The notes under the pieces: generated by a model
What the model saw: the letters and a program-made list of their open reading frames with translations, nothing else
Told to the model about the DNA's origin: nothing
Database searches by the model: none
Virus record (IMG/VR): IMGVR_UViG_3300042691_014417
Coordinates: 1-36,677 of that record
Strand: one strand, 5' to 3'
Origin: a virus
DNA length: 36,677 bases
Program-made: the position numbers and the translations under genes
In this document: piece by piece, positions 1 through 36,677 of the stretch
How positions within the stretch are numbered: the stretch's first letter is position 1
Layout: each line of letters begins with the position of its first letter

Positions 1-188
1 TTATTATTCAGAAGAGTTCTTATACAGCAAATATTACTGCTACCTTCTTTGACATATTCCCCATATCATTAGGTGGCATTGGTTTTGATACAACCCTGCC
101 TGCATCCGAGCCAGCAAGAGTAAGTGCTAGTTTTGCCTATACATACTACAGCTTTAATCCCGATCCGGGAAATACTACTTTAGATTGA
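1..188 (+). CDS. Tail tube protein-like, C-terminal end (partial)
   Basis: Only the last 61 codons are present, read from base 3 to the TGA at 186-188; the gene begins before the window. The visible end (TATFFDIFPISLGGIGFD, then RVSASFAYTYY) follows the pattern of the C-terminus of T4 gp19-family tail tube proteins: a strand, an aromatic-Pro-hydroxy residue turn, a Gly-hydrophobic-Asp segment, then a final strand of alternating hydrophobic residues ending in Tyr. Such proteins stack as hexamers to form the inner tube of the contractile tail. A baseplate tube-initiator paralogue (gp54 type) would share this end, so gp19 itself is not certain. Its stop codon overlaps the -35 box of the uvsY promoter. 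Confidence 0.55.
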   Translation, partial: IIQKSSYTANITATFFDIFPISLGGIGFDTTLPASEPARVSASFAYTYYSFNPDPGNTTLD

Positions 189-211
189 TTTTATTTGTAT
201 TTGTGTATACT
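185..211 (+). promoter_or_regulatory. Promoter for uvsY, leaderless type
   Basis: TTGATT (185-190), a 15-nt spacer and TATACT (206-211) are followed by exactly six bases and the uvsY ATG at 218. The -35 box contains the TGA stop of the upstream gene. No Shine-Dalgarno sequence precedes the ATG. The predicted transcription start is the A of the start codon. Confidence 0.65.
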
Positions 212-217
212 TAAATT

Positions 218-652
218 ATGAATTTCGATGAACTTAAAGAACAGGTCGAAAAAGACCTCAAGATTGATATTACCGAATTGGCCCAAGAATCTGTAATAAC
301 ACCACAGATTCATAATAAGTATTTGCTCTTTTTCAAGAAATATAAAGAAGAACTTTCTATGGAAGAAAGAACCATGAAAGTATTAAGAAAATATAAATGG
401 CTTTACTACATGGGCAAATTGAGCAGAGAAGAATTAGAAAAGCTTAAATGGGAACCATTTGAACTCAATATTCTCAAGACAGATGTAGATAAGTTCATTG
501 AAGCTGATGATGACATTATCAACCTTGAAGGGAAGATCGCAGAAAAGAAAGAAATGGTAAATTATCTTGATGGAGTCATTAAGATTGTAAATGGTCGCCA
601 ATGGAATATTAGATCAGCAATTGATTGGATTAAATTCACTAATGGACAATGA
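218..652 (+). CDS. uvsY: UvsY recombination mediator
   Basis: This 144-residue protein matches T4 UvsY (137 aa) in length and layout. It has an N-terminal LKEQVEKDLKID segment, a central KYKWLYYMGKLS helix, a Lys-Thr-Asp-Val-Asp stretch near residues 88-93, and a C-terminal helix ending near WIKFTNGQ. In the T4 family UvsY loads the recombinase UvsX onto single-stranded DNA coated with gp32 and forms a hexamer or heptamer. It is followed at once by uvsW, with which it overlaps by 11 bases, as recombination genes cluster in T4-like phages. The ATG at 218 is chosen because a promoter with fixed spacing points at it and nothing upstream in frame is plausible. It lacks an upstream ribosome-binding site. 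Confidence 0.93.
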   Translation: MNFDELKEQVEKDLKIDITELAQESVITPQIHNKYLLFFKKYKEELSMEERTMKVLRKYKWLYYMGKLSREELEKLKWEPFELNILKTDVDKFIEADDDIINLEGKIAEKKEMVNYLDGVIKIVNGRQWNIRSAIDWIKFTNGQ

Positions 653-2135
653 GATTAAAATAGAAGCTGTTGATGATGCATTCATCAAGATACGATGTCC
701 AAAAGACATCGCTAAAGAGCTTAATACCTATTTTACATTCACAGTCCCAAATCACAAATACAATCCATCATTTAGAAAGAGATTATGGGATGGTAAGATT
801 CGTCTTTATAACCTTGCTAGTCAGAGAATTTACAAAGGAATGCTTCCTTATGTTAAGAAATTCTTCGATGATCGACATTATTCATACAAGAATGAAATCA
901 ATGAAGAAACTTCTTACATTGAAGAAGAACACATTCGTAAATTCATAACAGATTATCTCAAGGTATCAAGTGGTGGAAAAATTATTACTCCACATGATTA
1001 TCAAATCAATGCAGTAACACACGGAATCAGGAATAAAAGAGCATTACTTCTTTCTCCCACTGGTTCAGGCAAATCGTTGATAATTTATTCTTTGATTCGT
1101 TATTTTATCGACAATATGCCAAAGGATAAAAGTATTCTCATTGTTGTACCGACAACAAGTCTAGTTGCTCAGTTATACAACGACTTTGCAGATTATTCAA
1201 AATTAAATGGCTGGGATGTTAAGGCAAATGTTAAAAAGATATATGCTGGGGAATCTAAGGCAATTGATAAAAAGATTGTCATTTCAACATGGCAAAGTAT
1301 ATTCAGAGAGAATGAAAAGTTTTTCGACAACTTTCATGCTGTGATTGGCGATGAATGTCATTTGTTTAAAGCAAAATCTTTATCCATGATAATGGAAAAG
1401 ATGAAGAATTGCCCAATACGATTCGGTCTTTCTGGAACCCTTGACAATACTAAGGTTCATAAATTTATAATTGAAGGTTTGTTTGGACCACTTTACAAAG
1501 TAACAACCACAAAATCTTTGATTGAAAAAGATGTATTAAGCAATATTAATATCAATTGCTTGATATTTAAATACTCTCTTGAAGAATGTAATAAAGTAAA
1601 GAGAGTAGATTATCGGGATGAACTTGATTTTATTTTTTCTAGTGAGAAAAGATACAATATGATTCATCAGCTATGCAAATCATTAAAGGGTAATACTCTT
1701 GTTTTGTTCAGTCATGTGGAAACACACGGTAAAAAGTTATATGATATGATGAAAGACTTTGATAAAAGGGTTTTCTACATTTCAGGAGAAGTGCCTCTTG
1801 ACGAAAGAGAATTCATTCGGCAGAAAATAGATACACTTGAAGACAGCATTCTCATAGCATCTTATGGTACATGTTCTACTGGAATTAATATTAAGAATAT
1901 TCACAATATTGTTTTCTCATCTCCGTCAAAATCAGTAGTCCGTGTGCTTCAGTCTATTGGTAGAGGTTTAAGAAAATCTGATAACAAGACGCATATGACT
2001 CTTTATGATCTTGTTGATGATTTAAGATACAAGAAGTACACGAACCACACATTTAATCATTTCATAGAGCGATTAAAGATTTATGAAAATGAAAAATTTC
2101 CATTTAAGCTCATAAATCTCAATCAAGATTCATAA
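642..2135 (+). CDS. uvsW: UvsW-type DNA/RNA helicase
   Basis: This is a superfamily 2 helicase of 497 residues, close to T4 UvsW. In T4 UvsW unwinds branched DNA and R-loops and helps switch from origin-dependent to recombination-dependent replication. The N-terminal domain contains the family pattern YNPSFRKRLWDGKIRL. Visible motifs are Walker A SPTGSGKS (138-145), DECH box (237-240), motif III SGT (264-266) and motif VI QSIGRGLRK (437-445). An earlier in-frame ATG at 591 would add 17 residues inside uvsY. The ATG at 642 is preferred because it matches the start of the family (a short MDxxIK-type beginning) and leaves only an 11-base overlap. Translation is probably coupled to uvsY. Confidence 0.93.
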   Translation: MDNEIKIEAVDDAFIKIRCPKDIAKELNTYFTFTVPNHKYNPSFRKRLWDGKIRLYNLASQRIYKGMLPYVKKFFDDRHYSYKNEINEETSYIEEEHIRKFITDYLKVSSGGKIITPHDYQINAVTHGIRNKRALLLSPTGSGKSLIIYSLIRYFIDNMPKDKSILIVVPTTSLVAQLYNDFADYSKLNGWDVKANVKKIYAGESKAIDKKIVISTWQSIFRENEKFFDNFHAVIGDECHLFKAKSLSMIMEKMKNCPIRFGLSGTLDNTKVHKFIIEGLFGPLYKVTTTKSLIEKDVLSNININCLIFKYSLEECNKVKRVDYRDELDFIFSSEKRYNMIHQLCKSLKGNTLVLFSHVETHGKKLYDMMKDFDKRVFYISGEVPLDEREFIRQKIDTLEDSILIASYGTCSTGINIKNIHNIVFSSPSKSVVRVLQSIGRGLRKSDNKTHMTLYDLVDDLRYKKYTNHTFNHFIERLKIYENEKFPFKLINLNQDS

Positions 2136-2148
2136 ATACTAATGGAGG
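2131..2148 (+). promoter_or_regulatory. Late-type promoter box and ribosome-binding site
   Basis: CATAAATA (2131-2138) differs by one base from the T4 late box TATAAATA and overlaps the uvsW stop codon. A strong GGAGG at 2144-2148 lies five bases before the ATG at 2154. That spacing rules out the in-frame ATG at 2142, which would place the ribosome-binding site inside the gene. Confidence 0.5.
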
Positions 2149-2153
2149 TCATT

Positions 2154-2870
2154 ATGGAAGTAGACTACAAGATCTTTAAGTTGAAAAGTGGTGAAGAAAT
2201 AATTGGCTTGATCGATAGTCAGGATGATATGACCATTAAAATTAGTAGACCCATGGTTGTGAAATCGGTTCTCATGGTTGACAACTCTGGTTATCCAAAA
2301 GAAGTTATGATCATGCGTAATTGGCTTGAATTGACCAACGAGTTGGATGTTCAATTGCCAAAGGATCATATTGCCACTACTCTAAATCCTGCTAAGGAAA
2401 CTGTTTTTCTATACGAGAAACAAAAAATGCGCGAAGATCAAGAATATCTCTATAAGCAAATGATAGAAGATGTGACTCCTAAGCTTCCAAGTGAGTTGGG
2501 ATTTTCTGGAATGAATCCGCAAATGATGAATATGATTCAAAAGAAAATGGAAGAAGAACTTTTTGGCAAGACTTCCAAAAAGGAAGAAGAAGATACTTCT
2601 ACCCCCGAACCTCCAGAAAAGAAACCAAATATGGTTGGAATGTTTTTATTTTTCCCACCAGATATTATTGCAGATCTGATTGATACTGGAGTTTTAGATC
2701 CTGAGATGTTTGCTGAACTCGCTGAAGATGATGCGTTGATTCCTGAAATGGAAAGACTCTCAGAAAAAGAACTTAAAGAAATTGATTTGAGTGATTGGCC
2801 GGATGATCCAAGCAAACTTCTTCAAGATAACTCTGAAGATATATCTGAGGAAGACTCAGAGGATACTTAA
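2154..2870 (+). CDS. Conserved phage protein with N-terminal Sm-like domain
   Basis: The protein has 238 residues. The first ~85 follow a pattern common in T4-like marine phages: KLKSGEEIIGLI, then ISRPMVV, then a strand with NWLELTNELDVQLPKDHI, which is the five-strand layout of an Sm/LSm fold. The second half is a long acidic linker with many Glu and Asp, including a segment rich in Pro (PEPPEKKP) and a final run of Glu/Asp/Ser. An acidic tail on an Sm-like core suggests binding to a basic partner or autoinhibition of RNA binding, as in some Hfq proteins; this is inference. It has its own late-type promoter and a strong ribosome-binding site, unlike uvsY and uvsW before it. The function is not known. 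Confidence 0.6.
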   Translation: MEVDYKIFKLKSGEEIIGLIDSQDDMTIKISRPMVVKSVLMVDNSGYPKEVMIMRNWLELTNELDVQLPKDHIATTLNPAKETVFLYEKQKMREDQEYLYKQMIEDVTPKLPSELGFSGMNPQMMNMIQKKMEEELFGKTSKKEEEDTSTPEPPEKKPNMVGMFLFFPPDIIADLIDTGVLDPEMFAELAEDDALIPEMERLSEKELKEIDLSDWPDDPSKLLQDNSEDISEEDSEDT

Positions 2871-2898
2871 AGTACTCTATAGTATCTAATAAGTATAA

Positions 2899-2941
2899 TT
2901 TCCCTTGTCCATCGCGTACACGCTCATTGTAGCAAGGAAAA
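2899..2941 (+). other. Imperfect stem-loop in the gap before the gp55 gene
   Basis: The 125-base gap 2871-2995 has no gene. It holds an inverted repeat, TTTCCCTTG (2899-2907) with CAAGGAAAA (2933-2941), eight of nine pairs, enclosing a smaller GCG/CGC hairpin (2914-2923). There is no T-tract after it, so it is not a typical intrinsic terminator. It may mark the 3' end of the uvsY-uvsW-Sm transcript or a protein site ahead of the gp55 promoter. Confidence 0.35.
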
Positions 2942-2961
2942 CAATTCTGTCAATACCCCCA

Positions 2962-2989
2962 TTGCTCTTATGTTATTTGGACGTATAAT
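2962..2989 (+). promoter_or_regulatory. Promoter for the gp55-gp62 operon, leaderless type
   Basis: TTGCTC (2962-2967), a 16-nt spacer and TATAAT (2984-2989) are followed by exactly six bases and the gp55 ATG at 2996. There is no ribosome-binding site. The -10 is a perfect match to the sigma-70 consensus. Confidence 0.7.
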
Positions 2990-2995
2990 GTAATT

Positions 2996-3652
2996 ATGAA
3001 GAAAACTAAACAAAAGAAGAAAAAAATTGAATTAGAAGAGGACGAAGATGATTTAGGCTTTGATGATTTTGCAGTTCAAATAGAACCAGAAATCATAAAG
3101 CCTGCCACAAAAGGACATTACATCGATAACTCAAAGTTTAATGATGAAATGACAAAGTGGATTAAGAAAGTCAGAACGGCTGAAAAAAATGGCAAGGATA
3201 GACCACCAGTAACTGACTATATCGCTGAATGTTTCTTAAAAATCGCGGAACATCTGTCCTACAGACCAAATTTCATGAACTACCCTTACAGGGAAGAAAT
3301 GGTGGGGGATGGAATTGAAAATTGTTTGATGTATGCTCACAATTTTAACCCAGATAAATCCTCAAACCCCTTTTCTTATTTTACTCAAATTATATACTAT
3401 GCATTCCTTCGAAGAATTGAGAAGGAAAAGAAGCAATCATATGTAAAATTTAAGATAATGGAAGAAAATGCCGACGATAAATTCTACAAGTGGTTTAAAG
3501 AAAACTACTTTGAGAAGGACGGCAAGCCTGAATTAGCAGATGTGTTCAATCTCACAGAAAGAGATGTGGAAAGATTTGAAGAAAAGGCTGGCGGAAACGC
3601 CAAAAAGAAGACTAGAAAAAAGAAAAAAGTCATTAAAAGAGGTTTAATGTGA
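2996..3652 (+). CDS. 55: Late-transcription sigma factor gp55
   Basis: The 218-residue protein matches T4 gp55, the phage sigma factor that directs host RNA polymerase to late TATAAATA promoters together with gp33 and the sliding clamp gp45. The core region contains IAEHLSYRPNF, then YREEMVGDGIENCL, HNF, NPFSYFTQII and FLRRIEKEKK, the same order and spacing as T4 gp55 (a cut-down sigma region 2). It differs by an N-terminal extension of about 40 charged residues and a Lys-rich C-terminal tail. It heads the operon that also encodes the clamp it works with. The ATG is fixed by the promoter six bases upstream. The stop overlaps the GTG start of gp47. Confidence 0.9.
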   Translation: MKKTKQKKKKIELEEDEDDLGFDDFAVQIEPEIIKPATKGHYIDNSKFNDEMTKWIKKVRTAEKNGKDRPPVTDYIAECFLKIAEHLSYRPNFMNYPYREEMVGDGIENCLMYAHNFNPDKSSNPFSYFTQIIYYAFLRRIEKEKKQSYVKFKIMEENADDKFYKWFKENYFEKDGKPELADVFNLTERDVERFEEKAGGNAKKKTRKKKKVIKRGLM

Positions 3653-4698
3653 AAATAGCAGTCATCAATGACACCCACTTCGGAATCAGAAATGATTCCG
3701 ATTTGTTTTTAAATTACTTCATAGAATTTTTTAGAGATCAATTTTTCCCCTACTTAAAAGAAAATAAAATTGATACAATAATCCACCTTGGAGATTTCTT
3801 CGATAGAAGAAAGTATATAAATTTTAATACTTTAAACAGAGTTACGAATGAAGTCCTAATTCCTTTGAAGGAAATGGGAATTCAAATGCATTGCTTAGTA
3901 GGAAATCACGACACCTATTACAAGAATACAAATCGGGTCAATTCTGTATGTCAGCTACTTCCAGCCTTTGATAATATTAAGACCTATGGAGAGTTTGATG
4001 TTATCAACATTGATGGAACTGAGATCGCTATGGTTCCTTGGATCAATGATTCAAATGAGAAAGATATTGTCAAGCAACTCAAGAAATGCAAAGCAACTAT
4101 TGCCTGTGGGCATTTTGAATTGACTGGATATGAAGTTCTTCGTGGTGTTAAGTTTGATGGCGGTATGTCAGATGAAGTTCTTAGTAAGTTTGAAATTGTT
4201 CTTTCTGGGCATTTTCATCTAAAATCATCACATAAGAACATTTATTATCTTGGTACTCAATACCAGATGTTATTTTCTGACATCAATGAAGCCAAAGGGT
4301 TTCATGTGTTTAATTTGAAATCTAGAGAATTAGAATACATTCAAAATAGAAATTGTATTTTCCATAGAATTTTTTATGATGACAGTGCAACTCCAAAGAT
4401 CGACAAAATAGATTTTTCTCAATATGAGAATAAGCTTGTAAAGATTATAGTTCAGCGAAAAACTAATCCAGCAACTTACGAAAAATTCATTGATGGCATC
4501 AATTCTGCAAATGCCCATGAGATTTCTATTGTAGATGAGACATTCGTACCAGATGATTCAAATGATGTTGCAGATTTGAGTGTTGATACGTTATCTTTTA
4601 TCGAAAAAGAAATTGATCAATTAATTGATGTAAAGAACAAAGACGAACTCAAGAAAATGGTGCATGATATTTATTTTGAAAGTCTAGATAATGATTAA
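3649..4698 (+). CDS. 47: gp47 nuclease subunit (Mre11/SbcD type)
   Basis: The 349-residue protein is the phosphodiesterase subunit of the gp46/gp47 nuclease, which resects double-strand ends for recombination-dependent replication. Metal-binding motifs of the calcineurin-like fold are present in order: NDTHFG (7-12), GDFFDRR (48-54), GNHD (85-88), GHFE (154-157) and GHFH (187-190). T4 gp47 is about 339 aa. The start is GTG at 3649, in a 4-base overlap with the end of gp55 (ATGTGA), so translation is likely coupled. The 3' end overlaps gp46 by eight bases. Confidence 0.95.
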   Translation: MKIAVINDTHFGIRNDSDLFLNYFIEFFRDQFFPYLKENKIDTIIHLGDFFDRRKYINFNTLNRVTNEVLIPLKEMGIQMHCLVGNHDTYYKNTNRVNSVCQLLPAFDNIKTYGEFDVINIDGTEIAMVPWINDSNEKDIVKQLKKCKATIACGHFELTGYEVLRGVKFDGGMSDEVLSKFEIVLSGHFHLKSSHKNIYYLGTQYQMLFSDINEAKGFHVFNLKSRELEYIQNRNCIFHRIFYDDSATPKIDKIDFSQYENKLVKIIVQRKTNPATYEKFIDGINSANAHEISIVDETFVPDDSNDVADLSVDTLSFIEKEIDQLIDVKNKDELKKMVHDIYFESLDND

Positions 4699-6400
4699 GT
4701 TTACAAAACTGAGATTCAAGAATTTTGGTTCTTTTGGCAATAACTTTACCGAGATAGACTTTGGTAAGAAGGGAAACTATCTTGTATCTGGGCGTAATGG
4801 TGATGGAAAGTCATTTGCCTTCTTAGATGCTATTACTTTTGGTTTATTTGGAGTTCCTTTTAGGAACATCAATATTCCTCAATTGGTCAACAGTGTAAAT
4901 AAGAAGAATTGTACTGTTGAGGTAGAATTTGATATTGGAATCACCAAATACATGGTTAGGCGTGGTCTAGCACCGAAGACATTTGAGATTTATAAAGATG
5001 GCAAGCTGATAGAACAAGCAGCCAAGACTAAGGAATATCAGGAATATCTGGAAAAGAGTATCCTAAAGATGGGATACAAGTCCTTTACACAGGTTGTAAT
5101 TCTTGGAAAGTCTTCGTTTGTTCCCTTTATGCAACTTACTGCTGCTGACAGACGCGAGGTTATTGAAAATGTATTGGATATTGGAATCTTTAGTTCCATG
5201 AATTTGGTTCTAAAAGGCAAAATTTCACAGCAGAAAGAGTTTATTAAACAAAAAAAGACCGATTTATCCACAATTCAGGGCAAAGTAGATGTTTTGGATC
5301 GTAATCGCCAAGAATTGGAAAAGAAAAAGCAGGATATCGAAACCAAGCTACAAAATAGACTAAAGGAAATAGATGTTAGTATCGCCAACTACATCGAACC
5401 TATAGCCTTATTAGAGGCAGAACTAGCCACCAAGGAGGCGATTCTAGCCACTTTCGCAGAAACCAAGTATACTGGTATGCTTGAACTAAGATCCAGCTTA
5501 AAAGCCAATCTAGACGCATTAACGGAAGACATCCAGTTTTACCAGCAAAATGAAGTATGTCCTGCGTGTAAGCAGGCTATAACGGATAATCATCGCAACG
5601 AAATTTGCTCAAATAAAAATACTAAAAAGAGCGAAATTGACACAGCCATTCAAAAATTGAATGAGATGATTCAAGAACAAAAGAATAATGATGATTCTAG
5701 AAAGACTTTAGAGAGAGAAATAGCAAATATTAAAAACGATATAAGGCAATCATCCCAAAAAATTGCCAATTTAGAAGAACAAAAGAAAATTTATGAAAAA
5801 GAAGCCAAAATTGATCTGGTGGATACTATCGAAAAAATTACAAGTGACATTGCTACTTTTAAGAAAGAAGCTAAGTCATGTCAACGAAGCTTGGATACAC
5901 TTTATAATGAGAACGAAGATCTAGAAATACTTTCTGGGCTTCTTAAAGATAGTGGTATTAAGACCAAAATTATTCGCCATTATCTTCCATTGATGAATCA
6001 GATCGTGAACAAGTATCTTTCCAATATGAATTTCTTTGTCCATTTTTACCTAGACGATGAATTTAAGGAAACAATCAAGAGTCGCCACCGAGATGACTTT
6101 TCTTACATGAGTTTTAGTGAAGGTGAAAAGCTTAGAATAGATCTAGCTCTTCTTTTGGCTTGGAGAGAAGTTGCCAAGCAAAAGAATAGCGTTAGTTGCA
6201 ATCTATTAATTCTGGATGAAATTTTTGATTCTTCTCTAGATTCTGTCGGTACTGATGAATTGATGAAAATTCTAAATATATTAGGTAAGGAAACTAATGT
6301 GATTGTAATCAGTCACAAAACAGATCAGCTTACCGATAAGTTTAAGTACATTTACACGCTGGAGAAGAAGAATAACTTTAGCAAAATAAGCCTTACATAA
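4691..6400 (+). CDS. 46: gp46 ATPase subunit (Rad50/SbcC type)
   Basis: The 569-residue protein is the SMC-like ATPase partner of gp47 (T4 gp46 is 560 aa). It shows Walker A GRNGDGKS (34-41), a Glu/Lys-rich coiled coil (about 170-420) broken by a zinc hook CPAC (290-293), the ABC signature SFSEGEK (474-480), Walker B LLILDE (505-510) and an H-loop His at 541. All catalytic elements look intact. The pair is expected to process DNA ends and stalled forks, feeding UvsX/UvsY. The gene overlaps gp47 by eight bases and is followed without a gap by the small gene at 6401. Confidence 0.95.
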   Translation: MIKFTKLRFKNFGSFGNNFTEIDFGKKGNYLVSGRNGDGKSFAFLDAITFGLFGVPFRNINIPQLVNSVNKKNCTVEVEFDIGITKYMVRRGLAPKTFEIYKDGKLIEQAAKTKEYQEYLEKSILKMGYKSFTQVVILGKSSFVPFMQLTAADRREVIENVLDIGIFSSMNLVLKGKISQQKEFIKQKKTDLSTIQGKVDVLDRNRQELEKKKQDIETKLQNRLKEIDVSIANYIEPIALLEAELATKEAILATFAETKYTGMLELRSSLKANLDALTEDIQFYQQNEVCPACKQAITDNHRNEICSNKNTKKSEIDTAIQKLNEMIQEQKNNDDSRKTLEREIANIKNDIRQSSQKIANLEEQKKIYEKEAKIDLVDTIEKITSDIATFKKEAKSCQRSLDTLYNENEDLEILSGLLKDSGIKTKIIRHYLPLMNQIVNKYLSNMNFFVHFYLDDEFKETIKSRHRDDFSYMSFSEGEKLRIDLALLLAWREVAKQKNSVSCNLLILDEIFDSSLDSVGTDELMKILNILGKETNVIVISHKTDQLTDKFKYIYTLEKKNNFSKISLT

Positions 6401-6703
6401 ATGTACAACTACCGAGGAAAATTTCGAATACTACAGCCAGATGGCAATATGACCGTCTATTCTCAATATGATGTTGTCGAGAAGGAAGGCAAGCATTATA
6501 TGGCTGTGTTTGATACCTATGGTTTTTCTCCGGAACACGGAGAACTTCGCGGTTGGAAAAAAATAAATGGAACTGTTCCTGTCACCAGTAGCAGTGCCCC
6601 ATCCAATCCTGATGTCGGACAGCAATGGCTTGATACTGTTTCTGGAATTCTATTCGAATATGTTGACGATGGAAATTCTAAACAGTGGTTAGCCATTAGC
6701 TAG
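6401..6703 (+). CDS. Small protein with virion-type carbohydrate-binding-like motifs
   Basis: The protein has 100 residues and no assigned function. Its first half (YRGKF, then DVVEKEGKHYMAVFDTYG, then GWKK) resembles the small three-stranded modules, like chitin-binding CBM5/12, found in phage fibres. The second half (SAPSNPDVGQQWLDT, then GILFEYVDDG, then QWLAI) follows a motif often found in phage tail proteins. The same motif closes the collagen-like protein ending at 24366. The gene starts on the base after the gp46 stop, with no ribosome-binding site, and sits among replication genes, an odd place for a structural protein. It could be an accessory virion or surface-binding protein, or a clamp-related factor with a convergent pattern. 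Confidence 0.5.
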   Translation: MYNYRGKFRILQPDGNMTVYSQYDVVEKEGKHYMAVFDTYGFSPEHGELRGWKKINGTVPVTSSSAPSNPDVGQQWLDTVSGILFEYVDDGNSKQWLAIS

Positions 6704-6710
6704 GAGACTT

Positions 6711-6896
6711 ATGGGATACTATTATGAGAAGAAGAAGAATAATAGTTGGAGAAGAAAATTTTACAGAGAATTGGCAAAGAAGCAAAGGCGTTCTACCCGT
6801 CATTATTTGAACAAGCTTGTTCAAGATGTTTGCTCAGGAACTATTGACTTTGATGAGTTCTTGGATATGATGCGTAGAAGAGGTAATATATTATGA
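6711..6896 (+). CDS. Small basic protein, unknown function
   Basis: This is a 61-residue, strongly basic protein (RRKFYRELAKKQRRSTRHY) with a predicted helical C-terminal half (FDEFLDMMRRR). The ATG at 6711 has a good ribosome-binding site, GGAG at 6703-6706, which overlaps the stop of the gene before it. It overlaps gp45 by four bases. Its position, between gp46 and gp45, is that of the small T4 genes rpbA and 45.2, but I see no sequence match that would support either name. A nucleic-acid or RNA polymerase-binding role would fit its charge. Confidence 0.6.
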   Translation: MGYYYEKKKNNSWRRKFYRELAKKQRRSTRHYLNKLVQDVCSGTIDFDEFLDMMRRRGNIL

Positions 6897-7591
6897 AAAC
6901 AAAAAGTGCCACCAAGCTAAGTAAAGAGACATTGCAGATTCTAAAGAACTTTGCATCTCTCAATTCCAATCTTCTTGTCAAGCCCGGTAATCGTCTTGTC
7001 ACGGTTACTCCATACAAGAACGTGATGGCAGAAGCCATCATTCAGGAAGAGTTTGATACTGAGTTTGCTATCTGGGATCTTTCGAAGTTTCTCGGCATTG
7101 TGTCGATGTTCGAAGATCCAGACTTCATCTTTCACGACAAGTATGTCGAGATTGAAGGTAGCAATCACTCTACCGTAAAGTACTTCTATTGTGATCCGAA
7201 GCTTATTACTTCGTATCCGACGAAGAATCTTGTCATGCCTCGCATTGTTCTTGAACTTGAGTTCTCGGAGCGCAAGTTAACTGAACTACAAAAGGCAGCA
7301 TCCATTCTACAGATTCAGGATCTCAAGATCTTCTGCGACAGTGGTAGTATTATGGGTGAGATGTTCGATTCTAAGGACAGCACTACAAACACCTATAGCG
7401 TAGAGTTCCCATACGATGGTGAACTTGAGACTGATGAGTTTGAGTTCCACTTCAAGATTGAGAATCTGAAGTTTATTCCGGGAGCTTATAAGGCACAGTT
7501 CTCGGAGAATATTGTGTCTAAGTTTATCTGCAACAATACTCCAATTTCATATTGGGTTGCAATGGAACCGTCTTCCAACTACGGAAAGTAA
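6893..7591 (+). CDS. 45: gp45 sliding clamp
   Basis: The 232-residue protein matches the T4 gp45 clamp (228 aa). It opens with LSKETLQILKNFASLNSNLL, close to the T4 start LSKDTTALLKNFATINS, and ends with the family pattern ISYWVAMEPSS, equivalent to YVVALEADS. Three copies form a ring that tethers the polymerase gp43 and also activates late transcription by contacting gp55 and gp33. It lies next to its loader genes 44 and 62. An AGAAGAGG sequence about nine bases upstream is the likely ribosome-binding site. Confidence 0.93.
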   Translation: MKTKSATKLSKETLQILKNFASLNSNLLVKPGNRLVTVTPYKNVMAEAIIQEEFDTEFAIWDLSKFLGIVSMFEDPDFIFHDKYVEIEGSNHSTVKYFYCDPKLITSYPTKNLVMPRIVLELEFSERKLTELQKAASILQIQDLKIFCDSGSIMGEMFDSKDSTTNTYSVEFPYDGELETDEFEFHFKIENLKFIPGAYKAQFSENIVSKFICNNTPISYWVAMEPSSNYGK

Positions 7592-7595
7592 GTAA

Positions 7596-8543
7596 ATGAA
7601 CATTGATCACTTTGTATGGGCGGAAAAATACCGCCCATCATCCATTTCTGAATGCATTCTTTCTAAGGAGAATGCAAGTACATTCAGTAGCATGGTAAAG
7701 CAAGGAGAACCCCAGAATCTTATGCTATCTGGTCCAGCCGGATGCGGTAAGACTACGGTTGCTAAGGCTCTTTGCAAGGATCTCGGATGTGATTACATTC
7801 TGATCAACTGCTCTGAAGACGGAAATATTGATACTCTTCGTACAAAGATTCGTGGATTTGCTAGCACTGTATCGCTGACAAGCGCAAAGAAGGTAGTGAT
7901 TCTTGACGAGTTTGATTATAGTAATGCAAATAGCATTCAACCCGCTTTGCGCGGGGCTATTGAGGAGTTTTCCTCCAATTGTAGATTCATTATGACTTGC
8001 AATTGGCCGAGTCGCATTATTGATCCTCTGCATTCCCGATGCACTCATATCTCATTTGTGATTCCCTATGAGGAAAGATCTACGCTTGCGACTAATATGT
8101 TCAAGCGGGTGAAACATATTCTTGATACTGAAAAGGTATCGTATAACGACAGTGCTCTTGCTACTCTAGTAAATAGTCATTTTCCTGACTTTAGGCGTAT
8201 AATCAATGAGCTTCAGAGATATTCTGTCTCTGGCATGATTGACATTGGTATTTTGAGCCAATGTAAGGAAATTGACCTCAAGAAGCTGGCTGGATACATG
8301 TCCAGTAAGAATTTTGCTGAGGTTCGTAAATGGGTCGTCAATAATCTTGAGAATAACAACACAGATATTTTCCGAAGGATTTATGACAATCTGACTGATA
8401 TGCTACAGCCAGCCAGTATTCCACAAGCAGTCATGATTATTGCAGAATATCAATATAAGGCAGCATTCGTCGCAGATCAAGAGATCAATATGACTGCATT
8501 CTTGGTAGAAATCATGATGCAATGTGAGTTTAGGAAGAAATGA
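7596..8543 (+). CDS. 44: gp44 clamp-loader ATPase subunit
   Basis: The 315-residue AAA+ protein (T4 gp44 is 319 aa) begins with the typical FVWAEKYRP. It has Walker A GPAGCGKT (46-53), Walker B with DEFD (104-107) and the SRC arginine-finger motif (147-149). With gp62 it forms the 4:1 loader that opens gp45 and places it on primer-template junctions. Only four bases separate it from gp45. It overlaps gp62 by four bases (ATGA), giving coupled translation, as in T4, where the 44/62 ratio is controlled in this way. Confidence 0.95.
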   Translation: MNIDHFVWAEKYRPSSISECILSKENASTFSSMVKQGEPQNLMLSGPAGCGKTTVAKALCKDLGCDYILINCSEDGNIDTLRTKIRGFASTVSLTSAKKVVILDEFDYSNANSIQPALRGAIEEFSSNCRFIMTCNWPSRIIDPLHSRCTHISFVIPYEERSTLATNMFKRVKHILDTEKVSYNDSALATLVNSHFPDFRRIINELQRYSVSGMIDIGILSQCKEIDLKKLAGYMSSKNFAEVRKWVVNNLENNNTDIFRRIYDNLTDMLQPASIPQAVMIIAEYQYKAAFVADQEINMTAFLVEIMMQCEFRKK

Positions 8544-8911
8544 ACCTATCCAAGGTATTAGAAAGTATCAATTACACGAAGGAAGATGCCCTTGCCGACA
8601 ACGATAAGGACTATGTTCCATTTGTGGTAAATAGATCATTATCTTACTTTATCGATACTATCGCCTATGCTAATCAGATGAATCTGTATCCCCATCTGAA
8701 TAAACGACTTCAGTACGATTACTTAAGAAACGCTGTTCGCAAGAAGCGTAGATTCAGCAAATGGGCCAAGAAGGTCGAGAATGACTGTCTAGAAGCCGTG
8801 TGCTTTTATTATGGATGCTCCAAGGTAAAAGCACTAGAAATCATCGGACTTCTTTCCCAAGACCAAAAAACACATATACAAACCGAATACGAAAAACTCC
8901 AAAAAACCTAA
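8540..8911 (+). CDS. 62: gp62 clamp-loader small subunit
   Basis: This is a 123-residue protein directly after gp44, overlapping it by ATGA. It is much shorter than T4 gp62 (187 aa) but fits the cyanophage-type gp62: YVPFVVNRSLSYFIDT, then ANQMNLYPHLNKRLQYDYL and a basic KKRRFSKWAKK segment. T4 has the related RYGKWAK in its copy. It is the single non-ATPase subunit of the loader complex. The short form supports placing this phage near the marine or freshwater T4-like group and away from the enterobacterial T4 group. Confidence 0.88.
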   Translation: MNLSKVLESINYTKEDALADNDKDYVPFVVNRSLSYFIDTIAYANQMNLYPHLNKRLQYDYLRNAVRKKRRFSKWAKKVENDCLEAVCFYYGCSKVKALEIIGLLSQDQKTHIQTEYEKLQKT

Positions 8912-8930
8912 ATAAATTGGTATTATGGAG
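8907..8930 (+). promoter_or_regulatory. Late-type box and ribosome-binding site before regA
   Basis: CCTAAATA (8907-8914) keeps the TAAATA core of the T4 late box. It is followed by an A/U-rich leader and GGAG (8927-8930), five bases before the regA ATG. The leader segment AAATTGGTATTATGG resembles the A/U-rich sites bound by T4 RegA near start codons, so self-repression is possible. Confidence 0.4.
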
Positions 8931-8935
8931 TTTTT

Positions 8936-9340
8936 ATGGATAATAATGACATATTTGATGGTTTAGGTGTTGAAATTACATTAAAAGATAAAGACGCTTT
9001 CTTGAAAGTCCGAGAGACTTTAACGAGAATTGGCGTATCTTCTAATCCAAACAAAAAACTATATCAGTCTTGCCATATCTTGCACAAGAAGGGCAGATAT
9101 GCTATAATGCATTTTAAAGAATTGTTTGTTTTAGACGGTCTGGATAGTGATATGGATGAAACTGATTTGGCAAGAAGAAACACTATAGTGAAGCTTCTTG
9201 TTGAATGGGGTCTAGTAGATCCAGTAGATGAGAATAGATATAAAGAGCCTCAGCTTCCGCTGAATAAGCTCAAGATCATTCCCTTTAAGGAGAAGGGTGA
9301 TTGGAATCTAGTTCCTAAGTACCATATTGGAAAGAAATAA
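8936..9340 (+). CDS. regA: RegA translational repressor
   Basis: The 134-residue protein closely matches T4 RegA (122 aa): VEITLKDKDAFLKVRETLTRIG, LYQSCHILHKKGRY, HFKELFVLDG and, at the end, WNLVPKYHIGKK, each with a near-identical T4 counterpart. RegA binds the start region of early mRNAs, including 44, 45 and its own, and blocks ribosome binding. There are about ten extra residues at the N-terminus compared with T4. The ATG at 8936 is supported by GGAG five bases upstream. It has its own leader, separate from the gp55-gp62 operon just before it. Its stop overlaps the next start by one base. Confidence 0.96.
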   Translation: MDNNDIFDGLGVEITLKDKDAFLKVRETLTRIGVSSNPNKKLYQSCHILHKKGRYAIMHFKELFVLDGLDSDMDETDLARRNTIVKLLVEWGLVDPVDENRYKEPQLPLNKLKIIPFKEKGDWNLVPKYHIGKK

Positions 9341-9627
9341 TGAATATTGTTAATGATTATGATTTGTATGATAAAGCAAGAAATATGCTTTATGAAGGTC
9401 TTGCCAAGTACGACATCAAAAAACCAATCTTCATCTATGTGGATAATGAAATTGGCGATGCAGTTTTCAATATAAAAAAGAATAAACATAATTTTGAATT
9501 GGCTATTATTCTTAGCAATGAAGCTGTAGGTTTTGCTAAAGAAAATCTTATTGAAATTTTTAATAGATTTGATATGATTATTACTGACGATCCAGTAATA
9601 AACGAATATTCGTATTGGGCTAAATAA
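9340..9627 (+). CDS. Unknown small protein at the head of the glycan gene cluster
   Basis: The protein has 95 residues and no recognised domain. The end (FNRFDMIITDDPVINEYSYWAK) is vaguely like the 'this is where the donor is' segment of some glycosyltransferases, where a Phe-Asp precedes a buried strand and a Thr-Asp/His-Asp pair. It could therefore be a remnant or an accessory domain of such an enzyme; this is a weak guess. It overlaps regA by one base and the next glycosyltransferase by one base, so it is translated as part of the chain that leads into the cluster. The DNA becomes clearly more AT-rich from here on. Confidence 0.55.
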   Translation: MNIVNDYDLYDKARNMLYEGLAKYDIKKPIFIYVDNEIGDAVFNIKKNKHNFELAIILSNEAVGFAKENLIEIFNRFDMIITDDPVINEYSYWAK

Positions 9628-10292
9628 TGGGCAAACTTTTAATTAAATTTCCAACAAGAAATAGACCAGAAAAATTTAAAAGAGTATATCAGCAATATTA
9701 TGATTATCTCTCTGGAAATCATGATGTTAAATTTGTTATTTCTATGGATAATGATGATCCTACAATGAATAACCCCGAAATGAGGGAATGGTTGGACAAG
9801 CATCCATCAAATAAAAAGTATAATTATTCTGATAATAAATCAAAAATTCAAGCAGTGAATGCTGATTTAAATGATGAGAATGCTGATGTTCTCTTATTAG
9901 CATCCGATGATATGATTCCCCAGATAAAGGGATATGATGATATTATTTTTAAAGAATTTGAATTATATTTTCCATCATTTGACGGAGCAATAAAATTTAA
10001 TGACGGATTAAGATCTGATGATTTAATGACATTGTGTGTTATGGGATGGAAAAATTATGCAGATCTAGGATATATTTACCATCCAGACTACGCATCTTTA
10101 TATGCAGATACTGAGCAAACGATATACTTTAAAAAGCTTAATAAGCTAGCCGTATCACCTACATGTATTATTAAGCATGAATGGACAAGTCATCCATGGG
10201 ATGAATTACATGCTAGAAATGAAAATACTCAAATGTATATGAAGGATAAAGTTGTTTTTGACAAACGTATAAAAGAAATATTATCGCTATGA
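9627..10292 (+). CDS. Glycosyltransferase, GT-A fold (GT2-like)
   Basis: The 221-residue protein starts with a strand and a PTRNRPEKF loop, typical of the nucleotide-sugar site of GT2-like enzymes. It continues with VISMDNDDP and has an acidic motif LLASDDM (around 91-96), in the place of the metal-binding DxD. The C-terminal part has SPTCIIKHEW, a common end strand with His. It should transfer a sugar from a nucleotide donor to an unknown acceptor. It overlaps its neighbours by one and four bases. The exact family and specificity cannot be told from sequence alone. Confidence 0.7.
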   Translation: MGKLLIKFPTRNRPEKFKRVYQQYYDYLSGNHDVKFVISMDNDDPTMNNPEMREWLDKHPSNKKYNYSDNKSKIQAVNADLNDENADVLLLASDDMIPQIKGYDDIIFKEFELYFPSFDGAIKFNDGLRSDDLMTLCVMGWKNYADLGYIYHPDYASLYADTEQTIYFKKLNKLAVSPTCIIKHEWTSHPWDELHARNENTQMYMKDKVVFDKRIKEILSL

Positions 10293-10969
10293 AATATTTG
10301 ACATATTTAAATAGTGGATGCAAGTCTATTTGCGATAATATGTTGTACAGCGCAAACTCTGTTGGTATATCTAAAGATCAATTTTTAATTGTTGCCTTCG
10401 ACAGAGCAATATTTGATTATTATAGCCAACAAGGATACGAGGTAGAATTATTCGAAGATGTACCCGAAGAAACCTACCACAATTGGACATGGGATCCTAA
10501 TTCAAAGTTTAGAGCTTTAGTAAAACATAAATGGACATTGCTTAAAAAATATTTTAGTACAAATAAATCATTGATGTGGTTGGATTCGGATGTTGTTTTT
10601 TTAAAAAATCCAGAAGAAATTCTTAAAACTATTACATTACCTACATTTCAGATAGATTATCCAGCCGCATGTATTTGCACTGGATTGATGTTTTTTCCTG
10701 ATTCTCCGATTTCTGATGAAATGCTCGATATTCTAGGAGCACAGAATATCGAAGATGATCAATTGGTATGTAATAATCTAGTAAACTCAAATGGCAATAT
10801 AAAATCAAATATTAAATTTTTTGATTTGAATTTATTTCCAAATGGTGGATATTTTTACGATGCAAAAGGCACTACAATTGAGAAGGCAGTAATGTTGCAT
10901 TGCAATTATATTGTTGGTCTAGAAAACAAGATCAATCGCCTTAAACAGTGCGGAGCTTGGTTTGTATGA
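10289..10969 (+). CDS. Nucleotide-sugar transferase (PF03407-like)
   Basis: The 226-residue protein has the pattern of nucleotide-diphospho-sugar transferases of the Nucleotid_trans type. A helix FRALVKHKWTLLKKYF precedes LMWLDSDVVFLKNP, where DSD (99-101) is the metal site. After it come CTGLMFF, a Asp-Asp-Gln near 156, and FPNGGYFYD followed by LHCNYIVGLENK. The family includes plant and protist xylosyl- and galactosyltransferases, and is common in giant viruses and T4-like phages. The TGA stop overlaps the next ATG (ATGA). Confidence 0.8.
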   Translation: MKYLTYLNSGCKSICDNMLYSANSVGISKDQFLIVAFDRAIFDYYSQQGYEVELFEDVPEETYHNWTWDPNSKFRALVKHKWTLLKKYFSTNKSLMWLDSDVVFLKNPEEILKTITLPTFQIDYPAACICTGLMFFPDSPISDEMLDILGAQNIEDDQLVCNNLVNSNGNIKSNIKFFDLNLFPNGGYFYDAKGTTIEKAVMLHCNYIVGLENKINRLKQCGAWFV

Positions 10970-11814
10970 TATTTACAAATGATAATTTAAGACCAAATCC
11001 AACTTACCCAACCTACCCACCTTACCATACTGGTGATTATATTGAAGATTATTTCTATAAGTGGGTATTTAATAAATCAGATGAATTGCGTAGAGATTAT
11101 ATCGCTATAAGTTGGACAACTTTGTATTGCGAAAATAAAGATCAGGGAATTCAAGCGTTTTTAAATAATCTGGATAATAATAGAAGATATTTTACTATTT
11201 GTCAGCATGATGATGCTCCAAGACATAGATTGCCAGATGATACTTTAATTTTTTCTCTTTCTAGGTCTCGGATTGATAACCCATATATTAAAAATCCAAT
11301 TCCTATACCAGCTGTTTGTTCAGCTTTGCCCAAACAGCCTGTTTTGGAAAAAGATATTTTTGCTTCCTTTGTTGGATCAATAACTCATCCAATTAGATAT
11401 AGTTTATATGAGATATGCAAGTCTCAAAAAGATTTCTATTTTTCAGGACAAGCATGGTCCCCTTCAATAAGTAAAAATAAAATGGATGAATTTTTGAATA
11501 TTTCTAATAGAAGTAAATTTACTCTTTGTCCAAGAGGATATGGAAATACTAGTTTTAGATTATATGAATGTATGCAACTTAATTCAATTCCGGTTTATAT
11601 TAGTGATGATTTTTATTTACCTTGGTCAGACGAATTAGATTGGAATGAATTTTGCGTTATTGTAAAACACGCAGAACTCAATAATTTGCCTTCTATATTA
11701 AAAAATATTTCTGATGAACAATATAATTCAATGCTTAATAAAATTAAAGTCATTTACAATAATTATTTCTCATTGGATGGTGTTTGTAAAAATATTAAAG
11801 ATCGCATAATATGA
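10966..11814 (+). CDS. Exostosin-like glycosyltransferase (GT47 type)
   Basis: The 282-residue protein ends with the hallmark of the exostosin/GT47 family: SKFTLCPRGYGNTSFRLYE (CPRG at about 188-191, the nucleotide-binding Glu near 201), then NSIPVYISDDFYLPW. These enzymes build GlcA/GlcNAc or related polymers in eukaryotes and are scattered in phages and bacteria. A TTG/ATG-like start upstream at 10948 would overlap the previous gene by 22 bases; the ATG at 10966, with the tight ATGA overlap used throughout this cluster, is the better choice. A GT-B fold is expected. Confidence 0.8.
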   Translation: MIFTNDNLRPNPTYPTYPPYHTGDYIEDYFYKWVFNKSDELRRDYIAISWTTLYCENKDQGIQAFLNNLDNNRRYFTICQHDDAPRHRLPDDTLIFSLSRSRIDNPYIKNPIPIPAVCSALPKQPVLEKDIFASFVGSITHPIRYSLYEICKSQKDFYFSGQAWSPSISKNKMDEFLNISNRSKFTLCPRGYGNTSFRLYECMQLNSIPVYISDDFYLPWSDELDWNEFCVIVKHAELNNLPSILKNISDEQYNSMLNKIKVIYNNYFSLDGVCKNIKDRII

Positions 11815-12515
11815 AATTAAGACTAATAAATTATCTGTGGCTATCTGGCAATGAAATCAGAGATAAAGAAGTTTTAGATTCTATAAATTTTAATATTGAG
11901 TCAAATTTATTTGATGAAATATTGATATTTACTGAACAGACTTCAAAATTAGATATTAAAATACAACGTAATGTCACTTTAACCAATATAACTTTAAGAC
12001 CTACATTTCAATATTTGTTTGATTATGTAAATGCATTTCCACAAAATAACTATGTAAATATTTTGTCTAATAGTGACATTTTATTTAATGAGTCTATATT
12101 GTTAGCTAAGAATATGGATTCTAATGATTTTTATTGTATAACTAGGCACGAATTAGACGGAAATTTATTCAGTGATTCTAGGATTGACGATTCCAAATTC
12201 AAAGCATCACAAGATGTATGGATTTGGAAGGGTGATTGTAAATTGTATGATTGTGATTTTTATCTGGGATTCCCCGGATGCGATAATGCTTTAGCATGTA
12301 AAGCAAAGCATATAGGATATAAAGTCAAAAATCCATGCTTAAGCATCAAAGTTACACATAATCATAAAAGTGATATTAGATCGGGAGATTCAAATTTAAG
12401 TAATTATAAAAATCATTTGAATATTATATTCTTAATTTCTCCCACCCATTTAGATGAACCTACATACTGTGCTTATTATAATGAACCATCTAAGGAATAT
12501 TATATTTTGGATTAA
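11811..12515 (+). CDS. Putative glycosyltransferase-like protein
   Basis: The 234-residue protein has a sequence order seen in phage and viral GT-A-like enzymes: YVNILSNSDILFNES (an acidic pair after a hydrophobic strand), then ASQDVWIWKG, then FYLGFPGCDNALA and a closing VKNPCLSIKVTHNHKS. The Gly-Cys-Asp-Asn segment and the His-x-His end are likely parts of the acceptor and metal sites. I cannot assign a CAZy family. It lies between two better-recognised transferases, overlapping the first by four bases and separated by two bases from the second, so a glycan role fits well. Confidence 0.6.
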   Translation: MKLRLINYLWLSGNEIRDKEVLDSINFNIESNLFDEILIFTEQTSKLDIKIQRNVTLTNITLRPTFQYLFDYVNAFPQNNYVNILSNSDILFNESILLAKNMDSNDFYCITRHELDGNLFSDSRIDDSKFKASQDVWIWKGDCKLYDCDFYLGFPGCDNALACKAKHIGYKVKNPCLSIKVTHNHKSDIRSGDSNLSNYKNHLNIIFLISPTHLDEPTYCAYYNEPSKEYYILD

Positions 12516-12517
12516 TT

Positions 12518-13243
12518 ATGAAAAAAATATTATTTGTTATTGCTAACTATAAAGATTCTAGACAAGCATTTTTTGAAAATTTCTTTTCGCCCCTCAATAA
12601 AAAATTTGCTGATATCCATGGATATGAATATATCGTATCTAAAGGTGGAGACTTATTTCGAAATAATCCAACTTGGTGGAAGTTTACACTAGTAAGAGAT
12701 ATGATTAATGATGGTACTCTATCTGTAGGAGATGAATTGTTACATCTAGATGCAGATATGAGAATTGATAAGTTCGATAAGGATTATCCCTGCGATAAAT
12801 CGTTCTCAGTGTGTATTGATAATGGTAATTCATTTTGTATGGGGTCGTATAAAATGAAAATTAATGATTGGTCTATAAATTTAGTAAATAATATTTTAGA
12901 CGAGTCTTTGTGGCAAAAGTGCAGATATGAACCACATTGGCAAGCTTTTAGAGAACAAGCCGCCTTTTATACTCTTTGTGGTATAATTCCGCACAGCTGG
13001 ATACCGTTTTTAGATCTGCCTAATTATGGCTGGCATCAGAATAAAACAGATAATACCAAGTATTCTATAGAGGAATTGCACGCGAACGTACAAGTATTAG
13101 GGCCAGAATGGAATACTACTCTTTTAGAAGAAGAAGCTGAAATAACAGATCCAGCTCTTATGCAATACAATATTACTAAATCTAAGAAAGCAGATACTAT
13201 AATAAGACATTTTGCTGGTGGACAGCAGTGGAGAAATGTATGA
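12518..13243 (+). CDS. Glycosyltransferase, GT34-like
   Basis: The 241-residue protein has the GT34 layout: NNPTWWKFTLVRDMI, then DELLHLDADM with the metal site DAD (78-80), then REQAAFYTLC (acceptor loop) and a final IRHFAGGQQWR with the conserved His. GT34 enzymes transfer galactose or xylose from UDP-sugars. Enzymes with this motif order are found in fungi, plants and some T4-like phages. The N-terminus lacks a signal peptide or membrane segment, so it acts in the host cytoplasm. TGA overlaps the next ATG. Confidence 0.75.
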   Translation: MKKILFVIANYKDSRQAFFENFFSPLNKKFADIHGYEYIVSKGGDLFRNNPTWWKFTLVRDMINDGTLSVGDELLHLDADMRIDKFDKDYPCDKSFSVCIDNGNSFCMGSYKMKINDWSINLVNNILDESLWQKCRYEPHWQAFREQAAFYTLCGIIPHSWIPFLDLPNYGWHQNKTDNTKYSIEELHANVQVLGPEWNTTLLEEEAEITDPALMQYNITKSKKADTIIRHFAGGQQWRNV

Positions 13244-14229
13244 AAATTCTTTATATTACAACTGATGAAAATAAAAATCTACATCAAGTGGATCGCGCTC
13301 AAGGGGATTATATGGAAAATTTAATCCTTCTTGGACTGCGTAAATTACTTAAAGAAAACTGTGTAGAATACCCAAGAAAGAAAATATTATACCATGATTT
13401 TACCTCAGTTCCAAAAAGTTCATTGCATGGTCGTGGATTCTCGCTATACCACGAACCAATGGAAGAAATACCCGACCACTGTAGAGATTTAACAAATCAA
13501 ACTTTTGATGTTATTTTGTATGGAACTGCATTTGCATGGGGAATGCAAGATATTCCAGAATTGGAAAAAAAATGTAAATTAAAATTTTATATTGATGGCC
13601 ACGATTTATATGGCCATGCAACAGCAGGAAATTATATCAAATATAATAATGAGGTTTTGATTGGCAATCAAGCTAAACCTTCATTTAAAGAACAATTAAT
13701 ATTAGAAGAGCCGCATGTTTATCCCACTGGAGTCGGTTTACCAGAAAGTAGAATAATGCCTATTGATTTAAGCAAAAAGTGTCAATTATATCAAAAAGCA
13801 TATCCGCGAATGGCTAATTTTGAAATTCCAAACGAATTTAATAGAGCGCATCATATTTTTACTGACGAAGAAGCTTACTATGAAGATATGGCAAAATCTT
13901 GGTTTGGTTTATCATGTAGACGCGGAGGGTGGGACGCAATGAGAAATTATGAAATTATAGCAGCTGGATCAGTTTTGTTGTTTAGAGATCATTATTTAAA
14001 ACCAAGATATTGTTCTCCCGGAGATTGTCCAGCTATTTCGTACTCTACAAAAGAAGAGTTAAATCAAATTATGTCAACTTTGGTAGTTAATAATAAACCC
14101 ACTGATGCTTATATAAATAAGTTGAACGAACAACGAGTGTGGTTAGTAAACAACGCTACATGCGTTGCTAGAGCTAAATTTGTCTTAAGTGTATTGGAGA
14201 AATATATTAATGGCGAAATTAAATATTAA
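13240..14229 (+). CDS. Glycosyltransferase, GT-B fold (CgeB/GT1-like)
   Basis: The 329-residue protein has an N-terminal Rossmann half (MKILYITTDENKN, later DVILYGTAFAWG and KFYIDGHDLYGH). Its C-terminal half contains SWFGLSCRRGGWDAMRNYEIIAAGSVLLFRD-like sequence, the donor-binding end of CgeB or Glyco_trans_1_2 type enzymes, where the Glu lies before the Ala-Ala-Gly turn. An upstream ATG at 13228 is possible, but ATG 13240 gives the ATGA overlap seen between neighbours. The acceptor is unknown. Confidence 0.7.
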   Translation: MKILYITTDENKNLHQVDRAQGDYMENLILLGLRKLLKENCVEYPRKKILYHDFTSVPKSSLHGRGFSLYHEPMEEIPDHCRDLTNQTFDVILYGTAFAWGMQDIPELEKKCKLKFYIDGHDLYGHATAGNYIKYNNEVLIGNQAKPSFKEQLILEEPHVYPTGVGLPESRIMPIDLSKKCQLYQKAYPRMANFEIPNEFNRAHHIFTDEEAYYEDMAKSWFGLSCRRGGWDAMRNYEIIAAGSVLLFRDHYLKPRYCSPGDCPAISYSTKEELNQIMSTLVVNNKPTDAYINKLNEQRVWLVNNATCVARAKFVLSVLEKYINGEIKY

Positions 14230-14959
14230 TGAATTCACAATTTGCTTACATTGTGGATGCAATAGAGAATTGGTTGACAATCAAATCAAAGATCTAAAGC
14301 CCCTTGAATCTACTTATAAAGTACATTGGAATAACCGAATAGATCGGTATCCAAAAATGTATCCCACATATTCACAATTAATAAATCATTCTGTTGTTAC
14401 TTCTCCCACTGAATGGGTCATTTTAATAAATGACAGATGCTCCCCAAAACCACAAGAAATAGAAAAAATGATTCATCTTTTGGAAAATGGATTTGGATGT
14501 GTTTTGTTTTATGGTGTTGGTTTTATGGGATTTTCAAAAGAATTAATAAGACAAATTGGTTGGTGGGATGAAAGATTTATTCAGGGATGGGAAGATAGAG
14601 ATTGGGTTTGGAGACTGCAAATAAACGATATAGCTCTTTATGAAAGTTGCGAAGCTGAATATGATTATAGCTGGAGATCACCCTTAAATCATCCAGCAGG
14701 ACAATGCAGAGAAGAACATTTAAAATTAAAATATTATTTTGATTCAAATATAGTTTATGTAAATTTACCAGAAGAAAAATATCAACATTGGGATCTATTT
14801 ATTGGAGATTCAAAAGAAGAAATAAAAAATTCATGGATGGCTTGGAATAAATCTATATTAAATTTAGGATATGATAAACCAAATGGTGGATTTGCAGGAT
14901 CGCAATATTTTAAAAACAGAAAGATAATAAAAAACTATGAAAATGATAAAAATAACTGA
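14210..14959 (+). CDS. Glycosyltransferase family 2-like
   Basis: The 249-residue protein has WVILINDRCSPKP as its donor/metal strand and IGWWDERFIQGWEDRDWVWR further on. The latter is the Trp-Glu-Asp acceptor motif of GT2 and GT7-like enzymes, in which the Asp acts as catalytic base. The ATG at 14210 is chosen over one at 14189 because GGAG (14196-14199) lies ten bases upstream and the overlap with the gene before is then 20 bases. It overlaps the methyltransferase gene that follows. Confidence 0.75.
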   Translation: MAKLNINEFTICLHCGCNRELVDNQIKDLKPLESTYKVHWNNRIDRYPKMYPTYSQLINHSVVTSPTEWVILINDRCSPKPQEIEKMIHLLENGFGCVLFYGVGFMGFSKELIRQIGWWDERFIQGWEDRDWVWRLQINDIALYESCEAEYDYSWRSPLNHPAGQCREEHLKLKYYFDSNIVYVNLPEEKYQHWDLFIGDSKEEIKNSWMAWNKSILNLGYDKPNGGFAGSQYFKNRKIIKNYENDKNN

Positions 14960-15560
14960 TAATTTGACTATGGTAGATGAATCGCATTTAGGTGGATTTT
15001 TAATAGAAAGTGATCCAGCTACTTTTACACCAAATTTATGGAAACATTTGTGTGAAACATATAAAATTGAAAAGGTAATTGATGTTGGTTGTGGAATGGG
15101 ATATGCTATAAAAGAATTTTTAAAATATTCTAAAAAAGTAGTTGGAATAGATGGATCAGAATATGTTAAAAATAATAGTTCTTTTTCAGATAATATTGTA
15201 CTCCATGATTTTACAAAAGGAAAATATTCATTAGATGAAATCTATGATCTCTGCTGGTCTTCAGAATTTTTAGAGCATGTAGAAGAAAAATATATGGACA
15301 ATTATTTTTCTGTTTTTATGAAAGCAAAATATTGTGCTGTTACTTACGCAAATAAAGGACAATCTGGCCACCACCATGTAAATTGCCAAGATGAAAAATA
15401 TTGGATTGAAAAATTTAAACAATATGGATTTAAATTTTTAAAAGATGATACAGAAATATTAAAAAATAAGGCATACGAAGACGCATTATCTTACAATCCA
15501 CTATATAATGATAATCATTTTTATAACAGAGGTTTGTTTTTTGAAAACATTAAACTATGA
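14937..15560 (+). CDS. SAM-dependent methyltransferase (class I)
   Basis: The 207-residue protein contains the SAM-binding motif VIDVGCGMG (48-55), then VVGIDGSEY as the acidic strand 2, and a SSEFLEHVEE motif typical of class I methyltransferases of the sugar/small-molecule type. Its place among glycosyltransferases and epimerases suggests that it methylates a sugar hydroxyl. The start could be the ATG at 14937 or at 14943; neither has a ribosome-binding site and both overlap the previous gene. Confidence 0.75.
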   Translation: MKMIKITDNLTMVDESHLGGFLIESDPATFTPNLWKHLCETYKIEKVIDVGCGMGYAIKEFLKYSKKVVGIDGSEYVKNNSSFSDNIVLHDFTKGKYSLDEIYDLCWSSEFLEHVEEKYMDNYFSVFMKAKYCAVTYANKGQSGHHHVNCQDEKYWIEKFKQYGFKFLKDDTEILKNKAYEDALSYNPLYNDNHFYNRGLFFENIKL

Positions 15561-16558
15561 ATAATACCAAAAATATTTTAATAACTGGTGGTCTCGGTTT
15601 CATCGGTGCACATTCAATTGAAAAATGGAAAAATGAAGGTTGGGAAATAACCGTTATTGATAATCTTTCCTCTAATGCAATTGAAACAAACCACCCATTA
15701 ACAGAAAACGTTAAACTAATAATCCAAGATATTACAAAGGCTGATTGGAAAACTCTTCCAAAATTTGATCTCATTCTACACTTGGCATCCCCCGTAGGAC
15801 CACTGGGTGTACTAAAGCATAGTGGAACAATGGCCCGAATAATTTTAGATGACATATATTCAGTTATACAGGGAGCAAATTATAATAAATGTCCTTTACT
15901 TTTTGTCTCTACTTCTGAAATATATGGCTATAGAGATCATAAAAGCTACCTCCAAGAAAAAGATGACAAAGTACTTCGTGGAGACTTTACTGTTAGAAAT
16001 GAATATGCTATGGCAAAATTGTTGTCAGAGATTGTTCTCTCTAATCATGCCAAGATCAATAGTTCTTTTAAATATCAAATTATTAGACCATTCAATGTAA
16101 CAGGAAAATATCAGTTACCAGATGGTGGATTTGTGCTTCCTAGATTTGTGGATCAAGCACTAAAGAATCAAGATATTACTGTGTATTATTCAGGTCAACA
16201 GTTGCGCGCTTTTACATGGGTTAAAGATATTGTTAATGGCATTTATTTGACATCAATAGCACCCGAAAGCAAATGGAATCAGGAATGGAATATTGGAAAT
16301 GAACTCAACGAACAAACTATTCTTTATCTTGCAGAAAGAGTAAAAGAATTCACAAACAGCAATTCAAAAATTGTACATGTTGATCCAAAAGATCTTCATG
16401 GTGCTTTGTTTGCTGAAGCTCCTGAAAAAATCCCAAATAGTGAAAAAATTAAATCTGAACTCGGGTGGAAGCCAACTAAATACGTTGATGACGTAATACA
16501 TGAAGTTGTGAATTTTTATAAAGATAAGATTGATGCAAAAGTTACAAAACATATTTAA
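15557..16558 (+). CDS. NAD-dependent nucleotide-sugar epimerase/dehydratase
   Basis: This 333-residue extended SDR protein has GGLGFIG (11-17) for NAD binding, STSEIYG (118-124) and the catalytic Tyr150-xxx-Lys154. Later parts (RPFNVTG, then RAFTWVKDI) are those of UDP-sugar epimerases, decarboxylases and dehydratases. It is the first of three epimerase-type proteins in the cluster and would make a nucleotide-sugar donor for the transferases around it. The substrate cannot be read from the sequence. It overlaps its neighbours by 4 and 26 bases. Confidence 0.85.
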   Translation: MNNTKNILITGGLGFIGAHSIEKWKNEGWEITVIDNLSSNAIETNHPLTENVKLIIQDITKADWKTLPKFDLILHLASPVGPLGVLKHSGTMARIILDDIYSVIQGANYNKCPLLFVSTSEIYGYRDHKSYLQEKDDKVLRGDFTVRNEYAMAKLLSEIVLSNHAKINSSFKYQIIRPFNVTGKYQLPDGGFVLPRFVDQALKNQDITVYYSGQQLRAFTWVKDIVNGIYLTSIAPESKWNQEWNIGNELNEQTILYLAERVKEFTNSNSKIVHVDPKDLHGALFAEAPEKIPNSEKIKSELGWKPTKYVDDVIHEVVNFYKDKIDAKVTKHI

Positions 16559-17153
16559 AAAAATAAGTCCGGGATTCTTTTTCGAAGCAGGAGCCAATAA
16601 TGGCGTTGATGAAAGCAACACTTTGTTTTTGGAATTGAATGGATGGGATGGTATTTTAGTTGAACCAAATCCAATAAAATACAAAGAATGCTGCCACAAT
16701 AGAAAAGTAAAATCACTACACGGTGCGCTAGTTTCTAGTGATTATAAAGGCTCTACTATTAGTGGTAATTTTTTACGAAACGATAGAAATAGTTTGATGT
16801 GTTCAATATTTGATATACCAGAGTACTTTTCAGAACACCAAAGACAAGAAGTATACGGAAAAATAGCTGAAGGTTCAGTAGAAGTACCAGCCTTTACATT
16901 AGAATCTATATTTGATACGAACAATATTGAACAAGTAGATTTTTTATCTTTAGATCTAGAAGGCTACGAAGTAGCAGCATTAACTGGATTAAATTTTGAT
17001 AAGATAAAGCCCTCATACATATTGATCGAAACCGCAAATAATCCCAAATATCAACAATATACTTTGGATTTTTTGACTGCAAAGGGATATAAGTATTTTG
17101 AAAAAATTTCTGGTAATGACGATCTTTTTATATTAAATGAAAGTATTTTATGA
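16533..17153 (+). CDS. FkbM-family methyltransferase
   Basis: The 206-residue protein begins after a short basic helix with FFFEAGANNGVDES, the FkbM SAM-binding loop, then LELNGWDGILVEPNP and VDFLSLDLEGYEVAAL with the acidic Asp-x-Glu-Gly motif. FkbM enzymes O-methylate sugars and natural products. A TTG codon at 16530 precedes the ATG, but ATG 16533 is the more likely start. It overlaps the end of the epimerase gene by 26 bases. Its role is probably capping or decorating the same glycan. Confidence 0.85.
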   Translation: MQKLQNIFKKISPGFFFEAGANNGVDESNTLFLELNGWDGILVEPNPIKYKECCHNRKVKSLHGALVSSDYKGSTISGNFLRNDRNSLMCSIFDIPEYFSEHQRQEVYGKIAEGSVEVPAFTLESIFDTNNIEQVDFLSLDLEGYEVAALTGLNFDKIKPSYILIETANNPKYQQYTLDFLTAKGYKYFEKISGNDDLFILNESIL

Positions 17154-17857
17154 AAATTATTTCTCCGTGTTTTACACATAACAGAGCTTTTGCAAATCCA
17201 TTAATAGACAGTCTTAAAAAGTATTCACCTGAATACGCCGATAATCTTATTTTATATACAGATGGTTCTGTAAATACAGATTTTTATCATACTAAAATGT
17301 TTCATGCATGTGAAACATTAAAAAAGATAAATGATGAAATTGTCATTTTAGTGGATGCATTTGATGTTTTAGTTAATAAACCTCTTTCAGATGTTGAAGA
17401 AGAATTCAAATCACATAATTGTAAATTATTAATATCGGCAGAGGCAAATTGTTTTCCATTCAAACAATATGAATCATTTTTAGCTTCAAAATCCAATACA
17501 AGATTAAAATTTCCATGTGCAGGATGTTGGATTGGATATAGAGAATATATGATTGAATTGTTTGAAAGTCCTCTTTCTGTACAAAATCATATGAATTGGA
17601 GAAGATACACAGACCAAGGTTTCATGGAAACAATATATTATAATTCTTTTAGCGATCCTTATTTTTCAGTAAAAATTGATACTGATGCAAAAATTTTCAT
17701 CAATACATTTTTGTTAGAACCTGAAATTGATTTTTCCATAAATCCAACTACAAAACAATTGACGTACAAGGAAACAAATAATATTCCTTATTTTATTCAT
17801 TTTAATGGTGATGGTAAAGCGCATATGCCGCTTTTTAATGTAAAATATTGTGCTTGA
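17150..17857 (+). CDS. PLOD/LH3-type (collagen lysine) glycosyltransferase
   Basis: The 235-residue protein resembles the glycosyltransferase domain of procollagen lysyl hydroxylase LH3/PLOD. Shared features in order: IVILVDAFDVLV (Asp69-x-x-Asp72, metal site), KLLISAEANCFP (92-103), CAGCWIGY (123-130), an Asp-Gln pair (155-156), VKIDTDAKIFIN, and a final FIHFNGDGK with His217. LH3 transfers glucose or galactose to hydroxylysine in collagen, and a similar viral enzyme occurs in mimivirus. No lysyl hydroxylase domain (2-oxoglutarate/iron) is attached here or seen elsewhere in the window. A collagen-like virion protein lies 5 kb downstream. This is the last gene of the first glycan operon; a new promoter follows. 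Confidence 0.72.
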   Translation: MKIISPCFTHNRAFANPLIDSLKKYSPEYADNLILYTDGSVNTDFYHTKMFHACETLKKINDEIVILVDAFDVLVNKPLSDVEEEFKSHNCKLLISAEANCFPFKQYESFLASKSNTRLKFPCAGCWIGYREYMIELFESPLSVQNHMNWRRYTDQGFMETIYYNSFSDPYFSVKIDTDAKIFINTFLLEPEIDFSINPTTKQLTYKETNNIPYFIHFNGDGKAHMPLFNVKYCA

Positions 17858-17864
17858 TTTAATA

Positions 17865-17892
17865 TTGACTAATTGCGAATAATTTTTATAAT
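17865..17892 (+). promoter_or_regulatory. Promoter for the second glycan operon, leaderless type
   Basis: TTGACT (17865-17870), a 16-nt spacer and TATAAT (17887-17892) are followed by exactly six bases and the ATG at 17899. This is the best match to the sigma-70 consensus among the six such promoters, and there is no ribosome-binding site. Confidence 0.7.
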
Positions 17893-17898
17893 ATAAAA

Positions 17899-20475
17899 AT
17901 GAATTATAGACAAAAAATTGTAATAACTGGCGGTCTTGGATATATCGGAACTGAACTATGTAAACTATATTCAGGAGAGGCTAGATTCAAAAATATTGTT
18001 ATTCTTGACACTAGATTTGTTTCTGAAAGAGTTAAACAACTTAGAGATTGGGGAATTGATTTCCATCAAGTCTCAATCTTAGATAAAGATAATCTACAAT
18101 CGCATCTAGCTGATGCAGATGTTGTATTTCATCTTGCTGGAATTACTGATGTAGCTTATGTAAAAACCGAATCAGATCCAGAAAAGGATAGTCTTATCAC
18201 GAAAACTGCTGTGGAAGGTACAAGAAATGTTATAAACAGCGTTTCTAAGAATTGTAAAATTGTTTTCCCATCAACCCATGTAGTTTATGAGGGGTTTGCT
18301 GAGACTAAACTTGATATATTAGAAACAGAGCCTCCATGCCCAGTATTAACTTATGCCGCTGGAAAAGTACAGTCAGAAGAGGATTTTAAAAATTCTGATC
18401 TAAACTACGTTATTCTTCGTCTTGCATCAGTATATGGATATTCAACCGATACAATGCGTCTAGGAATAATGCCAAATCTATTTTCTAAGATTGCATCCCA
18501 AAATGGGACTATTAAGCTTTTTTCTGGTGGCGTACAAGTAAAAAGCTTAGTTCCATTACAAGATGTGGTTCGTTGTATGAAGTATATGGCGGAAAATAAT
18601 ACAATAAGCAGAGAAATTTTCCATCTCGCAAAAGAAACTACAACTGTAAAACAAGTTGCAGAACTTTGTAAAGAAATCAATCCATCTCTGCAAATAGTAG
18701 AAACTAATGATGAAATTCCAAATTTGGGATATACAATATCAAATGCTAAACTACTAGCCACAGGATTTACTTTTAGATATTCTTTAAAGGAATGTTTAAA
18801 AGAAATGATTTGCAATTGGTCTAAGAAGGATATAAATCCTGCTCTTGAATATATTGATCGTGGTGGAAAGGAGTTTATCGATGCTCGGGGAAAGATTTTG
18901 AATTATGAACTGACTGAGCCTATTAATCTTATCGGATATATCGAATCAAAGAAAGGCACGGTCCGCGCTAATCATTATCACCCAATACAAGAGCAGAAAT
19001 GTCTGTTGGTAAAGGGTCAATATATTAGCGTTATTAAAGATTTGTCAATTCCGGATGCACCTATAGAAACCCGTGTTATAAATGAGGGTGATATAGCAAT
19101 TATTAAACCGAATGTAGCTCACGCCATGATCTTTACGGAGGATTCTATATTTTTAAATCTGGTTCGTGGTGAAAGAGAACATGCAAATTACGGCATATCG
19201 CATACTATTCCCTATATTCTTGTCGATGAAGAAATGAGAATTAAGTTATTATCTTCATACAAAATAACATGTAGATGCTGTGGCAATAAACATCTTGAAC
19301 GAGTTATTTCTTTGGGAGAATCTCCATTAGCAAATAATCTGAAAGATTCGATTGATGCTAAAGAAGACAAATATCCCCTTGAAATGAATTATTGCCCTAA
19401 ATGCCATAATTGTCAGCTTTCAGTGTCTGTACCACCAGAAAAAATGTTTGATAATTATCTTTATGTTTCATCAACTTCTCCAATTTTTAGAAAACATTTC
19501 GAAGATGCGGCTAGAGAATATATTGATGAATTTAATCTAAATTCATCTACTTTAGTGGTTGATATAGGAAGTAATGATGGTATAGCTTTAAAGCCTTTGG
19601 CCGAAAATGGAATTCCAGTTATAGGAATAGAACCAGCCAAGAATGTCGCAGAAATTGCAAATACAAACGGCATTCGTACTTTAAATAAGTATTTTGATGA
19701 CGAGGCCGTAGAGTCTTTGTTGTCTATAGGTAAGGCAAAACTTATTACTGCCTCTAATATGTTTGCTCATTCTGATAAACTAGCGGAAATAGCAAATAAT
19801 GTTTTTAAAGTTTTAGATGACGATGGTACATTTGTAATTGAAGTGCAGTATTTAAAGGATACATTGAACGATGTTACCTTTGATAACATTTATCACGAAC
19901 ATTATAATTATTGGAGTGTTATTTCTTTAAATAATTTCTTTAATAATTTGGGATATGTTGTTTATAAAGTAAATCACATTAATACTCATGGTGGATCGAT
20001 TCGGGTTTACATCGCTAAGAATCCGAAAACTATTGATGCAAGCGTCCATGATTTTATTGATGCAGAAAAAATATTTGGTTTAACAAATTTTCAGACATAC
20101 GCTATTTTTGCGAAAAAAATAGAAACTATTAAAAATAATGTTATTTCAAACATAAAAATGTTGAAGTCAAAATATGGAAGTATTTGTGCTTATGGTTCAC
20201 CAGCAAAAGCAACAACGGCTTTAAATTATTTTAATATAGGCAAAGATTATTTTGATTATACTATCGATGATAATGCATTAAAGAATTTAAAGTTTATTCC
20301 CGGCGTAAATATTCAAATTCAAAATCGTGAATATTTTAAATCTAATAAATCTAAAGTTGTAATAGTATTAGCTTGGAATTTCTTCGAATCTATTAAAAAT
20401 AATAATAAAGAATATATTGATAATGGCATTGTTTTCTTGAATATTAAAAATCTAGAAAATTTAACTGATTTATGA
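17899..20475 (+). CDS. Fusion: sugar epimerase + cupin + C-methyltransferase
   Basis: This 858-residue protein joins three usually separate enzymes. Residues 1-310 are an extended SDR epimerase with GGLGYIG (11-17) and Tyr152-xxx-Lys156. Residues about 330-445 are a cupin of the sugar-isomerase/3,5-epimerase kind, with HYHP (359-362) and a later His408. Residues about 455-858 are a sugar C-methyltransferase of the TylCIII/NovU type: zinc cysteines (458, 460/461, 499, 502, 505), SAM motif DIGSNDG (555-561) and the C-terminal CAYGSPAKATT segment of the Methyltransf_14 domain. Together they would make a branched-chain deoxy sugar. The ATG is set by the promoter six bases upstream. Confidence 0.85.
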   Translation: MNYRQKIVITGGLGYIGTELCKLYSGEARFKNIVILDTRFVSERVKQLRDWGIDFHQVSILDKDNLQSHLADADVVFHLAGITDVAYVKTESDPEKDSLITKTAVEGTRNVINSVSKNCKIVFPSTHVVYEGFAETKLDILETEPPCPVLTYAAGKVQSEEDFKNSDLNYVILRLASVYGYSTDTMRLGIMPNLFSKIASQNGTIKLFSGGVQVKSLVPLQDVVRCMKYMAENNTISREIFHLAKETTTVKQVAELCKEINPSLQIVETNDEIPNLGYTISNAKLLATGFTFRYSLKECLKEMICNWSKKDINPALEYIDRGGKEFIDARGKILNYELTEPINLIGYIESKKGTVRANHYHPIQEQKCLLVKGQYISVIKDLSIPDAPIETRVINEGDIAIIKPNVAHAMIFTEDSIFLNLVRGEREHANYGISHTIPYILVDEEMRIKLLSSYKITCRCCGNKHLERVISLGESPLANNLKDSIDAKEDKYPLEMNYCPKCHNCQLSVSVPPEKMFDNYLYVSSTSPIFRKHFEDAAREYIDEFNLNSSTLVVDIGSNDGIALKPLAENGIPVIGIEPAKNVAEIANTNGIRTLNKYFDDEAVESLLSIGKAKLITASNMFAHSDKLAEIANNVFKVLDDDGTFVIEVQYLKDTLNDVTFDNIYHEHYNYWSVISLNNFFNNLGYVVYKVNHINTHGGSIRVYIAKNPKTIDASVHDFIDAEKIFGLTNFQTYAIFAKKIETIKNNVISNIKMLKSKYGSICAYGSPAKATTALNYFNIGKDYFDYTIDDNALKNLKFIPGVNIQIQNREYFKSNKSKVVIVLAWNFFESIKNNNKEYIDNGIVFLNIKNLENLTDL

Positions 20476-21386
20476 AATATCTTGTAACGGGTGGCTGTGG
20501 TTTTATCGGATCTAATCTTGTCGATAAACTAATCGAACAAGGACACGAAGTAAATGTCATTGATAATCTTTCTTCTGATGCACATGAAGAATTTTATTTC
20601 AATGAAAAAGCTTCATATAATCATTTTAATGCAACTGATTATACGATGACGAGAAAGATGTATCAAAATGTTGATACAATTTTTCACATAGCAGCTGAAG
20701 CTAGAATTCAAAATTGTATCGAAGATCCTCTTCGGGCATTTGAATCGAATATAATGGGTCTTTCCACAGTTCTTGAACTAGCTAGAAAAGAAAGAGTCAA
20801 GCAAGTCATATTTTCATCTACATCATCCATTTATGGATTAAAAAACAAAGCTCCGATGCACGAATCAATGGAATCGGATTGTCTCAATGCTTATTCCTTG
20901 AGTAAATTGCACGGAGAAGATATTTGTAGAATGTATAGTAAATTATATGGGGTTAATACTTTTTGTTTTAGATACTTTAATGTCTATGGCAATAGACAAC
21001 CAATTAAAGGTCAGTATTCACCTGTAATTGGGGTATTTATGCGCCAAAAACAAAACGGACAAGAACTAACCATTGTTGGTGATGGAGAACAAAGAAGAGA
21101 TTTTGTCAATGTTTCTGATGTAGTCGATGCAAATATTCTAATTGCAAATTCTGATATAGAAAAGAATGGACAAGTTGCCAATGTCGGTACTGGAATCAAT
21201 TATTCTGTAAATGAGATAGCACAGATGATTGGCGGTAAGACAAAATATCTTGATCCTAGAATCGGGGAAGCTAGAGTCACTTTAGCCGACGCTACATATC
21301 TTAGATCGCTTGGATGGTCTCCTAAGATTGATGTGAAGGATTGGATCATTCAAGAATCTATTAGAAGGAATCTTGTCAATATTTAA
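20472..21386 (+). CDS. UDP-glucose/GlcNAc 4-epimerase-like
   Basis: The 304-residue extended SDR protein has GGCGFIG (7-13), FSSTSSIYG and Tyr141-xxx-Lys145, with FRYFNVYG and RRDFVNVSDVV typical of GalE/WbpP-type nucleotide-sugar 4-epimerases. It would interconvert UDP-Glc/UDP-Gal or the N-acetyl forms, supplying donors to the glycosyltransferases. It overlaps the fusion gene by four bases. The promoter of the next gene lies partly in its last codons. Confidence 0.85.
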   Translation: MKYLVTGGCGFIGSNLVDKLIEQGHEVNVIDNLSSDAHEEFYFNEKASYNHFNATDYTMTRKMYQNVDTIFHIAAEARIQNCIEDPLRAFESNIMGLSTVLELARKERVKQVIFSSTSSIYGLKNKAPMHESMESDCLNAYSLSKLHGEDICRMYSKLYGVNTFCFRYFNVYGNRQPIKGQYSPVIGVFMRQKQNGQELTIVGDGEQRRDFVNVSDVVDANILIANSDIEKNGQVANVGTGINYSVNEIAQMIGGKTKYLDPRIGEARVTLADATYLRSLGWSPKIDVKDWIIQESIRRNLVNI

Positions 21387-21401
21387 ATTAATTGGTATAA
21401 T
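21373..21401 (+). promoter_or_regulatory. Promoter for the GT2-TPR gene, leaderless type
   Basis: TTGTCA (21373-21378), a 17-nt spacer and TATAAT (21396-21401) are followed by exactly six bases and the ATG at 21408. The -35 box lies inside the end of the epimerase gene. There is no ribosome-binding site. Confidence 0.68.
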
Positions 21402-21407
21402 AAAATT

Positions 21408-22637
21408 ATGAACCCTACAATAACATTATGCATGATCGTTAAAAATGAATCAGCAGTGATTCTTCAATGTCTTGAATCAATGTCTAAGTACATTGATCGT
21501 TACGACATCACCGATACTGGATCTACAGACGGTACTCAGGATATTATTCGTAAGTTCTTTGCCGAAAAAGGAATCCCCGGAGAGATTTACCAGTCAGATT
21601 GGAAGGGGTTCGGTGACCATGCTGGCCGCGTCGGATCTAGAACTGAGGCATTCAGAAACTGCGATGGTAAAGCTGATTACGTCTGGGTGATTGATGCTGA
21701 CGATTACCTTGAAGGTGATTTCAAGTATCCCCCTACCATGAATGCTGCTGCTTATGCTCTTACATTTAAGAGAGATGACTTCACTTGGTGGAGAACTCAA
21801 ATCTTCAAGAATGAACTTCTTTGGAGATATGTTGGAGTTCTTCATGAATATCCAGATACTGATAAGAAGCCTTATGCTGTTGAAAAAATTCAAGGCAATT
21901 ATCATGTCACCGCCAGAACTGCTGGATTCGAAAGAAACGCAAACAAAACTCTTGTCGAAAAGTATTCCAAGGACGCAGAAACCCTTGTCAAGGCTCTGGA
22001 AGAAGAACCAACGAATGTTCGATATATGTTCTACCTTGGACAAAGCTACTTCGATTCGCAGCAATGGGGAAAGGCTGAAGACGCTTACCTAAAGCGTTCC
22101 AAGATGGGTGATTGGGGTGAAGAAGTATTCTTCTCTCTTTACCGAGCTGCAATATGCAAGATTCTACAGGCAAAGCCATGGCCAGAAATTTATGATGCAT
22201 TCCTTGATGCATATGAATCTCGTCCGACAAGAGCAGAGCCATTGTATCAACTCGCTAGGTTAAATCGCCTACATAATAGACCAAGAACAGGATTTATCTA
22301 TGCACAAATGGCATCACAAATTCCATACCCTCAAGAAGACCTTCTTTTCGTTGATCACGGCATTTACAAGTGGGGTATTCTGGACGAAATTTCGTCAACT
22401 GCTTGGTATGCGGGTAAGCCCCACATTGGTTTCGAAGCCAGTCGCGTGTTGCTCCAAGAGAAAAGGTTGCCGCAAGATCAAACCGACAGAGTCACGAAGA
22501 ACTTCTTAACCTATAAAGATTTGCTAGAAAAACTCCATACTCAGCAACAGATGAATGTTGAGGTAGAGAAAGAAAAGGCAAAACTTGAAAAGAAGCAGCA
22601 GAAAAAGATGAAAAGGATGCAGAAGTTAAGAAGGTGA
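21408..22637 (+). CDS. GT2 glycosyltransferase with TPR-like C-terminus
   Basis: The 409-residue protein has a classical GT2 N-terminal domain: [18 protein letters not shown] (35-43) and the metal site DADD (96-99), with WWRTQIFKN after it. From about residue 180 on it has helical repeats of the tetratricopeptide kind ([20 protein letters not shown] and similar), and the last 30 residues are a Lys/Glu-rich coiled coil. GT2-TPR proteins of this kind are common in T4-like phages and giant viruses. The gene stands directly before the collagen-like protein (one base between), with its own promoter, so it may act on that protein. Confidence 0.85.
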
Positions 22638-22638
22638 C

Positions 22639-24366
22639 ATGAAATTCTCAGATATCTTTAAAAAAGAACACAAAATAAATCTTGCTGGCTTATCCCAGCA
22701 AGATGTTCTTTTATTGAGAGAAGATGTTTCTGAGTTTAAAACTGGTACTAAATTTACAGTCAATCCTAAAAATAAGAGTGATAAATCTGTAGAAATAGGC
22801 GATGGTCTTACCGAATTACATCTAGTTGATGAAAAGGGTAAAACTGTCCTATTTTCAGGAAATTACTCAAAAATTGCCTCATTATTTACAATTTTAGAGG
22901 AAAAAACACCTGAACCTCAAATTATAGTTGTTGAAAAAACAATTGTTAATGAAATAAAAAAGAAACAAGTAATAGAAGGCCGCGAAGGCCCAATAGGACC
23001 ACAGGGGCCGAGGGGTGATGTCGGGATCCGAGGAGAACTTGGGCCTGTTGGGGCCAAGGGAGAGCAGGGAGAACGCGGTGAGGTTGGAGAACAGGGTCCG
23101 CAGGGCATTGAAGGTCCAATTGGTCCTAGAGGCCCAATAGGCCCACAAGGCCCGAAGGGCGATAAGGGTGATAAAGGCGACCAAGGAATTGCCGGGGAGT
23201 TAGGCCCGATAGGCCCACAAGGCCCCAAAGGCAACCAAGGAGAGGCTGGAGAGCCGGGTCTTGACGGCCCACAAGGAGAAAGAGGTCCAATAGGTCCCCA
23301 AGGCCCCAAGGGCGATAGAGGCGATCATGGATTACCCGGACCAAGAGGCCTAATGGGTTCACAAGGACCAAAGGGAGAGCGTGGAGAACCCGGAGAACAG
23401 GGTCCAGAAGGTCCAGAGGGTCCGATGGGCCAAGATGGTCTTCCCGGGGAGAAGGGCGATAAGGGAGATCCCGGTGTCGTTTCTGCCAGTTTCCCTTTAG
23501 TCTATGATAAAAAGTCAGCAAACATAAGTTTTGATACTAAATTCTTAGATGATAAAATTACTAAGATTGCTGTAGATCCACTTCTTGCTAGCGGTGGTAG
23601 CGGTCTTGGTGTTAAAGAAAATGGGTCAATACTTGTAAAGACGGGTGTTGATTATTTGGATTTTAGAGGTTCCATTGATCTTACTAGACAGGGTAGAACT
23701 GTTATAGTAACTGGAACTAGCTCTGGATCAGGAACTGGTATAACTGGCCCTACAGGACCCACTGGCCCAGCGGGAGCTACGGGTAATGTCGGTGCTACTG
23801 GGGACATTGGACCCACTGGTGCTACCGGAGTCACTGGTGCAGATGGCTCAACCGGGCCGATTGGACCGACAGGTGCTACCGGAGTCACTGGTGCAGATGG
23901 TTCAACTGGTCCTATGGGGCCAACAGGTGCTACTGGGGTTACTGGATCTATTGGACCTACAGGGCCAACTGGACCATCTGGTATTACTAACATAAATGGT
24001 ATTACTTTATCACCAATAACTATACGAGAAGGTGATGGTATCTTGTTAGGTACTAATCTTTCTACTAAAACAATTTCTATATCGAATGAATGGGGACCAT
24101 TAGAAGATTCTGCGGCTACCCTTGATGATTATATTTTAGTAAGTTTAAACGGATTAATAGGAAGTCCTTCATTATTTGCTGGTTCTGGTATAACTTTTTC
24201 TGTTGGCGCGCAGGGAATTACAATTTCATCGACGCTTCCTAAATTTACAGAAGGAGTTACTGCTCCAGCAAACCCTATAGCAGGAGATAGATGGTATAAT
24301 ACTGATGATGGCATAATCTACACTTCAGTCACAAAATCAGGTTCACAAATTTGGATAGTTGGATGA
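22639..24366 (+). CDS. Collagen-like virion protein with two Gly-X-Y tracts
   Basis: The 575-residue protein has a 110-residue N-terminal domain with no known match. Tract 1 (residues 114-281) has 56 unbroken Gly-X-Y triplets, rich in Pro, Lys and Glu. A non-collagen spacer follows (about 282-366), then tract 2 (367-447), rich in Thr. The C-terminal domain ends with the tail-protein motif [15 protein letters not shown], which also ends the small protein at 6401. Such trimeric triple helices form fibres in phages and bacterial spores. All nine Lys in tract 1 sit in position Y. The protein is likely a tail or head fibre that holds the glycans made by the cluster before it. Its start is one base after the GT2-TPR stop. 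Confidence 0.88.
22978..23481 (+). repeat. Collagen tract 1, 56 Gly-X-Y triplets
   Basis: In-frame 9-base periodicity with Gly at every third codon. The local GC content is far above that of the surrounding genes. Lysine is always in position Y (nine of nine), mostly within Pro-Lys-Gly, Asp-Lys-Gly and Glu-Lys-Gly. Confidence 0.9.
23737..23979 (+). repeat. Collagen tract 2 with a 54-base tandem repeat
   Basis: 27 Gly-X-Y triplets, with Thr in position Y 18 times and no Lys. Bases 23818-23871 and 23872-23925 are near-identical 54-base (18-residue) repeats, followed by a partial third copy, a sign of recent slippage growth. Confidence 0.88.
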
Positions 24367-24367
24367 G

Positions 24368-24375
24368 GATAAATA
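24368..24375 (+). promoter_or_regulatory. Late-type promoter box for the fibre gene
   Basis: GATAAATA differs from the T4 late box TATAAATA at the first base. It is four bases before the ATG at 24380, so the transcript would start at or within one base of the start codon. No ribosome-binding site is present. Confidence 0.5.
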
Positions 24376-24379
24376 AAGT

Positions 24380-27271
24380 ATGCCGATAAATTTCCCGAAT
24401 TCACCAAGCATTGGAGCTACCTACGACTACGAAGGTATTCATTATATTTACAATGGTGTAGGCTGGGTCAACAAAAGTATTTTTGGTATTTCAGCTGGAA
24501 CTAACATTAGCTTTACTAATTACAATGGTACTGGTCCTATAGTTATATCTACAACGAGTTCTGGCGGTATAACAAGTGCAGTGACTTCCTTTAATGGTCT
24601 TACTGGAGATGTGGTTGGTGTATCTAGTTTTAATGGTTACACTGGTGGGGTTACTGGTTGGGCGTATTACAATGATGGTATTAATAGCGGTTTAGATACC
24701 GACTTAATACAGGGAATATCAGGGCAAAGATTTGTTGAAAATCTTCAGACCGGACTTTTATATGGGGGTCTTCTTCAAGTAAATGCTGGAAACTCTGCTT
24801 ATTTTGATGTTTCCGCTGGGGTTGGAATTATTTCTACAGCAGGCGCATCTTTAACTGCATATCCAACCCCGTCGTTAAGTTATATAACATGGAGTTCGTT
24901 TACTGGAGTGACTGTAACTGGTATTACTTCTGATGAAGAAACTTGGATTTCGATTAATTCTTCTGGAAATTTAGTACAACAAAACACTAAATGGTTGGAT
25001 AGCCAGTTCGATAATTCAATTCCTCTAGGCGTATTGATTCATCCAAACAACACAACCATAAACTTCGCAGTTGCCATTCCCCATGTGGCATACGGTCAAC
25101 CTTCACAGCTAGATCCATTTGTAAGAGCATTCGGGCCAATCAAAATTTCTGGCCACGAAATAAGCGCAAACGGAGCCAATTTACAAGTAAATAAGAGCAC
25201 TGGTGCTGCATATCTGATTGGTAGGAATTACGCTACAAATCCCAGCAGTCCAAACGTAGTAGAAGATACAAATGCTACTCCAATCAGCACGATGTATCGA
25301 TACTATAGAGATGGTTCTGGTAAATTTACAGTAGTTACAAATTCATCCATAGATCCTAGTAAATATGATGATGGAACTGGAACTTTAAATACAGTACCCG
25401 GTGGTCAATATACCATTCAGAGACTTTTTTTCCTACCCGGTGTTCCAACTGTTCTTGCATCATACTATGGAAGAGAACTATACAATTCTATAGAAACTGC
25501 ACAAGCAAACATTCCGTTTGAACAATTTACTGAAGATGATTCTACTGCTAGCCTTGGTGTGTTTGCAGGATATTTGATTGTTAAGAGTGGAGCAACACAA
25601 TTAAATAACACCGCTGATGCTAAATTCATCAACTCTGGAATTTTTAGAAATCTTTCTAACATCGGTGGCGGTGGAGTTGCCGCAACTAGCCTTGACGATT
25701 TGAGTGATGTCACTATAACTTCAGCAGCAAACGGCCAAGTACTTAAATATAGTAGCGGGGTGTGGGTTAATGATTCAGTTTCAAATCTCAACTTAGTATC
25801 GGCAGCTGTTGCAGGGTCTGGTATCAATGTTTCCGGTGCTACTGGATCTGTTACTATTACCAATACTGGTGTCTTGAGTTTTAATGGCAATACAGGAGCA
25901 GTTCAAGGCGTTTCGTCCATTAACGGAAGCACTGGTGCAATTACCAATGTTGCATTTACGAATGTGGCACAGACCTTTAGTGCTTTGCAAAGTTTCAGTG
26001 TTGGTGTTAGTGCAGGATATGTTGATACCGATACCATAAAAAGTGATTTATTGACTATAGATCCTTTTAATTTGTTTCCTGATTCTACAGGAATTAGATT
26101 ATATCAAGATAATGGAATTTCCCAATATTATACTACTATAAAGGGAGCAGGACCAAATGCATCTGCAAACCAAACTATTACTTTACCTAATGATACTGGC
26201 ATAGTTGCACTTACTAAAAATGTAGTAAGTAGTTTTAACGGCAATACAGGAGCAGTTCAAGGTGTATCAGCTGCTGTTGCCGGATCTGGTATTAGCGTAT
26301 CTGGTGCAACTGGTTCTGTTACCATTACTAATACTGGTGTCTTGAGTTTTAATGGCAATACAGGAGCAGTTCAAGGTGTATCATCCATTAATGGAAATAC
26401 TGGTGCGATTACTAATGTTGCATTTACGAATGTAAATAATAATTTCAGCGTAACTCAAAACTTTGCACAAGGTCTTACTGCTGCAAATACGGTTGAGTTT
26501 TATGCAGATACGAGTTATTTCTATTCATCAATAAAGGGAAATAGATTCTTAACTGTTTCGCCGGGTGCGCAGAATTTTATAAGTGGTAATGGTGCTTCGT
26601 CAATTATTATTAATCAATCTGCTGGCAATGCAGTTTATATTGGTGATGCTGATATAGCAAACAACGGAACCTATATTCGTGTAGAAGATAATACTTCAGC
26701 CATTGCTTTTAATTATAATACAACTTCATATACATTCCCAACAACCGTTGGAAGTCCGGGACAAGTTTTAACTACAAATGGATCTAATCCTGCGACCTTG
26801 TCGTGGAGTACAGCAACGGGATCTGGTGGGGGGGTATCTTCATTCAATGGATTGACTGGAGCTGTGGAAGGAGTATCATCTCTTATTGGGGGTACTGGAA
26901 TTTCTGTGTCCGGTGCTACTGGAACTGTAACGGTAACCAATCAGGGTGTAAGAACTTTTAACGGTGCTACTGGAGACATATCATATTCTGGATTAAGTAG
27001 ATATATTACTAGCATTTCAACAAACACAAATGCGGGATCTACTGCTGGTACTGATTTCGTTTACATATGCACGGCGGGTCTTACATTAACCTTACCCACA
27101 GCGGCATCAAATACAAATAGATATTCTGTCAAGAATACAAGTTCATCTGTAGTAAAAGTTTTTACAACATCATCTCAATCTATCGATGGTATAACTCTTG
27201 GTTATAATTTGACTAGACAATATCAAGCAGTTGATTTAGTAAGTGATGGTTCTAATTGGTTTGTAATCTAA
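24380..27271 (+). CDS. Long repetitive tail fibre-like protein
   Basis: This 963-residue protein begins with FPNSPSIGATYDYEG, then YNGVGWV, a common anchor motif in phage tail proteins. It then carries many copies of a motif of the form SxFNGxTGAVxGV and SGATGSVTITNTG, which suggests a beta-rich fibre shaft. The C-terminus (LTLPTAASNTNRYSVKN, then SSSVVKVFTTSSQSIDG and LVSDGSNWFVI) is the standard tip/knob end of many phage fibres. A 170-base segment is duplicated 468 bases apart (25796-25965 and 26264-26433), with a looser third copy near 26877. It is likely a host-binding fibre and is followed by two more fibre-type proteins. Confidence 0.85.
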   Translation: MPINFPNSPSIGATYDYEGIHYIYNGVGWVNKSIFGISAGTNISFTNYNGTGPIVISTTSSGGITSAVTSFNGLTGDVVGVSSFNGYTGGVTGWAYYNDGINSGLDTDLIQGISGQRFVENLQTGLLYGGLLQVNAGNSAYFDVSAGVGIISTAGASLTAYPTPSLSYITWSSFTGVTVTGITSDEETWISINSSGNLVQQNTKWLDSQFDNSIPLGVLIHPNNTTINFAVAIPHVAYGQPSQLDPFVRAFGPIKISGHEISANGANLQVNKSTGAAYLIGRNYATNPSSPNVVEDTNATPISTMYRYYRDGSGKFTVVTNSSIDPSKYDDGTGTLNTVPGGQYTIQRLFFLPGVPTVLASYYGRELYNSIETAQANIPFEQFTEDDSTASLGVFAGYLIVKSGATQLNNTADAKFINSGIFRNLSNIGGGGVAATSLDDLSDVTITSAANGQVLKYSSGVWVNDSVSNLNLVSAAVAGSGINVSGATGSVTITNTGVLSFNGNTGAVQGVSSINGSTGAITNVAFTNVAQTFSALQSFSVGVSAGYVDTDTIKSDLLTIDPFNLFPDSTGIRLYQDNGISQYYTTIKGAGPNASANQTITLPNDTGIVALTKNVVSSFNGNTGAVQGVSAAVAGSGISVSGATGSVTITNTGVLSFNGNTGAVQGVSSINGNTGAITNVAFTNVNNNFSVTQNFAQGLTAANTVEFYADTSYFYSSIKGNRFLTVSPGAQNFISGNGASSIIINQSAGNAVYIGDADIANNGTYIRVEDNTSAIAFNYNTTSYTFPTTVGSPGQVLTTNGSNPATLSWSTATGSGGGVSSFNGLTGAVEGVSSLIGGTGISVSGATGTVTVTNQGVRTFNGATGDISYSGLSRYITSISTNTNAGSTAGTDFVYICTAGLTLTLPTAASNTNRYSVKNTSSSVVKVFTTSSQSIDGITLGYNLTRQYQAVDLVSDGSNWFVI
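25796..26433 (+). repeat. 170-base direct repeat, 468-base period, in the fibre gene
   Basis: Bases 25796-25965 recur at 26264-26433 at a 468-base (156-residue) offset and high identity, with an exact core AATACTGGTGTCTTGAG that continues for over 40 bases. A shorter version of the inner motif is also found near 26231 and 26835. Confidence 0.85.
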
Positions 27272-27281
27272 CGGAGAAAAT

Positions 27282-28145
27282 ATGGCATACAGTATTCAAA
27301 GCATCAACGAATATGTTCTTCCGGCTTGTGCTCAATCGGAAAATCCAAATCAATTAGATACTATTTTCTTTTCTGATTTTCATCAAAACGCAAATCCAAC
27401 AATAGCAGTACCCTCTCAGGGAGCAGTTTTTTATGCACCATCTGGCAACGGTGGGGCACATACAAGTAATACTGCCGCTCATTTTGAAGCGTTTGGAATA
27501 ACATTTGCTTCTGGTGTCGTATCAGTATCTACTGGTGGTACTAGCAATTCTACAGGATATGGTGGATTAGCGACATCTGCCGTTATTATTCCGGGCATTC
27601 CTACACCGGATTCTGGATTAGTAACCAAATATGAATGTGAAATTCTTATACGAACAGATAGCACTATTCATGGAAACTCTCCAACTACAAATAGAGGATA
27701 TTATCGATTTGGATTTATGAGCAGCACCACAAATACTGTTCCTGCCGATGGCGTTTATTTTGAATTTTTATGTGATGGTACTACGACAGATACAAATTGG
27801 AATATAGTTTTTAGAAAAGATAACTCTCAAGACAGAGTTGCAACTACCACTGCTGTGACAGCATCGAAAACATATAGATTATATTTGTGTGTAGAAAGAG
27901 ATACTTCTGGAAATTATCTTACTACATATAAAATTAAAAATTTAACCGACAATACAAATGAAGAAACTACTGCTGCTCCGACAACTACAGCAAGATATCC
28001 GAGTGCAACTGGTGATTATATGGGTATAGTTTTAACAAATTCAAAAATCACAACTACTTCTACTACTGCAAGATTAGTTTTTGTTGATTATATTGCTGGT
28101 AGGATTAGAAGACCTGTTACTAGAGAAATTTTATTATTCGCATAA
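27282..28145 (+). CDS. Fibre/adhesin-type protein, paralogue 1
   Basis: The 287-residue protein starts MAYSIQSINE and is a clear paralogue of the next gene. Its core (YECEILIRTDS, then YRFGFMSSTTN, DGVYFEFLCDGTT, WNIVFRKDN, TYRLYLCVERDTSGNY) has the alternating strand pattern of concanavalin-like jelly rolls often seen at fibre ends. The shared C-terminus is VDYIAGRIRRPVTREIL. It has a good ribosome-binding site, GGAG (27273-27276), five bases before the ATG. Receptor or glycan binding is plausible but not shown. Confidence 0.7.
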   Translation: MAYSIQSINEYVLPACAQSENPNQLDTIFFSDFHQNANPTIAVPSQGAVFYAPSGNGGAHTSNTAAHFEAFGITFASGVVSVSTGGTSNSTGYGGLATSAVIIPGIPTPDSGLVTKYECEILIRTDSTIHGNSPTTNRGYYRFGFMSSTTNTVPADGVYFEFLCDGTTTDTNWNIVFRKDNSQDRVATTTAVTASKTYRLYLCVERDTSGNYLTTYKIKNLTDNTNEETTAAPTTTARYPSATGDYMGIVLTNSKITTTSTTARLVFVDYIAGRIRRPVTREILLFA

Positions 28146-28146
28146 T

Positions 28147-29046
28147 ATGGCATACAGTATACGAAGTATAAATGAAAATGTATTGGTTGGATCTGTTAAT
28201 AATGATAATCCAAACCAATTAGATTTTATTTTATTTACAGATTTTCTTCAACTAGCTGCTGCTTCAAACGCATTAAGTGTTTCGGGAGGGGGATTTGCTA
28301 GTACAACTGGAAACGGCGGAACCTCTACTTTTACTTCTGCTGCATTTGCTGCTTATTTAGGATTCACTACTGGTGATATAAAAGATTGTAATGGTGTTGT
28401 TAACATGAACACTGGATCAACCTCAAACAATAGCGGATATATTTCACATGGAACGAGTACGAATATTTTGCCGGGTATTCCAACACCGGGATCTGGTCTG
28501 ATTACAAAATATGAAGCAGAATGTGGAATAGTTCTTCAAGCAGTTCCAGATTTATTAAGCACTACAAGTGGTGCATATAGATTTGGATTTATGAATTCTG
28601 TTACAAATGCAGAACCTACTGATGGGATTTATTTAGAATTTGAATCAGATTCTGCTCAGTTACCGGGAGATGGCACATGGAATTTAGTTATTCGTAAAGA
28701 CGGAACCGGAGAAAGAATCGATACTGGTGTAGTTGTTGATGAATTTGGTGAAACTGGATTATCATATAGATTATATCTTTGTGTAGAAAGAAATTCTTCT
28801 GGAACAATTTCAATAACTTATAAAATAAAAAACAGAACTTTTGGAGTTCCTGTGACAGATACAGAAGTCACAACTACAGCATCAAACACCGCATTTTATC
28901 CTAGTGCTAATAATGATTATATGGGATTAAATTTAATTGTAACAAAATTAACAGATGTTCGCGCATCTGCTAGTGTTCTATATTGCGATTACATTGGTTG
29001 TAGAATTAGAAGACCGCTTGAAAGAGAAATTTTAATAGGAAATTAA
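28147..29046 (+). CDS. Fibre/adhesin-type protein, paralogue 2
   Basis: The 299-residue protein matches the previous gene over its full length: MAYSIRSINE, NPNQLDFILFTDF, PGIPTPGSGLITKYE, YRFGFMNS, DGIYLEFESD, YRLYLCVERNSSG and CDYIGCRIRRPLEREIL. The middle and loops differ, as expected of duplicated receptor-binding proteins that evolve new specificity. The ATG at 28147 lines up with the paralogue's start; an in-frame TTG-started extension upstream is not needed. There is no clear ribosome-binding site, and only a one-base gap from the gene before. Confidence 0.72.
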   Translation: MAYSIRSINENVLVGSVNNDNPNQLDFILFTDFLQLAAASNALSVSGGGFASTTGNGGTSTFTSAAFAAYLGFTTGDIKDCNGVVNMNTGSTSNNSGYISHGTSTNILPGIPTPGSGLITKYEAECGIVLQAVPDLLSTTSGAYRFGFMNSVTNAEPTDGIYLEFESDSAQLPGDGTWNLVIRKDGTGERIDTGVVVDEFGETGLSYRLYLCVERNSSGTISITYKIKNRTFGVPVTDTEVTTTASNTAFYPSANNDYMGLNLIVTKLTDVRASASVLYCDYIGCRIRRPLEREILIGN

Positions 29047-29047
29047 T

Positions 29048-29257
29048 ATGGCTAGACCTCTAAGTGTTGTTAAAATAAATGATCCAAACGATCCAGATGT
29101 ATTAATATATGATCTAAGAGAATCTGAAAGATTTATATACATCGGTGAATTGTTACAAAACCCAAATAAAGCTATTGTGCAAGAAATAGATAGCGGAAGA
29201 GTGTTTATTACTATAAACGCATCTGTATTTGAAGAAGTTTCTGTGGGGGAATATTGA
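29048..29257 (+). CDS. Unknown small protein in the virion block
   Basis: The protein has 69 residues, starts MARPLSVVKIND and has no recognised domain. It lies one base after the second paralogue and before the baseplate-like gene. A short beta-rich protein (FIYIGELL, KAIVQEIDSGRVFITI) could be a small structural or chaperone protein. Position in the virion operon is the only clue. Confidence 0.6.
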   Translation: MARPLSVVKINDPNDPDVLIYDLRESERFIYIGELLQNPNKAIVQEIDSGRVFITINASVFEEVSVGEY

Positions 29258-29268
29258 TCAAAACATTT

Positions 29269-29276
29269 ACTAAATA
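29269..29276 (+). promoter_or_regulatory. Late-type promoter box, leaderless
   Basis: ACTAAATA keeps the TAAATA core of the T4 late box. Exactly five bases separate it from the ATG at 29282, which places the expected +1 at the start codon. The gap 29258-29281 has no ribosome-binding site. Confidence 0.45.
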
Positions 29277-29281
29277 TTGAT

Positions 29282-29722
29282 ATGCCAGCAGGAAGATATG
29301 ACATCATCGCAGAACAAGGAGCCTCCTTCAAGATCCAATTTGATTATCTGTATGCTGGAGTTGGGGGCACAGGTATAAACCTTGAAAATTTTACTTGTCA
29401 GATGCAAGTTAGAAAATCTGCCTATGATTCTAAAATTTTGTTAGATGCTTCTATTTCCGGTCTTACTTATGGGGGAGTGACTGGTTATTATGAACCCGGA
29501 GTCATAACTGGAACTACAGCCAGTGGGGGGATTTATCTTAATCAAGATATTCAGGGAATTACCAGAACTGGTGGCATTTACATTAATGTTCCTCATACGG
29601 TAACTAGATATTTCCCAGTAGGAAGACATTTTTATGATCTTGAACTTACTAATTCCGTAAGCGGTGATGTCACAAGATTACTAGAGGGAACATTTGAAGT
29701 TACTAAAGAGGTAACTCGCTAA
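29282..29722 (+). CDS. Baseplate/virion protein with Ig-like fold (BppU N-terminus type)
   Basis: The 146-residue protein follows a pattern widespread in phages: a MPAGRYDIIAEQGASFKIQF start, then INLENFTCQMQVRKSAYDSKILLD, and an end of FYDLELTNSVSGDVTRLLEG, then FEVTKEVTR. It is like the first domain of BppU-type baseplate upper proteins, an Ig-like sandwich that mounts fibres. It overlaps the next gene by one base. Its likely job is to connect the adhesins here to the baseplate or to other virion parts. Confidence 0.7.
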   Translation: MPAGRYDIIAEQGASFKIQFDYLYAGVGGTGINLENFTCQMQVRKSAYDSKILLDASISGLTYGGVTGYYEPGVITGTTASGGIYLNQDIQGITRTGGIYINVPHTVTRYFPVGRHFYDLELTNSVSGDVTRLLEGTFEVTKEVTR

Positions 29723-31791
29723 TGGAGATACTAAATCCATACGGCTCGGATTTTGATAAAATAGTAAGAATAGCTCCTACTAGATATTCTGCTAGAATTA
29801 AAGTAAATCTACCAAATCAATCAAATTACGCAACGGTAGATGTTCCGGGGCCATTTTTAACAGATGATGTAAGTGTTGAAAGTTTTTTATTAAGATTTGC
29901 ATATAGTCCAGAAGAAACACAACAAGGGCAAATTCTTTCGTCGCCATTTATTGATTTCACCGTATATAAGGGTGGACCTTCTGGTGGATATGCTCCAGCA
30001 TTTTATCAGCCAAATCAAGGAGTGCATAAATTTACTTTAGCCGACAGCTTTCCTTATTATTTTAATGATACGGCTGTAGATAATCAATTAAAAACAAGAT
30101 TTAATGATCTTGGATTTAAATTTTATATTTGGCCAAATTCAAGTATTATACCCGGTGATCAAACATCACTAACAAGCACCGCATTTAATAATGCTTTAAT
30201 AAATGATATAACTTCAAAATCAACATCATTTTTCGGAACGTCATATTCATTTGGTACTACCGCAAATATAATGCTTGATTTTGAAAATTGGTTCAGCACC
30301 GCTATGAATGGTGTTTCAGTCCCTTATCCACCGGGATCATTGAGTGGCCTTACAGCTATAGATACACAATTTCATGATAATGTTTTAGATTTAGATCCGG
30401 GATATACCGGAAACACTCTGACAAGAATTTATAATGGACCAATTAACCGATATGCAACCAATCAATACATTCAGTTATTTAACAATTTAAAAACTCTTTA
30501 TGGACCTAATATAAAGTTATCTCATTATGGATGGGGTATGGAATTTGAACTTTATTCACAGGTAACATCATATCTTTATGGTGTAGATGGTTGGACATTT
30601 GATGCTAATTTCGGCAATACATGGACTGCATCTAGAGGTTTAACGTGGGATGTTGGAAATCCTTCTGGTCCATTTAGCAACATTTATTTTTTAAGTAATT
30701 TTGCTAAAAATAATATAACTATTGATGGAATCTCTTTAGCCAATCTTCCAGATGAACAACAACGTCTATTAGATGATGCTGCCGAGAGATTTACTCAACA
30801 TGCTCTTATACAACAGAGAGATGCTTATACTGTACAAGATTATTTGACACCTCAATATTATCAATATATTCCCAGTAAGCTTGCTACAAGTTTTTATCAA
30901 AATTTAGGATATACATTTAATGCCAGTGGAAGAACTCCCGCAACCTATAGCAACTTTGAAAGATGGAGAACTGCTTATCTAAATGTTGCAGAACGAGTAT
31001 CTGGAACAACATTGCCTGCTGGAATAACTAGAAGAAGATCTATATTACCGATCTTTAGTTTTATTTACATTGAAGGATGGGCAACTACTGAAGGATCTGT
31101 TGCCATGCCAGTAGCTGATCAATATTTAAATTTATACAAATATCGACAATTAGGCGGAAACGGTTTAAATCTTTGGTCAGCAACTAATTTTTATTATACA
31201 AACGCTGCAACCGCGCCAATAGTTAAAAGAAATATCATTTCTACTATTTTAGGATTAACTTTTGATGTGGCAAACGATACTTTCTGGTTCCCTCATCTTG
31301 GTTTAACTGGAATGACATGGGGCACTCCAGCAGCTAAAACATATTTGCTAGGATTATATAATGATTTCTTTTATCAATCTTGCCAAAGAGCAAAGACAAT
31401 TCTCTCTGATGTATATCCTTACCGAGTTGGAAATGCAGAATCTCCAGCTAGTATTTATTTTGAATTAGCAGCAAAGAGTTTGGCCGCAGGAACCACATTT
31501 AATAATGTGACATTCCATGTAAGACTAAGAAATCAATTGACGGATGGAAATATAATTGATTATGCATTCAATCCATCAACCATTCAGGCAGGAGCAACAT
31601 CTTCGCTTGGAATAATACCTTTGGGGAATACTTTACCAATAAGAGTTGATGCTTGGGTAGATGGAATTCCAACCGGAAATACTCTGGGGATTCACGGATT
31701 TACATTCAACGTAAGAAATTACACAGATAGTAATTCTCTACTTGGTACGTTTAATGTAAAATTTGATTATGATAATTATGATTCTGCTTGA
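29722..31791 (+). CDS. Large virion protein with hyaluronidase-like (GH56) motif, putative glycosidase
   Basis: The 689-residue protein has no confident match. Its middle looks like a TIM-barrel hydrolase: ANIMLDFENW (181-190), close to the catalytic segment VIDFExW of hyaluronidases of family GH56, where the Asp-x-Glu pair is catalytic (here Asp186 and Glu188); then KLSHYGWGMEFELYS (265-279), and ILPIFSFIYIEGW (441-453) with YRQLGGNGLNLWSA (474-487), like the last barrel strands. The first 130 residues (Ig-like) and the last ~120 are beta-rich. A tail-borne enzyme that cuts a host surface polysaccharide would fit its place after the fibre genes. It is also possible that it is inactive or only binds sugar. 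Confidence 0.5.
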   Translation: MEILNPYGSDFDKIVRIAPTRYSARIKVNLPNQSNYATVDVPGPFLTDDVSVESFLLRFAYSPEETQQGQILSSPFIDFTVYKGGPSGGYAPAFYQPNQGVHKFTLADSFPYYFNDTAVDNQLKTRFNDLGFKFYIWPNSSIIPGDQTSLTSTAFNNALINDITSKSTSFFGTSYSFGTTANIMLDFENWFSTAMNGVSVPYPPGSLSGLTAIDTQFHDNVLDLDPGYTGNTLTRIYNGPINRYATNQYIQLFNNLKTLYGPNIKLSHYGWGMEFELYSQVTSYLYGVDGWTFDANFGNTWTASRGLTWDVGNPSGPFSNIYFLSNFAKNNITIDGISLANLPDEQQRLLDDAAERFTQHALIQQRDAYTVQDYLTPQYYQYIPSKLATSFYQNLGYTFNASGRTPATYSNFERWRTAYLNVAERVSGTTLPAGITRRRSILPIFSFIYIEGWATTEGSVAMPVADQYLNLYKYRQLGGNGLNLWSATNFYYTNAATAPIVKRNIISTILGLTFDVANDTFWFPHLGLTGMTWGTPAAKTYLLGLYNDFFYQSCQRAKTILSDVYPYRVGNAESPASIYFELAAKSLAAGTTFNNVTFHVRLRNQLTDGNIIDYAFNPSTIQAGATSSLGIIPLGNTLPIRVDAWVDGIPTGNTLGIHGFTFNVRNYTDSNSLLGTFNVKFDYDNYDSA

Positions 31792-31815
31792 TTTTTTTTC
31801 TATATTTGCTATTAT
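31788..31815 (+). promoter_or_regulatory. Promoter for dut, leaderless type
   Basis: TTGATT (31788-31793), a 16-nt spacer and TATTAT (31810-31815) are followed by exactly six bases and the dut ATG at 31822. The -35 box contains the stop codon of the gene before (31789-31791). No ribosome-binding site. Confidence 0.65.
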
Positions 31816-31821
31816 TTTCTT

Positions 31822-32328
31822 ATGGAATCACTAGGAATTTTTAAGTTACATCCCACGGTCATGAACCCGTCTCTTGCTACAGCAAATTCGGCCTGTGTTG
31901 ATGTCTATGCGTTCATTCAAAATAAAGAAATCTCAGTCTATGATCGGTACAATAATAAAAGTACTATTAAGACTGACGAGAAATCAGTCTCCATTCGCAT
32001 TGGACCCAAGGAAAGAATCCTAGTCCCCACAGGAATAATTCTTGACATTCCAAAGCACTTCTCAGTGCGTATGCATCCTCGCTCTGGTCTTGCGATCAAG
32101 AAGGGTCTGGCTCTGGTCAACTGCGAAGGCGTAATCGACTGCGACTATGTGGAAGAACTAATGATTCCGCTAGTCAACACAAGCGATATTTCGTATGATA
32201 TCGGTCATCAAGAACGAGTTGCCCAAATGGAACTTGTTCGTACTGAACATTTTGTTTATCATCATATCTCTGAAAGACCAAGTATAAAGACAGATAGAAG
32301 CGGTGGCTTCGGGAGCACAGGCGAATGA
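31822..32328 (+). CDS. dut: dUTPase
   Basis: The 168-residue protein has all five motifs of trimeric dUTPases: ACVDVYA (24-30), HPRSGLA (85-91), GVIDCDY (103-109), GHQERVAQ (128-135) and DRSGGFGSTG (158-167). It hydrolyses dUTP to dUMP, keeping uracil out of phage DNA and feeding dTMP synthesis. There is an extra loop of about 20 residues between motif I and II (around residues 35-55). It opens the second DNA metabolism block, separated from the first by the glycan and fibre genes. It overlaps the next gene by four bases (ATGA). Confidence 0.95.
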   Translation: MESLGIFKLHPTVMNPSLATANSACVDVYAFIQNKEISVYDRYNNKSTIKTDEKSVSIRIGPKERILVPTGIILDIPKHFSVRMHPRSGLAIKKGLALVNCEGVIDCDYVEELMIPLVNTSDISYDIGHQERVAQMELVRTEHFVYHHISERPSIKTDRSGGFGSTGE

Positions 32329-32645
32329 ACAGAGAAGAACTTTTTAAGCATCATGAAGAGCTGTCTCAAACTGCTCTTCAAATCATGAAGAAGAAGAATC
32401 ACGACTACGCTGGAAATAGCGGAGCACAACCATTTGCAAATTTTGAACGATGTGAAGCAATGGGTATTTGCAGCACAGAACAAGGATTTCTTGTCCGTAT
32501 CACAGATAAGGTATCTCGCCTGAGTACCTTTGCAAATGCGGGAAAACTAGTAGTCGATAACGAAGGTTATCAGGACGCAATTCTAGACATCATGAACTAT
32601 TGTGTTCTATTCTCGGCTTATATAAAGTCAAAGGATGATGCTTGA
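32325..32645 (+). CDS. Nucleotide modification-associated domain protein (DUF1599-like)
   Basis: The 106-residue protein follows the DUF1599/Nmad1 pattern: KKKNHDYAG, PFANFERCE, then FLVRITDKVSRLSTF and QDAILDIMNYCVLF. This all-helical family is related to MazG/dUTPase-like pyrophosphohydrolases and is found next to nucleotide-modification genes. Next to dut, it could act on a nucleotide or help control dNTP pools. Its stop codon is inside the -35 box of the gp43 promoter. Confidence 0.8.
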   Translation: MNREELFKHHEELSQTALQIMKKKNHDYAGNSGAQPFANFERCEAMGICSTEQGFLVRITDKVSRLSTFANAGKLVVDNEGYQDAILDIMNYCVLFSAYIKSKDDA

Positions 32646-32669
32646 TTTGTGTTCAACTGCCAGTATAAT
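32642..32669 (+). promoter_or_regulatory. Promoter for gp43, leaderless type
   Basis: TTGATT (32642-32647), a 16-nt spacer and TATAAT (32664-32669) are followed by exactly six bases and the ATG at 32676. The TGA stop of the gene before is at 32643-32645, within the -35 box. This excludes the upstream in-frame GTG at 32649 as a start. Confidence 0.7.
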
Positions 32670-32675
32670 CGATAC

Positions 32676-34166
32676 ATGAACTTTTACACATGTGTTGAGA
32701 TTCGCGGCAACAAGATTCTTTATAGAGGGGTGGAAGATGGGAGTCGGGTCTGTAGGGAAATTCCTTACAGACCCACTCTTTATTCCTATACCCACAAATC
32801 TTCTGACTGGAAGACGCTTGATGGCCGTGCGGTAGAACCAATCAAGCCCGGTACAATCACAGAGACTAGGGATTTTTTAGATCAGTATGCTAATATCTCT
32901 GGGTTCTCTATCTTTGGTCAAACAGATTTCATTTACCAGTTTATTGGTGAAGAATTTCCCAATGATATCGATTACAAGATCGATCAAATCGTTACAGCAT
33001 TTATCGATATCGAAACCAAGTGTGAGGCTGGATTTCCGAACATCGAAACTGCCAATGAACAGGTGATTGCGATCACCGTGCGGATCAAGAACAAGTCTTA
33101 TGTCTATGGTTTAGGCACTTTCCATATTGATAATCCAAATGTCAGTTGCAATCAGTATGACAATGAAAACCAAATGCTTAAGGACTTTATTGAGTTTTGG
33201 GAGCAACAGAAGCCTGACATTGTAACTGGATGGAACGTCAGATTCTTCGATATTCCATATCTTTATAATCGAATTTCTTACCTGTTTGGAGAAGATACGG
33301 CCAATCGCCTATCCCCTTGGAAGAAAGTCATCAAGAAGAAGATTGAAACTAAGTCATCTCGCGGGGAGCAAACTGCGTGTGATATTATTGGCGTATCTAC
33401 TCTAGACTACTACGAGTTGTATAAGAAGTTTACCTATACCAATCAGGAATCTTATCGACTGGATTATATTGCCTCCGTCGAACTAGGTGAAAAGAAGCTT
33501 TCATATGATGAGTATGACAGCTTGCGAGAGTTCTACAAGCAAGACTTCAATAAGTTTATTCACTATAACTTCCATGACGTAGAACTTGTCTTTAAGTTAG
33601 ATCAAAAGATGAAGTTGATTGAACTCGTTCTTGCAGTGGCATATTCTGCCAAGGTAAATCATGAGGATGTTTATAGCCAAGTTCGAACTTGGGATACCAT
33701 CATTTACCACGAACTTCTGAAAGATAAGATCGTAATTCCTCCAAAGAAGTCTGCGGTCAAGGAGCGGCAGTACGAAGGTGCATATGTCAAGGAACCGATT
33801 CTAGGCATGAATGATTGGATTATCAGTTTAGATCTAAATAGCCTCTACCCCCATTTAATTCAGCAATATAATTTATCGCCAGAAACAAAAACAGACCGCT
33901 CTTTTCTGTTTGTGCGTAATGGTCTGAAACCCATGGATATTTTGGAAAAGAATTCCAAGGCCGTTCAATATCTAGAAATGGCAAAGAAGCATGATATTTC
34001 TGTTGCCGCAAATGGTGTAGGCTTCACTAGGAATAGCCAAGGCTTTCTTCCTCGACTCATGGAGAAGATGTATGCCGAACGAAAGCATTATAAAGAATTG
34101 ATGCTTGAATCCGAAAAAGAAATGGTAGCAATAGAAGAAGAATTAAAAAGAAGAGGAATAATTTAA
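32676..34166 (+). CDS. 43: DNA polymerase gp43, N-terminal part (43A)
   Basis: The 496-residue protein is the first part of a family B DNA polymerase. It has the 3'-5' exonuclease motifs DIETK (111-115), VTGWNVRFFD (183-192) and YNFHD (297-301), and polymerase motif A SLDLNSLYP (384-392), followed by ERKHYKELML in the start of the fingers. It ends soon after at the site of a homing endonuclease insertion; the last residues RRGII are probably partly from the insert. Motifs B and C are on the second fragment (34900-36020), so the two proteins must meet to form an active enzyme, as in phages where gene 43 is split into 43A and 43B. The ATG is fixed by the promoter. Confidence 0.93.
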   Translation: MNFYTCVEIRGNKILYRGVEDGSRVCREIPYRPTLYSYTHKSSDWKTLDGRAVEPIKPGTITETRDFLDQYANISGFSIFGQTDFIYQFIGEEFPNDIDYKIDQIVTAFIDIETKCEAGFPNIETANEQVIAITVRIKNKSYVYGLGTFHIDNPNVSCNQYDNENQMLKDFIEFWEQQKPDIVTGWNVRFFDIPYLYNRISYLFGEDTANRLSPWKKVIKKKIETKSSRGEQTACDIIGVSTLDYYELYKKFTYTNQESYRLDYIASVELGEKKLSYDEYDSLREFYKQDFNKFIHYNFHDVELVFKLDQKMKLIELVLAVAYSAKVNHEDVYSQVRTWDTIIYHELLKDKIVIPPKKSAVKERQYEGAYVKEPILGMNDWIISLDLNSLYPHLIQQYNLSPETKTDRSFLFVRNGLKPMDILEKNSKAVQYLEMAKKHDISVAANGVGFTRNSQGFLPRLMEKMYAERKHYKELMLESEKEMVAIEEELKRRGII

Positions 34167-34908
34167 GTTCAAGTGCTATTGGTTATAAATACTTTCGGAG
34201 GAAGTTTATGAGAAAGTATTTAGTGTATAAAACAATCAATACAATTAATGAAAAATTTTACATTGGAGCGCACGAAACTGATGATGAAGACGATTCTTAT
34301 CTTGGTAGTGGCATTCTTTTAAATAAAGCTATAAAAAAATATGGTAAAGATTTATTTAAAAGAGAAATACTAATTAGATGTTCTTCAAGTGAAGAAATGT
34401 TCAACGAAGAGCAGAGATTGATATCTGAGCACATTGAAAACCCATTATGCTACAATCTTAAAAAAGGTGGTATAGGAGGATGGGACTATGTAAATCGAAG
34501 TGGTTTAAATCGCGGCAGCAGAAACCCAATGAAAAATTTAAAAATTAGAAAAAAATGTTTATGTGCTGCTAAAAAAACAAAAGAAAAAAATCCAGAAAAA
34601 TACCGACTGATAGCAATAGAAAATCTTAAAAAAGCAACAGAAAAAAATATTGGAACTACTAAATCCGATTTTTTTAAAAAAACAATTAGTAAAAAATCTA
34701 AGCAGTATTGGAAGAAAAATAAAGAAAAAATGCAGAATGCATTATCTTCTTGGTTCAAAGTAATAGCACCAAATGGTGAGGAATACACGACAAATAGACT
34801 AGAAAACTTTTGCACTGAAAGAAAATTACCGTATACTACCCTGTGGAAAACCAGTAAAACTGGTATCACAGCAAATAGAGGCCCCTCAAAAGGATGGAAA
34901 TGTCAAAA
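34160..34908 (+). mobile_element. Homing endonuclease insertion splitting gene 43
   Basis: Coding sequence of the polymerase stops near 34160 and resumes near 34909, in a different frame. The insert of about 750 bases holds a late promoter, a strong ribosome-binding site and a GIY-YIG endonuclease. Only about 40 bases are non-coding, so there is no room for a group I intron core. An A/T-rich AATT occurs at both edges. Edges are approximate. Confidence 0.7.
34184..34202 (+). promoter_or_regulatory. Exact T4 late promoter box and ribosome-binding site
   Basis: TATAAATA (34184-34191) is a perfect T4 late box. GGAGGA at 34197-34202 lies five bases before the endonuclease ATG. It matches the common use of late promoters by phage homing endonucleases. 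Confidence 0.75.
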
Positions 34909-34924
34909 AATTACGCAAATATGA
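34208..34924 (+). CDS. GIY-YIG homing endonuclease
   Basis: The 238-residue protein has the GIY-YIG nuclease domain at the N-terminus: YLVYKTINTINEKFYIGAHET (LVY...YIG), then DDSYLGSG and a KKYGKDLFKREIL helix with a later catalytic Glu in EEMFNEEQ. A Lys-rich linker (about 110-180) follows, and a C-terminal DNA-binding module (FKVIAPNGEEYTTNRLENFC, then GWKCQK) of the NUMOD/IENR kind. It resembles SegA-like and I-TevI-like enzymes. It should cut endonuclease-free gene 43 alleles near the insertion to spread the element. Its last 25 bases overlap the start of the second polymerase fragment in another frame. Confidence 0.88.
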   Translation: MRKYLVYKTINTINEKFYIGAHETDDEDDSYLGSGILLNKAIKKYGKDLFKREILIRCSSSEEMFNEEQRLISEHIENPLCYNLKKGGIGGWDYVNRSGLNRGSRNPMKNLKIRKKCLCAAKKTKEKNPEKYRLIAIENLKKATEKNIGTTKSDFFKKTISKKSKQYWKKNKEKMQNALSSWFKVIAPNGEEYTTNRLENFCTERKLPYTTLWKTSKTGITANRGPSKGWKCQKITQI

Positions 34925-36020
34925 CTACGGAGGAATTGCAATCGCTTCGTGGGCAGATAGAGAACGATATTTCAAAATATCGTAATTTTCAGTTGGCTAG
35001 AAAAATCCAACTGAACTCTGCCTACGGCGCGATTGGTTAGGTAACGAATATTTCCGCTATTACGACGAAGAGATTGCCGAAGCAATTACACTCTCTGGTC
35101 AGCTTTCTATTCGCTGGATCGAAAACAAGATCAACGAGTTCTTGAACAAGATGCTCAAGACGAATCATGATTATGTTGTTGCCAGTGACACAGATTCTAT
35201 CTACATCAACATGGGTCCACTGGTAAACACTCTGGCAAAGGGTAAGTCAACTGAAGAAATCGTGACTTATCTTGATAAGTGCTGCAAGGAGATCATCGAA
35301 CCGTACATCACGAAGTCCTATGATGAACTTGCTAATTTCATGAATGCCTATGCAAACAAGATGTTCATGAAGCGCGAATCAATTGCCTCAAAGGGTATCT
35401 GGACAGCCAAGAAGAGGTACATGCTTCTGGTTCATGATTCAGAAGGTGTTCGTTACACCAAGCCAAAGACCAAGATCATGGGAATCGAAACATCCCGGTC
35501 ATCTACTCCACAGATTGTGCGCGAGGAGTTGAAGAAGTGTATCGATATCATTCTGACCAAGGACAATCCTACTCTGATCAATTACATTGAAAGCTTCAGA
35601 AAGAAGTTCCGTAAGCTTGCCCCGGAGGATATTGCATTCCCTCGTTCAGTCAACGGAGTCAAGGACTATACAGATTCGTTTACCATCTATAAAAAGGGGA
35701 CTCCTATTGCCGTCAAGGGAGCATTGATTTACAATCACTATATCAAGAAGCACAAATTGGAAAAGAAATATCAGTTGATTCGAGATGCGGATAAGATTAA
35801 GTTTGTTTATCTGAAAACCCCAAATCCCATTGCTGGTTGCTTTGGAAAGGATCAAATCATCTCCTTCTATTCATCTTTGCCGAAGGAACTTGATTTATCC
35901 TCTTATATCGACTATGATACTCAGTTTGAGAAGGCGTTCTTGGATCCACTCAAGAGCATAATTGAAGCAATTGGGTGGAAGACAGAAAATAGAAACACAC
36001 TGGAATCTTTATTTACTTAA
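34900..36020 (+). CDS. 43: DNA polymerase gp43, C-terminal part (43B), with in-frame stop and shift
   Basis: The second part of the polymerase starts at ATG 34900 (AGGA at 34891-34894, five bases upstream). The first 46 codons carry motif B (LARKIQLNSAYGAIG), then comes TAG at 35038-35040. The reading frame continues one base back, with NEYFRYYDEEIAEAITLSGQ from 35043, ASDTDSIYI (motif C) and WTAKKRYMLL, to the TAA at 36018-36020; it ends with LESLFT, like the clamp-binding tail of gp43. Without a shift, only a piece from ATG 35142 could be made, lacking motif B. With removal of five bases (35038-35042) the product is 371 residues, 867 with 43A, a normal length for this enzyme. Confidence 0.85.
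35035..35042 (+). other. Candidate translational bypass site GGT-TA-GGT
   Basis: Gly codon GGT (35035-35037), then stop TAG (35038-35040), and a second GGT (35040-35042) in the frame that continues the polymerase. Peptidyl-tRNA hopping from the first to the second GGT skips five bases and gives the family sequence YGAIG-NEYFRYYD with no extra residues. T4 gene 60 uses the same arrangement (GGA, TAG, later GGA). A tandem duplication of five bases (GGTTA/GGTAA) may be its origin. Confidence 0.4.
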
Positions 36021-36021
36021 T

Positions 36022-36225
36022 ATGGCAAACATTCACGAATTCAAGCGTTCTATTCCCGTTAAGACACCTCTCGGAGAAGGTTGGATTGTACTTCTCTTTA
36101 ATAATGGAGAATATGCAAATAGCCAATATATGGTGATTCTTGATAATGGGGATATTCGGTATTTCAGCACTACCCAACTCAAGGTTGTGGATAATGCTAC
36201 AATTGGTCTAACTAACGGAGAATAA
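36022..36225 (+). CDS. Small conserved protein upstream of uvsX
   Basis: The 67-residue protein starts at ATG 36022, one base after the polymerase stop; an upstream ATG at 35962 lies inside the polymerase and is unlikely. The sequence KTPLGEGWIVLL, then YMVILDNGDIRYFSTTQL has the strand pattern of a small SH3-like or Sm-like barrel. Small genes of this kind (T-P-L-G-E-G) are found just before uvsX in several T4-like phages. Function is unknown. Confidence 0.65.
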   Translation: MANIHEFKRSIPVKTPLGEGWIVLLFNNGEYANSQYMVILDNGDIRYFSTTQLKVVDNATIGLTNGE

Positions 36226-36226
36226 T

Positions 36227-36677
36227 ATGGATTTTTTGAAGGAAATAATTAATGTCTCAGGAAACAAATTCGCAAGTAAAGTCGAAGATGGACTTGATGG
36301 ATCTGATGTTTGCGGCTATATTGATACTGGGTCTTATACTTTTAATGCTCTTTTATCTGGTAGCCTATTTGATGGTCTACCTAGTAACAAGATTACCTGT
36401 TTGGCTGGTGAATCTGCTACTGGTAAGACTTACTTCAGCATTGGTGTTGTTGCACAATTCTTGGCAGCGAATCCAGAAGGTATCGTTCTTTACTTCGACA
36501 CAGAACAAGCAGTAACCAGTGACATGTTCACTGAGCGTGGAGTCGATCCTAAGCGCATTGCTGTATTTCCTGTAGAAACAGTAGAAGAGTTCCGCCATCA
36601 GTGCTTGACAATCGTTGACAAGGTTCTTGCAACAGATGAATCTGAGCGCAAGCCAATGATGATTGTTCTTGACTCGC
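36227..36677 (+). CDS. uvsX: UvsX recombinase (RecA-like), N-terminal part
   Basis: The first 150 codons of a gene that runs off the window end. Walker A GESATGKT (61-68) follows LPSNKITCLA, and then YFDTEQAVT, MFTERGVDPKRI and the start of the Walker B strand (MMIVLDS). It matches the T4-type RecA homologue UvsX, which forms filaments on single-stranded DNA with the help of UvsY. The ATG has GGAG (36217-36220) six bases upstream. The position after gp43 fits the T4-like cyanophage order. Confidence 0.92.
   Translation, partial: MDFLKEIINVSGNKFASKVEDGLDGSDVCGYIDTGSYTFNALLSGSLFDGLPSNKITCLAGESATGKTYFSIGVVAQFLAANPEGIVLYFDTEQAVTSDMFTERGVDPKRIAVFPVETVEEFRHQCLTIVDKVLATDESERKPMMIVLDS

Follow-up and report, generated by a model that had tools for sequence, protein, structure and literature searches.

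A probable ribosome-bypassed mini-insert behind motif B of the DNA polymerase gene in T4-like phages with a homing endonuclease cassette

Introduction

What becomes of a phage DNA polymerase gene when a stop codon directly follows the codons of motif B and the remainder of the enzyme is encoded in another frame? This question is raised by the window, i.e. the whole stretch of 36,677 nt of viral DNA analysed here, whose T4-type DNA polymerase gene lies in three pieces, designated 43A, 43B prime and 43C. In the initial annotation the stop was placed at a take-off/landing pair for a possible 5-base ribosome hop, with a link to a homing endonuclease gene (HEG) as in T4 gene 60, and a -1 frameshift was named as an alternative. 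Up to now, phage bypassing has been studied essentially on a single mRNA, and passages of a 2010 review describe it as apparently unique to T4 gene 60, while asking about other genes of T4-related phages (PMC3014915). According to passages of a 2016 review, shorter counterparts have long been presumed, with no natural in-frame stop-hop known (PMC5009743). Among the titles listed in searches of an open-access library, none concerned such an element in gene 43.

Organization of the polymerase locus and the five extra bases

The features of the locus, with the codons named according to the hop reading, are as follows.

32649..34166, + strand: 43A, N-terminal portion of the enzyme, comprising the exonuclease domain and the beginning of the polymerase domain, ending in EELKRRGII; Pfam DNA_pol_B_exo1 E 1.6e-28, DNA_pol_B E 1.5e-17
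34177..34200, + strand: homing-site-like sequence before the HEG, overlapping TATAAATA (34184-34191), which we take to be a T4-type late promoter
34208..34924, + strand: freestanding GIY-YIG (Seg-like) HEG, between 43A and 43B prime; match to phrog_314 (homing endonuclease), E 1.8e-36
34900..35040, + strand: 43B prime, 46-codon ORF with motif B, which restarts the polymerase, ends in NSAYGAIG and overlaps the end of the HEG by 25 nt
35035..35037, + strand: GGT encoding Gly 46 of 43B prime, the candidate take-off codon
35038..35042, + strand: five extra bases TAGGT, with the stop TAG at 35038-35040 and the candidate landing codon GGT at 35040-35042
35043..36020, + strand: 43C, remainder of the enzyme, opening with NEYFRYYD... 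and including motif C and the thumb; phrog_262 DNA polymerase E 6.3e-131

The stop and the landing codon overlap by one base, the G at 35040, and an alternative start of 43B prime at 34894 is possible. The sequence past the take-off codon, GGTTAGGTAAC, encodes NEYFRYYD... in the other frame, which is opened by AAC at 35043 and closed by TAA at 36018-36020. There is no start codon near the beginning of 43C, the first in-frame ATG/GTG/TTG lying 33 codons downstream. The GIY-YIG label of the HEG was assigned by eye and from the homologues L118 and L143, whose matches are below cut-off; the HEG itself matches NCBIfam grpIintron_endo at E 8.5e-7, under that model's cut-off, and no Pfam family at E 0.001.

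In the close relatives L002-L006 (81-91% identity over 43C) and in the 23 other loci displayed, GGN is followed by AAY without TAGGT, and all these 28 relatives, out of 80 loci, are uninterrupted at motif B. Judged by the nearest named relatives of the polymerase, the host might be a cyanobacterium. Deleting TAGGT from the window gives the family sequence, and the earlier statement that the exact family sequence remains without these bases is thus borne out by the uninterrupted relatives. Among loci lacking the insert (non-carriers; 78 of the 80 loci in 61 clusters, with L016 and L073 omitted as motif B was not matched there), the first codon past motif B specifies Ser in three clusters and Asn in the other 58, and is a stop in none of the 61.

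TAGGT recurs in four other IMG/VR contigs (L089, L091, L092 and L093), each with this cassette and a HEG listed at 100% identity, so that a comparison with relatives sharing the endonuclease, as proposed at the outset, finds the same insert with the same HEG. Inserts at the same site are present in 46 further contigs. Because of the identical insert in four contigs and the site-matched inserts in 46 more, an assembly error is excluded, being refuted by recurrence. The wider explanation by an assembly error or a dead gene could draw on the fact that nearly all carriers of an insert are metagenomic contigs, no carrier having been recognised among the listed matches to named phage records; it deserves next to no credence in view of 19 insert sequences in 51 records of 32 clusters, the purifying selection and the retention of the insert without a HEG.

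Recurrence of the insert

The 51 carriers, i.e. the window and 50 IMG/VR contigs, fall into 32 clusters, which are not independent events, with 19 distinct inserts. Counted by cluster, the insert measures 5 nt in 14, 9 nt in eight, 1 nt in three, 6 nt in three, 8 nt in two and 10 nt in two, lengths that cover all three reading frames. The stop lies directly after the take-off codon in 32 of 32 clusters, and the first insert codon is TAG in 25 clusters (the three with a +1 insert included), TAA in four and TGA in three.

A pattern of motif B with TAG directly behind it had 14 matches in IMG/VR, all in polymerases, as were all three matches to the TAA/TGA version. A broader TAG pattern matched polymerases in 39 of 41 cases, including the earlier 14, and L104 and L127 were dropped as chance matches outside polymerases. 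Since these first scans required a stop, length-open scans were run in which motif B had to be followed, after an arbitrary stretch of 1-31 extra bases, by the next conserved residues, no stop being required. Scan A returned 46 stretches (38 true inserts and eight unrelated), scan B 18 (three true, five uninterrupted polymerases and ten unrelated) and scan C 21 (16 true, all within the 38 of scan A, and five uninterrupted). An in-frame stop (TAG, TAA or TGA) opens every one of the 41 true inserts from these scans. In 257 Gb of bacterial and archaeal genomes (GTDB), motif B followed by TRR was matched 13 times, never in a polymerase.

In a tree of 43C, which leaves out two of the 32 clusters with too short a 43C, well supported branches require the carrier label to change at least 13 times. 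Seven carriers with insert lengths of 1, 5, 6 and 9 group without non-carriers, on a stem of weak support (96/66). The initial observation of a stop codon between two Gly codons in the polymerase is confirmed, with inserts at this site in 51 records, and the wider family, in which inserts of six lengths and all three frames each start with a stop, speaks for the hop.

Glycine codons and reading frames

A Gly codon stands directly before the stop in all 32 clusters, this codon being part of the search patterns. The matched Gly codons that had been pointed out hold for the window, but not as a general rule: GGN just before the resumed frame is found in 29 of 32 clusters, with the two Gly codons identical in three bases in 14 of these and alike in GG only in the other 15, where GGT to GGA is the commonest pair (7/15). 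Examples, written as take-off.gap.landing, are GGT.TA.GGT, GGT.TAG.GGA, GGT.TAACT.GGT, GGC.TAGCTA.GGC and GGA.TGACTAA.GGT. From the sequences of these 29 clusters we infer that a Gly-to-Gly hop would restore the family protein in any frame. A landing codon is missing in the three +1 clusters (GGT T AGC; L103, L109 and L125 with their copies), where 43C would have to be reached by a +1 shift at the stop or be started separately.

Because the insert lengths fall in all three frames, neither one frameshift nor plain readthrough can serve as a common account. Stop-codon suppression was rejected, as it suits only the +6 and +9 clusters. The -1 ribosomal frameshift at GGT TAG, which would add Leu-Gly, agrees with the frame arithmetic of the +5 inserts (reading LGNEYFRY) and the +8 inserts, but fails for the +1, +6, +9 and +10 clusters. 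Such a shift would put residues into motif B, where extra residues occur in 0 of 61 non-carrier clusters, and ATT GGT TAG (35032-35040) is presumably not a slippery heptanucleotide for -1 re-pairing. We regard this frameshift as extremely unlikely.

Up to the take-off codon, 43B prime is mostly 44-46 codons long (41 in L119 and L154), and split genes without an insert are of similar length before the equivalent point. The length of 46 codons, common to gene 60, was considered as a hop signal and dropped for this reason. When ten carriers were each compared with a non-carrier, the landing codon agreed with the Gly codon of the latter in five; the landing GGA of L090, for example, is the codon of its uninterrupted near-twin L040, with 147 of 150 bases alike behind it, and the landing codon may in such cases be that of the recipient.

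Before the insert, in the motif-B codons at 35023-35028 of the window and their equivalents, Tyr is encoded by TAC in 30/32 carrier vs 22/61 non-carrier clusters (Fisher p 4e-8) and Gly by GGC in 22/32 vs 6/61 (Fisher p 8e-9), these tests being made on non-independent clusters. The synonymous bias might act as a signal for the hop, mark the endonuclease site or reflect shared descent of the cassette.

Translation of the resumed frame

Pooled over 14 hand-chosen carrier pairs, the uncorrected pN/pS behind the insert is 0.05 for codons 1-8 and 0.09 for codons 1-30, and the peptide upstream of the take-off codon is conserved as polymerase. By this measure the codons after the stop look to be under purifying selection and the resumed frame looks to be translated from its first codon. 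Part of the selection may predate the cassette, because in L082/L086, L105/L112 and L085/L090 43C has diverged while the last 40 codons before the insert differ at 0 or 1 position. In L112/L123, L103/L125 and L134/L154 the cassette has diverged as well, with the same constraint on 43C. In the 178.6-kb contig that holds L118 (G001), which is possibly incomplete, the interrupted locus is the only polymerase match in protein and Pfam searches.

Translation of 43C could also follow from termination and reinitiation, yielding three separate chains, namely 43A, a 46-aa 43B prime and a 43C started anew. One split is tolerated in phage 25, whose 43A and 43B are described in passages of PMC2988022 as separate chains that copurify with polymerase activity, and 70S ribosomes are stated in part of PMC11194080 to be able to slide during re-initiation on polycistronic genes. 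Starts suitable for a separate chain are found in the five +1 carriers, whose resumed frame has a start codon 38 or 8 codons upstream, as well as in L088 and L113, with a start codon one codon past the resumption. In 38 of the 45 carriers scanned for starts (out of 51; L105 ends at the contig end and L123 was not scored), however, the resumed frame has its first ATG/GTG/TTG 1-37 codons downstream at no fixed place, and a fresh start there would often lose conserved residues such as FR. The low pN/pS of codons 1-8, despite the usual start lying further on, equally argues against separate chains, which would moreover leave the second Gly codon unexplained and would split the enzyme through motif B, a harsher cut than that between 43A and 43B. 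Separate chains are therefore considered unlikely.

RNA structure, introns and tRNA genes

No stem-loops were detected at or before the take-off codon, the mean fold z ranging from -0.48 to +0.39 over six folding windows; across the site it was +0.39 in carriers vs -0.35 in non-carriers. In L089 and 11 other carrier loci no group I intron reached the gathering score. With E up to 1, positions 32600-36300 of the window contained none at the site, and two matches elsewhere were far below the gathering score. A group I intron core was found only in L129 (Escherichia phage G2285) and L130 (Aes120). In these two named phages a HEG is accompanied by a group I intron match (217 nt in G2285 and 236 nt in Aes120) within motif B at about the same point. 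This arrangement would favour removal of the insert from the mRNA, by a ribozyme or another RNA event. An intron cannot, however, fit into 1-10 nt, the carrier loci scanned hold none, and removal from the mRNA gives no reason for a stop in every insert, making this explanation very improbable. In the 24 loci scanned, 11 tRNA/tmRNA genes were found in four, with tRNA-Gly(TCC) in L110, L113 and L122, and the phage tRNA genes showed no pattern with the inserts.

Association with homing endonuclease genes

A HEG or its remnant lies upstream of the insert in 24 of 27 assessable carrier clusters vs 0 of 61 non-carrier clusters (0/11 split and 0/50 unsplit), where at least 900 nt upstream were required, which left out five of the 32 carrier clusters, and where the queries were the carriers' own HEGs, so that other nuclease types in non-carriers would escape. 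In 22 clusters the assignment rests on similarity to another HEG. In L119 and L133 the ORFs at the HEG place match only themselves, that of L119 having NUMOD3 motifs. The ORF beside the +8 insert (L133:281-1057) shows a helix-turn-helix and weak matches of restriction-nuclease type (MTES_1575/DUF559), at or below cut-offs. In L103, L113, L114 and L122 only the C-terminal part of the HEG remains, and in L117, L140 and L154 no HEG was found; the insert is kept in all seven.

Nine carrier pairs were compared for an exchange boundary, taking matches out of 30 before and behind the insert. The match drops at the insert from 30 to 20 in L085/L090, from 30 to 25 in L082/L086, from 30 to 24 in L105/L112 and from 30 to 22 in L109/L125, and L114/L128 are near-identical before the insert and differ right behind it. 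The step is small in L108/L122 (29 to 26) and hardly present in L102/L117 (30 to 29), the window/L092 (30 to 29) and L085/L088 (29 to 28). The step seen in several pairs is expected if recombination after a cut stops at this point.

Positions 34177-34200 of the window match its own empty site at 17 of 24 bases (shuffle p 0.004) and the intact site of L006 at 19 of 24. A degenerate motif-B site before the HEG start was found in ten of 19 carrier leaders tested (shuffle p < 0.05). By analogy with I-TevI, 34177-34200 is probably an operator for autorepression of the HEG. From these associations, cleavage by the HEG at motif B and its block by the insert would follow.

Proposed mechanism

The insert, its recurrence in all three frames, the stop, the flanking Gly codons, the HEG association and the protein-level constraint on both sides are best joined by a HEG cassette in a split polymerase gene, whose cut site is probably blocked by a mini-insert that the ribosome bypasses (mini-bypass). 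The cassette would occupy the split gene in the order 43A / HEG / 43B and have its own cutting site in the motif-B codons, where a few extra bases would shield it from its own endonuclease. In this arrangement a Gly codon and a stop would be followed by no more than four further bases and a second Gly codon, with the stop and the second Gly codon sharing one base in the 5-nt form. The ribosome would stall when the stop occupies the A site while peptidyl-tRNA-Gly is in the P site, upon which the tRNA-Gly would detach, slide 5 to 10 nt and re-pair with the second GGN codon. Decoding would then restart at the next codon, AAC in the window, giving the uninterrupted family protein, and the block of the endonuclease site at the DNA level would leave no trace in the enzyme. 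As the site lies within an invariant motif, a blocker has to vanish before the protein is complete; in other T4-like phages this task would fall to a self-splicing group I intron at roughly this position, and here to the mini-bypass. We infer from the sequence that one polypeptide is made, by hopping, and the 5-base hop around TAG, HEG-linked like T4 gene 60, is the reading that the data support.

Comparison with known systems

In the T4 record, the first ORF of gene 60 comprises 46 codons, the last being GGA; behind it come TAG, a gap of 50 nt with GGA at its end, and TTA. The carriers resemble gene 60 with MobA in the Gly codon, the UAG directly after it, the gap, the Gly landing and the out-of-frame resumption, as well as in the splitting of an essential replication gene with a HEG upstream, as far as passages of PMC3014915 and PMC11194080 describe it. 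Take-off at codon 46 is common to gene 60 and the window, a trait found also in insert-free split genes. In contrast, the gap measures 5-10 nt here instead of 50, gene 60 uses stem-loops whereas the carriers show no stem-loop signal, TAA and TGA are used as well, and the landing codon often matches in GG only. Furthermore, the carriers differ in the gene concerned, in a GIY-YIG rather than HNH HEG and in recurrence in many phages. By analogy, the window would work like gene 60 bypassing, rather than being a proven member of that system.

Seg43(25) of Aeromonas phage 25 and its intron-bearing relatives share the order 43A / GIY-YIG HEG / 43B and the interruption in motif B, according to passages of PMC2988022. 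Aes120 and G2285, however, fill the site with a group I intron and the carriers with 1-10 nt that include a stop. I-TevI likewise has a homing-site-like sequence over a late promoter before the endonuclease gene, matching at 15 of 20 positions in a passage of PMC2988022 as compared to 17 of 24 in the window, where by contrast the HEG is freestanding and the operator is putative.

Synthetic stop-hops in E. coli, as outlined in part of PMC5009743, have matched codons around a stop, with 9 nt decoded for one amino acid; they have the length range and layout of the carriers, but are constructs. The mitochondrial bypass elements of Magnusiomyces capitatus are also short inserts bypassed by the ribosome with tolerance of imperfect codon matches, but differ in being mitochondrial, in being spread over 81 positions instead of a single HEG site and in having an unused codon in the A site, per passages of the same review (PMC5009743).

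It is fairly likely that programmed bypassing extends beyond T4 gene 60, and that a minimal, structure-free stop-hop (Gly-stop-Gly, 5-10 nt, any frame and stop, plus a +1 form) has been built repeatedly by a mobile endonuclease system into the catalytic core of the polymerase in numerous T4-like phages, outliving the endonuclease. The nucleases involved may be of more than one type, with GIY-YIG in most and the nuclease-like ORF of L133 as a possible second kind. If the hop reading is true, a one-off curiosity becomes a recurrent device, and the 32 natural clusters, with 19 inserts in every frame and a constant stop, allow a direct test of the minimal requirements of a hop and of the reason for the ever-present stop. 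It also suggests how a selfish endonuclease might guard its site in an invariant active-site motif with the protein unchanged. For annotation, such polymerase genes would otherwise be labelled broken.

Other features of carrier loci

In L092, a 4-kb contig, 43A consists of two ORFs, due to a further frameshift or a sequencing error. In the contig of L110 (G005), 43A (24237-25673) and 43B (32312-33418) have about 6.6 kb between them, and tRNA genes with a permuted tmRNA lie upstream of 43B. A small ORF (about 89 aa; M..GD.VT.LTVAGEF.GKL) occupies the split between 43A and 43B prime in L134 and L154.
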